Position numbers and translations under genes: made by a program. Shown piece after piece: positions 1-64,000 of a stretch of 64,000 bases of DNA (positions within the stretch are counted from its first letter, which is position 1; every line of letters starts with the position of its first letter). Where the stretch lies: NCBI GenBank assembly GCA_038878695.1, contig JAVZVD010000003.1, positions 62,001 through 126,000 on the forward strand, read 5' to 3'. The stretch comes from Fervidicoccaceae archaeon (GTDB lineage: Archaea > Thermoproteota > Thermoprotei_A > Sulfolobales > Fervidicoccaceae). The notes under the pieces were generated by a model. The model was not told the origin of the DNA and did no database searches. It saw only the letters and a program-made list of their open reading frames with translations.

Positions 1-2
1 TG

Positions 3-908
3 TCGGGTCGCAGGACCTGCGCAGGCTGCGGCCCCGCTCTGGGCTACAAGCTCGTGGCCAAGGCCGCCGGGCCCAAGACCATCCTGCTAGGACCGACGGG
101 CTGCATGTATGTCGCCAACGCTCACCAGTTCCTGACGTCGCCCTACGCGCTGCCCTGGTATCACGCGCAGCTGGGAGGAGGAGGCGCTGCCGGCCTGGGA
201 ACCGCGGCTGGGCTCAGAGCTCTGATGACCAAGGGCAAGAGGAAGAAGGAGGACATAAACGTAGTCGTGTACGGCGGAGACGGAGGCTTCGCCGACATCG
301 GGCTCGCCGGGCTCTCCGGCGCCCTGACCTATGATTACCCGAGGTTGCTGTTTGTGCTATACGACAACGAGGCCTACGCCAATACGGGAGTGCAAGCCAG
401 CAGCACGACGCCCTGGGGAGCCTATACGACGTTCACGCCCTGGGGCAAGATCAAGAGAATCGGTAACGACAGGCTGAAGAAGAACGTGGCCCTCATAGCA
501 GCGGCCCATCCGGGCATCAGATACGTCGCCACCGCCTGCGTCTCCTACCCGCTCGACCTGATGAACAAGGTCAGGAAGGCCCTGAACGCCGGAGGCCCGA
601 CGCTGATACACCTGCTGGTGCCCTGCCCGAAGGGCTGGTTCTTCGACGCGAAGGACACGGTGAAGGTCGGCAGGCTCGCTGTCGAGACGGGCATGTGGGC
701 TCTGTGGGAGTACGACCACGGCAAGTTCAGGCTGACCGTGAAGCCGGCCCAGAGGAAGCCGGTCAAAGAGTACATGAGGCTGCAGGGCAGATTCGCCAAC
801 CTGGCCGACGAGGACATAGAATACGTGCAGAAGCTCGTCGACCAGGAGTGGAAGTACTGGGAGGAAATGGACAAGCTGGGCAAGCTGATACTGCCCTGGG
901 CTAGGTGA
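3..908 (+). CDS. porB: 2-oxoacid (pyruvate):ferredoxin oxidoreductase, beta subunit, 5'-truncated by the window
   Basis: Oxidatively decarboxylates pyruvate or a related 2-oxoacid with CoA and passes the electrons to ferredoxin in the cytoplasm. The frame is already open at the first full codon, so the true start is outside the window. The visible N-terminus carries CAGCG, the CxxC of the family's 4Fe-4S site; further cysteines sit in PTGCMY and VPCPKG. The thiamine-diphosphate site is intact: GDGGFADIG followed about 30 residues later by DNEAYANTG. The size and motif order match crenarchaeal PorB. The gamma, delta and alpha subunits would be expected just upstream. Substrate choice (pyruvate or another 2-oxoacid) cannot be settled from the beta subunit alone. 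Confidence 0.93.
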   Translation, partial: SGRRTCAGCGPALGYKLVAKAAGPKTILLGPTGCMYVANAHQFLTSPYALPWYHAQLGGGGAAGLGTAAGLRALMTKGKRKKEDINVVVYGGDGGFADIGLAGLSGALTYDYPRLLFVLYDNEAYANTGVQASSTTPWGAYTTFTPWGKIKRIGNDRLKKNVALIAAAHPGIRYVATACVSYPLDLMNKVRKALNAGGPTLIHLLVPCPKGWFFDAKDTVKVGRLAVETGMWALWEYDHGKFRLTVKPAQRKPVKEYMRLQGRFANLADEDIEYVQKLVDQEWKYWEEMDKLGKLILPWAR

Positions 909-1003
909 AGCGAGCTCGGGCGGGTAAGACCGAAACGAACCCGGAATTTTTCCCTCTCCCCCCGCTTCTCCCCGCGGCGCGCTCCTCTTAACCCAACGAG
1001 GCA

Positions 1004-2047
1004 TTGATCCTCAGCCGGGGCAGATCTTTGACTAGTCTCCCCAGCCCCCCGCCAGATCTATCTAATAGGAGCATTGGGGAGGCCGTCTCCCTCTTCTTGG
1101 CCACCCTCGGAGCTCTAGGGCTGAGCGACAAGACGGTCAAGAGCTATAGAGCGGCGTTGCTCGACTTTGCTTCGCGCGTCGGTCCCGAGAAGAGGATAAG
1201 TGAAGTGAGCTACGAGGATGTCCTGAGCTGGATCAACTCGAGACTGAGGGCCGGCTCCGGGCGCGGGAGGAAAGTCGATAGTCGCGAGGAGAGGAGGAGG
1301 GCCCAGTCCACCTTACATTACTACTCGCTCTTCGTGAGGAGGTTCCTTGCGTGGTGCGGCAAGCCGCCCCACATGGTCCCCGTCGTGAAGAGGCCGCCGA
1401 GGGGGGCCATCGAGGCACTCGGCGAGCGCGAGATTCGAGCGCTCATCGCGTCGGCCCGAGACTTCACGGACATGCTCCTCGTGGCTCTGCTCTACGAGAC
1501 GGGGCTGAGGATCAGCGAGCTCTTGGCCCTGAGGGCGCGAGACGTGGACTTGGAGCGAGGAGAGGTCGAGGTGAGGCACGGCAAATACGGCAAGCCCAGG
1601 ACGGTGTTCGTGGGCCCCCTCTCTAGGTCTCTCCTGGAGGTCGCTCTGGCCGGCAGAGAGCCGGATGATAGAGTGATACCGCTCACTTACAACGCCGTCT
1701 ATAAGAGACTGAAGAGGCTCGCGTCGAGGGCAGGCCTCGACGGTCTGCCCGTCAGACCTCACGTCCTCAGGCACACGTTTGCTACCGAGGCGCTTAGGCG
1801 CGGCATGAGCCTGATCGCCCTCCAGAGGATCCTCGGCCACAGCGACGTCAAGACGACCCAAATCTACACGCACCTGATGAAGGAGGACGTAAAGCGCGAG
1901 TACGAGAGGGTCTTCGTCTCATCGCGGGTCGGCGCGCTCGGCGAGCCCGCGTGCGCGAGATGTGGCGCGAAGCTCGTGGAGGGCGCTAGATTCTGCCACG
2001 TGTGCGGGAGCCCCGCTCCTCTAGTTAGGGGGCTCGAGCGTCGTTGA
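1004..2047 (+). CDS. Xer-type tyrosine recombinase with C-terminal zinc ribbon
   Basis: Site-specific recombinase of the phage-integrase/XerA family, expected to resolve chromosome dimers at a dif site. An N-terminal SAM-like core-binding domain (about residues 24-120) precedes the catalytic domain. The catalytic set is complete: R169 in GLRIS, K194, H253 and R256 in HVLRH, H279 in GHSD, and Y288 in QIYTH. Residues 317-334 add CxxC...CxxC, a zinc-ribbon tail that ordinary XerA proteins of about 290 residues lack. The start used is TTG at 1004. There is no flanking att duplication or other integrase-associated cargo, so a housekeeping XerA is more likely than a mobile-element integrase. It converges on the aminopeptidase gene with a 3-base gap. 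Confidence 0.9.
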   Translation: MILSRGRSLTSLPSPPPDLSNRSIGEAVSLFLATLGALGLSDKTVKSYRAALLDFASRVGPEKRISEVSYEDVLSWINSRLRAGSGRGRKVDSREERRRAQSTLHYYSLFVRRFLAWCGKPPHMVPVVKRPPRGAIEALGEREIRALIASARDFTDMLLVALLYETGLRISELLALRARDVDLERGEVEVRHGKYGKPRTVFVGPLSRSLLEVALAGREPDDRVIPLTYNAVYKRLKRLASRAGLDGLPVRPHVLRHTFATEALRRGMSLIALQRILGHSDVKTTQIYTHLMKEDVKREYERVFVSSRVGALGEPACARCGAKLVEGARFCHVCGSPAPLVRGLERR

Positions 2048-2050
2048 CGC

Positions 2051-3172
2051 CTAGATCAGGTCCCAGAGGAATCTCCCGTTCTCGTAGATAACGTCGCCGT
2101 CGCCTAGCACTTTCCCTCTCCTCATGTCCTTGACCATGTCCCAGTGGATGGAGCTGGCGTTTCTGCCGCCCGTGGCCGGGTAGGCCGCTCCGAGAGCAAG
2201 ATGTATCGTCCCCCCTATCTTCTCATCGAATAGCACGTGCTTCGTGAATCTGTCGATATCGTAATTCAGGCCGAACGCGACCTCGCCCAGTCTGCTCGCT
2301 CCCTCGTCGGTACTCAGCATCTTCCGCAAGAACTCATCGCCGCGGAGGGCTCTTGCTTCGACTACGACCCCTCTCCTGAACACGAGCCTGACGCCTTCAA
2401 TCTCGGCGCCTCCCCATAGGGCCGGGTACGTGAATGACACGGCCCCCTCGGCCGTATCCTCGAGAGGAGCCGTGAAAACCTCGCCCCCGGGCATGTTGTT
2501 CTTGCCGTCGTCGCTGAGCCAGGTCCTGCCTCCCACCTTCAGCAGAAGATCCGAGTCCTCGCTGAGGATCCTGAGCTCGTCTATCTTGGAGAGAGCCCTC
2601 GCGATCCTCTCCTGCGCGGATGCCTGCTCGCGCCAGGCCGCCACGGGGTCGGGCTCGTGAAGCTTCATTGAGCGGAACACGAACTCCCGCCACTCGAGCG
2701 GCGCGAAGCCGGCCTCCTGAGCCGATGCCGGAGTTGGGAAGTGGGTCGTCACCCACCTGAGCTCTCGCCTCGCGTCTCTCTCCAGGAATATCTCTTTCAG
2801 CCTCCTCGTGGCGCGAGCTCTCGCGCTAATCCTCTCGGGGTCCACCGTTAGGAGCGGCTTGGTGTGGGATGGCGCTCCTATTTTGGCCAAGGCGCTCACT
2901 TTAGAGTATACGAACTCGTCTATGGGCGATAGAAACTCGAGGAGCTCGCGAGGAGCTCGCCTATAGAAGAACTCGAGGAGCTCGTCGTCGACGAGCTCGA
3001 TTCTCGGGTAGGCCCCCCTCACCACGGCTCGCATATAGAGGCTCTTGATTCCCTCGAGGCCTTGGAGCCCGCCAACGATTAGGAGCTCGTCGCGCGGCTT
3101 CAACTCCAGGCAGTAATCGGCCAACAGCTCCCCGAAGCTCTCCACGGGGTCACTCCTGCGCGGGGCACTCAC
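2051..3172 (-). CDS. Aminopeptidase T-like metallopeptidase, family M29
   Basis: Cytoplasmic exopeptidase that removes N-terminal residues from peptides using two metal ions. All expected M29 metal ligands are seen in order: E231 in PGGEVF, E297 in GEVAFG, H324 in IHLALG, and H343/D345 in SIHWD, with spacing like Thermus AmpT. The length of 373 residues is close to the usual 370-410, slightly short at the N-terminus. Transcription is away from hppA; the 162-base gap on that side must hold both promoters. Substrate range cannot be read from the sequence. Confidence 0.88.
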   Translation of the reverse strand: MSAPRRSDPVESFGELLADYCLELKPRDELLIVGGLQGLEGIKSLYMRAVVRGAYPRIELVDDELLEFFYRRAPRELLEFLSPIDEFVYSKVSALAKIGAPSHTKPLLTVDPERISARARATRRLKEIFLERDARRELRWVTTHFPTPASAQEAGFAPLEWREFVFRSMKLHEPDPVAAWREQASAQERIARALSKIDELRILSEDSDLLLKVGGRTWLSDDGKNNMPGGEVFTAPLEDTAEGAVSFTYPALWGGAEIEGVRLVFRRGVVVEARALRGDEFLRKMLSTDEGASRLGEVAFGLNYDIDRFTKHVLFDEKIGGTIHLALGAAYPATGGRNASSIHWDMVKDMRRGKVLGDGDVIYENGRFLWDLI

Positions 3173-3388
3173 AGGTCCTCGCCTCGTCCCTTTCGAGCGC
3201 GATCATCCCCGCGCGCCTCAGCTCGCAGAGAACAGCTCATCGTTCGCCTAGGTGTTGTCTCTTCACGGGCGCGCTAGCGCTCAGCAAACGCTCTAATTAA
3301 ATCTATTCGCCTCGGGACCGCGCAGCGTAGCGCGATGATAATTTTAAGCCGCGCGCTGCTCAAGTCGGGGAGGCTCAGGGGTGGGACG

Positions 3389-5683
3389 TTGAGCGCGTCG
3401 ACCTACGCCTTGATAGGTCTAGCGTTAGGGGCTCTCGGCTTAGGGCTGGCCTCTCTCAGCTTCTGGTATATCGAGAGACTGCCAAAGGGCACGGAGAGAA
3501 TGGTCGAGGTCTGGAGAGCGATACGCGAGGGCAGCTCGGCGTACATGAGGAGGCAACTGAAGACGATCATGAGCTTCTCGGCGATCATGGCCGCCGTGGC
3601 GGCTTTCTCCGTCTACGTTGGCTATAGGATCCGAGTTCTCCCAACGAGGCCCGAGCTCTCCGATGAGGTGATATTGGAGTCCGCGTTGATAGGAGCCTCG
3701 GTGATCCTGGGCTCTCTAGCTTCGCTCTTCGCGGCGTTCCTGAGCATGGACGCCTCGACGAGAGCCAACGTGAGGATGGCGGAGGGAGCTAGAGTCGGCA
3801 CGTGGAACGCGCTACGCATAGCCGTTCTAGGAGGCTCGGTGCTGGGCTTCTCCGTTCCATCGATGAGCCTCTTCGGGATATCCGCCCTCTACTTGCTCTA
3901 CTCCTCGCTCGTGGGCGGCGGAGGGCCCCTAGAGCTTAGGCTGGCGCTCGACGCGGTGGCCGGATTTGCCTTCGGAGCCAGTCTCTCAGCTCTCTTCGCG
4001 CAACTCGGCGGGGGCATCTATACTAAGGCGGCGGACATAGGAGCCGACCTCGTGGGCAAGGTCGAGGCGGGCATACCCGAGGACGATCCGAGGAATCCCG
4101 CCGTGATAGCCGACCAGGTCGGAGATAACGTGGGCGACTGCGCGGGGAGAGGAGCTGACGTCTTCGAGTCGGTCACGGCCGAGACCCTGGGCGCGATGCT
4201 CATAGGATGGGCAGTCTACCTATTGCTCGCGCAGTCGGGCGTAGACCACGTCGAGGCGTCGAAGTACATTTTCTTGCCGCTCTTGATGGCTGGCGTGGGC
4301 GTGCTCTCGACTATTCCTGGCGTCTTCTTGGCGTCCCATCAAAAGAGATTCAAAGAGCCCGTGGAGCCCATGAGGAACGCCGTGATGCTGTCGGGCCTAG
4401 CAGCGGTCGCGGGCATCGCGGCGACGCTGAGAGTCGTGGTCCCCGAGTCGTGGGCCCACATGTTAGCCGCTACGCTCTGCGGAGTCGCCGCGTCGGTGTT
4501 GATAGTGTTGCTCACGAATCTCTACACCGCCAGCAGGGCTAGAGCCGTGGTGGAGATCGCCGAGGCCTCGATAAGCGGCCCCGCGATAACGATTCTCCAA
4601 GGCCTCGGAGTAGGCATGAGAGCCACGGCGCTCCCAATAATCGTTATATCGATAGCGCTGGCTACTTCCTTCGTGATAGGGGTCGATGCCGCGCCTTCGC
4701 TGGGCTTAGCCCACTCTGGCGTCGACTCGCGGCTCGCCGAGTTCATAGCGGGAGTCTACGGAACGGCGCTGGCCACCATGGGGATGCTCGCTCTCTCGGG
4801 AATCATCATGACGCTCGACGGGGCTGGCCCCATCTCGGATAACGCCGGGGGGATAGCCGAGATGAGCGGTCTCGAGAGCGATGTAAGAGAGAGGCTGGAG
4901 CCCCTCGATGCCCTCGGTAACGTCACCAAGGCCTTAACGAAGGGCTACGCCATGGGGTCGGCCGCTCTCGCCTCTCTTCTGCTCTTCCAAGCCTTCGTGC
5001 AGGACTACGTGGCTAGAGACCCATCCGTCCTCACGGCGATCAACGGTGGAGTGACCATAGACGCCGAGGGCTTCCTCTCGGCTCTCAGCGGGTTCCTAGA
5101 CAAGCTCCTCTTGGTTAGGCCCGAGATCGTCATCAGCGTCATCATTGGAGCCATGCTGCCCTTCCTCTTCTCGGCTCTGGCCCTCAGGGCTGTCGCCAGA
5201 GCCGCCTTTCATATGGTCGAGGAGGTTAGGAGGCAGTTTAGAGAGAGGCCGGGGATCCTCGAGGGTAAGGAGAAGCCCGACTATTATCGAGCCGTCGACG
5301 TGAGCACGAGCTTCGCTCTGAGGAATATGACTGCTCCGGCCCTCGTCGTCATAGCGACCCCCCTCATCGTGGGCGCCCTCTTCGGCGGACCGGCGGTGGG
5401 GGCCCTAGTGATAGGAGCTACGGCGAGCGCCATATCTCTCGCGATAACAATGATGTGGGGCGGAGCGGCCTGGGATAACGCCAAGAAGTACATAGAGTCG
5501 GGCCACTTCGGCGGCAAAAGATCACCGGCTCACGCGGCGGCAGTAGTTGGCGACACCGTGGGGGACCCGCTGAAGGATACCGCCGGCCCCTCGCTCCACA
5601 TAGTAATCAAGCTGCTCAACACGATATCGCTCGTCTTCATACCGCTGTACATGCTGTGGCTATTGCAGGGAGTCTTCCCATGA
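3389..5683 (+). CDS. hppA: Membrane-bound proton-pumping pyrophosphatase, K+-independent type
   Basis: Integral membrane enzyme that hydrolyses pyrophosphate and pumps H+ out of the cell. Many hydrophobic segments surround the cytoplasmic active site: GADLVGKVE, then DDPRNPAVIADQVGDNVGDC, and the C-terminal motif DTVGDPLKDTAGPS. At 4928-4930 the motif GNVTKALTKG carries Lys where K+-dependent enzymes have Ala, which predicts the K+-independent class. The start is chosen as TTG 3389: a TATA-like ataattttaa at 3338-3347 overlaps the alternative ATG at 3335 and would start transcripts near 3370, and ggtgg lies just upstream of 3389. With the longer start the protein has 782 residues, with the shorter 764. 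Confidence 0.93.
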   Translation: MSASTYALIGLALGALGLGLASLSFWYIERLPKGTERMVEVWRAIREGSSAYMRRQLKTIMSFSAIMAAVAAFSVYVGYRIRVLPTRPELSDEVILESALIGASVILGSLASLFAAFLSMDASTRANVRMAEGARVGTWNALRIAVLGGSVLGFSVPSMSLFGISALYLLYSSLVGGGGPLELRLALDAVAGFAFGASLSALFAQLGGGIYTKAADIGADLVGKVEAGIPEDDPRNPAVIADQVGDNVGDCAGRGADVFESVTAETLGAMLIGWAVYLLLAQSGVDHVEASKYIFLPLLMAGVGVLSTIPGVFLASHQKRFKEPVEPMRNAVMLSGLAAVAGIAATLRVVVPESWAHMLAATLCGVAASVLIVLLTNLYTASRARAVVEIAEASISGPAITILQGLGVGMRATALPIIVISIALATSFVIGVDAAPSLGLAHSGVDSRLAEFIAGVYGTALATMGMLALSGIIMTLDGAGPISDNAGGIAEMSGLESDVRERLEPLDALGNVTKALTKGYAMGSAALASLLLFQAFVQDYVARDPSVLTAINGGVTIDAEGFLSALSGFLDKLLLVRPEIVISVIIGAMLPFLFSALALRAVARAAFHMVEEVRRQFRERPGILEGKEKPDYYRAVDVSTSFALRNMTAPALVVIATPLIVGALFGGPAVGALVIGATASAISLAITMMWGGAAWDNAKKYIESGHFGGKRSPAHAAAVVGDTVGDPLKDTAGPSLHIVIKLLNTISLVFIPLYMLWLLQGVFP

Positions 5684-5719
5684 AGGCTCTTTCGCTGTGA
5701 TGCGCCTCTTAGAGAAATC

Positions 5720-5727
5720 TTTTTAAA
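5720..5727 (+). promoter_or_regulatory. TATA box for the metal-chelate ABC importer operon
   Basis: The box tttttaaa is centred about 27 bases before the GTG at 5751. An archaeal transcript would therefore begin at or next to the start codon, giving a leaderless mRNA for the binding-protein gene and the two genes behind it. Confidence 0.6.
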
Positions 5728-5750
5728 TAAAACCTGGATTCCTTAGCCAG

Positions 5751-6869
5751 GTGGCTCTCGTGAGCTCTCGCCTTCACGCCTTAGCTCTCGCTCTCTCGTT
5801 GATCGCGATAGCATCCGTCGTGGCCTCCTACGAGGTAGCGGAGCGGCGCCTCGATCTAATTCAAACTAGACTGGAGGCCGTCGAGGCTAAGCTGGAGAAG
5901 CCGAGCGCGTTCCCCGTTCAGCTCGTAGATTCGCTGGGACGCTCGGTGGTGATAGTCAACGAGCCTAAGCGCATAGTCAGCATAGCTCCCTCGACCACCG
6001 AGATCCTCTTCGCGATCGGAGCCGGGGAGAAGGTCGTCGGAGTCGATAGATTTTCTAATTATCCGCCCGATGTGGTGGAGCTCGCGCGAGCTGGCAAAAT
6101 ACAATACGTGGGAGACTTCATCAATCCCAGTATCGAGACAATACTTAAGTTGAGGCCGGATCTCGTAGTCGGAACTGGAGGAGTGCAGGCTAGACACATC
6201 GAGGCCCTCGCCTCTCGGGGCCTCACGGTTCTAGCCCTCGATGCCGAGAACCTGGAGGAGCTGTACAGGTGCATCCTCCTCTTAGGAGTCGCGACCGGCG
6301 AGAGCGAGAGAGCGAGAGCACTGGTCGAGGAGTTGAAAGCCAACTTATCGCTCATCGAGAGCCTGTCGAGCGGAGCGCCGAGCAGGCCGACGGCGCTTTT
6401 AATCGTGTGGGTTGAGCCCATATACGCGGCCGGAGGAGCGAGTTGGATCAACGATTTGATCGAGATCGCCGGGGGCATCAACGTCCTAGCAAATGTTTCG
6501 ACCGCTTGGCCGCAGCTCTCGGTGGAGACGCTCCTAAGACTCGACCCCGACGTCGTGATTCTCACGGAGCACGCGGGCGGTCTCGCGAACTCTGAGCAAG
6601 CTCTAAGCTGGCTGAGGAGTCTCCCCGGCGGGGGAGAGCTCAAGGCCGTAAAGAGCGGCAGAGTCTACATGGTCCATGGCGACCTCAACGACGCTTTCTC
6701 GAGACCTTCGCCCAGAGTGCCCGTCGTGGCGGCCTCTCTCCTCGCGGTGTTGCACCCGGAGCTTCTAGGCGTTGGCGAGCTGCCCAAGGATCTCAGCTTA
6801 AGCGACGTGGTGCCACTCCTCTGGCGCGTGGTCAACGCCACGACGACGAGCGTGGCCGTAGCTCGATGA
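5751..6869 (+). CDS. ABC transporter substrate-binding protein, Fe-siderophore/cobalamin (BtuF-like) family
   Basis: Extracytoplasmic receptor of an iron-chelate or vitamin B12 importer. Residues 7-27 form one hydrophobic segment that can serve as signal peptide or membrane anchor, followed by a short charged coiled linker (about 28-52). The class III binding-protein fold begins at VDSLGR...VVIVNEPKRIVSIAPSTTEILFAIGAG, typical of BtuF/FecB, with a second lobe from about residue 215. GTG 5751 is used because the TATA box places the transcript start there. It is the first gene of an operon with the permease (4 bases downstream) and ATPase. Whether the ligand is a corrinoid or an iron chelate is not visible; neither biosynthetic pathway is next to it. 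Confidence 0.88.
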   Translation: MALVSSRLHALALALSLIAIASVVASYEVAERRLDLIQTRLEAVEAKLEKPSAFPVQLVDSLGRSVVIVNEPKRIVSIAPSTTEILFAIGAGEKVVGVDRFSNYPPDVVELARAGKIQYVGDFINPSIETILKLRPDLVVGTGGVQARHIEALASRGLTVLALDAENLEELYRCILLLGVATGESERARALVEELKANLSLIESLSSGAPSRPTALLIVWVEPIYAAGGASWINDLIEIAGGINVLANVSTAWPQLSVETLLRLDPDVVILTEHAGGLANSEQALSWLRSLPGGGELKAVKSGRVYMVHGDLNDAFSRPSPRVPVVAASLLAVLHPELLGVGELPKDLSLSDVVPLLWRVVNATTTSVAVAR

Positions 6870-6873
6870 TAAA

Positions 6874-7905
6874 TTGGCGAGAGGCAGCAGCTCTTTGAGG
6901 CGCGACGAGAGGCTCTACATAATTTTTCTCCAACGCAGGGTGCGGTTCTCTCTACTACTATCGCTTTCGGCTCTACTCTCAGTAACGCTCTTTAGCCTAC
7001 TCGTCGGCCCGACGGGCATCCTGAGCCTCGAGGACCTACTACGCGGAGAGCCTGTGGCTGCGCTCAGGCTTTCGAGGACTCTAGGCGGACTCTCGGCCGG
7101 CGTGGCTCTCGGCCTCGGGGGCTTCGCTCTCCAGAGCGTTCTCAGGAACCCGTTGGTGGACCCCTACGTGGTTGGGACGTCCTCGGGAGCTCTTCTGGGC
7201 AGCTTCGTCGCCGCGCTCGCCGGGGCGCCCCTCGGTCCTCTGGGCAACTTCATTGGGGGGCTGCTGGGGGCTCTGGCTGCTCTCGCCGCTACTTACGCGG
7301 CCGGGAGAATATCGGGCTTCACCACAACGGGGCTTGTTCTCTCGGGCGTCGTGGTCACGATTTTGTGCTCCAGCCTCTCCGCGATGCTCCTTCTGCTTCA
7401 CGCCGACAAGCTCCGCTGGGGCGTCGCGTGGTACTTCGGCTCGCTCTCGCTCGTGGCGAGAGCGCATCAACTCTTTATTCTCGCGAGCGGGGCCGCCCCA
7501 CTCATCGCGCTCCTCGCGGCTAGGCTCAGGTGGCTCAAGCTCTACGCGCTGGGGGAGGAGCACGCGCGCGTCGCGGGGGTCGAGCCGGAGAAGCTCAGGC
7601 GCGAGGTCCTCCTCGCGGTGGCTTGGGGGGCGGCGGCCGTCTCCTCGACCGCGGGACCCATAGGTTTCGTGGGTCTCATGGTGCCCCACATCGCGAGACT
7701 CGTCTCGGGGGGAGAGGTGGGCGCCACCTTCTTGCTCACGGCGGCGCTGTCGCCTACTCTCTTGCTTTTAGGCGACATCGCGGCTAGGATTGTAGCGAGT
7801 CCAGCCGAGCTGCCCGTGGGAGTCGTCACCAGCGTGCTGGGCTCTCTCTTCTTCCTCTACATCTTCCTGAGCTCGATCAAGAGAATCGGGGTCAGAGCGC
7901 GATGA
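6874..7905 (+). CDS. FecCD-family ABC transporter permease
   Basis: Membrane subunit of the importer; it probably forms a homodimer with eight to ten transmembrane helices per chain. Diagnostic FecCD/BtuC motifs are present: LSRTLGGLSAGVALGLGG near residue 65, LQSVLRNPLVDPYVVGTSSGA near 85-105, and GPIGFVGLMVPHIAR near 255, the last being the cytoplasmic coupling region. The TTG start at 6874 lies 4 bases after the receptor gene and the end overlaps the ATPase start by 4 bases (ATGA), which points to translational coupling. Length is normal for the family. Confidence 0.92.
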   Translation: MARGSSSLRRDERLYIIFLQRRVRFSLLLSLSALLSVTLFSLLVGPTGILSLEDLLRGEPVAALRLSRTLGGLSAGVALGLGGFALQSVLRNPLVDPYVVGTSSGALLGSFVAALAGAPLGPLGNFIGGLLGALAALAATYAAGRISGFTTTGLVLSGVVVTILCSSLSAMLLLLHADKLRWGVAWYFGSLSLVARAHQLFILASGAAPLIALLAARLRWLKLYALGEEHARVAGVEPEKLRREVLLAVAWGAAAVSSTAGPIGFVGLMVPHIARLVSGGEVGATFLLTAALSPTLLLLGDIAARIVASPAELPVGVVTSVLGSLFFLYIFLSSIKRIGVRAR

Positions 7906-8657
7906 TCCGGCTAAGGATCGAAGGCGACATAGGCTGGAGCCGCTCCAGGCCCGTGCTGGAGCGCGTCAAGCTCGCATTCTCGTCGGGAGAGCTCAATTGC
8001 GTTCTGGGGCCCAACGGGAGCGGCAAGACCACGCTACTGCTGACGCTCGGCGGAGCTCTTAAACCTCTGAGCGGCCGCGTCGAGCTGAGCCCTCCTCGAG
8101 CCGAGGCGGTGTATGTCCCAGCTTATCCCCCAGACTTCAGCGGACTATCGGTCGGCGTGGTCTTGTCCTATTACGTCTCGGGATGCAGAGGGATCCTGCC
8201 TGGTCGCGAGCGCGAGGAGTTCGAGAGAGCCCTCGAGCTCCTCGAGCGACTCGGAGGAGAAATAGAGCCGGAGCGCGGAGCTGATGAGCTGAGCACCGGG
8301 GAGAGGACGAAGCTTATGCTGGCGGGAGCCCTGGCATCGAGAGCTCGGATCCTGCTCCTCGACGAGCCGACCAGCCACCTGGACGTGAGAGCTAGGCTCG
8401 AGCTATTCTCGCTGCTCCGCGAGGCGCGCCGCGAGAAACTGGTCATTGCTAGCATGCACGAGGTGAACGAGGCTTCGCTGTACTGCGATTCGGCGACTCT
8501 CCTAAGCGGGGGCGAGGCCCTTCAGGGCCCCGTCAGAGAGATCTTGAGGACCGAGAACTTGACGAGAGCATATCGCGTGGAGTTCGAGGAGATACTTTCT
8601 GGGAGATTCAGGTTCTTCGTCCCTCTCCGGCCTCTAGGGGTCGGACGATCAGCCTAA
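7902..8657 (+). CDS. ABC transporter ATP-binding protein (FecE/BtuD-like)
   Basis: Cytoplasmic ATPase that powers the importer encoded upstream. Visible motifs are Walker A GPNGSGKTT (about residues 37-45), signature LSTGERTKL, Walker B RILLLDEPTSHLD and an H-loop histidine in SMHEVNEA. It overlaps the permease gene by ATGA. Its last 50 bases are antisense to the end of the convergent NfeD-like gene. The C-terminal 30 residues after the H-loop region are short and variable, as in FecE/BtuD-type subunits. Confidence 0.92.
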   Translation: MIRLRIEGDIGWSRSRPVLERVKLAFSSGELNCVLGPNGSGKTTLLLTLGGALKPLSGRVELSPPRAEAVYVPAYPPDFSGLSVGVVLSYYVSGCRGILPGREREEFERALELLERLGGEIEPERGADELSTGERTKLMLAGALASRARILLLDEPTSHLDVRARLELFSLLREARREKLVIASMHEVNEASLYCDSATLLSGGEALQGPVREILRTENLTRAYRVEFEEILSGRFRFFVPLRPLGVGRSA

Positions 8658-9015
8658 GCCCCCGAACCGATATCACCGCGACCTTGCTGCCTCGGGGCAC
8701 GAATCTCCCATCGATCGAGCTCGCGGTCCAGTACTCTCCGTTCAGCAGCACTATGCCGCTTGGGTTCAAGTCCTCAACGGCCACTCCTACGTTGCCTATC
8801 AAGGCCTCGGCACCCACTCTAGGGCTCTTGAGCTGCTCCTTAGCTGCTAGATAGCCGGTGAAGGTCAGAGCGGCCGTTGCGGCGATCGATATGATCAGGC
8901 CGGCCGAGAGCGACAGAACGTGAGCACGATATAACACGAAGACCGCCACGATCACTATGACTACGGCTACCGCGAATTCGTCTATGAGAGCGATCAGAGC
9001 CTCGCGGCGCCCCAA
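8608..9015 (-). CDS. NfeD-like small membrane protein with OB-fold tail
   Basis: Small membrane protein of the short NfeD type, thought to act with stomatins or membrane proteases; its exact role in archaea is unknown. Two hydrophobic helices near the N-terminus (FAVAVVIVIVAVFVLY and GLIISIAATAALTFTGYL) are followed by a beta-rich domain of about 65 residues typical of the NfeD C-terminal OB fold (IGNVGVAVEDLNPSGIVLLNGEYW). TTG 9015 is preferred because the shared palindromic box at 9053-9062 would put the minus-strand transcript start near 9030; a frame extension to TTG 9048 is possible. The 3' end overlaps the convergent ABC ATPase gene by 50 bases. Confidence 0.7.
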   Translation of the reverse strand: MGRREALIALIDEFAVAVVIVIVAVFVLYRAHVLSLSAGLIISIAATAALTFTGYLAAKEQLKSPRVGAEALIGNVGVAVEDLNPSGIVLLNGEYWTASSIDGRFVPRGSKVAVISVRGLRLIVRPLEAGEGRRT

Positions 9016-9052
9016 TCGGAGCCTCTCCGAGTCTTTCGCCGCCAGCAATGGT

Positions 9053-9062
9053 TTTAACGTTA
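9053..9062. promoter_or_regulatory. Palindromic TATA-like box between divergent genes
   Basis: ttaacgttaa is a perfect 10-base palindrome, preceded by tt, in the tight gap between the NfeD-like and MBL-nuclease genes. A box here can serve both directions, with transcript starts near 9030 (minus) and 9083 (plus). This is why shorter starts were preferred for both neighbours. Confidence 0.4.
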
Positions 9063-9098
9063 ATCCGACGAAGCGACATCTGCCGAGCTGATGCGCGC

Positions 9099-10145
9099 GT
9101 GAAGCCTCGGAGCGCTGACGCTCGAGTCGAGGCCTCGGGGGCCGTCGTGCTCGGGCGAGCAGTAGAGGTCGACGGGTACGCCGGAAGACCCTACAGAGTC
9201 GTTACGCACATACATCGCGACCACTTGAGGGGGCTCCCCGAAAGCCGGAGAGCAGCGGCCGCAATATTAGCGACCGAGGCAACGGTCGAGATGCTCGAGG
9301 CGTTAGGCCATAGACTCCCTCGGAGTAGGACCCTGAGCCTCGCGCTGGGGCGCAGCTTGGAGCTCCCGAGCGGGGAGAGACTCACTCTCGTAAGTTCTAG
9401 GCACGTGATAGGCAGCTGTCAGGTGCTGGTGGAGACAAGCGACGGCTCTCTCATCGGGTACACCAGCGATTTCAAGCTCCCGGGGACCCCTCCAATGAGG
9501 GATCTCGACATATTAGTGATAGATGCCACGTACGGCGATCCCCGCATGGTGAGGAAGTTCAAGAGAGAAATCGACGTGCTGTTCGCGGACCTCGTGGCCA
9601 CGATAATGTCGCGGGGGCTCTCGGCGAGGGTCCTGGCCTACCATGGCAAGCTTCAGGAGGCAATGGAGATCCTGAGGCTCCACGGCATCGACGCTCCCTT
9701 CGTGCTCCCGGACAGAGTATACGAATTGACGACCGTGGCCAGGAGACACGGAGCGCGCATCTCAGATTATCTGGCTGAGGGCACGAAGGAGGCTGACGAC
9801 GCCGTGAGGAGCGGATGGTTCGTTGAGTTTCAACACATGTCTCGCGCGGGCAGGCCTAGGAGGGGAGTAGTCGACATCATTCTCACGGGCTGGCTCTTCG
9901 ACGAGCCCATAAAACGCGTAGATGCCGGAGCCCGAGAAATCTACTACGTGGCCCTCAGCGACCACGCGGATTTCGAGGACACGCTGCTCTATCTAGACGA
10001 TGCTAGGCCTAGGCTCGTAGTCGTCGACGCGAGCAGGGCGAGCGCTCCGACGGCTGCCATCTTCTCGCGCGAGGTCAGATCGAGGCTCGGCCTCGAGGCC
10101 CTCCCCCTTCCCGAGACCTCGAGGAGACTCGAGGTTGAGGACTAA
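9099..10145 (+). CDS. MBL-fold exonuclease / mRNA 3'-end-processing-like metallohydrolase
   Basis: Predicted zinc-dependent nuclease of the metallo-beta-lactamase superfamily, in the branch of SNM1 and CPSF-like archaeal proteins. The metal motif THIHRDHL is intact, followed by SSRHVIGSCQVLVE and TSDFKLPG (the family's later His and Asp ligands), VIDATYGDP, and a C-terminal LSDHADFEDTL that supplies another metal-binding His. GTG 9099 is chosen from the promoter position; an upstream ATG at 9048 gives 17 more residues of unusual sequence. It runs towards the PCNA gene, so a DNA- or RNA-repair role is plausible but not shown. Confidence 0.75.
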   Translation: MKPRSADARVEASGAVVLGRAVEVDGYAGRPYRVVTHIHRDHLRGLPESRRAAAAILATEATVEMLEALGHRLPRSRTLSLALGRSLELPSGERLTLVSSRHVIGSCQVLVETSDGSLIGYTSDFKLPGTPPMRDLDILVIDATYGDPRMVRKFKREIDVLFADLVATIMSRGLSARVLAYHGKLQEAMEILRLHGIDAPFVLPDRVYELTTVARRHGARISDYLAEGTKEADDAVRSGWFVEFQHMSRAGRPRRGVVDIILTGWLFDEPIKRVDAGAREIYYVALSDHADFEDTLLYLDDARPRLVVVDASRASAPTAAIFSREVRSRLGLEALPLPETSRRLEVED

Positions 10146-10215
10146 GGACTCTATGGAAGGCGGAGCCGTTCGGCTCGGCAAGCCTTATTTCGAGGAGGCC
10201 TAAGAGTAGTGAGCT

Positions 10216-10974
10216 GTGGCGATAAGCTTGGTCAAAGCGCGGGCTCTCTACGCTGGGGCCTCGGAGTTCAAGACGGTCCTCGAGAGCTTGTCAAAGCTCG
10301 TCGACGAGGCTTGCGTGAAATTCGAGAGAGGAGGCCTGAAGCTCCGAGCCCTCGACCCGGCCAACGTAGCGTTGATCGAGGTGGTCTACCCCAGCTCTGC
10401 CTTCATCGAGTACGAAATCGAGGAGGAGGGGACCTGGGGGCTCAACGTGGCCGCGGTGTTGCGAGCGCTAGGCAGGATCAGGCGCGGAGATCAGCTCAAA
10501 ATAGAGGTTTCCGACGACTCTGTGATCCTCGAGGTCCCGAGCGCTCCGAAGAGGAGATACGAGGCGCGGAACCTCGAGGTGCCCGAGCCCGAGGTGCCAG
10601 AGGCCAGGCTCGCTCTGAGAACCAAAGTCGCGCTCTTGGCCGATCACCTTCGAAGCATACTTAAAGACCTTGAGGTGGTCGGGGAGAGAGCGACGATAGA
10701 GTACAAGAGCTCCGAGGACGCGCTCGTCATCTACGCGCCGGGCGAGACCAAGTACGTCAGCAAGCTCAGCAGAAGCTCCGGCGCGATTCTCGAGCTCGAA
10801 TCCGAGGGTGATTCATCGAGCACCTACGATATCGACTACCTGCTGAGCACGCTGAATCTGTCGAGGGTGTCCGACGCCGTCACGATAGAGTTCTCAAGCA
10901 ATATGCCTCTCAAGATGACTTTCAGGCTCGCCGGTGGAGGAAACGTGAGTTATCTCTTGGCGCCTCTGGTATAG
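10216..10974 (+). CDS. pcn: DNA polymerase sliding clamp (PCNA)
   Basis: Ring-shaped processivity factor that tethers polymerase, FEN1, ligase and XPF to DNA. The protein has the two-domain PCNA layout: N-terminal domain up to about residue 125 with KLVDEACVKFERGGLKLRALDPANVALIEV, interdomain connector, and C-terminal domain ending in YLLAPLV. 252 residues is standard. GTG 10216 follows a gtgag element. Crenarchaea often carry several PCNA paralogues that form a heterotrimer; which one this is cannot be told. The XPF nuclease encoded 400 bases downstream on the other strand is a known PCNA partner in crenarchaea. Confidence 0.95.
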   Translation: MAISLVKARALYAGASEFKTVLESLSKLVDEACVKFERGGLKLRALDPANVALIEVVYPSSAFIEYEIEEEGTWGLNVAAVLRALGRIRRGDQLKIEVSDDSVILEVPSAPKRRYEARNLEVPEPEVPEARLALRTKVALLADHLRSILKDLEVVGERATIEYKSSEDALVIYAPGETKYVSKLSRSSGAILELESEGDSSSTYDIDYLLSTLNLSRVSDAVTIEFSSNMPLKMTFRLAGGGNVSYLLAPLV

Positions 10975-11036
10975 AGCGCAAGAGAAGAAACGTTTTAAGC
11001 GTCGAGTCGGAGTAAAACGAAGCGGTGACAGAGGGA

Positions 11037-11245
11037 GGGCCCGTAGCTCAGCCAGGCAGAGCGGCGGTCGATCCGCTCGGCGCGTCGCGCTCGGGGGATC
11101 GGCCGGGGCTCCAGTCATCGCGCTGAGAGGACCCGGCCCCGAGGAGTCGGGGTCTACGGGTCTGACGACCCCCATGGGGGATGAGCTGTGACTGGAGAGT
11201 GGAGAGACCCGTAGGTCGGGGGTTCGAATCCCCCCGGGCCCACCA
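11037..11245 (+). tRNA. tRNA-Trp(CCA) with two introns, one at the non-canonical 30/31 site
   Basis: Exons 11037-11067, 11108-11114 and 11207-11242 join into a 74-base cloverleaf: acceptor GGGCCCG/CGGGCCC, D arm GCTC/GAGC, anticodon stem GCGGG/CCCGT, loop CTCCAGA, T arm GGGGG TTCGAAT CCCCC, discriminator A and an encoded CCA. Intron 1 (11068-11107) lies between positions 30 and 31; its BHB is strict, with CGGC (11062-11065) paired to GCCG (11102-11105), 3-base bulges on both sides and inner helix CGATCC/GGATCG. Intron 2 (11115-11206) lies at 37/38 with CTCC (11109-11112) paired to GGAG (11201-11204). A TATA-like gttttaag lies at 10992-10999. Confidence 0.92.
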
Positions 11246-11322
11246 ATCGTCGGAATCTCTCCGACGAAGCAATTAGAAAAGAGAGTGGAAGGAAGGTTTT
11301 TAACGCAGATCGGTCAAGCATC

Positions 11323-11382
11323 AGCCGAGCGGCAGCGGAGAGAGCCCCCGTGACCGGGGTTCGAATCCCCGCCCGGCTACCA
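11323..11382 (+). tRNA. 3' half of a split (or truncated) tRNA-Gln, probably CTG
   Basis: Bases 11345-11379 are the 3' part of a tRNA: anticodon-stem 3' strand CCCCG, variable loop TGAC, T arm CGGGG TTCGAAT CCCCG, acceptor 3' strand CCCGGCT, discriminator A, encoded CCA (11380-11382). The U72/A73 end and TGAC loop are tRNA-Gln-like. No 5' half precedes it. A TATA box gtttttaa (11296-11303) predicts transcription from about 11325, so the RNA has only a GC-rich leader of about 20 bases. The end of the leader, AGAG plus bulge ag^c, has BHB geometry and would pair with CTCT, i.e. an anticodon loop with CTG. A decayed tRNA copy is the main alternative. Confidence 0.6.
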
Positions 11383-12174
11383 TCTCTCCTCCGGCCCCGC
11401 GCTCCTCGCTCCGCGTCGGTCTCCTCGTCTGCTCGCGGCCTCCCACTTCTTGTTGAAGATGGCAAAGATCTCTCGCGCTCGCACGTCGCCTATCCCCCTG
11501 ACTGTCTTGAGCTCTGAGATCGAGGCATTGGCCAGCTCTCTCAGCGTCCCGAATCTCTCGAGCAGTCTCAGCCCGAGCTCGCGCCCGGCCAAGACCGACG
11601 CGACGGCCTCGATTTTACTTCGGACGTCAGCTCTCGCGCCCTTTACATGGTAAATAGAGTGACGCCTCACGGCCTCGTCGAGCTCCGCTGGAGAGCTCTC
11701 CGAGAGCTCTCGTTTGCGCTCGGCTACCTTCCTGGCTAGCCACTCTATCGTCGTCTCTTCATCGATCGACAACACCACCGTGACTCCATAGCGTCTCTGA
11801 GAGAGCTCAAGCACGCGCATCACCGAGAGGGGCTCAACGGACCTATTGCTCAACGTACGGCTCACGTCGCCCTCAATGAGTAGGTAGACCTCGACTCGAG
11901 CCTTCGAGGCTGCGGCTCGGAGCCTGGCCAGCTGAGACCATATTCTCTCATCGATCACGCTGTTGATCAAATCATCGACAGTTTTCCTCTCTATTAATGC
12001 GCAGCCGAGTCCGGAAGAGGGCACCGCGAAGTCTCCCTCCTCCAGCTTCATAAGCCCGACTTTCAAGCCGCGACGCTCCAAGGCCTCTTTGAAGATGGGG
12101 TTAAGCGCGTGCTCTCTCGTGTCGATTATTACGTCCAGGTCTTCGAGAAATGATTGACCACGGAGCGCCCCCAA
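11377..12174 (-). CDS. xpf: XPF/Mus81-family structure-specific endonuclease (crenarchaeal short form)
   Basis: Nuclease that cuts 3' flaps and branched DNA in repair, active as a dimer bound to PCNA. The ERCC4 nuclease domain (about residues 12-150) has IIDTREH, EEGDFAV and the catalytic IERKTVDDL; a tandem helix-hairpin-helix domain follows (about 185-245, GLRLLERFGTLRELANASISEL, VRGIGDVRAREIF). There is no helicase domain, as in crenarchaeal XPF. The basic tail after residue 245 shows no obvious PCNA-interaction motif. TTG 12174 is used. Its stop codon (11377-11379) overlaps the last bases of the convergent tRNA-Gln half. Confidence 0.93.
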   Translation of the reverse strand: MGALRGQSFLEDLDVIIDTREHALNPIFKEALERRGLKVGLMKLEEGDFAVPSSGLGCALIERKTVDDLINSVIDERIWSQLARLRAAASKARVEVYLLIEGDVSRTLSNRSVEPLSVMRVLELSQRRYGVTVVLSIDEETTIEWLARKVAERKRELSESSPAELDEAVRRHSIYHVKGARADVRSKIEAVASVLAGRELGLRLLERFGTLRELANASISELKTVRGIGDVRAREIFAIFNKKWEAASRRGDRRGARSAGPEERW

Positions 12175-12217
12175 GAAGTCGGAGCACCTCTGCTCGATGG
12201 AAGCGTAATCTGATCCG

Positions 12218-12225
12218 CTTTAAAT
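12218..12225. promoter_or_regulatory. Bidirectional TATA box between xpf and the ESCRT-III gene
   Basis: ctttaaat contains the palindrome TTTAAA. Read rightwards it starts transcripts near 12248, just before ATG 12270; read leftwards near 12195, just before the xpf start at 12174. One box could therefore serve a repair gene and a membrane-remodelling gene. Confidence 0.45.
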
Positions 12226-12269
12226 GTAGGGAGAGTCAAGTAAGCATCACGGTAGAAGGGAGCTCGTCG

Positions 12270-12788
12270 ATGCTAGGGGGCGTTGCGAGAGCTAGGGCGG
12301 CGGCGTTGCGTGCCCTCTCAACGCTCAAGCTGACCGAGTACAAGCTCAGCCTCATAGAGAGCAGGCTGAGAGTCAGCGTCGCCGAGCTCGAGAAAGCCTC
12401 GCGCACGAGCAGAGCCGAGCTCTACGCTGCCGAGCTCTCGAGCAGGCGAGAGCTGCTCGCCTCGACCGTCAGAGCCAGGCTCCTACTGGAGAGACTCGAG
12501 GCGAGGCTCAAGACATTCCTCGAGGTTGGCGCTCCTCTTCTGCTCGAGAGCGTGAGAGACGTCAGCGGAGAGCTGAAGGACGTCCTGCGGGGCTTTCCTG
12601 ATCTGAGCACGCTCGTCGGAGAGCTCGAGGAGGACCTTCGCGAGACGCTCGCCCTCTCTGTGCCGCTTAAGCGCGTTCAGACCGAGAGCGAAAGAATTAG
12701 TAGCAAGGATATAGAAGCGATTCTAAGAGAGGCCAGCGAAGTGGGAGCCTCGAGGATACGAGCAGAGAAATCGAGCGGGGAGGCGTGA
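12270..12788 (+). CDS. ESCRT-III (Snf7/CdvB) family protein
   Basis: Member of the ESCRT-III family that forms membrane-cutting filaments in crenarchaeal division and vesicle release. The protein of 172 residues is almost entirely helical and charged: ARAAALRALSTLKLTEYKLSLIESRLR is the long first helix, followed by further helices with YAAELSSRRELL, and it ends in SSKDIEAILREASEVGASRI, matching the C-terminal helix of CdvB1/B2/B3 paralogues. No MIM2 or winged-helix (CdvA-binding) tail is seen, so it is a short paralogue rather than CdvB itself. ATG 12270 is chosen because the TATA box at 12218 starts transcripts near 12248. It overlaps the next gene by GTGA. cdvA and cdvC are not in the window. 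Confidence 0.72.
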   Translation: MLGGVARARAAALRALSTLKLTEYKLSLIESRLRVSVAELEKASRTSRAELYAAELSSRRELLASTVRARLLLERLEARLKTFLEVGAPLLLESVRDVSGELKDVLRGFPDLSTLVGELEEDLRETLALSVPLKRVQTESERISSKDIEAILREASEVGASRIRAEKSSGEA

Positions 12789-13495
12789 GACCCTTGCCGA
12801 CGATAACGATCAAGCTCAGTGACGAGGAGTACGAGATCCTCAAGAAGAAGGCGGAGGAGAGGGGTCTAAGCTCCGTCACGGAGTACCTGCTGGCCATAGC
12901 CAGAGAGACTCCACCGATCTCCCAGCGTGTCGCGCGCGGGGAGGCCCAGCTCATCGAGCAAGAGCAAGCTAGGCTGATCGCCTCGGTGGAGAGGAAGATC
13001 CACGATATCATAAATCCCTACACGGCCAAAATAGACGAACTCTCCAGGAGGATCGCCGCCGTTATAGAGAGGCTTGACGAGCTCCGCGAGAGCGTGGAGA
13101 TCTCGAGACGAGGCGAGGCCCCGGCCTCTCGCCCAGCCCCCGCCCGCGCTCGGAGACGCGGCACGAGCGCTATCGAGAGGCTCCGCGAGGATGGGGTGGT
13201 TTTCCAGAGCGAGTTGACTTGGCTTTCGAATCCTCCGGCCTTCTTCGATAAGCTCAAGAGGGAAGGGGCCGTGGTCTTTAGGCTCGGGGGAGAATACGTA
13301 GCGGTGGATCAGAGATTCTGGGAGGAGTTCAAGTCGAGGCTCTCCAAGGAGAGAGGAGAGAAAGCGGAAGAGGTCGCCTCGAGGCTTCCAGCGAAGATGT
13401 CGAGGCTCTTTCTCAAGCTCAGCGCCGAGGGTCTGGCCTCTTACAACAAGGAAGCGAGGAGCTGGATCATATTCGAGGAGCCCCTCGGCGGCTGA
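12785..13495 (+). CDS. Ribbon-helix-helix / coiled-coil / winged-helix-like protein, unknown function
   Basis: I do not recognise a named family. The N-terminus (ITIKLSDEEYEILKKKAEERG) reads as a ribbon-helix-helix DNA-binding unit. Residues 55-105 form a coiled coil, residues 110-130 are an Arg/Ala/Pro linker, and from about residue 130 to the end (TSAIERLREDGVVFQSELTWLSNPPAFFDKLKREG...) a winged-helix-like domain follows. It is translationally coupled (GTGA overlap) to the ESCRT-III gene, which suggests a regulator or DNA anchor working with that protein. The 3' end overlaps the convergent gene by 29 bases. Confidence 0.75.
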   Translation: MRPLPTITIKLSDEEYEILKKKAEERGLSSVTEYLLAIARETPPISQRVARGEAQLIEQEQARLIASVERKIHDIINPYTAKIDELSRRIAAVIERLDELRESVEISRRGEAPASRPAPARARRRGTSAIERLREDGVVFQSELTWLSNPPAFFDKLKREGAVVFRLGGEYVAVDQRFWEEFKSRLSKERGEKAEEVASRLPAKMSRLFLKLSAEGLASYNKEARSWIIFEEPLGG

Positions 13496-14294
13496 CCACA
13501 AGGCCTCGACGCCCTACTCGAGTCGAGAAGAGCTCCCCCGAGCGCTCGAGGAGCCACGCGTAGAGCTCCCCGAGCTCCCCCGAGCTCTCGCTAGCGATCA
13601 TGAGAAGGCGGCCGCTCGTCGACGGCACGGCGGCGAAGCCTCCTCGGGACAACGTGTCCGCGAGTTCTCTCGGCAGCCACCCGCTCAGTGCTTTGATCGA
13701 CGCGCTTGCGAACTCCGACGCGCTGGCCTCGTCCTCCAGCCAGAGGCTTCTCGCGTAGCCGGCCAGAGCCAGCGCGACTTCTCCGAGCTCCGGCGAGGGC
13801 TCTAGGGCCGGCAGGGGCAGGCTCGCTAGAAGCACTCTGGCTCTCTCTGGAGGTGGGGTGTGCGACAGGAGGACAAGCCTCCCGCTGACCTCAGCGTAGA
13901 GGTTCAGCCCTCCAAGCACAACGCCTCCGAAGATCGGAGCGAGCTCGGCTCCTAACCTCTGCTCGACCTCGGCGAGCCTCGACAGGGGCCCGCGCTCGAG
14001 CGCTAAAAGAGAAAGGCCTAGGGCTACGCTCGCGCTAGAACACGAGAGATCGAGCAGAGGGAGCCTAGAGAGCCTCCTCAGCACCGCGATCTTCGTGGTA
14101 GATGGCGGGTGCGGTCGCACGGAGGCCTCCGCGCAGTCGCTCGCGAGCTCGACCACCGCGCCACCCTCGCTCAAGCTCGCCGAGACGCTGACCCTGGGAT
14201 CCTCAAGAGCGATGGCTACGCGCGCCCCCGTTCTATCATCGATCAGCAACCTGGTTATCACGACAGCCGGCGCTTCTACGCGCACGGAGCTCAT
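13467..14294 (-). CDS. Hypothetical protein, possibly GHMP-kinase-like
   Basis: Not recognised. The 275-residue protein is rich in Leu, Ala, Ser and Glu. SSASVALGLSLLALERGPLSRLAEVEQRLGAELAP followed by FGGVVLGGLNLYAEV recalls the helix after the ATP loop and the glycine-rich segment of archaeal GHMP kinases, but the classical PxxxGLGSSAA loop is missing, so the resemblance is weak. No membrane segment or metal motif is visible. The last 29 bases are antisense to the neighbouring gene. It sits alone next to tRNA-Thr. Confidence 0.65.
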   Translation of the reverse strand: MSSVRVEAPAVVITRLLIDDRTGARVAIALEDPRVSVSASLSEGGAVVELASDCAEASVRPHPPSTTKIAVLRRLSRLPLLDLSCSSASVALGLSLLALERGPLSRLAEVEQRLGAELAPIFGGVVLGGLNLYAEVSGRLVLLSHTPPPERARVLLASLPLPALEPSPELGEVALALAGYARSLWLEDEASASEFASASIKALSGWLPRELADTLSRGGFAAVPSTSGRLLMIASESSGELGELYAWLLERSGELFSTRVGRRGLVVSRRGAPRI

Positions 14295-14341
14295 AAGGCT
14301 CGAGGCCTCTCGGCGACGCCCGTCTAGATGGAGATCACGCG

Positions 14342-14434
14342 TGGAGCCGCCGCCGGGATTCGAACCCGGGACCTCCGCCTGTCGGGCCGCCCGAGTTACC
14401 AGGGCGGCGCTCCACCGAGCTGAGCTACGGCGGC
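14342..14434 (-). tRNA. tRNA-Thr(GGT) with a 16-base intron at 37/38
   Basis: On the minus strand the acceptor GCCGCCG pairs with CGGCGGC, the discriminator is T as in archaeal tRNA-Thr, and CCA is encoded (14342-14344). D arm GCTC/GAGC, anticodon stem CCGCC/GGCGG, loop CTGGTAA (anticodon GGT), T arm CCGGG TTCGAAT CCCGG. The intron is 14381-14396 and folds as CGGG-CGG-CCCG. Its BHB is relaxed: exon CTGG faces intron CCCG with one mismatch. Mature length is 74 bases. Confidence 0.92.
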
Positions 14435-14489
14435 CCCTCCAGCAGCAACGGGGACGAGCTCATTTTTTATTTTGCTCGTCTTCTCCGTA

Positions 14490-14621
14490 ATGAGTAGCGT
14501 AGAGAGAGGGCGCGAAGCTTTGAGCGGAGAAGAAAATAAAGGAGCAAAATCTAAGATGATACAAGCGATAAGGCACTTCGCGGAGAGGGCCGAGAAAGCG
14601 CAGCGGATGGCGAGCTGCTAG
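14490..14621 (+). CDS. Candidate small protein, 43 residues
   Basis: ATG 14490 opens a 43-codon frame ending at TAG 14621. The product is highly charged, starts MSSVERGREALSGEEN and ends with an amphipathic stretch KMIQAIRHFAERAEKAQRMASC. A T-rich box (TTTTTTAT, 14463-14470) lies at the correct distance for a leaderless transcript starting at the ATG, which is the main support. I recognise no family. The alternative is non-coding 5' sequence of serS. Confidence 0.4.
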   Translation: MSSVERGREALSGEENKGAKSKMIQAIRHFAERAEKAQRMASC

Positions 14622-14630
14622 CGGGAGAAG

Positions 14631-14672
14631 CGCGCGCGAGGAAGCGCTTCGCGCTTCTTCGTTTTCGCGCGC
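14631..14672 (+). other. GC-rich inverted repeat upstream of serS
   Basis: An inner stem GAAGCGC (14641-14647) / GCGCTTC (14651-14657) with a 3-base loop is enclosed by an outer stem of CGCGCGA-type sequence (14631-14639 with 14665-14672). It ends 24 bases before the serS start and follows the small reading frame. It could end the upstream transcript or structure the serS leader. Confidence 0.4.
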
Positions 14673-14696
14673 TCGAGGAGGCGCGAGGTGTAGGAC

Positions 14697-16076
14697 GTGC
14701 CGCGATGGACCGTCATGGAGTACATCCGCTCGAGACCCGACGAGTATAAAAAGATGCTCGAGCGCAGGGGACTTTCTCCATCGTTGGTCGATATGGTGAG
14801 AGAGCTCGACGCCAAATACCTCGAGACGCTCAAAGACGTAGAAAGGCTGAGAAGCGAGTACAACAAATTGAGCCGCGAGATCGGGAAGAGCCTCGAGTCC
14901 CACAGGGCCGCTCTCCTCGAGCGCGCGAAAGAGCTCGAGCAATTGTTAGAGAGTCGAGAGCGCCAGCTAGAAGAGCTCGAGCGAGAGTGGAGGAGAATCC
15001 TCAGGGCTCTCCCCAACGTGTTGGCCGACGACGTGCCGACGGGCTTCTCCGATAGCGAGAACGTTCCCGTCAGATTCGGCGGCAAGCCTAAAGTGGCTCG
15101 TGAGCACTTGGAGCAGTTCAGGGCTCAAACCGAGAAGTGGGGATTCCGAGTAGAGCACGTCATCATCGAGAGGCCTCCGATACATCACGCTGAAATGCTC
15201 GAGCAAGTCCTCGGCATGGGCGACACGGAGCAGGCTGCGCGAGTAGCCGGCTCGAGATTCTACTATCTCTACGACGACCTGGTGTGGCTCGACTTCGCTC
15301 TCGGTCTCTTCGCCCTCGAGAGGCTCGCCGCGAAGGGCTACAGAGTCGTTGTGCCACCCTATATGATACGAACGGAGGTACTCGAGAGCGCGCTGGACTA
15401 CGACGCGTTCAAGGACATGATTTATAAGATCGAGGGCGAAGACCTCAGCCTAATCGGGACGGCGGAGCACCCACTCATGGGCCTCCTCTATAGGAGGCCG
15501 GCCCGAGAGGAGGAGCTCCCCATAAAGCTCGCCGGTTGGAGCGCCTGCTTCCGGAGAGAAGCGGGGGCGGGCAGCAAGGACCTCAAAGGAATATTCAGAG
15601 TTCATCAGTTTCACAAGGTGGAGCAGTTCATCTTCGCGCACCCGAGCGATAGCTGGGGCTACTTGGAGGAGATGGTCCTCAACGTCGAGGAGATACTGAG
15701 AGACCTAGAGCTCCCCTATAGGGTGGTGAAAGTGGTCAGCGGCGAGCTCGGCCTCGGCGTAGCGAAGAAGTACGACGTGGAGGTCTGGTACCCGGCTCAG
15801 GGCGTGTATCGGGAGATCGCGAGCATAAGCCACATGTTGGACTGGCAGGCGTTCAGGGCGGGGCTCACCTATATGAGGTCGTCCGATGGTAGAAGAGAAT
15901 ACGTGCATACCCTCAACGGAACGGGGCTTCCGACGACGAGAGCCATAACGGCGATCCTAGAGAACCACCAGAGAGACGACCACTGTGTCGAGATACCAAA
16001 AAGCCTCAGGAAATATCTCGAACCGGTGGCCACGGCCCCGAAGGATTGCATAGCGCCGAAGCGAGCGGCGAAATGA
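14697..16076 (+). CDS. serS: Seryl-tRNA synthetase
   Basis: Class II synthetase that charges tRNA-Ser. The N-terminal long coiled-coil arm (about residues 30-105) binds the extra arm of tRNA-Ser. The catalytic core contains motif 2 around CFRREAGAGSKDLKGIFRVHQFHKVEQF and motif 3 GLPTTRAITAILEN. It is the common bacterial/eukaryotic-type SerRS, not the rare methanogen form. GTG 14697 is used because gaggtg lies 8 bases upstream; an internal ATG at 14715 is the alternative. It overlaps the next gene by ATGA. Confidence 0.96.
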   Translation: MPRWTVMEYIRSRPDEYKKMLERRGLSPSLVDMVRELDAKYLETLKDVERLRSEYNKLSREIGKSLESHRAALLERAKELEQLLESRERQLEELEREWRRILRALPNVLADDVPTGFSDSENVPVRFGGKPKVAREHLEQFRAQTEKWGFRVEHVIIERPPIHHAEMLEQVLGMGDTEQAARVAGSRFYYLYDDLVWLDFALGLFALERLAAKGYRVVVPPYMIRTEVLESALDYDAFKDMIYKIEGEDLSLIGTAEHPLMGLLYRRPAREEELPIKLAGWSACFRREAGAGSKDLKGIFRVHQFHKVEQFIFAHPSDSWGYLEEMVLNVEEILRDLELPYRVVKVVSGELGLGVAKKYDVEVWYPAQGVYREIASISHMLDWQAFRAGLTYMRSSDGRREYVHTLNGTGLPTTRAITAILENHQRDDHCVEIPKSLRKYLEPVATAPKDCIAPKRAAK

Positions 16077-16651
16077 CGTCGATCGGAATAGACCTAGCGG
16101 CCAGCGAGAAGAAGCCGACCTACCTATGCGAGCTACGCGACGGAGAGGCTCTACTTTGGAGAGCGCTGAGAGATCGCGAGATAATCATCGCAGTCAGCTC
16201 GAGGAGGCCACGCGTGGTCTCCATCGATGCTCCCCTGAGCGTGCCAGCCCTCGGCGAGGCCTTCAGAGCTCAGGAGCTCGCGGCTATGAAGCTGGGCGCC
16301 AAATTGCTGCCCCTCACTTTGAAGAGCATGCGAGCGCTCGCGCTGCGGGGCGCGTCGCTCTCTAGAGAGATGAAAGCTCTGGGCCTGGAGGTCGTGGAGA
16401 CTCACCCCACCAGCGCGGCGATGGCGCTCGGCTTGAGCAGCACCGTGGAGTTGGCGGAGAAATTGACGGGCGTTAAGCTCACCAGAGGCGAAGCGGATTC
16501 TCTGCTTTGCGCTCTAGTGGGGGAACTCTACATTGAGAGCTCTTGTAAAAACTACGGCGGAAGCCCCCCCTTCGTCCTCCCCGACCCCTCGCGCGGTCAA
16601 CGAGTCTTTTCGAGAAGGATCGAGGTGAGACGCCGTGCGCCTCGCTCGTAG
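16073..16651 (+). CDS. DUF429-family RNase H-like predicted nuclease
   Basis: Predicted nuclease with an RNase H fold; the biological role is unknown. It begins TSIGIDLAASEKKPTYL, where GIDLA is the first acidic beta-strand, followed by VVSIDAPLSVP (second Asp), THPTSA, and ADSLLCALVGELY (C-terminal acidic helix). ATG 16073 overlaps the serS stop by ATGA, so the longer frame from TTG 16046 is not used. It also overlaps the following HAD gene by 17 bases, forming a tight serS operon. Confidence 0.8.
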   Translation: MTSIGIDLAASEKKPTYLCELRDGEALLWRALRDREIIIAVSSRRPRVVSIDAPLSVPALGEAFRAQELAAMKLGAKLLPLTLKSMRALALRGASLSREMKALGLEVVETHPTSAAMALGLSSTVELAEKLTGVKLTRGEADSLLCALVGELYIESSCKNYGGSPPFVLPDPSRGQRVFSRRIEVRRRAPRS

Positions 16652-17111
16652 CGAGTGCATCGTCATCTTCGACTTCGACGGAGTCCTCGTAGACGAAGGG
16701 GAGCTACCCCGAGTGGGAGCTCTCGAGCTCCTCAAGAGCTACATAAGGATGGGCATCGAGGTGCTCATACTAACGGGCAGAAGGGCTAGTCAGCGGAGGA
16801 GGATCGAGGAAGTGCTGTGGGAGAGCGGCGTGGTCCCCGCCGATTTATGCGCCCTGATAACTAGGCCCGATTCTCGCTGCGAAGGCGAGATCGAGTGGAA
16901 ACTCTCTGTGCTTAACAGATTGACCGCGACTCTCGGGGCGACTCTTTGCGAGTTACACGATGACAACCCGGACGTACTCGAGGCCGCCTCAGAGGTCAAC
17001 AACGAGCTGTGTCTGGTCCTCCACGAGAAGACCGGCGCCTTCCACGTGTATAGACCAACGCGCAAATGCATCGTTCAGCCAACGGAGCGGGTGTCGGAGC
17101 TCCGTGGGTAG
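16635..17111 (+). CDS. HAD-superfamily phosphatase-like protein
   Basis: Small HAD-type hydrolase of 158 residues. Motif I reads FDFDGVLVDEGE, motif II LILTGRRAS, and the acidic motif late in the protein HDDNPDVLEAA. TGRR after motif I recalls the phosphatase domain of polynucleotide kinase-type and other capless HAD enzymes. It starts at GTG 16635 inside the end of the DUF429 gene. Substrate unknown; a nucleic-acid end phosphatase would fit its nuclease neighbour but is only an inference. Confidence 0.8.
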   Translation: MRLARSECIVIFDFDGVLVDEGELPRVGALELLKSYIRMGIEVLILTGRRASQRRRIEEVLWESGVVPADLCALITRPDSRCEGEIEWKLSVLNRLTATLGATLCELHDDNPDVLEAASEVNNELCLVLHEKTGAFHVYRPTRKCIVQPTERVSELRG

Positions 17112-17121
17112 GAGCGAGATA

Positions 17122-17343
17122 ATGAACGCGGTAAAACGCGTGCTCTGGTCAGAGCAGTCGGAAGAGTGTGAGATAGAGGTAGTAGATAGGCTCTCCGCGG
17201 GCGGCCTCAGAGTGATACGAGGGGACGCGCTGCGCGGGCTCTCGCCTCTGAACTATCTCGTGCTACGCGATGGCACCTGCATTCCTCTCCACAGAGTCCG
17301 CAGAATCAAGTGCGGCGAGCGCGTCCTCGCGGAAAGGGGCTAG
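17122..17343 (+). CDS. DUF504 (UPF0248) family small protein
   Basis: Protein of 73 residues with MNAVKRVLWSEQ near the start and the basic core DGTCIPLHRVRRIKCGERVL, the pattern of the archaeal DUF504/UPF0248 family. Members have been linked by context to RNA repair, but the activity is not established. ATG 17122 has ggagcgag just upstream; a longer frame from 16960 runs through the HAD gene in another phase and is rejected. Confidence 0.75.
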   Translation: MNAVKRVLWSEQSEECEIEVVDRLSAGGLRVIRGDALRGLSPLNYLVLRDGTCIPLHRVRRIKCGERVLAERG

Positions 17344-17411
17344 CGAGTAAACGATTATCCGCTCGGTCCCGGCATTTTACTTGGAAAAGCTCGGGCCGAA
17401 GAGGCTAGACC

Positions 17412-18458
17412 ATGGGGGCCGGCGTCGTTGCCAAAGCCCACGTGAGGGAGGCTATGTATTGGAGGGCACTAAGCGAAGGCAGAGTAGAGTGCGGGCTGTG
17501 CTATAGGAGATGCGTCATCGCCCCCGACAGATACGGCGTCTGCGGCGTTAGAAAGAACACGAGCGGGAAGCTCTACACGCTGGTCTACGGTCTGCTCACC
17601 GCCGTGAACGTCGACCCTATAGAGAAGAAGCCGCTTTATCACTTCAAACCCGGGTCGGAGGTCTTATCAATATCGACGGTCGGCTGCAACTTCTTCTGCT
17701 CGTTCTGCCAGAACTACGAGATAAGTCAATCTAGACTCGAGGAAGGGCTCTACGGAGTATACCACGAGCCGGAAGATGTAGTGAAGCTGGCGAAGAGATA
17801 CGGAGCTCGGGGGATCTCCTACACGTACAACGAGCCCGTCATCTTCTACGAGTACATGCTTGACGTCGCTAAGCTAGCGAAGAGAAGCGGCCTCTTCAAC
17901 ACCATGGTAACGAACGGCTACCTGGAGCTGGAGCCGGCCGAGGAGCTGAGCAAGTACATGGACGCCGCCACTGTGGATTTCAAGGGAGGAGCGAATCCCA
18001 ACTTCTACAGAGGCTACATGTCGGTCCCCGATCCATCGCCGATATTCCAAACAGCGGAGCTCTTTCGGGAGCGCGGCGTCTTCGTTGAGATCACGAATCT
18101 GGTCGTGCCGAGGCTCGGCGACAAGGTCGAGGACGTGCGAAAGCTAGCGAGATGGGTGGCCGATCAACTGGGGCCCGAGACGCCGTTCCATCTCCTGAGA
18201 TTTCACCCGGACTATAAGATGCTCCACATCCCCCCGACTCCAACGTCAACTTTGGAGAGGCTGGCCGAAGAGGCGGCGCGCGCGGGGCTGAAACACGTGT
18301 ACCTCGGCAATGTATGGGATCACGAGCTCGAGAACACGTACTGCCCGAGCTGCGGCGCCGTGGTTATTAAGAGGAGGGGCTTCTACGCCAACGTCATCGG
18401 GTTAGACCCCAATGGGCGCTGCGTCAAGTGCGGCTACAAGCTCAACGTCATTATGTGA
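17412..18458 (+). CDS. amrS: AmmeMemoRadiSam radical SAM enzyme
   Basis: Radical SAM protein related to pyruvate-formate-lyase activating enzymes. The early cysteines CGLCYRRCVIAPDRYGVCGVR precede the radical SAM core, whose cluster motif CNFFCSFCQNYEIS (CxxxCxxC) lies near residue 95. SYTYNEPVIFYEY and TNLVVP follow, and a C-terminal zinc ribbon (CPSC...CVKC) closes the protein. The usual partners AmmeMemoRadiSam A and B are not adjacent here. The start is taken as ATG 17412; ATG 17451 is also possible. The natural substrate of this widespread family is unknown. Confidence 0.88.
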   Translation: MGAGVVAKAHVREAMYWRALSEGRVECGLCYRRCVIAPDRYGVCGVRKNTSGKLYTLVYGLLTAVNVDPIEKKPLYHFKPGSEVLSISTVGCNFFCSFCQNYEISQSRLEEGLYGVYHEPEDVVKLAKRYGARGISYTYNEPVIFYEYMLDVAKLAKRSGLFNTMVTNGYLELEPAEELSKYMDAATVDFKGGANPNFYRGYMSVPDPSPIFQTAELFRERGVFVEITNLVVPRLGDKVEDVRKLARWVADQLGPETPFHLLRFHPDYKMLHIPPTPTSTLERLAEEAARAGLKHVYLGNVWDHELENTYCPSCGAVVIKRRGFYANVIGLDPNGRCVKCGYKLNVIM

Positions 18459-18487
18459 GCCATCGAAGAGGAGGTGGAGGGCTCTCT

Positions 18488-19261
18488 TTGGAGAGGTACT
18501 ACGTGCTCGTTGTGGGCCCCGCGGGCTCCGGCAAGACTACTCTCGTGAAGGCGCTGGGAGACTGGATGGAGAGCCTTGGCATTAGCTATTGCCGCGTCAA
18601 CTTGGATCCGGCGGTGGAGTGGATCCCATACTCGCCGGACGTAGACGTGAGAGAATTCGTTGACGCTCGGAAAGTAGCCGAAGAATATAAGCTGGGGCCC
18701 AATGGGGCTCTCGTAGCCAGCATAGACCTCCTCCACAACTACGTCTATGAGATCAGGAACGCGATAGCGAGGACCGACGCCAAGTACGTGTTAGTGGACA
18801 CGCCGGGGCAGCTGGAGCTCTTCGCCTATCGGATCGCCAGCATGGAGGTCATGAAGCGAATACTCAACCCTTACACGTCGGTCGCGCTCTTTCTCATAGA
18901 CAGCGTCTTCGCTCAGAGACCGTCGAGTCTGATCTCGCTGCTCCTGCTCTCGCAAAGTGTCCGCCTCAGGCACGGTCTCCCGCAGATAGATGCTCTCTCA
19001 AAGGCGGACATGCTTACCCCCGAGCTAGCCAAGCTCTTGGACGACTTAGAAGAGAGCTCCGACCTCCTGATCGAGCTCTTGAGGGGGGAGAGCGGGGCGC
19101 CGGCGAGGCTAGCTCAGAGGCTCGTTGAGATAATCGCGGAGGATGGGCTGAAGATACTCAGGGTATCGTCTCACGACCCCGATAGCCTATGGAACGTCTT
19201 CGAGGAGATTCAGAGGACTCTAGGAGCCGAGGAGGAGCTCGAAGAGCTGGAGGAGCGCTGA
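18488..19261 (+). CDS. GPN-loop GTPase
   Basis: Dimeric archaeal GTPase related to eukaryotic GPN1-3, which assist RNA polymerase assembly. Walker A is GPAGSGKTT near residue 11, the family-defining GPN loop is GPNGA near residue 75, the switch II motif is DTPGQLELF, and the base-recognition motif is LSKADM. TTG 18488 is chosen because a strong ggaggtgg element sits about 10 bases upstream; the frame can be read back to 18428 inside amrS, but that part does not resemble the family. 257 residues is normal. Confidence 0.92.
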   Translation: MERYYVLVVGPAGSGKTTLVKALGDWMESLGISYCRVNLDPAVEWIPYSPDVDVREFVDARKVAEEYKLGPNGALVASIDLLHNYVYEIRNAIARTDAKYVLVDTPGQLELFAYRIASMEVMKRILNPYTSVALFLIDSVFAQRPSSLISLLLLSQSVRLRHGLPQIDALSKADMLTPELAKLLDDLEESSDLLIELLRGESGAPARLAQRLVEIIAEDGLKILRVSSHDPDSLWNVFEEIQRTLGAEEELEELEER

Positions 19262-19328
19262 GGCTCAAGGGCTCTCTCATGTAGGAATTTTAAAGAGGAA
19301 GGGGAGCTCTTTTGGGGGGAAGAAGAGC

Positions 19329-20042
19329 TTGAGAGAAAGCCGAAAGTATACCGCGCTTGATCGCGAGCACCCCATGGTTCCCGGGGGAGACCTCGACGAG
19401 TTCACGCTCAGCGCGCTGCGAGAAGCGCTGGCGGAGATGCGCGGGCCTGTCGAAGTGGACCTGTTCGTTGGCGATGGATGTTACTACTGCGTCGAGTCGA
19501 TCAAGCTGCTCAGACAGTTCGAGAGACTCAGCCCGCTCGGAGAAGGCGGGAGGCTCTTGAGGCTCAGGGTTCACGATGTGGATTCCGCCCCCGAGCTCGC
19601 GAGGCGTTATAGAGTGGAGAGGACCCCCACTATAGCGATGTTAGGCGGTCGCGTGAGGTGGACCGGGATACCCTCCGGTGAGGAGGTGAGGAGCCTGGTG
19701 GAGACTATTCTAAGGATAAGCGAGGGGGCCTCGGGCCTCAGCGAGGGCGCTAAGCGCGCCGTGAGAGGCCTGAGGAAGGAGATCGATCTCAAGGTGGTAG
19801 TCACGCCGCTCTGCCCCTACTGCCCCTACGCCGTCGTTCTCAGTCACATGATAGCTTTCGAGTCGTACCTCGGCGGAGACGGCAAAGTGCGGAGCGACGC
19901 CATCGAGGCCTTCGAGAATCCCGATATAGCCGAGTACTACGGCATTACCACGGTGCCCGCGGTGATAATAGACGAGGAAGAGGTCATAATGGGCCTGCCC
20001 GACGAGGACTACCTCATCGAGAGGATCGCGAGGCGAGCCTGA
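19329..20042 (+). CDS. Protein disulfide oxidoreductase (two thioredoxin folds)
   Basis: Cytoplasmic PDO of hyperthermophiles that makes and shuffles protein disulfides. It has two tandem thioredoxin domains with active sites GCYYC (near residue 52) and CPYC (near residue 159). Each is followed by a cis-proline segment (RTPTIAML, TVPAVIID). The N-terminal site CYYC differs from CQYC/CPYC of many homologues, so its redox potential may differ. A TATA box aattttaaa lies at 19286-19294, with ggggga before TTG 19329. Confidence 0.93.
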   Translation: MRESRKYTALDREHPMVPGGDLDEFTLSALREALAEMRGPVEVDLFVGDGCYYCVESIKLLRQFERLSPLGEGGRLLRLRVHDVDSAPELARRYRVERTPTIAMLGGRVRWTGIPSGEEVRSLVETILRISEGASGLSEGAKRAVRGLRKEIDLKVVVTPLCPYCPYAVVLSHMIAFESYLGGDGKVRSDAIEAFENPDIAEYYGITTVPAVIIDEEEVIMGLPDEDYLIERIARRA

Positions 20043-20093
20043 GAGCTCGGTAACGTGTGAAAGAGGCGATAGACGATAGAGCCCGTCGAGGTC

Positions 20094-21176
20094 TTGCTCT
20101 TCGTAGCTTTGTTGTGGGCATCTATCTTCCTGATCGCGCGTTTCCTCTCATCAAGAGTGCGAGGCCTGGTCGTCAAGCCCCTTTACATAATGTATCGTCT
20201 CGAGTCCACGCTGTCTTTCCTCGACTCTTTCGCCGCCTCGAGAGCGGCCTCCGCGTATCTCGCTCTCTCCCCGGCTTTGTTCGTGGCCTCCGCGGCGCTC
20301 TTCTACTACTTCGTGGCTCGAGTATCTCTCGCCACGCTCTCCGGCGCTCCCTCGGCGGGAGGGCTCGTGCCAGTCATACCCGGGCTCACGATCAGAGGGC
20401 TCGTTGCGTTACACGTGTTGATCTCTATAGGCCTCGCGGCTCTCGTCCACGAGGTGGCCCACGCCGTGGCTCTCAAGCGCTTCGGCGTCAAGATAAAGTC
20501 GTCGGGGCTGCTCTTGGCCGTGGTGATCCCAGCAGCCTTCGTCGAACCCGATGAGAGGGAGCTGACTCAGCGCGGGCTTAAGCAGAGGACGCTCGTGTAT
20601 TCGGCCGGCCCCGCCTCGAACCTGGCCCTAGCCCTCGCGCTGTTACTCGCCCTCTCTTTCATTGGCGGCCAAGCGGCCGGAGTCGAAGTGCTAGAGGTGA
20701 GCGAGGGAGGACCAGCACAGAGAGCCGGAGTCCAACCCGGCTTCGTCATCCTCGAGATCAATGGGACCCCCATCAGGACCGTCGAGGACCTCCAACGGAC
20801 CGTCTCGTTCTACAGAGGTTGCGACGTAATTCTCGAGCTGCGCGGGAAGACGCTGAGAGGCGAAGAAGCGCTCTACGTGATCCACAAGAGAGCCGATGAG
20901 GACCTCATCGGCGTGACCGTCAGGCAGGCCAAAGCGTGGAATCTGCCAGACGAACTCTACTATCCCACTGTCGACTTCTTATTCTACTGTTACGTGATAA
21001 ATCTGAGCCTAGCAATGATAAACGCTGCCCCCCTCTTCGTAACGGATGGCGGCAGGGTGACGCGGGACCTGCTCGTGAGGGCCCTGGGCGAGAGAGCAGG
21101 CGGAACTTTGAGCTTCTTCGTGCAAGCGCTCACGCTACTCATGGTGTTGACGTCCATAAGGCTGTCGCCGTTGTGA
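20094..21176 (+). CDS. Site-2-type intramembrane metalloprotease (M50) with PDZ domain
   Basis: Integral membrane protease that cleaves transmembrane segments of regulators. Transmembrane helices surround the zinc motif HEVAHA (near residue 122) and the second-site motif NAAPLFVTDGGR near residue 307, which supplies the third zinc ligand Asp. Between them lies one PDZ domain (about 200-270, SEGGPAQRAGVQPGFVILEINGTPI). TTG 20094 is used; no better upstream start exists in frame. A TTG start with gaggt only a few bases upstream suggests weak initiation. No candidate substrate is next to it. Confidence 0.9.
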   Translation: MLFVALLWASIFLIARFLSSRVRGLVVKPLYIMYRLESTLSFLDSFAASRAASAYLALSPALFVASAALFYYFVARVSLATLSGAPSAGGLVPVIPGLTIRGLVALHVLISIGLAALVHEVAHAVALKRFGVKIKSSGLLLAVVIPAAFVEPDERELTQRGLKQRTLVYSAGPASNLALALALLLALSFIGGQAAGVEVLEVSEGGPAQRAGVQPGFVILEINGTPIRTVEDLQRTVSFYRGCDVILELRGKTLRGEEALYVIHKRADEDLIGVTVRQAKAWNLPDELYYPTVDFLFYCYVINLSLAMINAAPLFVTDGGRVTRDLLVRALGERAGGTLSFFVQALTLLMVLTSIRLSPL

Positions 21177-21221
21177 GCGCGTCGGCAGAGAGCTTATCGG
21201 GCCCGAGCTCCTAGAAGCTTA

Positions 21222-21282
21222 AGCGGGATGATGTAAAGCAAACCGGTCGAGTCGAGTGAGAGGGAGCTCTCTTACTGACCGT
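21222..21282 (+). ncRNA. Candidate C/D box sRNA
   Basis: In the gap after the protease gene the boxes fall in order: box C ATGATGT (21228-21234, 6 of 7 to consensus), 12 bases, D'-like TCGA (21247-21250), 5 bases, C'-like GTGAGAG (21256-21262), 12 bases, box D CTGA (21275-21278). CGG and CCG outside C and D can form the terminal stem. This is the exact layout of archaeal methylation guides, but D' and C' are degenerate and no target was verified. Box D overlaps the 3' end of the convergent reductase gene. Confidence 0.38.
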
Positions 21283-22369
21283 CTTTTCCGATGCGAGATA
21301 GCAGTGATGCTCCGAGGCGTAGGAGACCGGACGACGCGAGCGCCTCCACGATTCTAGCGCGCAGGCTGGGACCTCCTTTTGCAGAGCCCAGCGCGAGCTC
21401 GATCATCAACTCGGGGGGGAGAGCTCTCAACACGGCAGCGCGAGCCTCGGGCCTCATCCCGAGGAGGGCCTCGAGCACCGCCGAGTGGAGCTTAGATACG
21501 CCAGGCAATCCTGTCGCCTCGAGCTCCTCTGCGTAGGATCTCCCACCACTCAGGCATCTAGCTAGCGCGAGGCTCGTGATGACCGACGGCCTGATGCCCT
21601 CTCCAGTGAGAGGGAGGGAGGCCCCCGCGGCCTCTCCCACCGCGCAGACCCCCCTCTCCTCGAGTAGGTTCATCTTGAGACCCGTGGCTGCTATCGGCCC
21701 TCCTCCTCGCCCGATTATCCTGGCTCGACCTCCGAACCTCCTCGCTAGAAATACCTCTAGACGCCTCCAAAGGGTCTCGTAGTCTATTACGCCCCCGAAG
21801 CCTACGCTTAGCCTATCTCCGCCGCGCGGGAAGACCCAAAAGTAGCCCGCGCTCTGGCTATCGAACCAGAATTCCACGACGTCGCTCGCCGCCCTGCCCT
21901 CTGTCAGCTCGACCAAATATTGGACCGCGCGGATCACCCTCGCTCTCAGCGCTCTCGCGAGGAGCCCAATGGAGCCCGCGGCTATCACGATAAGCTGACC
22001 TTCGGCCGAAGTGAGCGAGTAGAGGTGCATCCTACGCCCGGTCTCAAGCTCGGCCCCGGATTCTTCCAACAGCAGCTCGAGCCAGAGCGGCTTATTCACC
22101 GCCAGGAAGAAAGGTGCTCCGAACCTCAACTCCACGAGCTCTTTCCCGTCCAAGTAAGCCTTGATCTCGTCGATTTCGGTCAAGATCGCCTCTTCGTGTA
22201 TCTTCACGAGCTGACTCAGAGAGCTCGGCGTGACCCAGCCGCAGGCCCTGGCGGCGAGCCTCGGGGAGCCCTCATGGACTGCGACCTCGTGTGTTGTTCC
22301 TCGTAGAAAGTAAGCTAACGATGCGCCAGCGGGACCTGCCCCAATAATAACGACGCGCCTACTCTCCAA
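21272..22369 (-). CDS. Geranylgeranyl reductase-family FAD-dependent oxidoreductase
   Basis: Flavoprotein that probably saturates the isoprenoid chains of archaeal membrane lipids. The N-terminal FAD site is VVIIGAGPAGASLAYFL; substrate-domain features FWVFPRGGDRLSVGFGG (the YxWxFPxxxxxxVG motif of the family) and VGEAAGASLPLTGEGIRPSV (FAD/lipid pocket) follow. 365 residues is typical. The downstream end overlaps the candidate sRNA. It lies 28 bases after the prenyl synthase gene on the same strand, so the two appear to form a lipid-biosynthesis operon. Confidence 0.88.
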   Translation of the reverse strand: MESRRVVIIGAGPAGASLAYFLRGTTHEVAVHEGSPRLAARACGWVTPSSLSQLVKIHEEAILTEIDEIKAYLDGKELVELRFGAPFFLAVNKPLWLELLLEESGAELETGRRMHLYSLTSAEGQLIVIAAGSIGLLARALRARVIRAVQYLVELTEGRAASDVVEFWFDSQSAGYFWVFPRGGDRLSVGFGGVIDYETLWRRLEVFLARRFGGRARIIGRGGGPIAATGLKMNLLEERGVCAVGEAAGASLPLTGEGIRPSVITSLALARCLSGGRSYAEELEATGLPGVSKLHSAVLEALLGMRPEARAAVLRALPPELMIELALGSAKGGPSLRARIVEALASSGLLRLGASLLSRIGKDGQ

Positions 22370-22397
22370 ACTCCTCGGTCCCCCGCGCCGAGCGTCA

Positions 22398-23336
22398 TTA
22401 CTCGAGGAGAACCTTCTCGGCGTGACTCGGCAGACCTTCCTTCAGCATTCTGAAGACCATGTAGCGTGGCACGAATCGGAGAATAGGGGCAGTCGAGCCG
22501 ATCCTCTTAGCCTCCTCCTCGGCTTCGCGGACGACTCCGAGGAGCTTATCAAGCCCTCTCTCCAAGACCTCCGCTCCGCAATTGAACGCGTTCGGCTCAA
22601 CCTCGAGGCCAAGCCACTTAACGAACCTCGAGAGCCCCGCCACTTCTCTCGTGCCCTTCTTCGAGGCGGCGCAGATGTCCACCAAGTCGTCGGCCACCTG
22701 GTAAGCGAGTCCCAAGCGAGTCCCGAGGCTTCGCAGGGTCGGGATAAGAGAGCGCTCGTCGGCCGAGAAGGCCGCTAGCGATAAAGCGAGCCGGAAGAGG
22801 CTCGAGGTCTTCAGATCTATCACGAGCTCGTAAGGGGCCGAGGGAGAAAAGGCGTCTAGCAACTCGCCGCGAGTCATTTCGAGCCAGCATCTTATGACCT
22901 CGCTGAGCGCAGCGAATCCGAGAGGCTCTACTAGGGACTGAGCAAGTGGGATCAAGTAATTACTCACGAGCACAGTCTTAGAGACTCCGAGTGCCACCCA
23001 GGCTGCGGGCCTTCCTCTTCTGTTCAGGTCGAGATCGATTATATCATCGAGCGCTAGGCTACTCGCGTGGACCAACTCGACTGCAGCAGCCGAGCGAAGG
23101 GCTTTATCGCCTGTCCCTCCCAGCTCCTCGGATAGCGCGATAACAAGAGATCCTCGCAGCCTCTTGCCTCCTCTGATTATATAGAGGAGGGGTTCCGTGA
23201 ACTGCTCTTCTTCGAGCTTTCCGATCACCTCTCGTTCTATCCACAAGTCCAGCTCGCTCTTGGCCGACTCGAGGCGCAGCTCTACCTGTCTTAAGGCCTC
23301 GTGGTCGGGTCTGCGCTGATTCGCCGATTCGACCAT
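22398..23336 (-). CDS. Polyprenyl diphosphate synthase (GGPP synthase type)
   Basis: Trans-prenyltransferase that extends allylic diphosphates with IPP, most likely to the C20 chains of archaeal lipids. The IPP site GGKRLRG and both aspartate-rich motifs are visible: DDIIDLD (FARM) and DDLVD (SARM). Residue Leu-Ala before FARM (SSLALDDIID) leaves a small rather than bulky pocket floor, so chain length cannot be fixed by eye. It precedes the geranylgeranyl reductase gene, supporting a role in membrane lipid synthesis. Confidence 0.88.
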   Translation of the reverse strand: MVESANQRRPDHEALRQVELRLESAKSELDLWIEREVIGKLEEEQFTEPLLYIIRGGKRLRGSLVIALSEELGGTGDKALRSAAAVELVHASSLALDDIIDLDLNRRGRPAAWVALGVSKTVLVSNYLIPLAQSLVEPLGFAALSEVIRCWLEMTRGELLDAFSPSAPYELVIDLKTSSLFRLALSLAAFSADERSLIPTLRSLGTRLGLAYQVADDLVDICAASKKGTREVAGLSRFVKWLGLEVEPNAFNCGAEVLERGLDKLLGVVREAEEEAKRIGSTAPILRFVPRYMVFRMLKEGLPSHAEKVLLE

Positions 23337-23387
23337 CGAGTGAACCCCCGCCCCTCGCGGAAGACCCGAATCCGTCCGCTCTCCTCT

Positions 23388-23678
23388 CTATAGAACTTTG
23401 AGTTTACAATATCGGCCTGCCTCCGCGTAGTGAACTATCACTTCCACGAGTCTATCCCGCGGTAGTCCGAGCTCGATCTCGATATTTTCGCCGAGCTTCA
23501 ACGCTTTCTTGAGCTTTATCTTGTCGCTGAGGTGCGCGACTATTCGCTTCTCTTTTCCGCATTCTATTCTCGAGATCTCCGTCTTGAAGGAGAACTCAAC
23601 AGACCAGACCTCGACTCCGGGGCTCGCCGCCCTTATCCTAAGGGTGCCGCTCTCGCTGAGCTCCGCCTCGAGAGGCAA
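23388..23678 (-). CDS. Hypothetical beta-rich protein, 96 residues
   Basis: Not recognised. The frame starts at TTG 23678, with a stop codon just upstream. The alternating pattern of charged and hydrophobic residues (GTLRIRAASPGVEVWSVEF, EIELGLPRDRLVEVIVHYA) suggests a compact beta or alpha/beta domain; a single pair of Cys is present. It could be co-transcribed with the lipid genes that follow, 51 bases downstream on the same strand. Confidence 0.6.
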   Translation of the reverse strand: MPLEAELSESGTLRIRAASPGVEVWSVEFSFKTEISRIECGKEKRIVAHLSDKIKLKKALKLGENIEIELGLPRDRLVEVIVHYAEAGRYCKLKVL

Positions 23679-23784
23679 CGAGCGCTCCCACAGGCTCCTC
23701 TAGGCACCGATTATTAATCGCTCGCCCTCTTTATATGCGGGAGCCGCACCAAACGCTTAAATTGCTCTACGATCCCATCGCAAG

Positions 23785-23877
23785 GCGGCCACAGCGAGGA
23801 CCTCCGCGGGCCCTCGAGGACCTCCGGGGTGAGCAGACTTTGGGAACGCGAAGAGCGTCGATAAGAGAGGTCTGCTA
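23785..23877 (+). promoter_or_regulatory. Structured 5' leader of lysC
   Basis: A TATA-like gcttaaatt at 23755-23763 predicts a leader of about 93 bases, long for this genome. It holds two copies of CGAGGACCTCCG (23795-23806 and 23815-23826, 20 bases apart). Then AGCAGAC (23832-23838) can pair with GTCTGCT (23870-23876) directly before GTG 23878, enclosing a small ACGC/GCGT hairpin. The stem covers part of the agaggt element in front of the gene, so it could control translation. Confidence 0.4.
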
Positions 23878-25245
23878 GTGGTAAAATTCGGGGGGTCCGT
23901 GCTCGGGCGAGCGGAGGATTTGAGAAGAGCCGCTAGCTACGTGAGGGACCTGATCGAGGAGAGGGTTCAGCCCGTAGTGGTTGTCTCGGCTCTCCGCGGA
24001 ACCACTCAGCTCATCTTGGACGCCTATGAGACCGAGAGACGCGAGCCCATTGACGAGGTCGTGAGGAATCACGAGTCGATAATCGAAGAGCTCGGCGAGG
24101 GGCGCTACGCGCGCGCCGCGCGAGAGCTCCTCGAGGAGCTCCGGAGGACCTTTGACGCCTTCTTGAAGCTGGCTATACACGTCGCTAGCGTACGCGATCT
24201 CCTCCTGTCCTTCGGTGAGAGGTTGGCCATCAATCTACTAGCCGAGAGCCTCACGGAGATGTCGCTAGAGCCCGTGCCCCTCTTCGGGAGAGAGGCCGGG
24301 ATAATAACGGATGAGAGGTTCGGCGAGGCATCACCCACTAGGGAGTGCTGCGTTTACGTGCGCGAGAAGCTTCTGAGACAGATAGACTCCGGTCGGATCC
24401 CCCTAATAGCTGGCTTCATAGGCGAGACGGCGAGCGGGAGGATCACGACCATGGGCAGAGGAGGGAGCGATTACACTGCTACGTTCGTCGGCAAATGTCT
24501 AGGAGCATCCGAAGTTAGGCTGATCACAGACGTCCCCGGCATCTTCACGGGCGACCCTAAACTATTCCCCAATGCGAGGCTCGTGCCGAGGCTGAGCTTC
24601 GAGGAGGCGATAGAGCTCTCGCACTTGGGCGGCAAGAAGTTCCACCCGAGGACCTTCGAGCCTCTTCTGGGAACGAGCGTCAATGTGAGAGTCACGCGAA
24701 TGAACAGCAGCTCGGGCACGCTCGTGAGCGGCGCATCGGCGGACCCTCCCCTGAAGTCTGTGACCATGTCTAGTCGACTCGAGCTCCTCGTGGTGCGCGG
24801 AGCGAGCATGGTAGGCAGACTCGGCACAGCTGCTCGAGTTCTGAGCCTGTTGAGCTCATCGGGCATAAACGTAATAGCGATGGCTCAGCCGGCGTCCGAA
24901 ACCTCCATGAACTTCCTGGTCGAGGGAGGCTCGCACAGGCGCATCTCTAGCGAGCTCCAGGAGCTCGCCGACTCAGGTTACGTGCGAGATTACTCGGTGG
25001 AGGAGAACGTGGCGGCGGTATCCGTGATCGGGCACGGAATAGGAGACCCGAGCGTCTTCGCGTTATTGCTCGAGGCTCTGCGAGGCGCTGAGCTACGTAT
25101 GATAGCTCGCGGCCCGTTGGACCTCAGCTTGACTCTCGTGGCCGAGGAGCGTGAGGCTGCGAGATTAGCCGGCGAGCTCCACTCGATAGTGGTTAGCCAG
25201 GAAGGCTTCGGGCCGTCACTGCGCGAGCTGGGTGCGACCGGTTGA
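23878..25245 (+). CDS. lysC: Aspartate kinase
   Basis: Phosphorylates aspartate, the first step to threonine, methionine and lysine. The amino-acid-kinase domain begins at once with VVKFGGSVLG; later motifs are FGERLAINLLAE, GFIGETASGRITTMGRGGSDYTAT (substrate and ATP binding) and a phosphate-binding region LGGKKFHPRTFEP. Two ACT domains fill the last 150 residues (LELLVVRGASMVGRLG..., VAAVSVIGHGIG...), as in feedback-regulated enzymes. GTG 23878 immediately before the conserved beta strand is the only sensible start. The end overlaps priL by TTGA. Confidence 0.95.
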   Translation: MVKFGGSVLGRAEDLRRAASYVRDLIEERVQPVVVVSALRGTTQLILDAYETERREPIDEVVRNHESIIEELGEGRYARAARELLEELRRTFDAFLKLAIHVASVRDLLLSFGERLAINLLAESLTEMSLEPVPLFGREAGIITDERFGEASPTRECCVYVREKLLRQIDSGRIPLIAGFIGETASGRITTMGRGGSDYTATFVGKCLGASEVRLITDVPGIFTGDPKLFPNARLVPRLSFEEAIELSHLGGKKFHPRTFEPLLGTSVNVRVTRMNSSSGTLVSGASADPPLKSVTMSSRLELLVVRGASMVGRLGTAARVLSLLSSSGINVIAMAQPASETSMNFLVEGGSHRRISSELQELADSGYVRDYSVEENVAAVSVIGHGIGDPSVFALLLEALRGAELRMIARGPLDLSLTLVAEEREAARLAGELHSIVVSQEGFGPSLRELGATG

Positions 25246-26384
25246 GATTCGAGAGCGGACTCGTTGGGGCGGCGGAGATACCTCTTCTCGCTAGGGATCC
25301 GTCGGAGTACCTGCGCAGTCTGGGGCTCGTAAGCGACGTCGGAGACCCCCTAGTCGCGGTGGATTTGCTAAACGCGTGGGACAAACTAGAGGAGACTCTG
25401 AGAGAGGCTCTCGAAAAGAAGAAGTACCCGTACGCCGGGCGGGGAGATGCGGCTACGGAGGTCGTCTTGTTCCACGCGGCTCTCAGAACTATCGCCCTCT
25501 TCGGCGACGCGAGGCTCTGGAGAGTCTTCTCCACGGCAGTCTCGAAGAGCTTCGCCGAGAAGCTGAAGAGAGCAGACGAGAAGCTACTCGTTGAGGTGGC
25601 GAGGACGATCGGGGTTCAGCTGCGCAGACACGAGGCCAACGACGCGCTGAAGGTGCTGATCGCTTTGACGGCCTCGGGCTATAGAGTGAAGGTCTACGGA
25701 TTCTCCGTACCGCTGAAGGACTATCTGAGGCTGTCTCGCAGACTGCGAGCCGATCCTCGGTGGAAGCTCACGAACCAGAGGTTGCTTCGGGGGCGCGTCT
25801 ACCTCGATAAGAGGAAGGTTCTGAGGTTGCTCGAGGAGGCTATGAGTATAGCCGTGAGCAGAATAATCGAGGAGTACTCAACTAGCGGCTCTCCACTAGA
25901 CGAGAGGCTCAAGAGGCGCCTGGAGGAGCTCTGGGGGGAGGTGAGGAGAGAACTCGAGGCGCCGGAGACCTCGCGGATCGAGACCTCGCTCGAGCGCGTA
26001 GAGCTAGGGCCCCTCGATAGGGGGGCTCTGCCGCCCTGCTTAGCGGCTCTTCTCGCTAGGGCGGAGTCCGGCGAGAACCTGTCCCACCATGAGAGGTTTG
26101 CTCTCGCGACCTTTCTGGCTCAAGTGGGGGTAGGTGAGGAGCAGATAGTAGACATCTTTCGCGGGCTGCCCGACTTCGATGAGAAGAAGACTAGATATCA
26201 GGTGGAGCATCTGCTCGGGAAGAGAGGAGGAGGCAAGAAGTACTTCACCTATGGTTGCGATAAGATGAGGACCCTAGGGCTCTGCGTCGCTGACTGCGGT
26301 ACTAAGACGCCCGTCGAGGCCTACATCGCGAGGCTCGGCAGATCGAGAAGGGCTGGGGGAGAAGACGGTGGAGGCCAAGGTTAA
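25242..26384 (+). CDS. priL: DNA primase large subunit
   Basis: Regulatory subunit of the archaeal-eukaryotic primase, which makes RNA primers with PriS. The N-terminal helical part (residues 1-230) resembles PriL. The C-terminal iron-sulfur domain has four cysteines in the expected pattern: PPCLAALL near residue 263, YGCDKMRTLGLC near 343-352 and DCG near 356. TTG 25242 overlaps the lysC stop. The small subunit PriS is not in the window. The association with lysC is probably transcriptional only. Confidence 0.9.
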   Translation: MRFESGLVGAAEIPLLARDPSEYLRSLGLVSDVGDPLVAVDLLNAWDKLEETLREALEKKKYPYAGRGDAATEVVLFHAALRTIALFGDARLWRVFSTAVSKSFAEKLKRADEKLLVEVARTIGVQLRRHEANDALKVLIALTASGYRVKVYGFSVPLKDYLRLSRRLRADPRWKLTNQRLLRGRVYLDKRKVLRLLEEAMSIAVSRIIEEYSTSGSPLDERLKRRLEELWGEVRRELEAPETSRIETSLERVELGPLDRGALPPCLAALLARAESGENLSHHERFALATFLAQVGVGEEQIVDIFRGLPDFDEKKTRYQVEHLLGKRGGGKKYFTYGCDKMRTLGLCVADCGTKTPVEAYIARLGRSRRAGGEDGGGQG

Positions 26385-26997
26385 ATGTCGAGCGGTGCTC
26401 TTCGACCTGGACGGCACGCTCGTCGATACGATGCGCGACTACGCGGATCTAGCCGCTCGCTTGCTGAGCGAACGAGGCCTCATGAGCTACGACGAGGCTC
26501 GCGCGGCTTACCTCGCAACCTCCGGCCGTACGTTCATAGATCAGCTGAGGATGTTGGGCGTAGGCCCCCGAGTGGCGGAGGAGATCTACGAGACGTTCGT
26601 AGAAATGAAGAGAGAAATCATCGGACGCGCGAAGATCCACGAGGAGGCGCTAATGCTAGTGGAAGAGCTTAAGATGAAGGGATGCTTCGTGGCGTTATCT
26701 TCGAACAACGAGTGTCAGCTCGTCGAGATGCTCCGAGGAGTGGAGCGTCTGGACTTAGTCCTCTGCTTCGACGGCTCGTCTCACAAGAAGGGTAGACCTC
26801 ACCTGGAGACCCTGCGGAAGAGGCTGGGGGTGGAGCCGGAAGAGGCAGTCTTCGTGGGAGACTCAGACTACGACTTGGAGGTCTACGCGAGAGAAGGCGT
26901 GCGGGTGCTACGGACATCGGGGCTGTTCTCGTCGAGTGAGCGTCGCAGGATAGCGGAGCTCGTGGAGTGCTCGAGCTCTGAGCTCAATCGAACTTGA
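26368..26997 (+). CDS. HAD-family hydrolase (phosphoglycolate phosphatase-like)
   Basis: HAD hydrolase with a helical cap. Motif I is FDLDGTLVDT, motif II LSSNNE, the Lys of motif III lies in SHKKGRPH, and motif IV is VFVGDSDYDLEV. GTG 26368 lies inside the end of priL (17-base overlap). 209 residues fits the phosphoglycolate phosphatase/beta-phosphoglucomutase group; the substrate is not predictable. Its last 14 bases are antisense to the next gene. Confidence 0.88.
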   Translation: MEAKVKCRAVLFDLDGTLVDTMRDYADLAARLLSERGLMSYDEARAAYLATSGRTFIDQLRMLGVGPRVAEEIYETFVEMKREIIGRAKIHEEALMLVEELKMKGCFVALSSNNECQLVEMLRGVERLDLVLCFDGSSHKKGRPHLETLRKRLGVEPEEAVFVGDSDYDLEVYAREGVRVLRTSGLFSSSERRRIAELVECSSSELNRT

Positions 26998-27850
26998 CAA
27001 TCACGTAGGGTCTCCTCATTCGGGCGGGCAGCTCGCTGAAGTGCACGAACTCCACGTCGCCCAGCGCGAGCGCTCGCTCCTCCAGCTCCTCCAACAGCCT
27101 CGAGTCCTCCTCGTCGAAGGGCCTATCCGGCCAGGCCACGCGAACGCGCGCTCTTCTCAAGTTATCCAGCGGGAGGCTCGCGAAGCAGTTAACTATGGGG
27201 GCCACTACGATCGTCGCGGGATCCTGCACCAGGCTCAGCGCCTCGCTGATCAGCCCCTGGTCTAATGTCCAAGCGATCACGACGTCCCAACTTCTCTCTT
27301 TGACTTCTTCCGAGCTAACGAAGTTTACCGGCAAGCTCGACGGGGCTCTACGCTGGGGGGGATAGACGCTGATCCTTCCCTCTAGCAGGAGGCTCATCAG
27401 TTTACCTTGAAGGCCGAGTCCGCTGACGAGCAGAGACCTCCCCTCGATCGCGTCGCGCGCCGCGATCAGCGACTCGTAGATGAACTGCAGAGCTGGCCAC
27501 CTAAGCTTCCTCGAGGAGACGACAAGCTCGTCCGTTGGAGAGCAGGAGAGCTCTCCACCGTAGCACCTGCGCGCAAGCTCTCTCGAGATGGCGCGGCAGC
27601 TGGAGGGTCTCCTGATCACTTTCTCGCTCGACGAGCCTTCGGCCTCTAGGGTCCTCCCGCTGAAGAGAATACCGGGCCGTGTCGAGCTCGAGAGCCTCGA
27701 CAGCGCGACGTCGATGGGCGAGACAAGGAGGCTATCTACCTCGACTAGACGCTCCCCCTCCTCTATGGGGGGAGGAGGGCCTCGGCTGACCTCGAGCAAA
27801 TCCTCACCGCTAAGCTCCACTCTTACGAGCTCTCTCACTTCGCTCACCAC
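26984..27850 (-). CDS. Hypothetical protein resembling a degenerate medium-chain dehydrogenase
   Basis: No family is recognised with confidence. VDSLLVSPIDVALSRL near residue 38 resembles the GroES-like segment of zinc-type alcohol dehydrogenases, and LLVSGLGLQGKLMSLLL near residue 142 resembles their nucleotide-binding Gly motif. The zinc cysteines and histidine of catalytic enzymes are not conserved. DVVIAWTLDQGLISEAL and ATIVVAPIVNCF follow like Rossmann strands. It overlaps the preceding gene (27810-28568) by 41 bases, so the two are likely translated together. Confidence 0.55.
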   Translation of the reverse strand: MVSEVRELVRVELSGEDLLEVSRGPPPPIEEGERLVEVDSLLVSPIDVALSRLSSSTRPGILFSGRTLEAEGSSSEKVIRRPSSCRAISRELARRCYGGELSCSPTDELVVSSRKLRWPALQFIYESLIAARDAIEGRSLLVSGLGLQGKLMSLLLEGRISVYPPQRRAPSSLPVNFVSSEEVKERSWDVVIAWTLDQGLISEALSLVQDPATIVVAPIVNCFASLPLDNLRRARVRVAWPDRPFDEEDSRLLEELEERALALGDVEFVHFSELPARMRRPYVIVKFD

Positions 27851-28568
27851 CCCATCGGGCTCCGAGGATTCTCCTCAGCGTCCTCCTCGGCACCTTGAAG
27901 ACGCCAGCGGCAATCGTCCCTATGTATTCGTCGTCGGGTATCGTCTTGCCAAGCCCTAAGCTTATGTTGAGAGCCTGCTTCTCAGCCTCTTTAGAGATCT
28001 TGTCGGCGATCTCACCTGAGCTTATCTTCTCCGCTATCTTGAAGCCTATGTAGAACTTAGCGTACTTCGCTATCTCTCTCTCGAACTCCGGAAAGACCTC
28101 CATGGCGCAGCTCAGGAGGCTCCTCAGCTCTTCCTCGGAGCCGAAGCCCAGCACGACCTTCGTGAAGACCACTCGGAATATCCTAGAGAGCTCGTTGCCG
28201 TTCAGCTCCCCCACCAGCGCTCTAACTCTGGCTCTTCTCTCGTCGAGCGGGAGAGCGGGGTCTCGGATGACACGAGCCGCCTCCTCATAGCGAGCCTCCT
28301 TGGAGAAGAGTTCCTCGAAGAGCGCGGGATAATCTTGGTCTAGACCCATGCCGTACTTACCAACGACGAAGAGAGTGGCCATCTCTTTGTCGAATATGTC
28401 GCTGGGTATGGCTGCCCCTCTGAGAGGCGACAGGTCTAGTTCGCTATACTTCCTCTTGAGGAGCTCTACCGCCTCCTCGCGCGTGACCTCAGCTCGCTTG
28501 GAGAGCTCGCTCAGCAGCTCCACGGCCAGAGCTATCCTATCGCGGTAAAGCTCCCTCGACCTGCTCAA
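27810..28568 (-). CDS. Crenarchaeal conserved helical protein (possibly DUF2192)
   Basis: 252 residues, mainly helical and charged. The general look (RIALAVELLSELSKRAEVTREEAVELLKRKYSEL... with YGMGLDQDYPALFEELFSKE and a basic C-terminal helix VPRRTLRRILGARWGG) matches my recollection of the crenarchaeal DUF2192 family, whose function is unknown; I hold this assignment loosely. TTG 28568 is preceded on its strand by a TATA-like gtttttaga at 28604-28612. The C-terminus overlaps the next gene. Confidence 0.6.
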   Translation of the reverse strand: MSRSRELYRDRIALAVELLSELSKRAEVTREEAVELLKRKYSELDLSPLRGAAIPSDIFDKEMATLFVVGKYGMGLDQDYPALFEELFSKEARYEEAARVIRDPALPLDERRARVRALVGELNGNELSRIFRVVFTKVVLGFGSEEELRSLLSCAMEVFPEFEREIAKYAKFYIGFKIAEKISSGEIADKISKEAEKQALNISLGLGKTIPDDEYIGTIAAGVFKVPRRTLRRILGARWGGERSERARKSGA

Positions 28569-29144
28569 CTTACATTCATCCGCTGTATGCTGCGAGGCAG
28601 GCTCTCTAAAAACTGCTATCGAGGGCGGAGCCTCGAGCTCCTTCGTGAACGGCGCGAGCGGTTGGGCGCTTCGTAGTCGACGTGAAGCCCCGACGAGCTC
28701 GGAGGCGAGGGCAGAGACGCCGCTAAGCGCTCCGCTCGGTCACGAGAGCCGTGACCGAGCCCTCGACTCGATAAGAGGGATCCGCGCCTCCGGCACCGTT
28801 GCTGAGCGGACCAACCGCCCTCTTTTCCGCCCTCGGCTTCTGGGGACAGACCAGCAGACCAGTCATCGGGGAAGGGCGCTCCTCTATCAGCGCTCGCTAC
28901 GTAGACTCTCGTCCAACGGGCCTCCTCCTCGGTCGCGTATACGCCTCGACTATACCCGTGGAATCCTATGGAATCTATTGCAAAGCCTGAGACTCCTCGC
29001 TGTGGCTGTAGTGTTCATGAGCACGGTAAAGCCGGCAACGCCATCGCTTCTCTCGAGCGCGGAGCTCTCGCGAGCTCGAATTAGCTTAATATGTGGGGTC
29101 TGAGCAGAAAGCCCCGCTTGCCTGCGGTTTCTCGTTAGAGACCG
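28569..29144. other. 576-base intergenic region with one strong hairpin, no convincing gene
   Basis: I see no protein frame with family-like content on either strand. A perfect 11-bp inverted repeat, GCTCGGTCACG (28734-28744) and CGTGACCGAGC (28750-28760), has a 5-base loop. A plus-strand TATA-like ctaaaaa lies near 28603-28610. I looked for SRP RNA and RNase P RNA signatures and did not find them. An unrecognised RNA could be encoded here. Confidence 0.5.
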
Positions 29145-30392
29145 GTGCGTGTGAACTCCATGGTCGAGGCGCGCGCGAGCGGCATAGACGAAAGGCTCTT
29201 CGCGCTCAGGGAGAAGATGCTAGATCTGTTCGTTGAGAAGGACGAAGCGATCGACGCTGTACTGGCGGCCTTGGTCTCGGGCGAGCCAGTCATCTTAGTG
29301 GGCCCCCCCGGCACGGCCAAGACGCAGATCGTGGAGACGCTCTCCAAACTCATAGACGCCAAGTACTTCTACTACCTGCTCACGCGCTTCACCGAGCCAG
29401 ATGAGCTGCTCGGACCCCTCGACGTCGTTGCTCTCCGAGAGGGCCGATATAAGAGGATAACCGCCGGGAGGCTACCCGAGGCCGAGATAGCGTTTCTCGA
29501 TGAAGTGTTCAAAGCGTCGAGCGCTATTCGCAACGTCCTCCTGGATGTGATATTACACAAGAGGTTCCTCAACGGCGTCGAGTACTTCAGGTTGCCTCTG
29601 CTGGCCATCTACATGGCTAGCAACGAGGTGTCCACGGACGCGGAGGACGCGGCCTTCTATGATAGAATAACGCTGAGATACTTCGGCAGGAACGTGTCCA
29701 TGGAAAGTTGGCCGGACCTCCTGACGAAGGGCCTCAGGCTTCTGGGGAACCAGGCGCTCTCTCCCTTGCTGAAGTCCGATGACGTCAGGCTGCTGCAGGC
29801 GGAGGCTCTCAGGAGGGTCGAGAAGCTGCAACAGCAGCGCCCTCTGCTCGAGAAGTACATAGAAGTTCTAGCCGAGTTGAGGCAGAGAGGCATCCAACTG
29901 AGCGATAGGAGGAAGGTCAAGACGCTGCAGGTGTCAGCCGCGTACTCGGTTGTGCACGGAGAGCCCGAGGTCACGCCGGAGAGCCTCGCCGACGCAGTCA
30001 GAGCGACTGCTCCCTCGACGGAGGAGGACCTAGAGAGAGTAGAGGAAGCTCTCATGAGAGTTGGTCTCTCCTCCTATAGCGTGAAGATAAGGCAGTTGCA
30101 GACGTTGCTAGCCGAGCTGAAGAATCTGTGCCGCAATTTAATGACTCGCGAGATCGACGCAATGGAGGCCGAGAGGGCCTTAAGCGCGCTAGCCGCTCGC
30201 GCGCGCCTCATCATGAGATCTACCGGGGACAATCCGAGGCTTAGATCTTACGCCAAAGAGCTGGAGAGGGAGCTCTCGAGGGCGGCGCGCCTCCTCGAGG
30301 ACGCGCGGGCGCGTGCCGAGCACGAGCCTCTCTACGGAATTCGCCGAGGAGAGTGGAAAGGGGCGAGAGGGTCGGAGGAAGTTATGAGATGA
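29145..30392 (+). CDS. MoxR-family AAA+ ATPase (RavA-like)
   Basis: AAA+ chaperone-type ATPase. Walker A is GPPGTAKTQ near residue 53, Walker B IAFLDEVFKAS, and a sensor-1 Asn lies in YMASNEV. DRITLRYF carries the arginine-finger region, and a helical C-terminal part follows. 415 residues fits the RavA group. It lies directly before a VWA-domain gene, the standard MoxR-VWA pair in which the ATPase remodels or inserts cofactors into a partner. Start is GTG 29145; ATG 29160 is equally possible. Confidence 0.9.
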   Translation: MRVNSMVEARASGIDERLFALREKMLDLFVEKDEAIDAVLAALVSGEPVILVGPPGTAKTQIVETLSKLIDAKYFYYLLTRFTEPDELLGPLDVVALREGRYKRITAGRLPEAEIAFLDEVFKASSAIRNVLLDVILHKRFLNGVEYFRLPLLAIYMASNEVSTDAEDAAFYDRITLRYFGRNVSMESWPDLLTKGLRLLGNQALSPLLKSDDVRLLQAEALRRVEKLQQQRPLLEKYIEVLAELRQRGIQLSDRRKVKTLQVSAAYSVVHGEPEVTPESLADAVRATAPSTEEDLERVEEALMRVGLSSYSVKIRQLQTLLAELKNLCRNLMTREIDAMEAERALSALAARARLIMRSTGDNPRLRSYAKELERELSRAARLLEDARARAEHEPLYGIRRGEWKGARGSEEVMR

Positions 30393-30441
30393 GGACGGTA
30401 GACGGTTAAAGCGCTCGCTGTTTGGGGGGAGGTCAGTCTCG

Positions 30442-31809
30442 TTGAGGCCCCGAGCGGGCGAGGACCTCGAGGCTCTGAGCAACAATTTACTCAATGTGGT
30501 GCCGGAAGACCCCATTTATCGAGTCATAATGCGGGCCGTCGGGGACAGGCTGTCCCCGGAGCAAAAGGAGCTCTACGATGCTATCCCGCACGTGAGGCTG
30601 GCGATCGCCGACGGATTTTTCGCGCACTACTCCGTGTACCCGATACTTCGGGACAGGAACGGTGACCACTTTATGGAGAGGCTGAGGCGCGTCTTCTCAA
30701 AGTACATGGCGTCCGACGAATTTACTAGAGCCAGGAGGAGCACCGTTCTCGATGAGGATGTATCGATGGTCTATGCCGTGGAGCTAGCCAAGACGATCCT
30801 GGAGGAGCTGCGCAGAGCCTCCGGGAGATTGAGCTCTCTCTGGGACGGGGGAGTGAGGGGAGGAGAGAGGACTCCGGCGGGGGAGAGGAGCGGCGAGGCC
30901 TCGACCCCTCCATCTATCGAGGCCCTCTTGAGCAGAGCTCTCCGGAGAGCCGCGAGCGCAGCGTTCATCGCGCGATCTCTGAAAGAGCTGATGGGCTCGA
31001 AGGGCGCTGGAACAGAGGAGGGATTCATTGAGAAGCTCATCGATTTGACCTCGTACGTTCTCGTTGTAGATGATGCGCGCTCAATCGTCGAGCTGGCAGC
31101 GCGCGTCACGCGTGAGTTGCCGCGTCGGGTCAGGCTGCTGAAGAGGAGGGAGAGACGGGGCGACGAGCTCAGAGGGTACAGCGCAACGAGCAAGATCGAG
31201 CGAGCTCTCGCCCGCGAGCTGAGCCTCCCCGACGCTCTCCTCGAGTATAAGATCGCGGTCGGTCAGCTACTCGCGCGAGAGCTCGAGGAGAGCGCGGAGG
31301 GGACGCTCTATGTCCTCCTCGACAAGAGCGGCTCCATGTGTGGCTTCAAGATGATCTGGTCGAGGAGCGTCGCTCTCGCTCTCTTCAAGCTGGCCAAGCT
31401 GAAAGGGTCGAGGTTCGCGCTCAGGATGTTTGACGTCAAGGTCCACCCGGAGAACGGGCCCCCCCTAGAAAAGCCTACGGAGATACTCGAGGCCCTCCTC
31501 AAGATCCCGCCCAATGGAGGCACGAGAATAGCCTCCTCGATCGAGCAAGCCCTGCTCGACGTGGCAGCGAGGGAGCGCTCTTCGGGGACGAGCACGCTGG
31601 TCCTCATAACCGACGGCGAGGACACGGTGATGTTGGAGCGAGCTAAGCTCGAAAGCTCTCGAGCGATCTTGGTCACCGTGATGGTGGGGGGAGACAACGA
31701 GGCTCTGCGCGAAGTGAGCGACTTCTACTATCAGGTGGTGCCTAGTGAGCGCAACGTTTCCGGCGTCCTCAAGTTGATCGAGCGGGCGAGGCTCGGGTCG
31801 TCCGCGTAG
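30442..31809 (+). CDS. VWA-domain protein, partner of the MoxR ATPase
   Basis: ViaA/CoxE-like protein. A helical N-terminal half of about 290 residues precedes a von Willebrand A domain, whose MIDAS motif reads LDKSGSM (near residue 294), with the second ligand in GGTRIAS and third in ITDGED. It is 50 bases after the MoxR gene. TTG 30442 follows ggaggtca by 8 bases, and a TATA-like ggttaaa near 30404 may give extra transcription. The target of the pair is not encoded nearby. Confidence 0.88.
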   Translation: MRPRAGEDLEALSNNLLNVVPEDPIYRVIMRAVGDRLSPEQKELYDAIPHVRLAIADGFFAHYSVYPILRDRNGDHFMERLRRVFSKYMASDEFTRARRSTVLDEDVSMVYAVELAKTILEELRRASGRLSSLWDGGVRGGERTPAGERSGEASTPPSIEALLSRALRRAASAAFIARSLKELMGSKGAGTEEGFIEKLIDLTSYVLVVDDARSIVELAARVTRELPRRVRLLKRRERRGDELRGYSATSKIERALARELSLPDALLEYKIAVGQLLARELEESAEGTLYVLLDKSGSMCGFKMIWSRSVALALFKLAKLKGSRFALRMFDVKVHPENGPPLEKPTEILEALLKIPPNGGTRIASSIEQALLDVAARERSSGTSTLVLITDGEDTVMLERAKLESSRAILVTVMVGGDNEALREVSDFYYQVVPSERNVSGVLKLIERARLGSSA

Positions 31810-31833
31810 AGGCCGAGCATCGGCGACCCGACC

Positions 31834-33018
31834 TTGAGGCTCATCTGTTCGGAAGACCATTGGGTCGCCTCCCTCGAAATCCCGGACCTAGTTGTGGAGC
31901 TCTTGCGCCCAGTGCTGAAGCCTTACGGGCTGAGCTTAGAGGACGCCCTATGCGCCGCCGTCGCTCCGCCTAAGAGATATTATGTCAGAGTGAATACGTT
32001 GAAGTCCACAGCGTCGACCGTGATCTCAAAGCTCCGGCGAGAATCTCTCGCTTTCAGGGAGGACGGCAGATTCGAAGAAGCGATATACGCCGTGGTCGAG
32101 AAAGGCCTCGACCCCTCGAGCCTGAGAGCCGAGGGCCGAGTCGTCGCCGATAGATTCGCAGCCGAGAGCGTAGCGCTTGGAGCAGACCTCTACGCCCCCG
32201 GCGTCGTCTCGGTGCGAGGAGAAGTAGGACGGAGAGTACACGTGGTAGACCCGGACGGCAGAGTCGTTGGGTGGGGAACCCTGGTCGACAACCCGCTGGC
32301 GCGCGGAGAGAGACGAGGGCTCGCGGTGAAGGTCGAGGCTAGCCCCTATAGGGCTCCGAAGATGAGGGAGACCGAGGCCTATCGAGAGGGGCTCATATAC
32401 GATCAAGCCCTTCCCTCGATGCTCGTTGGGCGTATGCTCTCGCCGCGGGAGCACGACGTAGTGTTGGATGCCACGGCATCGCCGGGGGGCAAGGCGACGC
32501 ACGTCTACGAGCTCAGTAGAGGCAGAGCTCTCGTGATCGCAGTTGACCACACCATCGAGAAAGTCGGAAGATTGATCGAGAACGTCAAGAGGCTCGGCCA
32601 TCGAGGGATAGCAGTAATGAAAGCAGACTCGCGCAGGATCTCCTCTCTCTTGGCCGGCCTAAGACCCACTCGAGTTCTCGTGGACCCGCCGTGCAGCGGC
32701 CTCGGCGTTAGGCCGAGATTGCGCTTCGAGCTGACGCGCGAGAAGCTCGACGCGCTAGTGAGGCTTCAGAGGAGGCTGCTCGCTGAGGCGTCCCGCGCGG
32801 CCGCGCCTGGGGCGCTCATCTCGTATTCGACGTGCACGCTCACGCGAGAAGAGAATGAGGACCTGATCGCGTGGGCTCGGAGAGAGCTCGGGCTCAAGCC
32901 GGAGGAACCACCAACGCCATTCCCTCAATCGTTGCTAACCGATCACGCTGCAGCGAGATTCGTGCCGGGCGAGCACGACTCCCCCGGCTTCTTCGCCTGT
33001 GTGCTGAGGAAGCCCTGA
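31834..33018 (+). CDS. RNA (cytosine-5-)-methyltransferase, NOL1/NOP2/Sun family, with PUA domain
   Basis: Methylates cytosine C5 in tRNA or rRNA with SAM. After an N-terminal RNA-recognition region, residues about 110-170 form a PUA domain (YAPGVVSVRGEVGRRVHVVDPDGRVVGWGTL). The Rossmann methylase core has DATASPGGKATHV (SAM) and two catalytic cysteines: DPPCSGLG (motif IV) and YSTCTLTREEN (motif VI). 394 residues fits archaeal tRNA m5C methylases. TTG 31834 is used. Target position is not predictable. Confidence 0.93.
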   Translation: MRLICSEDHWVASLEIPDLVVELLRPVLKPYGLSLEDALCAAVAPPKRYYVRVNTLKSTASTVISKLRRESLAFREDGRFEEAIYAVVEKGLDPSSLRAEGRVVADRFAAESVALGADLYAPGVVSVRGEVGRRVHVVDPDGRVVGWGTLVDNPLARGERRGLAVKVEASPYRAPKMRETEAYREGLIYDQALPSMLVGRMLSPREHDVVLDATASPGGKATHVYELSRGRALVIAVDHTIEKVGRLIENVKRLGHRGIAVMKADSRRISSLLAGLRPTRVLVDPPCSGLGVRPRLRFELTREKLDALVRLQRRLLAEASRAAAPGALISYSTCTLTREENEDLIAWARRELGLKPEEPPTPFPQSLLTDHAAARFVPGEHDSPGFFACVLRKP

Positions 33019-33158
33019 GGGGCTCTGATCGAACATTGCTCTCGAATTTCTACCACGAATGAGCCCTCGGCCCCCAATTCCCTCCCTATAAGTCTTTTAG
33101 GGAGAGCGCGGAGATCCGCATCTCGATCCTCGTCGGGTGCCTCATTGGGTGGAGGATA

Positions 33159-34445
33159 TTGTCCTCGGGTCCTAGGACCTCCAGGAGAGCCCTCATCGGA
33201 GCGGCGGGCGCGGCCGCCGTTGCCGGAGTCCTGGGCTACGCCGTCGGTAGAGCGGCCGCGCCGACGAGGATAGTAGAGAGGACCACGACTGCTACCGTCA
33301 CGAGAACGGCCACGGTGACTCCTCCGCCGAGGCGCGTCAAGGCCGCGTGGATCTACGTTGGGCCGATAGGAGATTACGGATGGACTCACGCGCACGAGCT
33401 CGGCAGGAGATACGTCGAGAAGAGATTCCCTTGGCTCGAGGCGAGATATAAGGAGAGCGTGCCAGAGCCCGAGGCGTTCAGCGCGATCAAGATGTTCGTG
33501 GAGCAAGGATTCGACGTGGTCTTCACGACGAGCTTCGGCTTCATGGACGCCACGATAGAGGCCGGGAAAGCGTATCCAGATAAGTGGTTCTGGCACTGCA
33601 GCGGCTACAAGAGAGCTGCCAACGTGGGCACGTACTTCGCCGAGCTCTACCAGGTGTACTACCTCAACGGCTTTATCGCGGGAGCCGTAACGGAGACTCG
33701 CAGACTCGGCTACGTACCGGCCTTCCTCATACCGGAGGTCATCAGGCACCTCAACGCCTTCGCCCTCGGCGCCAGAGACGGAGCTAGGCTGGCCGGAAAG
33801 GGAGATGTGAAGGTTTACGTCTCGAGCGAGCTGGGAGCGTGGTTCACGCCGGAGCAGGCTAGGCTCGCTGCCAAGATATTGGTGGACCAGTACAATGTCG
33901 ATGTCATCGCCTACACCGAGGACTCGCCGACCGTTCTCCAGGTGGCCGAAGAGTATCAGACGAAGTACAACAAAAGGGTATGGAGCTTCAGCCACTACAG
34001 CGATATGTATCAATACGGGCCTAATGCCCATCTGACCGGGCAGATCGTGAACTGGGGCCCGATCTACGAATACATCTTGGCCAAATACTACGCGGGCGCC
34101 TCAATGAGCGAGGACATCTGGGCGAGGCTCGGAGACTTCGAGCCCGTCAGATGGATGAAGAGCCCGGAAAAGAGCGCGATGGGTCAGCCCGAAGGAGTCG
34201 TTTACTTGGCGAGGGTGAAGACCGAGGTCGTGCCGAGCAACGTCCTCGGAGCGGCTAAAATTCTCTACGAGCAGATGAAGGAGCTGCTCTACGAACCCTT
34301 CAGCGGCTACGACCCCGTGAAGAAGGAGCCGCGCGATATACTCGATAACGAGGGCCGCGTTAGGATCGCGCGCGGCGAGAGAGCCTCGCACGACGACCTC
34401 TGGGAGATGCAGTGGTTCCTCGATAACGTCGAGCGCATCGGCTGA
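33159..34445 (+). CDS. BMP-family ABC substrate-binding lipoprotein-like receptor with Tat-type signal
   Basis: Extracytoplasmic receptor of a nucleoside-type importer (PnrA/Med family). The N-terminus SRRALIG followed by an Ala/Gly-rich hydrophobic stretch reads as a twin-arginine signal, so the protein may be exported folded. A Thr-rich linker (residues 38-56) precedes the binding domain with VGPIGDYGWTHAHELGRRY, FTTSFGFMDATIEAGKAYPDKWFWHCSGY and GAVTETRRLGYVP, typical BMP motifs. It heads an operon with a double ATPase and two permeases. TATA-like cctataagt lies at 33085-33093. Confidence 0.9.
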   Translation: MSSGPRTSRRALIGAAGAAAVAGVLGYAVGRAAAPTRIVERTTTATVTRTATVTPPPRRVKAAWIYVGPIGDYGWTHAHELGRRYVEKRFPWLEARYKESVPEPEAFSAIKMFVEQGFDVVFTTSFGFMDATIEAGKAYPDKWFWHCSGYKRAANVGTYFAELYQVYYLNGFIAGAVTETRRLGYVPAFLIPEVIRHLNAFALGARDGARLAGKGDVKVYVSSELGAWFTPEQARLAAKILVDQYNVDVIAYTEDSPTVLQVAEEYQTKYNKRVWSFSHYSDMYQYGPNAHLTGQIVNWGPIYEYILAKYYAGASMSEDIWARLGDFEPVRWMKSPEKSAMGQPEGVVYLARVKTEVVPSNVLGAAKILYEQMKELLYEPFSGYDPVKKEPRDILDNEGRVRIARGERASHDDLWEMQWFLDNVERIG

Positions 34446-34534
34446 GCTCTCTCGCCCGCTCGTTTTTTAGCCATTTAAGTTCTCATCGACACCCGAGGTT
34501 AGAGCGCTGGAAACTCTTAGGGGAGCGCGAGGTC

Positions 34535-36124
34535 TTGAGCGAAGCGAGCTGCGAGAAGGCCGCGGAGCTTAGGCGAATCTCTAAAAGATATCCGAACGTC
34601 GTGGCCAACGACTGCGTCGATTTCGAGGTGTGCGTGGGGGAGATCCACTGCCTGTTGGGCGAGAACGGAGCGGGCAAGACCACGCTAGTGAACGTGCTCT
34701 ACGGGCTCGTCGAGCCAGATGAGGGGGAAGTGATCGTCTGGGGCGAGAGGCCTAAGAGATGGAGCCCTCGCGAAGCCCTGAGGAGAGGCATAGCCATGGT
34801 GGCGCAGCACTTCACGTTGATACCGAAGCTGACCGTCTTGGAGAACGTGTTGCTGGCCGCGGCCGGGGCCTCGATCGACCTTAACGCGCATGAGGCGGAG
34901 AGGAGGCTGAGAGAGCTCTCGTCTAGATACGGACTGAAAGTGGACCCGAGAGCGTACGCGTGGCAGCTGTCCACCGGGGAGAAGCAGAGAGCAGAGCTCC
35001 TGAGAGCTCTCGCGCTCGGGGCGACGCTGCTCATACTCGACGAGCCCACCTCCGCCTTATCTCCAATCGAAGTCCGCTCGCTATTCGAGGTGCTCCGCAG
35101 GCTGAGGAGCGAGGGCAAAGCCGTGATTTTCATAACTCATAAGCTGTGGGAGGCCCTCGAGATATGCGATAGGATAACCGTGATGAGGCGAGGTAAGCGC
35201 GTGGGAACGCTCAAGAGGGCCGAGGTGGATCGCTCGACTCTGATCGCCATGATGTTCGGGGAGAGCGTGGAGCAGCTCGAGAGCCGCGTCGATAAGATGG
35301 TGGGGGAGCCCGTGCTCGTGGTGCGAGACCTGTGGGTCAAGAGCGATAGAGGAAGGTGGGCGGTCAAGGGGGCATCCTTTGACGTTAGGCGCGGCGAGAT
35401 CTTCGGCGTCGCCGGCGTGGCCGGCAACGGACAGCTAGAGCTCGTGGAGGCGCTCGTAGGCCTTAGGCGCATCGAGAGAGGCTCCGTGATCTTGGCCGGC
35501 GAGGACGTCAGCCGAGCGAGCGTCAAGAAGAGGATCGAGTTAGGCCTCGCTTACATACCGGAGAGTAGGTTTGGTAGAGGAGTCGCTCGGGGCCTCAGCG
35601 TAGCCGAGAACCTACTGCTGAAACACCACGCGTCTTTGGCGTTGAGGCGCGGTCCCCTGCTGAAGCCGAGCGAGGCGTTGAGACTGGCGCAGAGTATAGC
35701 CTCAAGCTATAAGATAGAGGCTCCCGACCTGAGAGCGCCCGTCGACACCCTATCGGGTGGGAATATACAGAGGCTAATCGTTGCCAGAGAGCTATCGCTG
35801 AGACCGAGGGTGCTCGTCGCTCATAACCCAACCGCTGGACTCGACGCAAAGACCACCGCCGAGATTCGCTCCGAGATCTTAGAGTTAGCACGCGCGGGAA
35901 CGGCGGTGCTGCTCGTCTCCGAGGAGCTCGAGGAACTGATGGAAGTCTCGGACAAGCTCGCGGTGATGTTCGATGGAACAATACTAGGGCCCTTCGATCG
36001 AGGCATCAGCGTCGAGGAGCTCGGCTACATGATGATCGCCGGAGAGGGCGTGAGCTTCGGGGAGAGCTCGAGGAGAGGCGTCGAGAGTGAGGGAGCGGAG
36101 CAGGGCGCTGCGCCACGCGGCTAG
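34535..36124 (+). CDS. ABC transporter ATPase with two nucleotide-binding domains (nucleoside/simple-sugar type)
   Basis: Fused double ATPase that drives the BMP importer. The first domain has Walker A GENGAGKTT (near residue 45), signature STGEKQRAELLRAL and Walker B LLILDEPTSAL. The second has a degenerate P-loop VAGNGQLE, signature LSGGNIQRLIVAREL and a Walker B with HNPTAGLD, the usual asymmetry of RbsA/YufO-type proteins. TTG 34535 with gaggt immediately before is used. The 3' end overlaps the first permease gene by 38 bases. Confidence 0.93.
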   Translation: MSEASCEKAAELRRISKRYPNVVANDCVDFEVCVGEIHCLLGENGAGKTTLVNVLYGLVEPDEGEVIVWGERPKRWSPREALRRGIAMVAQHFTLIPKLTVLENVLLAAAGASIDLNAHEAERRLRELSSRYGLKVDPRAYAWQLSTGEKQRAELLRALALGATLLILDEPTSALSPIEVRSLFEVLRRLRSEGKAVIFITHKLWEALEICDRITVMRRGKRVGTLKRAEVDRSTLIAMMFGESVEQLESRVDKMVGEPVLVVRDLWVKSDRGRWAVKGASFDVRRGEIFGVAGVAGNGQLELVEALVGLRRIERGSVILAGEDVSRASVKKRIELGLAYIPESRFGRGVARGLSVAENLLLKHHASLALRRGPLLKPSEALRLAQSIASSYKIEAPDLRAPVDTLSGGNIQRLIVARELSLRPRVLVAHNPTAGLDAKTTAEIRSEILELARAGTAVLLVSEELEELMEVSDKLAVMFDGTILGPFDRGISVEELGYMMIAGEGVSFGESSRRGVESEGAEQGAAPRG

Positions 36125-37109
36125 GGTAGCTGCGGCCTTCACCGCGGCCTTCGCTATATACGCGGCTTTGCTCTACGCCTTGTACGGCGTCCATCCTATT
36201 GAGATCCTGACGTCTCTCGGCGGAGTCCTAGCTACTTCGAAGAGCCTCGAGAGGAGCATTGTTAGGTCTCTCCCCGTGGCGTTCTCCGCGCTAGGCCTCG
36301 TCGTGGCCTTCAAGATGGGTTACTGGAACATAGGAGCCGAGGGGCAGCTCCTCGTCGGAATGCTCGTTGGCACGGCTTGCGCGGTGACGCTCTCCAACGA
36401 GGTCGACTCGAGAGCTCTCGCTCTGATCTCGCTGGCCGCGGCCGCGGCCAGCGGAGGCCTGTGGGCCCTGCTGCCAGCCTATCTCAGGGCCAGGCTCGAA
36501 GTGAATGAAGTCCTCTCGACTCTCATGATGAATTACGTGGCAGCGGCGATATTCGACTACATCGTTAGGGGCCCTCTGCGCGACCCGAGAGCCTACGGCT
36601 TCATAAGAAGTCCACCCATTCCCGCCCAGGCGAGGCTGGAGATCTCCGACGCTCTGCTCGCGTGCGTTGCATTATCCGCGTTGGTCCTAGTTCTACTCGA
36701 GCTCACTAGATACGGCTACGAGGTCAAGGTCGTGGGAGCCAGTCGTACCGTCGCCGAGGCCAGTGGAATAGACCACCGCTCTCTCCTCACGTGGATGGCG
36801 ACACTTAGCGGCGCGCTAGCTGGGCTCGGAGGCTTCGTGGTTGCTTCCACGATGTTGGGAGTCCTCATGGAGTCCTCAAGGGTCTCGCCCGGCTACGGCT
36901 ACACGGCAATAATAGCGGCGTGGTTGGCTAATCTTCACCCCGCACTAGTGCTGCCGGCCTCTCTCCTCTTGGGCGTGATTTACGAAGCGGGAGCATACAT
37001 CGAGATCTTGCACAAGGTTCCCGTGGCCACGACCATGGTGTTTCAGGGAGTGCTACTTCTCGCTCTGGCCGTGCCGGGATTGCCGAAGAGACGCACATCG
37101 GGTCGGTGA
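36087..37109 (+). CDS. BMP-type ABC importer permease 1 (YufP-like)
   Basis: Membrane subunit with about 10 hydrophobic helices. Family motifs visible are FKMGYWNIGAEGQLLVGM near residue 75, EVNEVLSTLMMNYVA near 145, VKVVGASRTVAEASGID and ALAGLGGFVVAS. GTG 36087 starts 38 bases inside the ATPase gene, implying coupling. It pairs with the next permease, which has the matching NLGLEGL motif. Confidence 0.92.
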   Translation: MRERSRALRHAARVAAAFTAAFAIYAALLYALYGVHPIEILTSLGGVLATSKSLERSIVRSLPVAFSALGLVVAFKMGYWNIGAEGQLLVGMLVGTACAVTLSNEVDSRALALISLAAAAASGGLWALLPAYLRARLEVNEVLSTLMMNYVAAAIFDYIVRGPLRDPRAYGFIRSPPIPAQARLEISDALLACVALSALVLVLLELTRYGYEVKVVGASRTVAEASGIDHRSLLTWMATLSGALAGLGGFVVASTMLGVLMESSRVSPGYGYTAIIAAWLANLHPALVLPASLLLGVIYEAGAYIEILHKVPVATTMVFQGVLLLALAVPGLPKRRTSGR

Positions 37110-37115
37110 GCTCGC

Positions 37116-38033
37116 GTGGACGCGGAGCACCTCAACTCGTTCGTGAGGCTCTCGATAGAGTACGGGACTCCGATCCTCTTGGCGGCTCTTGGCGAGATCT
37201 TCGCCGAGAGGTCGGGCGTCTTGAACCTCGGACTCGAGGGCTTGGTAGCGGTTGGCGGAGCGGTGGCGTTCGTCGTCTCCTTGACAACCGAGAGCCCATG
37301 GCTCGGGATCGCCGCGGCGGTGCTCGCGGCCGCGGCCCTTTCGGCCGTGCACGCTTTGGTCGCGGTGAGACTGCGAGGTAACCAAGTGGTGAGCGGCCTC
37401 GCATTAACGATCGTGGGAATGGGCCTCGCGAGCCTCGTCGCGTCGAAGCACGTGGGCCTCAGAGGCAACCCAATAGAGATCACGGTCGATTTAGGGCCTC
37501 TCGGCTCCGTGCCTCTGCTCGGGGGATTAGACAGATTAGATCCCATAGTCTATGCGTCGATGTTGCTGTCGGTGGCGCTGTGGCTCGCTCTGTTCAAGAC
37601 GAAGTTGGGCCTCAAGGTTAGAGCGTGCGGCGAAGATCCGGCGGCGGCCGAGGCCCTCGGACACGACGTGTTGTTGACTAGGATGGTGACGACGGTCCTG
37701 GGGGGAGCTACAGCGGGGATAGCTGGGTCGTACGTAACACTCGTCATGAGCCCTGGATGGTTCGAGGGAATAACCGCGGGAAGAGGTTGGTTGGCCATAG
37801 GCGTGGTCATATTCTCCTCGTGGAATCCCCTCAGAGCTCTCGTCCTCTCCTACGTCTTCGGCGGTCTCATGCAGCTGAGATTCATCCTCGCTCCATATAT
37901 AGGAGCGGGCGGGGTGCTGTTGAGGTCTCTGCCCTACCTAATGGTAATCGTCCTACTCGTCGTGTTATCGTTCGAGCCGCTCAGGAGGCGCTCAGGAGCT
38001 CCCGAGAGCCTCGGTAGACCCTACCCGCCTTGA
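37116..38033 (+). CDS. BMP-type ABC importer permease 2 (YufQ-like)
   Basis: Second membrane subunit of the importer. It contains ERSGVLNLGLEGLVAVGG near residue 30, LRGNQVVSGLALTIVGMGLAS, LKVRACGEDPAAAEALGHDV and GRGWLAIGVVIFSSWNP, all standard for the YufQ half. It follows the first permease by 6 bases. With the receptor and the double ATPase this makes a complete four-gene uptake system, most likely for purine nucleosides or a related compound. Confidence 0.92.
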   Translation: MDAEHLNSFVRLSIEYGTPILLAALGEIFAERSGVLNLGLEGLVAVGGAVAFVVSLTTESPWLGIAAAVLAAAALSAVHALVAVRLRGNQVVSGLALTIVGMGLASLVASKHVGLRGNPIEITVDLGPLGSVPLLGGLDRLDPIVYASMLLSVALWLALFKTKLGLKVRACGEDPAAAEALGHDVLLTRMVTTVLGGATAGIAGSYVTLVMSPGWFEGITAGRGWLAIGVVIFSSWNPLRALVLSYVFGGLMQLRFILAPYIGAGGVLLRSLPYLMVIVLLVVLSFEPLRRRSGAPESLGRPYPP

Positions 38034-38115
38034 GCTCGATCTGGGCGTCTGATGATGTGACGTGGACGACGAAATAGTTATAAAGGGGCGTCCTCCCCGC
38101 CTAGGAGGGTCGCGT

Positions 38116-39303
38116 TTGGACGAAGAGAGCCAGCGGAGCAACGGCCCGCGCCCTAAGCGATGCAGGCACGGTCTTCGCTCCGCGCTCCTCCTCGAGGACG
38201 GATTATTCGTCGAGGGCTGCGGCTTCGGCTTCCCCGGCTCCCGCGTAGGCGAGATAGTCTTCACGACCTCCATGGTGGGCTACCCGGAGAGTCTGACCGA
38301 CCCATCGTACAGAGGGCAGATCCTCGTCGTAACGCACCCGCTCGTGGGCAACTACGGCGTCCCCAGCAGGCTCATGACGCTCGAGGGCATCCCGCTGAAC
38401 TACGAATCGGACAGAATTCAAGTCGAGGGCCTGGTTGTGGCCTACGAGACCGAGCCGAGTCATTGGGCCAGCGAGTGTAGCCTGCACGAGTGGCTCGCCA
38501 GGGAAGGCGTGCCGGGGGCATCCCACGTGGATACGAGAGCCCTCGTCAAGAGGCTACGAGAGAAGGGCACCATGATGGCGGCCCTCTCGGTTTATCCCGA
38601 GAACGAGGAAGGGCCCAAATCCGAAGAACTCGCCCGTCTCCTCGAGAGGTCCAAGAGATACGACGACACGAGATTCGTCGATCAGGTCACGGTGAAGGAG
38701 CCGACGCTTCACGAGCCGAAGAGCGGCGTGAGAGGGCTCGTCGTCGTGGTCGACTGCGGCGTGAAGTACGGGATACTGAGGGAGCTCCTCTCGAGGAGAC
38801 TGGCCGTCCTGAGGATCCCATGCGGAGATGACCCGATCAAGCACGTGTGGGAGCAGGGAGCGCTGGGCGTGGTGCTCGGCAACGGCCCCGGCAACCCCTC
38901 TCTGCTAAGCGACGTGATTAAGTCGGCTCGCGCGGTGCTCGAGTACGGCACGCCCGCCCTCGGCATATGCCTCGGCCACCAGCTCTTGGCCATAGCGTCT
39001 GGCGCCTCCGTCTACAAGCTCAGATACGGCCACAGAGGGTCGAACAAGCCAGTCCAAGATCTAAGCGACGGGAGGTGCTACGTGACGACTCAGAACCACG
39101 GATACGCGCTCGACCCGAGGTCTTTAGACGGAACCGGATTCAAGTTGAGCATGGTGAACGTGGACGATAGAACGGTCGAGGGATTGATTCACGAGAAGAG
39201 GCCCGTCGTCACGGTCCAATTCCACCCCGAGGCCTCGCCCGGGCCTCGCGACACCACGTGGGTTTTCGACCTCTTCTTGAAATTGGCGCAGAGAGCCCGA
39301 TGA
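38116..39303 (+). CDS. carA: Carbamoyl-phosphate synthase, glutaminase small subunit
   Basis: Hydrolyses glutamine and channels ammonia to CarB for arginine and pyrimidine synthesis. The N-terminal CarA domain (LLLEDGLFVEGCGFG..., FTTSMVGYPESLTDPSYRGQI) is followed by a class I amidotransferase with nucleophile Cys in GICLGHQLLA and the His/Glu pair in VQFHPEASPGP. TTG 38116 is preferred: an aggaggg element lies 6 bases before it and a TATA box (38076-38085) sits upstream; the frame can be read back to 38062 but that part contains the promoter. Four bases separate it from carB. Confidence 0.95.
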   Translation: MDEESQRSNGPRPKRCRHGLRSALLLEDGLFVEGCGFGFPGSRVGEIVFTTSMVGYPESLTDPSYRGQILVVTHPLVGNYGVPSRLMTLEGIPLNYESDRIQVEGLVVAYETEPSHWASECSLHEWLAREGVPGASHVDTRALVKRLREKGTMMAALSVYPENEEGPKSEELARLLERSKRYDDTRFVDQVTVKEPTLHEPKSGVRGLVVVVDCGVKYGILRELLSRRLAVLRIPCGDDPIKHVWEQGALGVVLGNGPGNPSLLSDVIKSARAVLEYGTPALGICLGHQLLAIASGASVYKLRYGHRGSNKPVQDLSDGRCYVTTQNHGYALDPRSLDGTGFKLSMVNVDDRTVEGLIHEKRPVVTVQFHPEASPGPRDTTWVFDLFLKLAQRAR

Positions 39304-39306
39304 GTC

Positions 39307-42300
39307 ATGGAGCTCCCGAAGAAGGTGCTCCTGATAGGCTCGGGCGCTATCAAGATAGCCGAGGCGGCCGAATTCGACTATAGCGGGAGCCAAGCTCTCA
39401 AGGCCCTGGCGGAGGAGGGCATCGAAACCGTCCTCGTCAACCCCAACGTTGCTACGATACAGACGAGCCACAAACTAGCCGATAGAGTGTACCTCGTCCC
39501 CATACAATCGTACTTCCTCGAGAAAGTGATAGAGCGAGAGAGACCGGATGGCATCATGATAGGATTCGGCGGCCAAGCTGCTCTCAGCGCCGGAGTGGAG
39601 CTGAGCAAGAGAGGAGTCCTCGGTCGATATGGTGTGCGAGTGCTCGGAACGCCCATCGAGGGCGTCGAGAAGGCCCTCAATCGCGAGAAGTTCAAAGAGA
39701 CCATGAAGCGCGCCGGTCTTCCCGTCCCGCCCAGCGGCCCGGCCACGAGCGTCGAGGAAGCCCTCCGAGCGGCCGATCTACTGGGCTACCCCGTTATAGT
39801 TCGCGTCAGCTTCAATTTGGGAGGCCGCGGGAGCTTCATAGCCTGGAACCGCGAGGAGTTCGAGCGCAGGCTCTTCAAAGCCTTCGCTCACAGCGGCATA
39901 GGCTTGGTGCTCGTCGAGAAGTACCTCCATCACTGGAAAGAAGTAGAGTTCGAAGTGGTTAGGGACTCGCGCGGGAACTCCGTGGCGGTGGCGTGTCTCG
40001 AGAACGCCGACCCTATGGGAGTCCACACGGGCGACTCCATAGTAATCGCGCCGTGCCAGACGCTGACGGACTACGAGTATCAAACGCTCAGGCTGGCCAG
40101 CATAGGAGTGGCCAACGCCATCGACCTAATCGGCGAGTGCAACGTGCAGCTGGCCCTCGACCCGAAGAGCAGCGAGAGCTACTACGTGATAGAGACTAAC
40201 CCGAGGATGTCCAGGAGCAGCGCCCTCGCCAGCAAGGCCACGGGCTACCCGCTCGCTTACATAGCAGCGAAGCTGGCGCTGGGCTACACGCTGGACGAAG
40301 TGATCAACAAAGTCACGGGGGTCACGTGCTCTTGCTTCGAGCCGAGCCTCGACTACGTGGTGGTCAAAGTGCCGAGGTGGGACCTCGAGAAGTTCGAGGG
40401 GGTCTCGCCTATGCTCGGCTCCGAGATGATGAGCGTGGGCGAGGTCATGGCGATAGGCAGAAACCTCCACGAGGCGTTCCAGAAGGCCTTCAGGATGCTG
40501 GACATCGGGGAGCCGGGCGTCGTTGGAGGGGACTACTACTACGAGGACGAAGAGCTCGAGAAGGTCATGGAGAGGCTGAGGAGGTGGGAGCCATATTGGC
40601 CCCTCCACGCCGCCAAGGCCCTGAGGCTCGGAGCCACGGTCGAGGAGGTGAGTAGAGCGCTAGGCGTGGACAAGTTCTTCGTGCGCGTCATAGAGGATCT
40701 GGTCTCTCTCGAGCAGGCGCTGCGAAACGCTCGAGGCGATCTCGAGGAGCTGATGTGGCTAGCCAAGGAATACGGGTTCAGCGACGAGCAGATAGCGAGG
40801 GCCACGGGGCTCGGCGTCGAGGAGGTCGCGGAGCTTAGGAAGAAGCTAGAGCTCAGACCGAGAGTCAAGCAGATCGATACGTTGGCGGCCGAGTGGCCTG
40901 CCGTGACGAATTATCTCTACGTCACGTACGGGGCCTCCGAGGACGATGTTCCGAGGGCGCGCGAGGAGGATCGAAACAAGGTTCTCATCGTGGGGGCCGG
41001 CGTCTTCAGAATCGGAGTCTCCGTGGAGTTCGATTGGGCCGTCGTGACGCTGGCCCAGGCCTTAAGAGCGAGGGGGGTCAGGACGGTGGTGCTCAACTAC
41101 AACCCGGAGACCGTCTCGACGGACTGGGACGTCAACGACACGTTATACTTCGACGAGATATCGCTAGAGAGAGTGCTCGACGTCTACGAGCACGAGAAGT
41201 TCTACGGAGTCGTGGCCTTTGCCGGAGGCCAGATAGCCAACAACCTCGCTAAGAAGATGCAAGAGAAAGGGCTACTCCTATTGGGCACGAGCGGTCACAG
41301 CGTCCACGTAGCCGAGGCGAGGCATCTGTTCTCCGAGCTAGTCGAGAGGCTCGGGCTCAAGCAGCCTCCCTGGACCGAGGCATCGAGCGTCGAGGAGGCT
41401 CTCAGATTCGCGGAGGAGACGGGTTACCCCGTCATAGTGAGGCCGAGCTACGTGCTCAGCGGCTCGGCCATGAAGATTGCCAGGAACGCGGAGGAGTTGA
41501 GAGCCTTTCTCGAGGCTGCCGCGAGGGTCTCGCCGAGCTATCCCGTCGTAGTCTCGAAGTTCTTCGAGAGGGCCCGAGAGGTCGAGATCGACGCCGTATC
41601 GGACTCAAGCAGAGTGGTGGGAGTAGTCTTAGAGCACATCGAGCCCGCGGGAGTACACAGCGGAGACGCTACCATGGTGACTCCACCGAGAACCCTCGAC
41701 GACTCAACGATAAAGCAGATGCACGAGGCGGCGGTGCGTCTAGCATCAGAGCTCGAGATAAGGGGGCCCTTCAACATTCAATTCCTCGTTAGAGACGGGC
41801 AGGTGAGCATAATTGAGTTGAACCTACGAGCCAGCAGGTCTATGCCGTTCTCGAGTAAGTCTCGTGGAGTGAATCTGATGGAATTGGCCGCGGACGTCAT
41901 CGTGAAGGGCTCCATGGACTTGGGCGAGCCCGGCGTCTTCTACGAGATCCCGGCTAACTCCTGGGCCGTCAAGAGCCCCCAATTCTCCTGGGCCCAGCTC
42001 AGAGGCTCCTACCCAGCTCTCGGGCCGGAGATGAGGAGCACGGGAGAAGTAGCGTCGCTCGACAGAGTATACGAAGCGGCCCTCCTGAAGAGTTGGCTCT
42101 CGGCCACGCCTAATCGATTACTGCGAGAGGGGGAAGCGGCGCTGGTCTACGCGTTCGACGAGGACGCCAGGAGAATGCTCGAGGAGGCCGCGGACGCTCT
42201 AGAGAGGATGGGAGTCGAGACCCTCACGCTCGAGGAGGCCGAGGTGCAAGGCCTCGAAAGAGTGAACAGAGCCAAAGCGTTGGGCCTCCTCGCCGAAAGA

Positions 42301-42573
42301 CGCGTAGGTCTAGTCCTCACCTCGGGCCACGCGCCTAGTTTGGATTACAAGATAAGGAGAGCGGCGGCGGACCTCAACGTGCCCCTAGTCCTCGACTCGC
42401 ACTTGGCCGCGGAACTGGCGAGAGCGATGATGAGCCTCGACTTGACCGATATCGAGGTGAGGGAGCTCTCAGAGTACTGGAGCGAGTGGGCGCGTCGGCT
42501 AGCCCTCGAGGAGCGAGCCGTGCGACGAGATAGAATAGTCAGCCGAGGGAGGAGGCCGGCGACGTGTTCCTAG
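39307..42573 (+). CDS. carB: Carbamoyl-phosphate synthase large subunit
   Basis: Makes carbamoyl phosphate from bicarbonate, ammonia and two ATP. Two homologous ATP-grasp halves are visible: LIGSGAIKIAEAAEFDYSG and later LIVGAGVFRIGVSVEFDWA (in place of the usual GSGPxRIGQG), with ETNPRMSRSSALASKATGYPLAY and IELNLRASRSMPFSSKSRGVNL. A C-terminal MGS-like allosteric domain follows (about residues 940-1050). 1088 residues is slightly long. The changed glycine loop in the second half (GAGVFRIG) is unusual for CarB but keeps the glycine pattern. Confidence 0.96.
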   Translation: MELPKKVLLIGSGAIKIAEAAEFDYSGSQALKALAEEGIETVLVNPNVATIQTSHKLADRVYLVPIQSYFLEKVIERERPDGIMIGFGGQAALSAGVELSKRGVLGRYGVRVLGTPIEGVEKALNREKFKETMKRAGLPVPPSGPATSVEEALRAADLLGYPVIVRVSFNLGGRGSFIAWNREEFERRLFKAFAHSGIGLVLVEKYLHHWKEVEFEVVRDSRGNSVAVACLENADPMGVHTGDSIVIAPCQTLTDYEYQTLRLASIGVANAIDLIGECNVQLALDPKSSESYYVIETNPRMSRSSALASKATGYPLAYIAAKLALGYTLDEVINKVTGVTCSCFEPSLDYVVVKVPRWDLEKFEGVSPMLGSEMMSVGEVMAIGRNLHEAFQKAFRMLDIGEPGVVGGDYYYEDEELEKVMERLRRWEPYWPLHAAKALRLGATVEEVSRALGVDKFFVRVIEDLVSLEQALRNARGDLEELMWLAKEYGFSDEQIARATGLGVEEVAELRKKLELRPRVKQIDTLAAEWPAVTNYLYVTYGASEDDVPRAREEDRNKVLIVGAGVFRIGVSVEFDWAVVTLAQALRARGVRTVVLNYNPETVSTDWDVNDTLYFDEISLERVLDVYEHEKFYGVVAFAGGQIANNLAKKMQEKGLLLLGTSGHSVHVAEARHLFSELVERLGLKQPPWTEASSVEEALRFAEETGYPVIVRPSYVLSGSAMKIARNAEELRAFLEAAARVSPSYPVVVSKFFERAREVEIDAVSDSSRVVGVVLEHIEPAGVHSGDATMVTPPRTLDDSTIKQMHEAAVRLASELEIRGPFNIQFLVRDGQVSIIELNLRASRSMPFSSKSRGVNLMELAADVIVKGSMDLGEPGVFYEIPANSWAVKSPQFSWAQLRGSYPALGPEMRSTGEVASLDRVYEAALLKSWLSATPNRLLREGEAALVYAFDEDARRMLEEAADALERMGVETLTLEEAEVQGLERVNRAKALGLLAERRVGLVLTSGHAPSLDYKIRRAAADLNVPLVLDSHLAAELARAMMSLDLTDIEVRELSEYWSEWARRLALEERAVRRDRIVSRGRRPATCS

Positions 42574-42655
42574 CGACGATGCTCAAAATCATTGGGTAGC
42601 CTCGGGAGTAAACGATAAATGAGCCGCGTCTCCTCCCAAAATTTGGGATATCGGA

Positions 42656-42775
42656 GGCCCCGTGGCCCAGCCAGGATAGGGCGCCGGCCTCCTAATCCGA
42701 CCGCGATACCCCCGGGGGCTCGCGATAGCCGGAGAGAGCCGGTGGTCGGGGGTTCGAATCCCCCCGGGGCCGCCA
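42656..42775 (+). tRNA. tRNA-Arg(CCT) with a 42-base intron at 37/38
   Basis: Acceptor GGCCCCG/CGGGGCC, discriminator G, encoded CCA (42773-42775); D arm GCCC/GGGC; anticodon stem CCGGC/GCCGG; loop CTCCTAA (anticodon CCT); T arm GGGGG TTCGAAT CCCCC. The intron is 42695-42736. Exon CTCC (42689-42692) pairs with intron GGAG (42731-42734), giving the same central BHB helix as in the Trp 37/38 intron. A TATA-like gataaat lies at 42613-42619. Confidence 0.93.
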
Positions 42776-42786
42776 GGCGCCCTTGC

Positions 42787-43116
42787 TCAGATTATCGAGC
42801 TGGTGTAGACCTCGCCCTCTAGGGCGCTCCTAATCTTCTCTAAGCACTCGAGGACGGAGTCGGGATTCTCGCAGAACAGCTCGATCCTCAGCGCCGGGAG
42901 CTCAATAGGGGCGAGGGCGCGTTGCGCCTCTCGGCGATGTTCGAGCGACGTGAGAATCACGCAGCCCTCGCCCAAGCGGCCCGCCGCCAACCCTCTCAGC
43001 CTGACTCCCTGGCTCATGCTCGAGAAAAGCTTCTCGAAGACGCGAGGCGCGGCGGTGGGGTCCGCGAAGAGTATGCTCAGCGAGGTTCTAATAAAGCAAC
43101 TCAAACGGTCCACCAC
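42787..43116 (-). CDS. Hypothetical protein, 109 residues
   Basis: Not recognised. Alternating strands and helices (FIRTSLSILFADPTAAPRVF, LPALRIELFCENPDSVLECLEKIRSAL) suggest a small alpha/beta domain with two beta-strands and a long helix, somewhat like Pcc1-size proteins, but no Pcc1 motif is seen. GTG 43116 is the assumed start. It shares the 81-base divergent gap with the alkyltransferase gene, where taaaaatta can act as TATA. Confidence 0.55.
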   Translation of the reverse strand: MVDRLSCFIRTSLSILFADPTAAPRVFEKLFSSMSQGVRLRGLAAGRLGEGCVILTSLEHRREAQRALAPIELPALRIELFCENPDSVLECLEKIRSALEGEVYTSSII

Positions 43117-43197
43117 GCCTACCTAGCTCGTCTACGTAAAAATTACCTCAGTCTCAGAAAAGTTTGCGAGGACGGCGAGCGGCGGCGGTGGCAGTTT

Positions 43198-43581
43198 TTG
43201 CTGATCTGGACTTCGAGAGGAGTCAAGAGAGCTTCGACAGAGGACTTGGAGGAGGCGCTGCGAGCTCTGCTCCAGCTGATACCTCTGGGTCGCGTTACCA
43301 CGTACGGCGACCTAGCGGCTGCGCTGGGCCTCAGCCCGCGAGCCGTGGGAAAAATGTTGGCGCGAAACAGAGAGCCCATCATCGTGCCGTGCCACCGAGT
43401 CATCAAAGCAAACGGCAGCCTCGGCAGTTACAGCTTCGGGGGGCGCGAGAAGATGAAGCGTAGATTGCTAGAGCTCGAGGGCGTAGAATTCGACGAGAGG
43501 GGGCGCGTCCCTCGAGCTTACTTCGTCAGGCTCGAACTCCTCCTAGGCTCTCATCGATCGACGAGAGGGCGCCGCGCTTGA
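43198..43581 (+). CDS. ogt: O6-alkylguanine-DNA alkyltransferase (methyltransferase domain only)
   Basis: Suicide repair protein that moves alkyl groups from guanine O6 to its own cysteine. The DNA-binding helix LGLSPRAVGKMLARN and active-site IVPCHRVI are intact, so it is a true alkyltransferase rather than a Trp-substituted ATL protein. GRVTTYGDLA and GSLGSYSFGGREKMKRRLLELEG complete the domain. At 127 residues it lacks most of the N-terminal domain. TTG 43198 is chosen because ggtgg lies 7 bases upstream; a frame reaching back to 42922 is antisense to the neighbouring gene and unlike the family. It overlaps the next gene by TTGA. Confidence 0.9.
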   Translation: MLIWTSRGVKRASTEDLEEALRALLQLIPLGRVTTYGDLAAALGLSPRAVGKMLARNREPIIVPCHRVIKANGSLGSYSFGGREKMKRRLLELEGVEFDERGRVPRAYFVRLELLLGSHRSTRGRRA

Positions 43582-44159
43582 GAAGACGAGGCGGCAGGAT
43601 ACGCGTCGGGGCTGGAGCGAGGGGAATAGGCTTCGAGTGCAGACGCTGCGCTCTATGCTGTAGCACGGGCCCGAACGTCTCTCTCACGATATTCGACGTG
43701 ATTAGGCTCGCCGAGAGAGTCGGCGTCGGACCAAGGGACTTCCTGCTGATCTACTCCAAGGTCGTGGTCGCGGATTTCCTGCCCTTCGCGGTCCTCGCCG
43801 GAGATCACCGGGGAAGGTGCGTGTTCTTGGAGCTCGAAGGCGGACGCTACCGCTGCAAAGTCTACGAGTGCAGGCCGATGAGGTGCAGACTCTACCCGGC
43901 ACTCCCCCTATCGCCGGGGCTCTCGACGTTGGAGCTCGATGAGAAGTGCCCCGGTTGGTTCGAGGACGAGAGAGGAGTGATCGTCGACGCCGAGCTCTAC
44001 GAGACCTACTCGAGAGAGGTGAGAGAACACTACGCGAGACTCTATAGATTGATCTTCGAGGAAGGGTTAGAGCCCTTCGATGCTCTGGTGAAAGCCTCTC
44101 TCGACGCGGCACGATGTACCGAGAGCGGTCGGCGCGCCCCGAGGGGAAAAAGAGAATAA
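43578..44159 (+). CDS. YkgJ-family CxxCxxxCC metal/Fe-S cluster protein
   Basis: Member of the YkgJ (zinc/iron-chelating) family, role unknown. The N-terminal FECRRCALCCSTGP is the family's CxxCxxCC signature; CVFLELEGGRYRCKVYECRPMRCRLYPALP supplies the remaining cysteines, and CPGW follows. 193 residues. It is coupled to the alkyltransferase gene by TTGA. A second member of the family occurs at 50570-51217. Confidence 0.85.
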   Translation: MRRRGGRIRVGAGARGIGFECRRCALCCSTGPNVSLTIFDVIRLAERVGVGPRDFLLIYSKVVVADFLPFAVLAGDHRGRCVFLELEGGRYRCKVYECRPMRCRLYPALPLSPGLSTLELDEKCPGWFEDERGVIVDAELYETYSREVREHYARLYRLIFEEGLEPFDALVKASLDAARCTESGRRAPRGKRE

Positions 44160-44183
44160 CCGAGGCAGCGCCGAGCTCCGCGG

Positions 44184-45347
44184 ATGAGACCGTTGCAGCT
44201 CCAGGAGTACATAGCTAAGAGAATTCTGAGCGAGAGGTACGGGGTTAAGATCCCGCGCGGAGAAGTTGCGGAGACGCCGGAGGAGGCCGCCGCGATCGCC
44301 GAGAAGCTCGGGCGGCCAGTCGTCCTCAAATCGCAGATCCTCGTTGGCGGGAGAGGAAAGGCTGGAGCCATAAGAACAGCCTCGAGTCCCGAGGAGGCGG
44401 CCCGCGTCGCCTCGGAACTTCTCGGTCGAGTGTTCAAGGGGCACATCGTTAGGAAGCTCTACGTTGAGGAGAAGCTCGAGATCGAGAGGGAGCTCTACGT
44501 AGGTCTATCGCTCGATAGAGTCGAGAAAGCGATAGCGTTGATAGTCAGTAGCGAGGGAGGGATGGACGTCGAGGAAATCGCCGAAAAGAGCCCCGAAAAG
44601 CTCCTGAGGTTGAAGATACACCCCCTCTATGGTCTCTGGGACCATCATGTTAGGAGAGCCGTTCAGAAGCTCTCTCTCCCGGACCCTCAAGCGGTCGAGG
44701 CCTCAACCTTGATCAGGGCCCTCTACAAGGCCATGGTGGAGCTGGACGCGGAGCTGATAGAGGTGAACCCGCTCGTCTTGACCGCGTCGGGGGAGCTCGT
44801 AGCTGCCGACGTTAGACTGTTCGTAGACGATTACGCCCTCTTCAGGCACCGAGAGCTGGAGAGCGTGATAGAGTACACGCAGGCCGACGCTCTAGAGAGG
44901 ATGGCGAGCGAGATGGGCCTGAATTACGTCAAGCTCGAGGGGAACGTCGGGATTCTGGCCAATGGCGCTGGAATGGCCATGGCTACGATGGATCTCGTGC
45001 AATTCGTGGGAGGCAGACCGGCCAACTTCCTCGACGTGGGGGGCGGCGCCTCGAGCGAGGTGGTCGAGAGAGCGATCGAGCTAATACTGACGCACGAGTC
45101 CGTGAGGGTCGTCTTCATGAACATATTCGGCGGGATAACGAGGTGCGACGAAGTGGCCAGAGGCATCGTAGAGGCTCTCCGAGCTCTGAGACCGAGCATT
45201 CCCTTCGTGATTAGGCTCACCGGCACGAACGAGGAGGAGGGGAGGGCCATATTGGAGGAGTTCTCGCGGGGAAGCGGGCTCGCGATCTACGTGGTCTCCA
45301 CCATGGAGGAAGGGGCCAAGCTGGCGGCTCAGCTGGCCGGGGGATGA
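44184..45347 (+). CDS. sucC: Succinyl-CoA synthetase (ADP-forming), beta subunit
   Basis: ATP-grasp subunit that interconverts succinyl-CoA and succinate with ATP formation in the (oxidative or reductive) TCA cycle. The protein begins LQLQEYIAKRILSERYGVKIPRG, has VVLKSQILVGGRGKAGAI for nucleotide binding, ELIEVNPLVLT for metal binding, and NGAGMAMATMDLVQFVGGRPANFLDVGGGAS in the ligase domain. ATG 44184. The alpha subunit gene follows after 3 bases, forming a two-gene operon. Confidence 0.96.
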   Translation: MRPLQLQEYIAKRILSERYGVKIPRGEVAETPEEAAAIAEKLGRPVVLKSQILVGGRGKAGAIRTASSPEEAARVASELLGRVFKGHIVRKLYVEEKLEIERELYVGLSLDRVEKAIALIVSSEGGMDVEEIAEKSPEKLLRLKIHPLYGLWDHHVRRAVQKLSLPDPQAVEASTLIRALYKAMVELDAELIEVNPLVLTASGELVAADVRLFVDDYALFRHRELESVIEYTQADALERMASEMGLNYVKLEGNVGILANGAGMAMATMDLVQFVGGRPANFLDVGGGASSEVVERAIELILTHESVRVVFMNIFGGITRCDEVARGIVEALRALRPSIPFVIRLTGTNEEEGRAILEEFSRGSGLAIYVVSTMEEGAKLAAQLAGG

Positions 45348-45350
45348 GAC

Positions 45351-46241
45351 GTGGTCGTGCTGGTCAACGAGAGCACGCGCGTGGTCGTTCAGGGCATAAC
45401 CGGGAGACAAGCCTCCTTCCACGTCAGAAGGATGCTGGACTACGGGACGAAGATCGTGGCCGGCGTCAGACCGGGCAAGAGAGGCGAGAGGGTCCACGGA
45501 GTCCCCGTCTATGATAGCGTCGAGGAGGCGGTGAAGGAGACCGGAGCCAACGCCTCAATAATCTTCGTCCCGGCCCCCGCCGCTCCCGACGCCTTCATGG
45601 AAGCTGTCGAGGCCGGTTTAGACTTGGTCGTCGTCATAACCGAGGGGATCCCGGTGCATGACGAACTCAAGATGTATTGGAGAGCCAAGGAGTCTGGCAC
45701 CATCATGATAGGACCCAATACGCCGGGCGTGCTCAGCGTCGGCGTAGCGCACTTGGGGATCATGCCGACGGGCGCTTTCTCGCGCAAAGAGGGGGGAGGA
45801 GTGGGGGTGGTCTCGAGGAGCGGGACCCTGACGTATCAGGTCTGCCAGTACCTATCTCGCCTCGGAGTGGGTCAGACCACGGTGATAGGCGTAGGCGGCG
45901 ACAGGATCACCGGGTTAGACTTCGTGGACGTCCTAGAGATGTTCGAAGAAGACGAAGAGACCAAGGGGGTCCTGCTGATAGGCGAGATAGGAGGAACGAT
46001 GGAAGAGGAGGCCGCGAAGTTCATCGCGCGGGGATTCGAGAAGCCCGTCGTAGCTTACGTAGCGGGCGTCACGGCTCCACCGGGCAAGAAGATGGGCCAC
46101 GCCGGCGCGATCATTGAGGGGAGGAGAGGAACGGCGGAGTCCAAGATAAAAGCGTTCGAGGAGGCGGGGGTCCCCGTCGGCAGGACCCCCCTCGAGGCCG
46201 CGGAGCTCGTGAAGAGGGCTCTCGAGTCGAGGATGAAATAA
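45351..46241 (+). CDS. sucD: Succinyl-CoA synthetase, alpha subunit
   Basis: CoA-binding subunit that carries the phosphohistidine. VVQGITGRQASFHVRRMLDYGTKIVAGVRPGK is the CoA-binding Rossmann start; GPNTPGVLS and the active-site GHAGAIIEGRRGTAESKI with its histidine near residue 245 are present. GTG 45351 is used. With sucC it forms the complete enzyme; with the ferredoxin-linked oxidoreductase at the window start it is consistent with ferredoxin-dependent central carbon metabolism. Confidence 0.96.
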   Translation: MVVLVNESTRVVVQGITGRQASFHVRRMLDYGTKIVAGVRPGKRGERVHGVPVYDSVEEAVKETGANASIIFVPAPAAPDAFMEAVEAGLDLVVVITEGIPVHDELKMYWRAKESGTIMIGPNTPGVLSVGVAHLGIMPTGAFSRKEGGGVGVVSRSGTLTYQVCQYLSRLGVGQTTVIGVGGDRITGLDFVDVLEMFEEDEETKGVLLIGEIGGTMEEEAAKFIARGFEKPVVAYVAGVTAPPGKKMGHAGAIIEGRRGTAESKIKAFEEAGVPVGRTPLEAAELVKRALESRMK

Positions 46242-46256
46242 ACTCCCGCGGATCTC

Positions 46257-46766
46257 TCACTCGGATCGTTTTCTGCGAGCGCGTCGAGCGGCGCGGCGGG
46301 CTCCAGCGCTCTCCGCCTCTTCCAGGCTCGCGATCACTCTGATGTTCTCGCTTTCGGACTCGTCGGGCCTCTCGACGGATAGCCACGCATCGATTATCTC
46401 CTTGGCAAGCTCTTGGCTGAGGAGCCTAGCGCTCAGAGCCAGAACGTTGGCGTCGTTCCACCTCCTCGCGCCTTCAGCCGTCTTGGCGTCGAAGCAGAGA
46501 GCGGCTCGGACCCCTCTGACTTTGTTGGCCGCTATCGAGACACCCGTGCCGGTATAGCATACGACCACTCCGAAGGCGACCTCTCCCCCGCTGACGAGCT
46601 TCCCGACTTCGTACCCGACCAGAGGCCAGGGCTCCGGCTTCCCTGTCTTCAGGCTGCCCACGGGGATCACCTCGAACCCCTTAGAGGCGAGGTACTCCGC
46701 CACGAACTTGACCACGCCGTAATTGTCGTCGGATCCTACCGCGGCGCGCGCTATGCGCCCGCTCAA
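46257..46766 (-). CDS. rpiB: Ribose-5-phosphate isomerase B-like (RpiB/LacAB family)
   Basis: Sugar-phosphate isomerase of the RpiB/LacA/LacB family. VGSDDNYGVVKFVAEYLASKGFEV starts the fold; the catalytic cysteine and loop are seen in VVVCYTGTGVSIAANKVRGVRAALC, followed by NDANVLAL (phosphate site). The basic tail after residue 145 is unusual and may be disordered. It overlaps the upstream MFS gene by 4 bases. Most crenarchaea use RpiA, so this paralogue may act on another sugar phosphate. Confidence 0.82.
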   Translation of the reverse strand: MSGRIARAAVGSDDNYGVVKFVAEYLASKGFEVIPVGSLKTGKPEPWPLVGYEVGKLVSGGEVAFGVVVCYTGTGVSIAANKVRGVRAALCFDAKTAEGARRWNDANVLALSARLLSQELAKEIIDAWLSVERPDESESENIRVIASLEEAESAGARRAARRARRKRSE

Positions 46767-47944
46767 CTCGAGCCCCCGGATCTCTCTCGCGCCGGCGATT
46801 TAACCGTTCCACGAGCGCCGCTCGGACACGCGGCGAGGACGACCGCGGAGGCAGCGAGCAGAGCGAGAGAGAACGACATCATCTCGGCGAACCCTCTCCC
46901 CCGCAATGCTCCAAGAAATAGAGCGTAGTTCACGAGGCCGCTAATCGACAGGCTCGCGGCCACGAGCCCTGCCGCGGTAGCTTGGAGAGCCGGGGGCATG
47001 AGTCTCGAGAGGAGCGTGTAGCTGGAGACCTCGTAGAAGGGATACACGGGGAGCGCCCACAGAGCCACGTAGAAGGCCCCCGATGCGCTCGGGAGGAGCA
47101 GGGCCAGAGCGGCGTAGCCCAATAGAGATAGGAGGAGGACTCCGCGCGGACCCACGGAGTCCACGGCCGCCCCCGCTATCGGTCTAGCCGCGAGGCTCGG
47201 GAGACCCGTGAGCGTCGCGGCCGCCGCCCCGAAGGTCAGCAGATCGCTCGTCTGTCGGTAGAGCTTGACGCCGGCCGCGCTGATCAGAATCCCCTGCCCC
47301 GCCGAGCCCAGCAGCAGAGCGACTAGGCGCGCTAGATTGAGGCTCAGCCCCTCTCTCAGATCGGCGAGAGAGGGAGGAGCGGCGGCTCTCCCTTCGGGGA
47401 TCGAGGCTAGACCAACGAGCGAGGAGAGAGCGTAGAGAGCGGAGACCGAGGCGAAGACCGCTCTCTCCCCTCCTCCGGCTGCCACAATGAGGCCGGGCAG
47501 CAAACCTCCGACGGACCAACCGAGCGAGCCCATCGCGCCGAAGAGGCCGAAGGACCTCGCTCGGCCGGAGACCTCGTGCAGCACGGCCCCGTAGAGCACC
47601 GACTGATAGGAGCTCACGGCCAGGAAGACGGCGAAAGCGGCATAGGGGTAGAGTCTCACATCGATGAGGCCCATCGAGATCGCGGCGCAGGCTCCGCCGA
47701 GGCCCAACAGAGAGGAGAGCCTGCGCCCCGCTCTATCGAAGTAGAAGGCTAAGAGCGCTGCCAGGAGGGCCGGAGAGCTCTCGAAGGCGCCTAGCATCAC
47801 GGCGAAGGCGTAGCTGTCCTCGACCTTCGCCGCCACGATCGCTCTCGTATAGACGTAATAAGCGGCATTGCCGGAGCCGAGCAACGCGACGGCTAGGTAG
47901 CACCACCGAGCCCTCCCCTCGATGAGCCAAGACCTGTTAGACAT
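46763..47944 (-). CDS. Major facilitator superfamily transporter
   Basis: Integral membrane carrier with about 12 hydrophobic helices in 393 residues. The loop motif after helix 2 (FYFDRAGRRLSSLLG) is a recognisable MFS GxxxDRxGRR motif, and a second, weaker copy (ARPIAGAAVDSVGPRG) lies between helices 8 and 9. The substrate cannot be predicted. It is coupled to the rpiB-like gene by a 4-base overlap, suggesting sugar or sugar-related traffic. Confidence 0.85.
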   Translation of the reverse strand: MSNRSWLIEGRARWCYLAVALLGSGNAAYYVYTRAIVAAKVEDSYAFAVMLGAFESSPALLAALLAFYFDRAGRRLSSLLGLGGACAAISMGLIDVRLYPYAAFAVFLAVSSYQSVLYGAVLHEVSGRARSFGLFGAMGSLGWSVGGLLPGLIVAAGGGERAVFASVSALYALSSLVGLASIPEGRAAAPPSLADLREGLSLNLARLVALLLGSAGQGILISAAGVKLYRQTSDLLTFGAAAATLTGLPSLAARPIAGAAVDSVGPRGVLLLSLLGYAALALLLPSASGAFYVALWALPVYPFYEVSSYTLLSRLMPPALQATAAGLVAASLSISGLVNYALFLGALRGRGFAEMMSFSLALLAASAVVLAACPSGARGTVKSPARERSGGSS

Positions 47945-47968
47945 GGCGCCCCTCGCTGCTCGCGAAAT

Positions 47969-49285
47969 TCACGCGAAGCCAGGATCCAGCCTCTCGACCT
48001 CGCGCAAATTGCTGTCGAGCCTGACGCTCCCGAGCCTGAGCGCGGTCACGCGATCTAGCGAGCCGAGCGGGGTCAACACGATCGCCGCTCGCTCGCCGAG
48101 GTCCAGCTTCCTCAACACCCCGACCTCTACGCAGAGGCCTCCGCGCTCCAAGAGCCCGACCACGAGACCCTCCTCGAAGCCCCTCTTCAGGACCCTCACT
48201 ACTCTCTCGGGGCCCTGCTCGCCGCGCTCGAGCGACGCCTTCAACCTCTCGAGGGCTTCGCGACTCGCCGAGCTCCTCTCGCCATCTGTTACGACGACGA
48301 GAGAGTCCGTAGATAGCTCGCAATAGCTGACGCGGCACCTCAGCGTCTCCTCGACGAGCCGGCGCAGCTCATCGGGAGCCTCCTCGCCGCTCCCAATGAA
48401 AGACCCCAAGAGAGGAACGCGCTTCAGGTCCACGCGCAGCTCGCGCGCCCCCCTCCTCGCGAAGTAATTGAAGAACGCTCTCTCTCGTAGAACTCTGCGC
48501 TCCTCTCTGCTCCTCCTACGCGCGTAAGGAGAGGCCGGCAGCGCGAGCACGTCGACGCCGACGCTCTTAAGGAGCTTAGCCAAATGCTCGAGCTCGCGCG
48601 AGTGTTGAAGGAGAGCCACTCTCGTGGGCCTCAAGCTCTCAGCCAAGTGATAGTGGAGGGCTCGAGCGGGCCCCCCGAAGACGAGGCCCGGCGTGTCCAC
48701 GAGCACGGAGTCGCTCAGGCTCGAGCCTATCTCGCGCAGCATCGCGATCCCAACTAGCGTCGGGAGCAGGTGTCCGGCAGGCGACGTGGAGCCCACGAAG
48801 TACATCGCTCTAGGCTCCACCTCCTCGAGGAATGCCACCTGCGACTCGAGGACGCCCAGACCGACCGTGGTCGGGGGACCTATGCTGGACTGGCCCACGT
48901 CCCCGTCGATCACTGAGACCCTTATCGAGTAGCCCATGAGCTTATTTGCCGCGTACGTCGCGAGGAACGTCTTGCCGCTGTCGACCGGTCCCACCAGCAA
49001 CGTCAACCCCCTCTTCTCGCTGGCGAGCTCCTCGATGAAGGAGCGCCACTCCGGGGGCACCGTGGAGGATTCGCACTTAGACATAGAGCCCCCCCTCACC
49101 TCGACTTCGGCCTCGCTCTCCGCGGTCTCGACGAGCGTGGCCTTGGCCGCCGGCACGACCACTTCGGAGCCGGGCTCTAGCGTCTTGCCCGTCACCTCGA
49201 CGAGTCCGCGGACGACCTTCAGCCTCAGCGGCCCCTCGGCCAGGTAATAGCCGGAGAGCGTCACTCTGCCTCCCGGAGCGGTCAT
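47969..49285 (-). CDS. Clp1/Grc3-type polynucleotide 5'-hydroxyl kinase
   Basis: RNA/DNA 5' kinase family that in eukaryotes acts in tRNA splicing and rRNA processing. A beta-rich N-terminal domain (1-90) precedes the P-loop GPVDSGKTF, then IDGDVGQSSIGPPTTVGLG (Walker B and lid region) and VLVDTPGLVFGGPA. The C-terminal domain (about 340-438) is beta-rich as in Clp1. The genome has intron-containing tRNAs, so a role in healing spliced ends is attractive but unproven; archaeal splicing itself does not need the kinase. Confidence 0.88.
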   Translation of the reverse strand: MTAPGGRVTLSGYYLAEGPLRLKVVRGLVEVTGKTLEPGSEVVVPAAKATLVETAESEAEVEVRGGSMSKCESSTVPPEWRSFIEELASEKRGLTLLVGPVDSGKTFLATYAANKLMGYSIRVSVIDGDVGQSSIGPPTTVGLGVLESQVAFLEEVEPRAMYFVGSTSPAGHLLPTLVGIAMLREIGSSLSDSVLVDTPGLVFGGPARALHYHLAESLRPTRVALLQHSRELEHLAKLLKSVGVDVLALPASPYARRRSREERRVLRERAFFNYFARRGARELRVDLKRVPLLGSFIGSGEEAPDELRRLVEETLRCRVSYCELSTDSLVVVTDGERSSASREALERLKASLERGEQGPERVVRVLKRGFEEGLVVGLLERGGLCVEVGVLRKLDLGERAAIVLTPLGSLDRVTALRLGSVRLDSNLREVERLDPGFA

Positions 49286-49408
49286 CTCTCGCCACCCTCC
49301 TCGCGGGGCCGGCGAGGGACGACTCCTCTCGTTCCCGCCTTTTAGCTTCGAGGCCGCGGGGAAGCTTTTACTCCTCGCAGAGCTCAGCTCCTCTCCGCGT
49401 GAGACGAT

Positions 49409-50272
49409 ATGCTCGACTTAATCGTCGCCGAGTGGCCTCGAGACCCCTTCTTTAACTTAGCCTTCGAGGAGGCGGTCTACCGCGTCGGCCCTCGCGGGGG
49501 GGCCTCGGGGGTCCTGAGGCTCTGGAGGAACGAGAGGGCTGTGGTCGTGGGAAGGCTCCAGTGCGCGCCCCTCGAGGTCGACGCGCTCCAGTGCGCGGCC
49601 CTCGGCGTCAAAGTCGTGAGGAGGTTCACGGGGGGAGGAGCGGTCTACCACGACCTCGGCAATCTGAACTACGCCTTGACGATCGATAGGAGGAGGCACG
49701 GCGTCGAGGACGCTCGCTCGGCCTTCGAGCTCGTGGGGAGGGCGGTGGCCGAGGCCCTCTCGGGGCTCGGAGTCGAGGGCGCCTCCTACAGGCCCCTCAA
49801 CGACGTCGAGGCCGGAGGTCTGAAGATATCCGGCATGGCGGCCTCGATCTCGGCCGGCAGGGTCTTCGTGCACGGCGCGATGCTCGTCTCGAGCGACATA
49901 GAAGTCCTGTGGAGGGTGTTGAAGATCTCGCCGGAGAAGCTATCAGATAAGAGCTTCGTGCCGAGCAGGCCCAGGAGGGTTACGACGGTCGAGAGAGAAC
50001 TGGGGAGGAGGGTCGATCCGCTGGAGGTGGGGAGGGCGGTGGCCGAGAGCCTCGCCGAGGCCCTGGGGGCCGAGCTCAGCGAGCCGCGCGGCCCCGACGA
50101 GCTCGAGCTCGGCGCGGCCCGAGAGCTCTACGAGCGAAGGTATTCCAGGCTCGAGTGGAACCTCTGGTGCCTCGAGAAAGTCCGCGGCCTCCTCTCGCCC
50201 GAGGAGGTCGAGGCCCTGAGGCTCGTCGCTTCGCCGGAGGCGGTGGGCCGTGGGGAGCGCGATCTGCGGTGA
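49409..50272 (+). CDS. lplA: Lipoate-protein ligase A, catalytic domain (split type)
   Basis: Activates lipoate and attaches it to carrier proteins. The biotin/lipoate-ligase fold shows RRFTGGGAVYHDLGNLNYAL (RRxxGGGAVYHD), the catalytic lysine in GGLKISGMA, and VHGAMLV. The C-terminal accessory domain is absent from this gene and is provided by the overlapping next gene, as in Thermoplasma. ATG 49409. Target enzymes (glycine cleavage H or 2-oxoacid dehydrogenase E2) are not in the window. Confidence 0.92.
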   Translation: MLDLIVAEWPRDPFFNLAFEEAVYRVGPRGGASGVLRLWRNERAVVVGRLQCAPLEVDALQCAALGVKVVRRFTGGGAVYHDLGNLNYALTIDRRRHGVEDARSAFELVGRAVAEALSGLGVEGASYRPLNDVEAGGLKISGMAASISAGRVFVHGAMLVSSDIEVLWRVLKISPEKLSDKSFVPSRPRRVTTVERELGRRVDPLEVGRAVAESLAEALGAELSEPRGPDELELGAARELYERRYSRLEWNLWCLEKVRGLLSPEEVEALRLVASPEAVGRGERDLR

Positions 50273-50573
50273 GAAGAAGCGCCCCGGAGGCAAGCTCGTC
50301 AAGGCCTGCGTCGAGCTGGACGAGCGCGGGGAGCCGACGAGGCTGCTCATCTCCGGGGACTTCTTCGTGGAGCCCGAGGAGGGCTACGAGCTGCTCGAGG
50401 AGATCGTCGCGGGCCCCGCGAAATCTCTGTCAGCTCTAGGGCTAGAGAGGGCCTCGGAGCTGCTCGAGAGAGAGCTGCGCTCGCGCGGGGTCGCGCTGAT
50501 AGGCGTGGAGCCCCTCGACGTTCTAGAGGCGATCGCGAGGGCTCTCGAATCGTCTCGCGGGGGGAGATCTTGA
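50250..50573 (+). CDS. lplB: Lipoate-protein ligase, accessory subunit
   Basis: Small partner of LplA, required for lipoate activation in split archaeal ligases. GGKLVKACVELDERG and RLLISGDFFVEPEEGYELLEEIV match the C-terminal domain of fused ligases. 107 residues. GTG 50250 lies 23 bases inside lplA, so translation is probably coupled. It is followed by a 4-base overlap with a YkgJ-family gene. Confidence 0.9.
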   Translation: MGSAICGEKKRPGGKLVKACVELDERGEPTRLLISGDFFVEPEEGYELLEEIVAGPAKSLSALGLERASELLERELRSRGVALIGVEPLDVLEAIARALESSRGGRS

Positions 50574-51217
50574 GCTCCGCCTCGGTCCGCGGCGAATCCC
50601 CCGACGAGGAGAGAAATGGAGCTGGAGGCGCCTTGGGACTCGACGACCTCAATAGAGCGGCGAAGCTCGGCCTGAGGGGCGATCCCCGCGAGCTCAGGCG
50701 CGTGCTAGAGCGGCTGGAGCGATACGAGTTCCTACCCCAGATCAAGTTCGCCGCCTACGCGCTCGTCGCGCAGTTCTACATGAACACCTCGCCCTCCACG
50801 CCCTCCGAGTGCGAGGCGTGCGGCGCTCGGTGCTGCCTCGAGGGCCCCCCGCTCCCGATCTACGACTTTGACCTCGAGGAGCTAGTCGAGGCGGGGGTAG
50901 ACGCGAGCATCTTCTCGGAGGTCGAGGGACTTAGAGTCCTGCCGCGCCCCTGCCCCCTCCTGCGCGGGTGGGCCTGCTCCGTGCAACCGGTCAAGCCCTA
51001 CGCTTGTCTGTCCTACCCCTTGGCCACCGAGGACGAGCAGGCCGAGGCCATGGCCTCGTACGATGGAGAGGGGCTCCCGAGGCTGATCGCCCCCGAGAGC
51101 TGCCCGGCCGCCGCTCGAGCGCTGAGGGAGCTCGAGGAGCTCTCCTCCTCGCTCGGCCGCGAGCCGAGGCCGCTGGAGCTCCTGGAGGCGCTGACGTCAG
51201 CGCGCGGGAAACCGTAA
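50570..51217 (+). CDS. YkgJ-family CxxCxxRCC protein, second copy
   Basis: Second cysteine-cluster protein of the window. Residues 1-70 are a helical extension not shared with the copy at 43578. The signature CEACGARCCLEGPPLP is near residue 85, and further cysteines are in RPCPLLRGWACSVQPVKPYACLSYP and ESCPAA. A metal or Fe-S centre is expected. TTG 50570 overlaps lplB by TTGA. The link to lipoate ligase may be meaningful, since lipoate synthesis needs Fe-S proteins, but this is inference. Confidence 0.82.
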   Translation: MSSASVRGESPDEERNGAGGALGLDDLNRAAKLGLRGDPRELRRVLERLERYEFLPQIKFAAYALVAQFYMNTSPSTPSECEACGARCCLEGPPLPIYDFDLEELVEAGVDASIFSEVEGLRVLPRPCPLLRGWACSVQPVKPYACLSYPLATEDEQAEAMASYDGEGLPRLIAPESCPAAARALRELEELSSSLGREPRPLELLEALTSARGKP

Positions 51218-51253
51218 TAGCCTCTCTCGGCACTCAAATCGAGGAGCGGGGGT

Positions 51254-51448
51254 GTGCTGGCCACGGGGGCCGTCACCTGTCCCCGCTGCGGCTTCAGATT
51301 CGACGTGGGCTACTCGAGAATCGTGTCGTGCAGGACCTGCTCGCTGGCGACGCTGGGAGACTGCGAGTACGTGAGGTGCCCGGCCTGCGGCCACGAGTTC
51401 GCTTACAAGAGAGCTCCTCGGAGCTGGAGATCTCTCCAGCTACCGTGA
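51254..51448 (+). CDS. Small zinc-ribbon protein
   Basis: 64 residues with three CxxC knuckles: CPRC, CRTC and CPAC, enough for one or two zinc ribbons (VTCPRCGFRFDVGYSRIVSCRTC and VRCPACGHEFAYK). Such proteins often bind nucleic acid or act as transcription accessory factors; no specific role is seen. GTG 51254. The stop overlaps the GTG start of the methyltransferase gene. Confidence 0.75.
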   Translation: MLATGAVTCPRCGFRFDVGYSRIVSCRTCSLATLGDCEYVRCPACGHEFAYKRAPRSWRSLQLP

Positions 51449-52221
51449 AAGCTCTCGCTCCCCGGCCCCCGCTCGCGCTTCTCCGGGCCGCCACTCCTCT
51501 CCTGAGGGCCGTCGGAGCTCGGAGCATAGCTCTCAGCGTCAGGTTCTCGGGCCACGGGCTCAGATTCTCGATCCCGACCTCGTGGCTCCCCGAGGTGCTC
51601 GAGAGCGTCGAGCACGTGCTCCTCGACGCCGATTACTTCCAGCTGCCCTGGTCCATTCCGCGGCCGGGCTGGAGGGTCGTGGACGCGGGGGCCTCGCTGG
51701 GCCTCTACTCGGCCGCTGCCCGAGCCCTCGGGGGAGCCCGGGCGGAGCTGACGGCGCTCGAGCCGAACCCCTTCGCCCTCGGCTACTTGAGGACCAATCT
51801 GGAGCTGAACGGCCTGAGCCCGGCCTCCGCGGCGCCTCTGGCCCTCTGCGGGAGGAGGGGCAGGAGGGCCCTCTACGTCGGACGCTACGGCTCCGTGAGC
51901 TCTCTCTCGAGAGAGCACGTCGAGCGCTACACGGAAGTCGTCGCGGAGCTCGAGGTGGTCTGCGTCGAGCTCGGCGCGCTGCTCAGAAGGCTTGGCCCCG
52001 TGGACCTGCTGAAAATGGACGTAGAGGGGGCGGAGCTCGAGGTCCTCGAGGGCTCGCGCCGGGAGCTGAGGCTGGTCGAGAGGCTCGTCGTCGAGGTTCA
52101 CGAGGACGAGGTAGACCCCTCCGACGTCGAGAGGCTGCTCGAGGAAGAGGGCTTCGGCGAGCTCGCCCTCTACGCCCCGCCGAGCTCCCCCGACCAGCTC
52201 GTGCTCTACGCCAAGAGATGA
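51445..52221 (+). CDS. FkbM-family SAM-dependent methyltransferase
   Basis: O-methyltransferase-like protein. The SAM-binding motif is VVDAGASLGLYSAAARALGG near residue 82, with the acidic end of strand 2 in LTALEPNPFALGYLRTNLELNG and motif LLKMDVEGAELEVLEG, which is diagnostic for FkbM. The start GTG 51445 overlaps the zinc-ribbon stop codon, so a longer frame running back to 50968 through two other genes is rejected. In archaea such enzymes often methylate glycans or lipids. Substrate unknown. Confidence 0.88.
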   Translation: MKALAPRPPLALLRAATPLLRAVGARSIALSVRFSGHGLRFSIPTSWLPEVLESVEHVLLDADYFQLPWSIPRPGWRVVDAGASLGLYSAAARALGGARAELTALEPNPFALGYLRTNLELNGLSPASAAPLALCGRRGRRALYVGRYGSVSSLSREHVERYTEVVAELEVVCVELGALLRRLGPVDLLKMDVEGAELEVLEGSRRELRLVERLVVEVHEDEVDPSDVERLLEEEGFGELALYAPPSSPDQLVLYAKR

Positions 52222-52302
52222 GCGGCCGCGGAGCGGGGACCGAGCGAGCCCCCGCGGCACGCATAAAAAGCCCCGGACGCCTCAACGCTCGGCGGCTCGG
52301 CG

Positions 52303-53061
52303 ATGCGCTTGAGCTCCTCGAGCGAATGCCTCGCCGTCTCCGCGGTCAGCGGCGGGCCGGATAGCGTATGCTCGATGGTCTATTGGCTCAGCAGAGGGTG
52401 CGACGTTGCCCCCCTCTTCTTCGACTACGGCCAGAAGGCCGCGAAACGCGAGCTGGAGGCTCTGCGGAGGATCGTGGAGAGGCTGAGGGAGATCGCCGGC
52501 GAGAGGAAGTGGGGGCGCGTGGAGGAGCCAACGGTCCTCGACCTGAAGCCGCTGGGGAGGCTCTGGGTCGGCTCTCAGCTCACGGACGAGAGCGTCGAAG
52601 TGACCGAGGAGTACGACGTGACCGTCGTGGTCCCGATAAGGAACGTGATCATGGCGGCGGTCGCCGCGGCCCGCGCCTACGCGCTCCTGAGCGCGAGGAG
52701 GCTCGAGCGAGTGCTGGTGATCCTGGGCAGCCAACGCGATGACGTCAGGCCGAGGGAGGACACGTGGGAGCCCAGATATCCCGACTGCTCGCCCGAGTGC
52801 CTCCTCGCCCTGGAGGCCTCTCTCAAGATATGCCACTTCAGGGGCGAGAGGAGAATAGAGCTGTGGGCCCCGAGCGCGGCCGGCATCGGGAAGAGCGAGC
52901 TCCTGAGGTCGTGCTACGAGCTGATCGGGGATCTGATCTACGAGACCTGGAGCTGTTATCGAGGGCTCGAGAAGCACTGCGGCTCGTGCGAGAGCTGCGC
53001 GAACAGGAGGAGAGCTCTGCGAGAGGCCGGTTTGCCCGATAAGACCGAGTACATGAGTTGA
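52303..53061 (+). CDS. queC: 7-cyano-7-deazaguanine synthase
   Basis: Makes preQ0, precursor of archaeosine at position 15 of archaeal tRNA. The ATP-pyrophosphatase P-loop reads SGGPDSVCSM near residue 16, the mid region has FDYGQKAAKREL and VPIRNVIMAAVAAARA, and the C-terminal zinc site uses CYRGLEKHCGSCESC. A TATA box cataaaaa at 52262-52269 predicts a start near 52291 and a very short leader. ArcTGT and the other pathway genes are elsewhere. Confidence 0.93.
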   Translation: MRLSSSSECLAVSAVSGGPDSVCSMVYWLSRGCDVAPLFFDYGQKAAKRELEALRRIVERLREIAGERKWGRVEEPTVLDLKPLGRLWVGSQLTDESVEVTEEYDVTVVVPIRNVIMAAVAAARAYALLSARRLERVLVILGSQRDDVRPREDTWEPRYPDCSPECLLALEASLKICHFRGERRIELWAPSAAGIGKSELLRSCYELIGDLIYETWSCYRGLEKHCGSCESCANRRRALREAGLPDKTEYMS

Positions 53062-53219
53062 ACCTTTCCTTTTCTAGTCGCTTCCCTGAGCGGGTCTCGT
53101 TGATCCTCACCGCCTCGGGCTCTCCGTCGCTTCAGCGGCCAGAGATAGCGAGAGGACCCGCGAACTCCGCCCAATGGCCGCCCGGTCGAGTGGGCGGGGC
53201 TCCGGCTCGACGCGCGACC

Positions 53220-54593
53220 TCAGCTCAATTTGATTACCTCCGGGCGGTCTCCCGATCTCGATACCTGAATGAACGTCCCCGTGGCTTTAACGGGCACCTC
53301 GATGATGTAGTTTGTGAGAGCCCTGTACATCTCTCTGATGCCGCGCCTGGTCAGCCTGTAGGCGTCTCCGGCCCTCCTAACGAGGCCCTCTAACTCCATG
53401 ACCTTTAGGAGGAGCCTCATCTTAAGCGGCACGCCCCTTAGACCTATGGACCTGAACGCCTCTTCGCTCACCTTAGCCGCCGCGAGCTGATCGAAGAACA
53501 GCCTCCACGCTCTCGAGGACGGGCTCATGCTTCGCGAGTATATGGCCGGCGGCGCGCCCCTCTCGGCCGCACCGATGTAATGGGACACGCTGTGAGTGTT
53601 GACGTACTGGTAGAGACCGGTGTTGCTCCACGCGCCCGCCCCGAAGCCGAGCAGAGGACCCACCATCTCCAGGTTTACCGTCGCGTACTCGTAGGGCTTG
53701 ATGGAGACGGAATAGACCCTGACGATGTGCAGACGGCGGTCCTCGGCGAAGCCTATCGCCTCATCGACGAATCTGTCGATAGAGTCTATCTCCTGACGCA
53801 CCCTCCCGAGCTCGACGAGCCTGTACCCCGGGGAGTACCTCGGTATTATCGTCGGGTAGAACGTTATCTGGTGAACCCCCAGCTCGTGGCTCTTCTCCAG
53901 GTCCTCTCTGAAGGCCCTCACCTTCTCCCCCAAAGCGAGCTCCACGCGGCCGTCGATGCTCGGGGCGAGAAACATCAGGTCCACGTTAACCCACTTAAAG
54001 CCCGCCTCGAGGGAGTTCTCGATAGCGTTAACGCCGTCCTCCGGCAGGTGCTTTCTGCCCAAGGACTTCAGTATCCTCTCGTCGAAGCTTTGAACGCCTA
54101 TGCTCACCTCGTCGACGCCCGCCGAGTAGAACTCCTCCACGTCTTCGTAGCGCCTGAAGTCCTCGGGGTTGACCTCGATGCCGAGACCGCACTTGACCTC
54201 GAAGAACTGAGACAGGTGACGCAGGAGCTCCCCGTACAGTCTCGGGGGGACGAGGCTCGGCGTTCCGCCGCCCACGTGCATCTCCGCGACGGTCAGGCCC
54301 GCCCCCTCCACGAGCTCGCCGTAGACGCTCACCTCCCTCATCAACGCTCTAAAGTACTTCTCAATCTCACCTCTATCCCTCAACACGTATCGATTGTACG
54401 GGCAAAACGCGCACGTGTACCTACAGAAGGGGACGTGGACGTAGACGCCTACGGTTCTGCCGATAGAGCTTTTCACGAGGTCCAGGTGCGCGCCCGGGTC
54501 GTCCACTCTGTAGAATTCTAGAGCGGGAATGCGCCTCAGCAGCCTACATACCCTCAGCCTCCCCCTATCCAGCACTGGTGCACCTGAATTCAT
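53220..54593 (-). CDS. HemN/HemW-like radical SAM protein
   Basis: Radical SAM enzyme of the oxygen-independent coproporphyrinogen oxidase family; many such archaeal proteins are HemW-like heme chaperones or of unknown function. The cluster motif CRYTCAFC (CxxxCxxC) follows GVYVHVPF near residue 52; MHVGGGTPSLVP, EVNPED and SIGVQSFDERIL are family hallmarks. A helical C-terminal domain is present (SPSSRAWRLFFDQLAA...). ATG 54593 overlaps a TATA-like taatata, so the real start may lie at GTG 54575 or later. Two GTGCAC palindromes flank the promoter. Confidence 0.85.
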   Translation of the reverse strand: MNSGAPVLDRGRLRVCRLLRRIPALEFYRVDDPGAHLDLVKSSIGRTVGVYVHVPFCRYTCAFCPYNRYVLRDRGEIEKYFRALMREVSVYGELVEGAGLTVAEMHVGGGTPSLVPPRLYGELLRHLSQFFEVKCGLGIEVNPEDFRRYEDVEEFYSAGVDEVSIGVQSFDERILKSLGRKHLPEDGVNAIENSLEAGFKWVNVDLMFLAPSIDGRVELALGEKVRAFREDLEKSHELGVHQITFYPTIIPRYSPGYRLVELGRVRQEIDSIDRFVDEAIGFAEDRRLHIVRVYSVSIKPYEYATVNLEMVGPLLGFGAGAWSNTGLYQYVNTHSVSHYIGAAERGAPPAIYSRSMSPSSRAWRLFFDQLAAAKVSEEAFRSIGLRGVPLKMRLLLKVMELEGLVRRAGDAYRLTRRGIREMYRALTNYIIEVPVKATGTFIQVSRSGDRPEVIKLS

Positions 54594-54605
54594 ATATTAG
54601 TGCAC
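54578..54605. promoter_or_regulatory. Two GTGCAC palindromes flanking the radical SAM promoter
   Basis: GTGCAC occurs at 54578-54583 and 54600-54605, with centres 22 bases apart (about two helical turns) on either side of the box taatata of the minus-strand gene. The spacing and symmetry suggest a dimeric repressor site covering the TATA box. No regulator gene is adjacent. Confidence 0.4.
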
Positions 54606-54950
54606 CAAGAAATCCGCGTTGATCGCCGCGTTTAAAAATCTGCGGGAGGGCGGCTAGCATCGGCGGACGCCGCGACGGCAGCGCGAAGACCGAACTGCGG
54701 AACCCGATAAAGCGCTCACAGAGAGATCAGCGCTTAGAGGGGTTATAGGAATGTTCACCGAGAGGCTCCGTCGGGGTTTCCGCCTACCCAAACTGGAGAG
54801 ACCACGCAGCGGCAGGAAAAGACCGAAAAGAGCTCGGTTTAAATTCCTCGGGTGAGTCGATTGCAATGAAGAGCAAATAAATAGCTTTACTTTTCGCTTT
54901 AAAGCTTTTTTAGTTAAAGGTATTGATGTGCTATCTTCACAATCATTTAA
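54606..54950. other. Intergenic region between the radical SAM gene and the CRISPR locus
   Basis: No supported protein gene. A plus-strand TATA-like tttaaaaa (54630-54637) is followed by a GC-rich stretch with a 7-bp inverted repeat AAGCGCT (54710-54716) / AGCGCTT (54729-54735), so a small RNA is possible. From about 54860 the sequence becomes AT-rich (aaataaatag, tttttagttaaag), marking the change in composition that continues through the CRISPR-Cas locus. Confidence 0.45.
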
Positions 54951-55340
54951 TCAATATCGAGAGAATTGCGAGGAGAAGATCTCGTGCAGCAGCCTAACAC
55001 TTGAACTACGAGGTCTAAGTTTGTCAATCACTATTACCCCCTTCCTATCGAGGAAGTCCTTCACATGTTCTGGAACACGTCGCAGAGAGGCTAAAATGAA
55101 TGTACTCAGTCCGAAGGTGTGCAAGTACGGTAAGATTTGTGAGCTTATTTCGTTTTCCCATCTATTGAAGGGATCCTCTTTATACTCTACAAGGACTTCT
55201 ATATCCTTTCCAGAGCTAACGAGGTCTCTCGTATTCTCGTAATAGCCTCTAACTACTACAATAATATCAGGCCTAGCGGGTATGCGTCTACCTGTAGAAA
55301 CATAGATGATCTTGTCATGGAGTTTAAACGTGCCTCGCAT
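54951..55340 (-). CDS. Putative PD-(D/E)XK nuclease-like protein beside the CRISPR array
   Basis: 129 residues, more AT-rich than the genes to its left. RPDIIVVV supplies a P-D pair and, 26 residues on, VLVEYKED supplies E-x-K, the core of the PD-(D/E)XK nuclease fold; the helix WENEISSQILPYLHTFG and strand TFILASL follow in the right order. ATG 55340 is preceded on its strand by a TATA-like agtttaaac (55358-55366), fitting a leaderless start. The short length could mean a stand-alone nuclease domain or a remnant of a larger protein such as a Cas4- or CARF-linked nuclease. Confidence 0.5.
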   Translation of the reverse strand: MRGTFKLHDKIIYVSTGRRIPARPDIIVVVRGYYENTRDLVSSGKDIEVLVEYKEDPFNRWENEISSQILPYLHTFGLSTFILASLRRVPEHVKDFLDRKGVIVIDKLRPRSSSVRLLHEIFSSQFSRY

Positions 55341-55486
55341 ATGGGCGTCCCTGCTAGGTTTAAACTCTATTCAAAAGCTTACGCTACCGTAGGGCGTCTC
55401 CCCAATGCATGTGCTGAACTCCGAGCCTTGCTCGACCTACCAGTATGTTCCATCTTCGCTCCTATGGTATAAAAACCTCAATATAC

Positions 55487-57736
55487 CTTTTAGTTCTTTG
55501 TTATTTTGCGATGGAAATCTCAGAGTACTGCAGTGTAAATCTTGACTTTTAGTTCTTTGTTATTTTGCGTCCCACTGAGGCAAAGTTTACCTTACCCCTA
55601 GAAGGCTTTTAGTTCTTTGTTATTTTGCGCCCCCCACATTTTGGAGGTGAGAGGATGAGCACCCTCTTTTAGTTCTTTGTTATTTTGCGGAGGGCCAGGC
55701 CGAGGGTCGAGAGGAAATCACGAACTTTTAGTTCTTTGTTATTTTGCGTCGGCAGATGCTATGCCCTTATCCTATTGATACAATCTTTTAGTTCTTTGTT
55801 ATTTTGCGAAGAGATATGGAAACGTGCTCTGGATTCTCCCCAGCTTTTAGTTCTTTGTTATTTTGCGGGCTGGAGATCCGTGTCCCACCAATAGTAATTG
55901 TCGGCTTTTAGTTCTTTGTTATTTTGCGTCCTCCTCTCCCTCGGTATCGAGACCAAGAGGACCACTTTTAGTTCTTTGTTATTTTGCGCCGTCCTCGATC
56001 CCAGCTCGAGGGACCTCAAGCTCTTTTAGTTCTTTGTTATTTTGCGACGGTATCTGCAATTTTGTGGAGGGGAGCGGGAATGTCTTTTAGTTCTTTGTTA
56101 TTTTGCGACGAGGGCCGCGCGCGCGCTGGGCCTCCCGAGGAGGATCTTTTAGTTCTTTGTTATTTTGCGTCCATCGGCGAGAGCAGCCTCTTGATCAGGT
56201 CGGCCCTTTTAGTTCTTTGTTATTTTGCGACTCCCATGGAGGAACAACGCCAGATGCAGTATATCCTTTTAGTTCTTTGTTATTTTGCGATGTCGGAGAG
56301 CACTTCAAGGAGACGAAAGTCTTCGCTTTTAGTTCTTTGTTATTTTGCGCCGAGGATTCTCTCTCTTAGTCTGGAGAATATCGCCTCTTTTAGTTCTTTG
56401 TTATTTTGCGTGGGCGAGATAAAGGCCCTTCGAGTGACGCGCGACGTCTTTTAGTTCTTTGTTATTTTGCGTTGTGTTTAAACCGATCTCGAAAATTCTC
56501 TCGTTAACTTTTAGTTCTTTGTTATTTTGCGGTTCTTTCTCTCGAGCTCCGCCATCTCAAACAACTCTTTTAGTTCTTTGTTATTTTGCGGGTGGCCACA
56601 TTTCGGGCATCGGACCAATCTCCTCTCTTTTAGTTCTTTGTTATTTTGCGTGCTCTCCCAGATCCTCGGCTGCCCCGTCGGCGAAACTTTTAGTTCTTTG
56701 TTATTTTGCGTCGGGATCTCCCAGTCGTCGGTCAAGGAAATATTGTCTTTTAGTTCTTTGTTATTTTGCGATAGGCCCCCGAGGAGGGTCCCCCGGAGGA
56801 GGGATCCCTTTTAGTTCTTTGTTATTTTGCGGATCTTGTTGACTCTAAATGAGGTAGCGGAGGAGCTCTTTTAGTTCTTTGTTATTTTGCGTTTGCGACA
56901 GCTCGGGCACGTGATGTAGATCAACCTCTTTTAGTTCTTTGTTATTTTGCGTAAGGGAATAGATTATGAGTACGCGCGGCGCCGGCTCTTTTAGTTCTTT
57001 GTTATTTTGCGCGAAATGTGGACACACCTGGCACACGCGCTCGCGCACTTTTAGTTCTTTGTTATTTTGCGCGCAGGGCCCGCTCGAGCTCCTCATCGCT
57101 TGGGGCCGCTTTTAGTTCTTTGTTATTTTGCGCGGGCCCGCGAGACGGCCGCAACGGACTCAGGCTCACTTTTAGTTCTTTGTTATTTTGCGTTACAAAC
57201 CTCTTGAAGGCTCGCACGGCCTCGGAAATCCGCTTTTAGTTCTTTGTTATTTTGCGTAGCCGGAGAGGTTTACGTGGTGCCCCCGGGATTTGTCTTTTAG
57301 TTCTTTGTTATTTTGCGAGCTCCTAAAGAGGTCGGGGAGAGTCGCGGGCTTCGCTTTTAGTTCTTTGTTATTTTGCGAGAAGAGACGAGTTGAGAACGGA
57401 GCCCCCCGAGGACTTTTAGTTCTTTGTTATTTTGCGCTTTAGCAGCCACGATGCCTCCTTCTCCTGAATCATCTTTTAGTTCTTTGTTATTTTGCGCCGG
57501 ATTAACTCCTTGTTTCAAGAGGTAAGTTACAAACTTTTAGTTCTTTGTTATTTTGCGTGATCGGCCGGATCCTCGGGATGAATCCTCGGGTCTTTTAGTT
57601 CTTTGTTATTTTGCGTTAACCGAAAAACAAGAAACGCCGCGCGCGGTACAATACTTTTAGTTCTTTGTTATTTTGCGTGCGTTACGTGGTGATTTGTCGA
57701 TCGAGAGCGATCCTTTTAGTTCTTTGTTATTTTGCG
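55487..57736 (-). CRISPR. CRISPR array, 38 repeats and 37 spacers
   Basis: The 24-base repeat (on the plus strand starting CTTTTAGTTC and ending TTATTTTGCG) occurs 38 times, from 55487 to 57713, all copies identical by eye. Spacers are 34-37 bases, giving a period of about 60. The transcribed strand is probably minus: read that way the repeat ends ACTAAAAG, close to the ATTGAAAG handle of many archaeal crRNAs, it lies on the same strand as cas6 just upstream, and a TATA box with the correct direction lies before 57736. The opposite direction cannot be excluded, because tataaaaa at 55468-55475 faces the array from the other end. Confidence 0.98.
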
Positions 57737-57852
57737 AGGTCTCTCGCGTGGCGCTTTTCATCTACTCTCCCGTTCTCACCCAAGGTTTATAGAGGTTCGG
57801 GCGAGAGGGCGAGCCCCGCCCACGAGAATCGACGCGAGTAGCTCACCTCCGT
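57737..57852 (-). promoter_or_regulatory. Probable CRISPR leader and promoter
   Basis: This 116-base gap separates the cas6 stop from the array. On the minus strand it contains cctctataaacctt (57781-57794), a good TATA box whose transcript would begin about 25 bases before the first repeat. The rest is GC-rich. Leader function is inferred from position. Confidence 0.6.
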
Positions 57853-58713
57853 TTATCTTTTGGTTTCTATTTTTATTTTTTGTGGTGCTATGGTTATTGT
57901 TCCAAAGCCATTGGCTCTACTTGCCCCTATCCCGTAGATCCTTGCTGTTTGTAGCGTTCTCTTGACTATCTCCTCGCACCTCTTCTCTCTTGTTAAGACG
58001 ATGTACTTCGCTTTCGCTGTTAGTGTCGGCTCTCGGTTGTTGTCGTAGTTCACGAACACGGCTTTCTGCTTGGTTGAGTAGTGCTCCGCTAGGCAGGACT
58101 CGAGCTCCACCGCGGCTTGAAATGCTTTGTGAGGATCGAGGCTGAGCGTCCCCTGCGCAATCATGTAAGGGACCCAGAAGAACACGCCCGGGCTGGTGGT
58201 AAACCTTCTGACGTGCTGTGTTGGCACTAGCGGGTGTGGAAGCAGCGCTGGGCTCAGGGTCCTCACGACTATAGTTTTCAGTTTTTCTTCTAGTTCTTTG
58301 TTATCTTGTGGAGTGTGTATGCTGGCATCCTCTACCGTATAGCTCACGACCGCGTTCTCGAACTTCAGCCTGGTCCTGACCCCCTCAATCTGCTTGAACC
58401 GGTTGTAGAGCAACCTGACGGTATCGCCGTTCGCTCCGACCTCAACGACGTACTCGCCCCTTAGAAGCACCGGCCTCAGTTCTTTGTTATTTCGTGTCAC
58501 CTCGTAGACTGGTATGACCGAGCTGTTTCCACTTAGAGGCGGGCTCACCCTTAGGAGCTTGAAGAACCCCTTTGACGGTCTGAAGAGGGGCTCAAGCTCC
58601 GGAGCCTCCGTAAGCACCAACGTCTTGGTCAGCTTGCCCGTGTAGTTGTAGATGTAGCCGTTACTCTCCATGTAGACTCTGAGCGCAAGTACCGCGCCGT
58701 CGGCGACGCTCAA
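57853..58713 (-). CDS. cas6: CRISPR pre-crRNA endoribonuclease Cas6, carrying repeat-derived segments
   Basis: Cuts the pre-crRNA within each repeat to make crRNAs. The C-terminal YGIGASRANGFGTITI is the Gly-rich loop of Cas6 proteins; the body has the two-RRM character of the family (286 residues). TTG 58713 overlaps the csa3 stop by TTGA. Two segments, residues about 73-80 (VTRNNKEL) and 135-142 (PQDNKEL), are encoded by degenerate copies of the array repeat (58473-58496 and 58287-58310) in the same frame and strand. A third weaker NNRE occurs near residue 223. Catalytic residues vary in this family and I cannot assign them with confidence. Confidence 0.88.
   Translation of the reverse strand: MSVADGAVLALRVYMESNGYIYNYTGKLTKTLVLTEAPELEPLFRPSKGFFKLLRVSPPLSGNSSVIPVYEVTRNNKELRPVLLRGEYVVEVGANGDTVRLLYNRFKQIEGVRTRLKFENAVVSYTVEDASIHTPQDNKELEEKLKTIVVRTLSPALLPHPLVPTQHVRRFTTSPGVFFWVPYMIAQGTLSLDPHKAFQAAVELESCLAEHYSTKQKAVFVNYDNNREPTLTAKAKYIVLTREKRCEEIVKRTLQTARIYGIGASRANGFGTITIAPQKIKIETKR
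58287..58310 (-). repeat. Degenerate CRISPR repeat inside cas6, copy 1
   Basis: 21 of 24 positions match the array repeat, including 14 consecutive bases (58291-58304). It encodes part of PQDNKELEE of Cas6. The three differences lie at repeat positions 4, 19 and 23 (plus-strand orientation). Confidence 0.9.
58473..58496 (-). repeat. Degenerate CRISPR repeat inside cas6, copy 2
   Basis: 18 of 24 positions match, with 15 consecutive identical bases (58478-58492). It encodes RNNKEL of Cas6, in the same phase as copy 1, 186 bases away. Confidence 0.88.
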
Positions 58714-59381
58714 CCGCGCTCACCGCAGAACGCGTAGCGCAGGGCTTCCCCGAGCGGTGTCAGCTCTACGGTATTATCCCTCAGCTGTATCAGCCCCCTC
58801 TTCGCCATCCTCCGCAGCAGCATGTATATCGTTGACGGCGATTTCCCCGCCTCACCGCACGCCTCTTTAACCACGAGGTCTCTCTCAACTCTGTCCCCAA
58901 CCAGACATATCATCCTCAGCTCGCTCCTGCCGACGCAGAGCCTCACGGTTTCGAGGCTCAGGGCTACATCGTATAGCCCGTCCTCCCTCGCCGCGTGAAC
59001 CGCGAGCTCTACGCCCTTCACTAGCTCTCTGTAGATGAGGGACGCGTAGATGACAACGAGACCGAGATACCTCATCCCGCTACCGAGGGACATCACTAGC
59101 CTCTCGGGTCTCAGCTCCCTTAGCGCGTCCACGAGAGCTGAGGCGTCTCTACCGAAGTTGTTAGCGTCCAGCACCAGCTCCTTGACCGCTACGCCGGCGG
59201 ACGAGAAGACGCTCTTGACCACGCTAACCGCATTTGAGACCTTCTGCCTCTCGTAATCGCTTCCGCTCAGGCTGTAGACCAAGAGAGCGGTGTCCCCGGG
59301 CTGTAGCCCGACCCTGAATCCAGCCCTGATGACGAGCTTCTCATCAAACCCCACTATGAAGATTGCGAGCTTCATGTTCAT
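58710..59381 (-). CDS. csa3: Csa3-type CARF-domain CRISPR transcription regulator
   Basis: CARF domain plus winged helix; such proteins control cas genes or arrays and may sense cyclic oligoadenylate. The Rossmann-like CARF part (about 1-130) begins LAIFIVGFDEKLVIRAG and contains LVMSLGSGMRYLGLVV, its ligand loop. The winged helix follows (about 165-220: VVKEACGEAGKSPSTIYMLLRRMAKRGLIQLRDN). ATG 59381; ATG 59375 is an alternative. It is divergent from the interference genes and shares a palindromic TATA box with them, so it could control both arms. Confidence 0.88.
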   Translation of the reverse strand: MNMKLAIFIVGFDEKLVIRAGFRVGLQPGDTALLVYSLSGSDYERQKVSNAVSVVKSVFSSAGVAVKELVLDANNFGRDASALVDALRELRPERLVMSLGSGMRYLGLVVIYASLIYRELVKGVELAVHAAREDGLYDVALSLETVRLCVGRSELRMICLVGDRVERDLVVKEACGEAGKSPSTIYMLLRRMAKRGLIQLRDNTVELTPLGEALRYAFCGERG

Positions 59382-59416
59382 TTACTCACCTTCGATGCGC
59401 ATATTACACAGAAAAG

Positions 59417-59424
59417 CTTATAAG
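59417..59424. promoter_or_regulatory. Palindromic TATA box for csa3-cas6 and the cas10d operon
   Basis: CTTATAAG is a perfect palindrome between the divergent cas arms. Transcripts would begin near 59447 (plus, 11 bases before ATG 59458) and near 59395 (minus, before ATG 59381, where ggtgag is also found). One box may thus couple expression of the regulator/processing arm and the interference arm. Confidence 0.6.
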
Positions 59425-59457
59425 TATTGTGAACGAATACATGTTCCTCGGAGACTA

Positions 59458-61299
59458 ATGATGAAGTTACGAAGTCTGATCGAGACCGCCTGTACGCTGT
59501 TCCCCCCATTCATAGGTCTCGTCAGCTGGAAGTACACGATTCCATCCTCCGCTCTCTACCACTCGCTCAGCGTCGCATCGATTGCTGGAGGTATTGCTGA
59601 GTTGCTCACCGACAACGCGGACGAGGTCGAACTAGCTACATATGCCGGTCTAACCCACGACTATTACCAGAAGGGGGATAGCGTTGGACTTACCGTCGGG
59701 AGTGGGGAGGAAATATTAAAGCGCGTTCTCGAAGAGCGCGGCGTCGAGAAAAAGATCGTTGATGTCATAGTTAACGAGGCGACTAGGTACAACGTCGCTG
59801 AGAACCCGGGCATATGGGCTGGCAAGCACCCCGTCGCCGGCCTAAGCATGTGGCTCGCAGATACAATTGCCGGAGCCCCTTCGGCCCTCATTGTCGAGCA
59901 GAGGATAATAGAGCGATCGAGCAGGCTAGACGAGAAGTTGCGGAAGCTGTTGCGATCTCTCAACATATCTGTTTTCTCGGTGCTACTTCCACAGGTGGCG
60001 CTGAGGTCTGGGATATACTCCGAGGTGGTGAGGACCCTCAGCAAGATATCTGCCGTCCCCATACTTGCGAGAGACGGATTAATAGTGGCATCTAACACGG
60101 AGGTACCGCGGATACAGATAGACATCAACGTCTTTAGAGTAGATGCAGAGCAGTACGATATCATCTACGAGAGCGTCAAGAAGCGTGCACCCACACTGTC
60201 AAGAGACACCTTCGATGAGAGGATGCGACGAGAACTTTTCCTCCGCGGCTCCAGCAATAAGATACCTCTCGGTAAGTCCGCACGAGAGCTTCTCCTCAAC
60301 ATAGACTTAGCGAACGTATCGTGGGAGGACAAAGGTTCGGGCTGCAGGTGCGTGTTCTGCGGTCTACCAGTAGTCGAATCTATTCATCCAGCAGTTATCG
60401 GCTACCTTCAGTACGCTTCAAGCAGTATGGAGAGATGGAACACGAGAGCCCCTGCGGTCGGAGTTAACTTGAACTACCTCTTCCGCGGAGACAATTGGCG
60501 CGATTACGGGATTGTTTCCTGCCCCCTCTGCGTTCTAGACGCCTACGAGGTCTACTGTATGATGCACGGTAATAATATCAAGTCGGCTGACTACTTCGCG
60601 GTACTGTACTTCCCCCTACCCACACACTACGAGGTAGCGAGATCGCTGTCAGCTATAGCTCACAGGATACTGTCCACAGCTACCTCACGAGGCGATGGGG
60701 AGAGCTTTGTCAGCTTAGTTGAAGAGTCCTATATTGACCCCGAGAAATACGCTGAACACGTTACGGAGTACACCAAGAGTACAGATGAATCAATACTGGT
60801 TGACTCGACGTGGGCGTTACACTTCGAAGTGATTCCACAGATAGACGGAGAGCTTGAAACGATGGCCACCTGTCTATCTAGCCTCGCAAGGGTTATCCTG
60901 TTCACTGGTGTATACCCGGTTAAGTTTTCGAACAAGATAGATCCCCTAACGGAGAGGAGGTTGCTGAGCCCAGCCTACCCCCTATACGACTTAGACCCTG
61001 CGAGTAAGGAGGTGAGGGATCAAACACCCCTCTTAGTCGCTCTGCTATCAATTATCGACAGCCTCGACGCCAAGCTGAGCGCTCGCAGAGGCACGAAACT
61101 AACAGACGACAGGACCAAGCTCGTCATGGAGTACCTGAGGTATCCGTATCTTATGCATAGAGACCTGCTGTTGAAGCATAGTGTGGGGAGAACCGTGCTG
61201 TCTACCTACCTTGAGTTTAGGGAAAACCCGGTCAGCCTCTTCAAGCAGGCTCGAGCCCCTCGCCCATCACGTAGCCCTAGGTCGGGCACGTGGGGGTAA
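59458..61299 (+). CDS. cas10d: Type I-D Cas10d (Csc3) with N-terminal HD nuclease domain, short form
   Basis: Large subunit of the I-D effector, which finds the PAM and in this subtype carries the HD nuclease that degrades target DNA. The HD residues are visible: H35 in ALYHSLS, H67-D68 in LTHDYY, and a distal H/D pair in GKHPVAGLSMWLADTIAG. A zinc site uses CRCVFCG and CPLC near residues 302-358. No GGDD cyclase motif is seen, as expected for Cas10d. ATG 59458 has ggag 5 bases before it. With 613 residues it is much shorter than cyanobacterial Csc3 of over 900, and the missing C-terminal part may be the next gene. Confidence 0.88.
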   Translation: MMKLRSLIETACTLFPPFIGLVSWKYTIPSSALYHSLSVASIAGGIAELLTDNADEVELATYAGLTHDYYQKGDSVGLTVGSGEEILKRVLEERGVEKKIVDVIVNEATRYNVAENPGIWAGKHPVAGLSMWLADTIAGAPSALIVEQRIIERSSRLDEKLRKLLRSLNISVFSVLLPQVALRSGIYSEVVRTLSKISAVPILARDGLIVASNTEVPRIQIDINVFRVDAEQYDIIYESVKKRAPTLSRDTFDERMRRELFLRGSSNKIPLGKSARELLLNIDLANVSWEDKGSGCRCVFCGLPVVESIHPAVIGYLQYASSSMERWNTRAPAVGVNLNYLFRGDNWRDYGIVSCPLCVLDAYEVYCMMHGNNIKSADYFAVLYFPLPTHYEVARSLSAIAHRILSTATSRGDGESFVSLVEESYIDPEKYAEHVTEYTKSTDESILVDSTWALHFEVIPQIDGELETMATCLSSLARVILFTGVYPVKFSNKIDPLTERRLLSPAYPLYDLDPASKEVRDQTPLLVALLSIIDSLDAKLSARRGTKLTDDRTKLVMEYLRYPYLMHRDLLLKHSVGRTVLSTYLEFRENPVSLFKQARAPRPSRSPRSGTWG

Positions 61300-61328
61300 G
61301 GAGGGGTAGATGGAGGGGCGGATATGGC

Positions 61329-61802
61329 GTGAGTGAACCCTCTCTAGATGAGAAAACGAAAAGCGTGTTAGAAGCCCTAGGGGTGAAAAACGTGTCCAAA
61401 GCTACGAGGGAGCAGGTAGTGCTAGCTTTAGGCAGGTTACTTTCAGTTAAAGCGTCTAGGGGGGCATCAGTACACGAGGTAACCAAGGAGGTTAGGAGAG
61501 CGCTGGAGCTAGCGCTGAGGTCACCGCTGATTAGAACCGTCGACGAGGCTCTAGTCAGCGTGGTGTACACCAACCCACCGTTTAAGAGCGACGCGTTGAA
61601 CAGAGCTTACAGAGAGTTGTTGAGGAAACTGTTGATCGAGACGGTAGAGTTGGCCAAAGGGCTATCGCTGATGTGGAGAAGGCGGTCGGTGAACCTAACT
61701 GTTGAGAACCTCTACAATATAGCCACCGCTAGCGAGACGTTCGAATATAAGAAAAAAGTATCCGAGGTCCTGGAGGAGAGTATAGGAGAGGAGGTAGAAT
61801 GA
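61329..61802 (+). CDS. Small helical protein, candidate I-D small subunit Cas11d
   Basis: 157 residues, almost all helical (ATREQVVLALGRLLSV, VHEVTKEVRRALELALRS, ALNRAYRELLRKLLIETVELAKGLSLMW). It sits between cas10d and csc2, with the csc2 ATG overlapping its stop by 4 bases. In I-D systems studied elsewhere the small subunit Cas11d is translated from inside the 3' end of cas10d; here cas10d is short and this independent gene occupies that place. Assignment rests on position, size and helical character. GTG 61329 is the preferred start; the frame is open back to 61290. Confidence 0.6.
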   Translation: MSEPSLDEKTKSVLEALGVKNVSKATREQVVLALGRLLSVKASRGASVHEVTKEVRRALELALRSPLIRTVDEALVSVVYTNPPFKSDALNRAYRELLRKLLIETVELAKGLSLMWRRRSVNLTVENLYNIATASETFEYKKKVSEVLEESIGEEVE

Positions 61803-62959
61803 GTCAGCAGCTCAAGAATCTGTCTGAGCTCCTGAAGGAGAAAAGCAGCTATCTGAGAAACCCGAATGAGCAGGATAGAATATTCGCAAAAGGCAAGAAA
61901 ATAGAGGTAATATACGCTGTGGTAGGCAAGGGTATTCCGCTCTTCAGAACCGAAGGAGCCGGTGATGTAACAACCATCGGTATCACTCTAAGGAAGGAGA
62001 GCTCCACGCCGTCGGAGGGCGGACACGACGCTAACAAATCATACGTAGAAGTGCCTGCCATACTGCCAGAGAAGATACAGGCGAAGCTCAGGAGGAGGAT
62101 GCTGGAAATACTAAGGAGCGAGTTCAACGATGAAGTCAAGAAGCAGGTGAAGAGGTACAGGGAGCTAGGGTTCAATAAGTTGGGAGAGGACGGCTCCTGG
62201 AACTGCTTCATCATGCCCCCCAGCGGTGAGGGAGAGACAGACCTAGGGATGTGCGGGTTCTGCCCGGCGTGCAACATCCTCGGAGCGATAATAACAGAGA
62301 ATGAACACGGGCTTGCATCGACATCGTACGGCATCAAGAGCAGAGTGGTCCACGACATAGCGTTCGCCACGGTTCCCTACGAGAAGTGCGTAGTCGAGTT
62401 AACTCATAATAAGGTCGGCGATGGGGTGAGCTACACCGGTAGGAGCTTATACGAGGAGCCTCACATAGTGCCAGGGACCGTCTTCGTAGGTAAGCTCGCG
62501 ATGTACGATGTCACGGAGAGGGAGGCGAAGCTAGTGCTACACTCGCTGGCGACGATAAGCAGGATGGGGGGCGGTGAAACGAAGTACGGCTCCGTGCAGG
62601 TGATAATCGTTGGGCTGAGAGCGGGCGATAGGGAAACCATTAGCAGCTACGATATAGCTAGACACGTACTGGAGAAAACCGGAGGCGCGCTGGTCGAGCC
62701 AGAGGTGGTTGTCAAGGAGGTTGCTAACTACATAAAGGGTAAGGGGTTTGATGTCGTGATCGACGAAAAGGCGGGGATCGACAGCCTAGACACGGTGGCG
62801 GCCGTCTCTGACGATGAGATAGCTAAAATATGGGGAGAGGACAACTACTGGTACTCTGACAACGTAGTAAAGTATATCGCTAGAGCAGAGCCCAAGACAG
62901 GGAAAGGCGGGAAGAAGGAGAAGAAGTCTAAGGGAAAAGGTAAAGAGGAGGCTCGATGA
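61799..62959 (+). CDS. csc2: Type I-D backbone subunit Csc2 (Cas7)
   Basis: Forms the filament that holds the crRNA along the spacer. The start LLKEKSSYLRNPNEQDRIFAKGKKIEVIYAVVGKGIPLFRTEG and the cysteine pair region MCGFCPACNILG near residue 160 match Csc2. GGGETKYGSVQV and a Lys-rich tail (KKEKKSKGKGKEEAR) complete it. 386 residues. It overlaps its neighbours on both sides by ATGA. Confidence 0.93.
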   Translation: MSQQLKNLSELLKEKSSYLRNPNEQDRIFAKGKKIEVIYAVVGKGIPLFRTEGAGDVTTIGITLRKESSTPSEGGHDANKSYVEVPAILPEKIQAKLRRRMLEILRSEFNDEVKKQVKRYRELGFNKLGEDGSWNCFIMPPSGEGETDLGMCGFCPACNILGAIITENEHGLASTSYGIKSRVVHDIAFATVPYEKCVVELTHNKVGDGVSYTGRSLYEEPHIVPGTVFVGKLAMYDVTEREAKLVLHSLATISRMGGGETKYGSVQVIIVGLRAGDRETISSYDIARHVLEKTGGALVEPEVVVKEVANYIKGKGFDVVIDEKAGIDSLDTVAAVSDDEIAKIWGEDNYWYSDNVVKYIARAEPKTGKGGKKEKKSKGKGKEEAR

Positions 62960-63678
62960 TCGCCAACGAGAGGTACAGCGTCGATGAGCTGAGGTTCTAC
63001 GTAGTGGAGTTAGAGCTACACAGCATCATGTGGTTCTCAACCATAGCCCAGCCGCACCTCAAAACCTTCGTCCAGACGCCGCTACCATTGGTGCACAACT
63101 ACCCTCTGGTGCTGGCGCTACAGGGACAAATAGTCGAGGGGTCGTACATTTCTAAGTACAACGAGTACAAGAGGGTTGGACCGCCGTCTACCATGTTCTC
63201 GGAGGCGATGGTTTATGCCTACCCGATGCTACTCGATAGAGTGTTCTACAAGAAGCTTCTGCTGAGCATGTCCGAGTCCGACTACCTGGTCTACAAACAG
63301 CAGACAAGGCTAGCCGTACCTATCATGGCTACGTACAATGCCTTCGCCCCGGGCACGAGAGGTAAAACTGTGGTCGTGGTCCCGAGGGACAGAGGGCTAC
63401 CCAGGGAGCTCTACCTGAGACTCGGGGCAAAGAGGTACGGCGTGTGGAGGACAACCTACGTCCAGGAAGCACGTGTCGAAGCAGTGGACCGCCCCGTAGC
63501 CGTGTCCTCGCCTTTCAACGTAGCCGATGTCCCGCCCGAGACCGTGAGTAGCAGTCTCGTCGTGCTCAAGCACTATGCTGGAGACATAGCCTTATCCGGG
63601 GTCTTCACCAAAGCTCTCGAGATACGCACCAATAGGGAGAGGATCCTCAAGCCCATACCCTTTTTCATCTCCACCTAA
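62956..63678 (+). CDS. csc1: Type I-D subunit Csc1 (Cas5)
   Basis: Cas5-type protein that caps the 5' end of the crRNA in the I-D complex. The start YVVELELHSIMWFSTIAQPHLKTFVQTPLPLVHNYPLVLALQG has the typical Cas5/Csc1 first strand and loop; a C-terminal RRM-like part follows with TNRERILKPIPFF near the end. 240 residues. ATG overlaps csc2 by ATGA and the cas3 start follows after 18 bases. Confidence 0.9.
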   Translation: MIANERYSVDELRFYVVELELHSIMWFSTIAQPHLKTFVQTPLPLVHNYPLVLALQGQIVEGSYISKYNEYKRVGPPSTMFSEAMVYAYPMLLDRVFYKKLLLSMSESDYLVYKQQTRLAVPIMATYNAFAPGTRGKTVVVVPRDRGLPRELYLRLGAKRYGVWRTTYVQEARVEAVDRPVAVSSPFNVADVPPETVSSSLVVLKHYAGDIALSGVFTKALEIRTNRERILKPIPFFIST

Positions 63679-63696
63679 TCGTGGAGGCGCTTTTCC

Positions 63697-64000
63697 GTGT
63701 ACGAGCACGAGGTCATGCTCACCCCCGTCTACGTTGAATCGTCCAGCGAGCAACTCGGCGATATAAGAGTTAGAAAGTTTCAGAAAGAGGTAGCCGACGT
63801 CACGGACGGGTTCGTGGTTCTATCCGCCCCCACAGGCTCCGGTAAAACGGCGACGCTCCTAACGGACGGGGAGCGCGGCGTATCGATTGGGCTGTACCCC
63901 AGTAACGAGTTACTGCGTAGCCAGGTGGCGGGGTTGCACAACTTCATCGTGAACCACATCGGGATGCAACCAAAGGAAACGCTGCTCTACGACTACTGCA
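63697..64000 (+). CDS. cas3: Cas3 helicase of type I-D (Cas3'), truncated by the window end
   Basis: The frame is open to the last base. RKFQKEVADVTDGFVVLSAPTGSGKTATLLTDGE contains the Q-motif-like region and Walker A of a superfamily 2 helicase, and GLYPSNELLRSQ is motif Ia. No HD domain lies before the helicase, as expected for I-D, where HD is in Cas10d. GTG 63697 has ggagg 9 bases upstream. It follows csc1 directly. Adaptation genes, if present, would be further right. Confidence 0.88.
   Translation, partial: MYEHEVMLTPVYVESSSEQLGDIRVRKFQKEVADVTDGFVVLSAPTGSGKTATLLTDGERGVSIGLYPSNELLRSQVAGLHNFIVNHIGMQPKETLLYDYC

What the first reader, a model, noticed from the sequence alone, without database searches (positions are those of the whole stretch)
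11323..11382. Lone 3' half of tRNA-Gln with its own promoter: candidate split tRNA
The T arm, acceptor 3' strand, discriminator and CCA are perfect but there is no 5' half. A TATA box at 11296-11303 puts transcription just before a GC-rich leader that ends in a BHB-like AGAG-ag^c junction, which pairs with the CTCT of a CTG anticodon loop. From the leader I predict a 5' half elsewhere ending in CTCTGG, one base, and then a trailer close to CCGCTGCCGCTCGGCT. Split tRNAs are known in Nanoarchaeum, Caldivirga and some Desulfurococcales.
Basis: partly seen in the sequence, partly recalled or inferred. Interest (0 to 1): 0.7.

Follow-up and report, generated by a model that had tools for sequence, protein, structure and literature searches.

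The report
Glutamine tRNAs made from two genes
This archaeon appears to have no whole gene for a glutamine tRNA: each one seems to be made as two separate RNA halves that find each other by base pairing and are spliced together, and the lone half in this window is one of those halves.

Summary
Window 11345-11382 is the 3' half of tRNA-Gln, with leader 11327-11344. The halves form a canonical bulge-helix-bulge with 12 in-register pairs, joining at 37/38. The joined sequence is letter-for-letter an intact tRNA-Gln(CTG) gene of other families of the order. The second glutamine tRNA (TTG) is split too, with its own pair of halves. No intact tRNA-Gln was found, while 44 other tRNAs complete my reading of a 46-tRNA set. 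All 8 genomes held for the family show only halves; a second family is also affected throughout, and single cases occur elsewhere, amid relatives with intact or intron-bearing genes. In 7 genomes one 3' half seems to serve both 5' halves; here each has a dedicated partner. This is a new member of a known kind (split tRNA), notable for family-wide fixation and apparently repeated origin at one tRNA. Expression and splicing are inferred, not shown.

The parts
11293..11304 (+). TATA/BRE-like promoter element AAGGTTTTTAAC of the 3' half
   Evidence: score 10.2; median of 30 tRNA upstream regions 10.1; 1.6% of random stretches reach it; coordinate
11327..11338 (+). leader strand GAGCGGCAGCGG that pairs with the trailer CCGCTGCCGCTC of the CTG 5' half
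11339..11342 (+). AGAG, 3' strand of the 4-bp central helix of the BHB (pairs with C32-U35 of the 5' half)
   Evidence: 4 of 4 pairs
11343..11345 (+). 3-nt bulge AG^C; predicted cleavage between 11344 and 11345
   Evidence: position inferred from the canonical hBHBh' rule and from intact genes of relatives, which read CTCTGG-C
11345..11382 (+). 3' half of tRNA-Gln(CTG), positions 38-73 plus encoded CCA
   Evidence: joined 76-mer identical to intact genes
11041..11245 (+). neighbouring intron-rich tRNA gene (probably tRNA-Trp) upstream of the half; not part of it
   Evidence: identity by elimination
11377..12174 (-). convergent ERCC4-domain nuclease gene; synteny marker of this 3' half in G003, G004, G006 and G007

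Best explanation
Window 11327-11382 is the 3'-half gene of a split tRNA-Gln(CTG). It is transcribed from its own promoter near 11293-11304 (inferred). Its GC-rich leader anneals in trans to the trailer of the 5'-half transcript (G000:C1:573532-573569, minus strand), forming helix, 3-nt bulge, 4-bp helix, 3-nt bulge, helix (shown as sequence complementarity). The tRNA splicing endonuclease, of which two subunit genes are present, is expected to cut GG^A and AG^C, and the ends are ligated at 37/38 to give the full tRNA (inferred from known archaeal tRNA splicing). A second, independent pair of halves (5' at C3:229499, 3' at C2:22850) makes tRNA-Gln(TTG). These four genes are the only source of glutamine tRNA found in the genome.
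For: Predicted 5' half found, 14 of 16 predicted trailer letters. 12 or more consecutive in-register pairs in each of the two G000 pairs; duplex energies -30.1 and -29.5 kcal/mol against -17.7 and -5.5 for the swapped pairs; 0 and 2 of 10,000 shuffles give as long a complement. Joined CTG tRNA is called tRNA-Gln(ctg) and is identical, 76 of 76 letters, to intact genes in 15 loci of relatives (13 genes, two of them held twice). No intact tRNA-Gln found in the genome. All 8 of 8 genomes held of the family have 5' halves without a 3' half behind them, with conserved neighbours. Across 18 genomes, all 26 five-prime halves have in their own genome a 3' half with a duplex of -29.3 to -43.2 kcal/mol, against a mean of -16.8 (sd 4.9, strongest -29.4) for 336 pairs from different families. 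Two EndA-family genes in the genome.
Against: No transcript or mature tRNA has been seen. The promoter signal of the second 3' half (C2) is weak: 9.6% of random stretches score as high. In several relatives the outer helix is offset by a nucleotide or interrupted, not perfectly in register, and the CTG 5' half was not found in G001, G004, G005 and G007 (61-91% complete).
Confidence: 0.96

Rival explanations
1. Integration scar or decayed copy: the 3' end of a tRNA gene duplicated by a mobile element, or a remnant of a lost gene.
For: tRNA 3' halves are the usual attachment sites of archaeal integrative elements (general knowledge); the fragment lies next to another tRNA gene.
Against: No intact tRNA-Gln to have been copied from (the T-arm/acceptor sequence occurs only at the two orphan 3' halves); the leader has a 12-bp partner exactly behind a 5' half; the locus with its ERCC4 neighbour is conserved in four other genomes of the family; I saw no integrase among the listed ORFs around it (by eye).
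Confidence: 0.02
2. Assembly artefact: an intact or intron-bearing tRNA-Gln gene broken and misjoined in a draft genome.
For: The genome is a 5-contig draft.
Against: Four separate half loci, each at least 12 kb from a contig end, with neighbours conserved in other genomes; same state in all 8 genomes of the family, one of them a single contig of 1,319,206 bases; misassembly would not supply matching complementary tails.
Confidence: 0.01
3. A very long intron: both halves transcribed as one precursor and spliced in cis.
For: In two relatives (G044 CTG, G019 TTG) the halves lie 167 and 155 nt apart on one strand, and in G043 about 727 nt, so cis forms exist nearby in evolution.
Against: In G000 the partners lie on different contigs: CTG 5' on C1 and 3' on C3; TTG 5' on C3 and 3' on C2.
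Confidence: 0.005

Closest known systems
Nanoarchaeum equitans split tRNAs, including tRNA-Gln(UUG) (Table 1 of PMC3218864, section read)
   Same: Separate 5' and 3' halves joined in trans at a BHB; a glutamine tRNA is among them; tRNA-Glu uses one 3' half for two 5' halves, as seems the case in 7 relatives here.
   Different: N. equitans tRNA-Gln(UUG) joins at 32/33, here 37/38; only one Gln isoacceptor is listed there, here both are split; N. equitans is a host-dependent nanoarchaeon.
Aeropyrum pernix and Thermosphaera aggregans tRNA-Asp(GUC) (PMC3218864, section 5 read)
   Same: Join at 37/38, canonical hBHBh' followed by a GC-rich stem; RT-PCR and northern support in A. pernix; probably the same broad order as this genome (by recall).
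   Different: Different tRNA; the halves there are adjacent; taken by the authors as two recent independent events. Here the split is fixed across a family and the halves are dispersed.
Staphylothermus tRNA-Lys(CUU) (PMC3218864, section 6 read)
   Same: Separated halves, 13-nt trans pairing with a compensating change, conserved neighbours.
   Different: Different tRNA and joint (30/31); halves about 4.5 kb apart.
Caldivirga maquilingensis split and tri-split tRNAs (passages of PMC4033280)
   Same: Fragments exchanged between synonymous tRNAs.
   Different: Up to three pieces per tRNA, other isotypes, a different order (isotypes and order by recall).

Membership tests
archaeal split (trans-spliced) tRNA | 5' and 3' halves encoded at separate loci | tested here: met
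   CTG: C1:573532-573569(-) and C3:73345-73382(+); TTG: C3:229499(+) and C2:22850(+)
archaeal split (trans-spliced) tRNA | no intact gene for that isoacceptor in the genome | tested here: met
   Rfam tRNA search: 41 over cut-off, none Gln by ARAGORN; pattern searches; genome 98.3% complete
archaeal split (trans-spliced) tRNA | complementary trailer and leader | tested here: met
   12 and 13 in-register pairs; shuffles and cross-family controls
archaeal split (trans-spliced) tRNA | bulge-helix-bulge at the junction (3-nt bulge, 4-bp helix, 3-nt bulge) | tested here: met
   central helix 4 of 4 pairs, bulges GGA and AGC
archaeal split (trans-spliced) tRNA | joined halves make a complete tRNA | tested here: met
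   ARAGORN calls tRNA-Gln(ctg) and (ttg); CTG identical to intact genes in relatives
archaeal split (trans-spliced) tRNA | each half has its own promoter | tested here: inconclusive
   TATA-like sites at all four; random stretches reach the scores in 1.3% (5' CTG), 4.0% (5' TTG), 1.6% (window 3') and 9.6% (C2 3')
archaeal split (trans-spliced) tRNA | splicing endonuclease present | tested here: met
   two PF01974 genes, 105.8 and 39.3 bits, cut-off 27
archaeal split (trans-spliced) tRNA | mature, trans-spliced tRNA observed | not testable with these tools
   needs RNA
permuted tRNA (3' half just upstream of 5' half in one transcript) | halves adjacent in reversed order | tested here: not met
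   partner halves are on different contigs

The most novel reading that the evidence does not exclude
tRNA-Gln is a hot spot of gene fission in this archaeal order: it was split at 37/38 at least twice, perhaps six times, from intron-bearing ancestors, became fixed in whole families, and in several lineages one 3' half serves both isoacceptors; this genome (and probably G004) instead has duplicated 3' halves whose leaders are each matched to one 5' half. The living genomes then hold every step from intact gene, through intron, internal promoter and adjacent halves, to dispersed halves.
Probability: 0.6. Interest if true: 0.8.

Novelty: new member of a known kind. Interest (0 to 1): 0.68.

Why it matters
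Split tRNAs are treated as rarities: a 2014 review counts 29 trans-spliced tRNA genes and names five species in its table (passages of PMC4033280). Here a whole family shows no intact glutamine tRNA gene, so the split state looks stable over long evolution rather than a passing accident. Because cis-intron, adjacent and dispersed states occur at the same position of the same tRNA in related genomes, the order of events in the split-early versus split-late argument becomes testable. The half genes also predict, for cultured relatives, exact transcripts that a simple RT-PCR can confirm.

Tried and rejected
Integration scar, decay, misassembly, long intron and permutation were considered and set aside (see rivals and membership test). 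Could orphan Gln 3' halves be ordinary noise? Among the 59 surveyed genomes, copies of the T-arm/acceptor sequence outside the split genomes sat with a listed 5' half, apart from one 3' match in G030 at a contig start (C154:57), an extra 3-mismatch copy in G045 (C1:1231713), and G026 and G035, whose 5' matches one search did not list (compared by eye); these were not followed.

Led nowhere or of limited use: the one genome-contig scan with PCNA returned a single distant Njordarchaeota locus; the broad AGCCGGG count was uninformative; ARAGORN on loci gave misleading names (an 824-nt tRNA-SeC in L027 that ends in the second 3' half, and wrong isotypes for some intron-bearing tRNAs). The CTG 5' half of G001, G004, G005 and G007 was sought with a looser pattern and not found. 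Literature: full-text searches listed no paper on split tRNA-Gln in this order, judging by titles, abstract starts and the passages I opened; the library holds open-licence papers only.

Full report
What is there. The window lies in G000, a 1,112,410-base, 5-contig genome listed as 98.3% complete, at C3:62001-126000. At 11345-11382 the plus strand reads positions 38 to 73 and CCA of a tRNA-Gln: CCCCCG-TGAC-CGGGG-TTCGAAT-CCCCG-CCCGGCT-A-CCA. ARAGORN and Rfam do not call a tRNA there. Upstream are an AG bulge, AGAG (11339-11342), GAGCGGCAGCGG (11327-11338) and a TATA-like element (11293-11304).

The partner. A pattern for the 5' part of tRNA-Gln (18 positions, up to 3 mismatches) gave two perfect hits in the genome and six 3-mismatch ones. 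The hit on C1 reads AGCCGGGTCGTCTAGCGGCCAAGGATGCGGGGCTCTGG, then A, then CCGCTGCCGCTCCGCC. The hit on C3 is the same 5' half with anticodon TTG and trailer ACCTCCCCCACCC. The T-arm/acceptor sequence of the window half occurs exactly twice in the genome: in the window and at C2:22850. The second copy is preceded by GGGTGGGGGAGG-GAAG-AG, whose first part is the complement of the TTG trailer.

The pairing. With the anticodon stem CGGGG/CCCCG, both G000 pairs give helix, 3-nt bulge (GGA / AGC), 4-bp central helix (CTCT/AGAG; CTTT/GAAG) and an outer helix with 12 (CTG) or 13 (TTG, counting G-U) consecutive in-register pairs. Energies of the outer duplex are -30.1 (CTG with window leader) and -29.5 kcal/mol (TTG with C2 leader); swapped pairs give -17.7 and -5.5. 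Of 10,000 shuffles of the leader, 0 and 2 gave as long a complement; 0 of 10,000 gave as long an in-register run in either case. The cut sites are inferred from the canonical rule. The joined CTG sequence is identical over 76 letters to intact tRNA-Gln(CTG) genes in 15 fetched loci (13 genes, since L072/L174 and L086/L189 are the same places); the joined TTG sequence has no identical intact gene among the loci held.

No other source. Rfam's tRNA model finds 41 genes over its cut-off; ARAGORN reads none as Gln. A search for the T-loop string GGTTCRANTCC lists 49 places. Of those not belonging to the 41 genes or to the two Gln 3' halves, one is the intron-rich tRNA of the window (11041-11245, probably Trp), one an intron-bearing gene that I read as Pro(CGG), and the others look like coding or other non-tRNA sequence. 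An intron-bearing initiator tRNA was found at C1:182920. By my own reading, correcting ARAGORN where introns misled it, this makes 44 tRNAs, which with the two glutamine tRNAs fill a standard archaeal set of 46; that assignment was by eye.

Relatives. I surveyed 59 genomes including G000; 57 had a 5' match. I fetched 104 loci holding a tRNA-Gln 5' end (the 5' matches of G026 and G035 were not listed and not fetched, G039 and G057 had no match, L150 holds two genes and is counted once; 2-mismatch hits that did not look like tRNA-Gln were not fetched). Of these 104, 46 run straight into the 3' half, 32 have a gap of 1-60 nt (introns, most at 37/38 by eye), 2 have gaps of 155 and 167 nt (G019 TTG, G044 CTG), and 24 have no 3' half in the fetched downstream sequence (284-1518 nt). 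The 24 are in 16 genomes: all 8 of 8 of family f1, all 6 of 6 surveyed of f5, G013 (f7) and G043 (f8; there the 3' half follows about 727 nt on, so a long cis form is not excluded). In f5, G040 has an intact and G011 an intron-bearing TTG gene.

Sharing. G002, G003, G006 (f1) and G021, G031, G048, G055 (f5) each have two 5' halves and one 3' half by search (G006, G048 and G055 are 87%, 76% and 63% complete); both 5' trailers pair with the single leader at -29.3 to -35.1 kcal/mol. So one 3' half appears to serve both isoacceptors there. G000 has two 3' halves with matched leaders, and G004 has two 3' halves but only the TTG 5' half was found. Over 18 genomes, 26 five-prime halves and 20 three-prime halves gave 29 within-genome combinations; leaving out the three clear mismatched ones (two in G000, one in G004), all 26 remaining are at -29.3 or stronger, with 10-16 consecutive Watson-Crick pairs. 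Of 336 combinations from different families the mean is -16.8 (sd 4.9), the strongest -29.4, and the longest run 10 (2 cases). Sequence differs between genera while pairing holds, which is what selection on trans pairing predicts. Against tidiness: in many relatives the outer helix is out of register by a nucleotide or has an internal loop.

Where the halves sit. The window 3' half is followed convergently by an ERCC4-domain nuclease, as in G003, G006, G007 and as the second 3' half of G004. The C2 3' half of G000 is followed by an intron-bearing tRNA, as is the TTG-pairing 3' half of G004. The TTG 5' half has the same downstream gene, a nucleotidyltransferase-domain protein, in G000, G001, G002, G003, G004, G005 and G007. 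In G001, G005 and G004 the TTG 3' half lies 3.4-3.9 kb from the 5' half on the other strand. These shared neighbours argue that the TTG split predates the family's radiation.

History. A tree of seryl-tRNA synthetase for 26 of 30 genomes asked (four had no match: G055, G009, G019, G010) puts f1 together at 100/100 and f5 together at 100/99, with families holding contiguous genes elsewhere in the tree. Two origins at least, unless genes re-fused. Together with G013, G043, G044 and G019 there may be six. This is a single-gene tree with several open forks, and its root is only a midpoint.

Machinery and promoters. Two endonuclease-family genes are present, as in the heteromeric enzymes of Crenarchaeota (general knowledge); one lies about 1.4 kb from the C2 3' half. 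A promoter motif learned from 30 tRNA upstream regions scores the four halves (5' CTG, 5' TTG, window 3', C2 3') at 10.4, 8.8, 10.2 and 7.3 against a tRNA median of 10.1; random stretches reach these in 1.3%, 4.0%, 1.6% and 9.6%.

Taxon. No tool names the genome. Several contig lengths equal, as far as I recall, published genomes (G023 1,297,538 Ignicoccus hospitalis; G032 1,669,696 Aeropyrum pernix; G045 2,225,959 Sulfolobus acidocaldarius; G002 1,319,206 close to Fervidicoccus fontis; lengths), which would make the order GTDB's Sulfolobales and the family Fervidicoccaceae. This is recall, not a test.

Against the literature. PMC3218864 (first part of section 5 and section 6 read; passages) lists split tRNAs of A. 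pernix, T. aggregans, Staphylothermus and N. equitans; the only Gln is N. equitans UUG, joined at 32/33. PMC4033280 (passages) names five species with split tRNAs and the shared 3' half of N. equitans tRNA-Glu. My searches listed no report of split tRNA-Gln in this order. tRNA databases were not available to me, so prior annotation there cannot be excluded.

Verdict. A true split tRNA by every test open to sequence; the kind is known, while this instance, its breadth and its recurrence appear new.

Noticed in passing
window 11041-11245 (+): A tRNA gene with acceptor GGGCCCG/CGGGCCC interrupted by about 130 nt, seemingly more than one intron; a CTCCA string and elimination suggest tRNA-Trp. Missed by ARAGORN and Rfam.
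   Followed up: partly
window 14342-14434 (-) and 42656-42772 (+): Intron-bearing tRNA-Thr(GGT) and tRNA-Arg(CCT) genes.
   Followed up: no
L227 (G000:C1:182920): Initiator tRNA-Met apparently interrupted by several introns, one of them in the T arm.
   Followed up: partly
L061 (G000:C2:15000-30000), 9237-9704 (-): A tRNA splicing endonuclease subunit gene about 1.4 kb from the second Gln 3' half.
   Followed up: no
L075 and L123: G044 tRNA-Gln(CTG) and G019 tRNA-Gln(TTG): halves 167 and 155 nt apart on one strand with TATA-like sequence between them, like the published A. pernix tRNA-Asp; possible intermediates between intron and split.
   Followed up: partly
L096 (G011 TTG): tRNA-Gln(TTG) with an intron at an unusual place in the anticodon loop while the CTG gene of the same genome is split.
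   Followed up: no
L061 4775-6067 (+): A protein resembling ThyX by eye whose middle looks like an intein-like insertion; not tested.
   Followed up: no

Follow-up and report, generated by a model that had tools for sequence, protein, structure and literature searches.

The cas6 gene of a type I-D CRISPR-Cas locus, situated at the end of the window analysed here (the whole stretch of DNA, 64,000 nucleotides long), harbors two embedded copies of the repeat of its neighboring CRISPR array, and these copies are a real, non-chance and unusual feature. They almost certainly came into cas6 from a CRISPR array or an array-like repeat, to judge from the sequences of related loci, and the resulting sites are more likely by-products of repeat copying than a selected switch.

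Organization of the locus

The host, an archaeon of the GTDB order containing Sulfolobus, has a genome of 1.11 Mb with 60% GC, in which csa3, cas6, a leader and an array are found, in this order, opposite cas10d-cas11d-cas7d-cas5d-cas3d. The features in the window are the following.

55487..57736, minus strand: CRISPR array 1, 38 identical 24-nt repeats, pre-crRNA on the minus strand
57737..57852, minus strand: leader of array 1, 116 nt, matching that of array 2 at 116/116 positions
57853..58713, minus strand: cas6, pre-crRNA endoribonuclease, 286 aa (PADLOC Cas6, E 1e-26; predicted model matches the solved Cas6 4ilm/4ill)
58287..58310, minus strand: embedded copy 1, CACAAGATAACAAAGAACTAGAAG, 21/24 to the array repeat, gene nt 404-427
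58473..58496, minus strand: embedded copy 2, CACGAAATAACAAAGAACTGAGGC, 18/24 to the array repeat, gene nt 218-241
58710..59381, minus strand: csa3, CARF-domain regulator (Pfam Csa3_N, NCBIfam cas_HTH, PADLOC Csa3)
59461..61299, plus strand: putative Cas10d-like large subunit with HD domain
61332..61802, plus strand: candidate small-subunit-like (Cas11d-like) gene, named from its position
61799..62959, plus strand: cas7d/csc2 (Pfam Csc2, E 5e-37; NCBIfam cas_Csc2)
62956..63678, plus strand: cas5d/csc1 (PADLOC Cas5d, E 4e-32)
63697..63999, plus strand: cas3d helicase, 5' portion, the gene continuing past the window (PADLOC Cas3d, E 1e-10)

The assignment to type I-D is given by the profile matches of cas7d, cas5d and cas3d, together with a putative cas10d recognized by an HD match that is weak (Pfam, below the curated cut-off), by its place beside cas7d and by its counterpart in the related genome G171; the Cas11d-like gene has no profile match in Pfam, NCBIfam or PADLOC. 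The csa3 gene is located upstream of cas6 and overlaps it, and both are probably carried by one transcript. In turn, cas6 lies directly upstream of the leader and array 1, on the strand of the pre-crRNA, and the first base of the leader is the one directly after the cas6 stop codon, with a TATAAA starting 55 nt before the first repeat. Because this leader with its TATA box is found at the high-coordinate end of array 1, the pre-crRNA is expected on the minus strand, as the first-pass annotation had predicted, and a second array located outside the window (C3:129900, 18 repeats, same repeat) lends support, since its identical leader (C3:129784-129899) is oriented to its repeats in the same manner. 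The complete identity of the two leaders points to duplication or gene conversion of the leader in the recent past. Read in the pre-crRNA sense (minus strand), the array repeat is CGCAAAATAACAAAGAACTAAAAG. Bacterial promoter and terminator scans are uninformative here, the host being an archaeon.

Two copies of the repeat within cas6

Copy 1 encodes Cas6 residues 135-143 (PQDNKELEE) and copy 2 residues 73-81 (TRNNKELRP); both are sense to the pre-crRNA, share the cas6 reading frame and contain uninterrupted runs identical to the array repeat, of 14 bases in copy 1 and 15 in copy 2. Coordinates, match counts, runs, frame and strand all agree with those given in the first-pass annotation. When every position of the genome was scored against the 24-nt repeat on both strands (2.2 million positions), the non-array sites numbered 82 at 15/24, 22 at 16, three at 17, two at 18 and one at 21. 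Thus, only three non-array sites with at least 18/24 matches exist in 1.11 Mb, and two of them, the sole 21/24 site and one of the two 18/24 sites, are found within cas6. Given the codon usage of cas6 itself, the expected number of sites per gene is 1.2e-6 for at least 21/24 and 2e-3 for at least 18/24. The 13-base core ATAACAAAGAACT is likewise confined to the two arrays and the two cas6 occurrences, and the copies use AT-rich codons that are rare in this genome (product about 1e-4 per copy). Identity beyond chance and a same-strand core comprising the cut site mark both as sequence derived from a CRISPR repeat. A third, decayed copy was considered at the 3' end of cas6, where an A-rich tail encodes APQKIKIETKR, and was rejected as not significant (shuffle p about 0.08-0.09).

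Placement in the Cas6 protein

The product is recognized as a Cas6 by its PADLOC profile, its two-domain RAMP fold and an intact G-rich loop (GIGASRANGFG), and its AlphaFold model (mean pLDDT 82) best matches 4ilm/4ill, the solved structures of S. solfataricus Cas6 together with a non-structured repeat. In this model copy 2 (73-81) occupies a hairpin turn and the strand that follows, and copy 1 (135-143) the linker between the two domains. The array repeat has a single open sense frame, encoding QNNKELK, and it is because this frame spells them that NNKEL and DNKEL appear in Cas6. Of the three antisense frames, two are likewise open but specify hydrophobic peptides, and this hydrophobicity may explain their absence from surface loops.

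Relatives and the direction of copying

The named relatives were found by a pattern scan of the genome contigs, in which a Cas6 protein search had found none. The nearest intact ortholog belongs to G171 (uncultured Sulfolobales archaeon, CALIBI010000058), with a Cas6 54% identical, the same csa3-cas6-leader-array layout as in the window and the repeat CTTGAAATAACAAAGAACTAAAAG; in Terraquivivens tengchongensis (G214) the Cas6 is 48% identical and the arrays carry CTCTAAATAACAAAGAACTAAAAG. The nearest homologs, those of G003 and G156, have lost the relevant part of cas6. The repeat core is common to arrays or repeats of G171, G214, G031 and G003. Nevertheless, both copies are absent from cas6 of G171 and G214, though the arrays of these genomes share the core, and because of this the core is older than the embedding, and transfer therefore almost certainly ran from array-like repeats into cas6. 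Of the two origins that the first-pass annotation had offered, this comparison supports a repeat copied into cas6 and contradicts a repeat born from it. At copy 1 the window Cas6 is about 5 residues longer than those of G171 and G214, and at copy 2 it is 4 residues shorter.

The copies are likewise missing from ten Cas6 of more distant relatives whose alignment covers both sites, and with G171 and G214 included they do not constitute a conserved regulatory element of cas6 mRNA. None of these ten further orthologs has NNKEL at the same places, a motif that in genomes with unrelated repeats would, by the first-pass annotation, have spoken against a link between repeat and gene. Further cas6 loci with an array nearby were screened as well and revealed no other sense copy of at least 18/24 inside cas6.

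The word "degenerate", used for the copies at first, fits them in part only, since some of their differences from the array repeat are natural repeat variants of relatives. Copy 1 matches 23 of 24 bases of a solitary repeat, CACAAAATAACAAAGAACTAGAAG, at a contig edge (L244:1-24, G011:C11), and 22 of 24 of a solitary repeat in G003, while copy 2 has A2 and G4 in common with the G003 repeat TACGAAATAACAAAGAACTAAAAG. Based on these sequences, the copies may preserve older or related repeat variants and not simple decay. Many Cas6 homologs have L-[KR]-P where copy 2 ends, and the 3' bases CTGAGGC of this copy are attributed to these ancestral residues; only about 19 of its bases look imported. The G011 repeat adjoins tRNA-like sequence.

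Repeat-like sequence elsewhere

Two solitary repeats are found outside the arrays of the same genome, one a full repeat with 23/24 bases and a 5-nt insertion (C2:168698-168726), the other 3 kb away (C2:171664-171687), and the pair represents both repeat types of the genome; copying outside arrays therefore occurs regardless of cas6. A different repeat, GAAGCAATCAGAAAAGACTGAAAG, stands once directly behind array 2 (C3:130976-130999) and is also found in a 5-repeat array (C3:132286-132613). Since the genome yielded no second I-D cas6, a cognate cas6 for the GAAGCAATCAGAAAAGACTGAAAG array is not in view. More than one cause thus places repeats outside arrays in this group.

The cases in related genomes were met by looking around, with no planned test, and count as leads. 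The 12-mer AATAACAAAGAA of G171 has one non-array occurrence in that genome, at the start codon of csa3 (L056:9098), the first gene of its csa3-cas6 pair; the surrounding sequence, TTGAATAACAAAGAA (L056:9094-9117), is near the G171 repeat with one base missing. Also in G171, a second cas10d takes its stop codon from a solitary second-type repeat, GAAGCAATAAGAAAAGACTGAAGG (L056:16111-16134, 23/24), whose last base immediately precedes the ATG of the gene that follows. In decayed loci of G003 (L024:10149-10172) and G156 (L057:4538-4561), in which only the 3' part of cas6 is left (81% and 72% identical to that of the window, respectively), the cas6 stop lies inside a sense repeat of 20/24. All these repeat-like sites overlapping cas coding sequence are sense, and they are suggestive as parallels to the copies in cas6. 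A non-array occurrence of the 12-mer in G214 was taken as chance, being within a small zinc-ribbon-like ORF of ribosomal-protein type, and a solitary repeat on L103 was set aside, as it lies in a decayed, unrelated region. In viral contigs the repeat core was met only 15 times, each time as a single, scattered match.

Origin and possible function of the copies

We consider it moderately probable that pieces of an array repeat, or of a close relative of it, were copied into cas6 and have been tolerated there, more as by-products than as a switch. The non-chance match, the repeat core predating the embedding and the placement in variable regions are observed; the steps joining them are proposed. 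Ectopic recombination or template switching next to the array would have carried the pieces into the gene. Their toleration would be due to the surface regions of Cas6 that they affect, one a hairpin loop and the other an inter-domain linker, and to the sole open sense frame in which they are read. Each cas6 message thereby has two repeat-like sites, predicted to be single-stranded, in which the Cas6 cut site is intact, and Cas6 can probably bind or cut its own mRNA; in the cell this might act as negative feedback whenever Cas6 is in excess over pre-crRNA. Against copying that is blind to function stands the presence of two independent copies in one gene, both sense, though cas6 does adjoin the array; in addition, the third codon positions kept in the copy cores hint at a constraint on the RNA.

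Selected autoregulation, in which free Cas6 would bind and cut its own (csa3-)cas6 message at the embedded repeats, is a possible alternative that we regard as rather doubtful. Abundant pre-crRNA would occupy Cas6 and the cas6 message would survive, and the repeat-like sites would have been recruited or kept, likewise those at the csa3 start and the cas10d/cas11d junction of G171. In favor of this proposal, both copies are sense, with the bases around the canonical Cas6 cut site intact (in copy 1 the cut is expected between the 16th and 17th base), and structure prediction ranks both among the most open stretches of the message (96th-99th percentile at 37 C and 89th-99th at 75 C). Of the third codon positions, the ten within bases 5-19 (five in each copy) all retain the base of the repeat and only two of the six beyond this span do so, a count biased by the choice of sites through their core and one that recent copying would also produce. 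The sequences at the csa3 start and at the cas10d stop and next start in G171 point in the same direction, as does Cas6-3 of S. solfataricus, which cuts repeat-like RNA encoded near its own gene. Conversely, the copies are known from one genome, being absent in cas6 of G171, G214 and the more distant relatives; they are found well inside the coding sequence, away from the ribosome site; toward the 5' end of the repeat, one or both copies depart from it at bases 2, 4 and 6; and the hydrophilic sense peptide is perhaps simply better tolerated in loops. Self-regulation of Cas6 through the embedded repeats is plausible. A broader proposal, that Cas6 of this archaeal I-D lineage controls its own production by cutting repeat-derived coding sites and that the lineage repeatedly recruits repeats into cas transcripts, appears unlikely; the csa3 start, the cas10d/cas11d junction and the cas6 stop codon would then be recruited control elements read by Cas6.

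It is very improbable that the copies act as guides in the manner of CreR or crRNA, each cut copy releasing a 5'-handle RNA that would direct Cascade to a cas promoter. The resulting handles would be ACTAGAAG and ACTGAGGC, and CreR RNAs do regulate cas operons of other type I systems (PMC12737573), but the handle of copy 2 is poor, the copies, 186 nt apart, are separated by far more than a spacer, and for the 9-14 bases past each copy the 23-kb cas region offers no second seed match of at least 9 bases. Spacers matching cas6, which would denote self-targeting, were sought and none was found. Finally, that NNKEL/DNKEL is a Cas6 motif, or that A-rich codons resemble the repeat by accident, has in its favor that the L-[KR]-P of many homologs accounts for the CTGAGGC of copy 2, but this deserves next to no credence and is refuted by the site counts given above, unless the assembly is wrong here, as cas6 holds two of the three best non-array matches of the genome and the motif is present in no ortholog.

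Comparison with known systems

The closest parallel is found in S. solfataricus, where Cas6-3 cuts the precursor of ncRNA60 with an efficiency similar to that for array repeats (PMC4041471). By our own count ncRNA60 matches the repeat at only 17 of 25 positions, and because such a precursor is cut, cutting of the cas6 mRNA is plausible. In both cases a repeat-like sequence outside the arrays is located near a cas6 gene, and in S. solfataricus its RNA is processed by that Cas6; nevertheless, ncRNA60 is a less repeat-like, non-coding RNA for which cutting is proven, whereas here the sequence is the coding sequence of cas6 and its cutting is predicted. Standalone repeats and crRNA-like regulatory RNAs (CreR, CreA) in cas loci were reportedly described by Shmakov et al. 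2023. These are likewise solitary repeat copies in CRISPR-cas loci, thought to regulate cas genes, but their action on DNA depends on a guide together with an effector complex, in contrast to the present copies, for which no guide target was found in the cas region and which lie inside a coding gene.

Phage RNA anti-CRISPRs are solitary repeat units bound and cut by Cas6 (PMC10651486), although they are inhibitors carried by phage, whereas the copies described here are chromosomal and belong to the host's own cas6. Rickettsia palindromic elements, of about 150 bp and present in many unrelated coding genes (PMC10969869), are also repeat DNA tolerated in frame within protein genes, but the sequence described here is a CRISPR repeat of 24 nt, and the gene that holds it encodes the enzyme by which it is processed. 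Regulation aside, the copies may both preserve earlier variants of the repeat and show that repeat DNA can exit an array and enter genes.

CRISPR repeats and their processing enzymes co-evolve, and a repeat in the message of the enzyme itself, if functional, would be the simplest loop tying the level of Cas6 to that of uncut pre-crRNA. In the autogenous control of ribosomal proteins or synthetases (e.g. PMC6542539) the mRNA mimics the RNA target of the protein it encodes, an analogy of working in which regulation is established there and proposed here. The known autoregulators of cas genes, CreR and long-form tracrRNA, need a guide and an effector complex, whereas in a self-cutting loop, if true, Cas6 alone would suffice.
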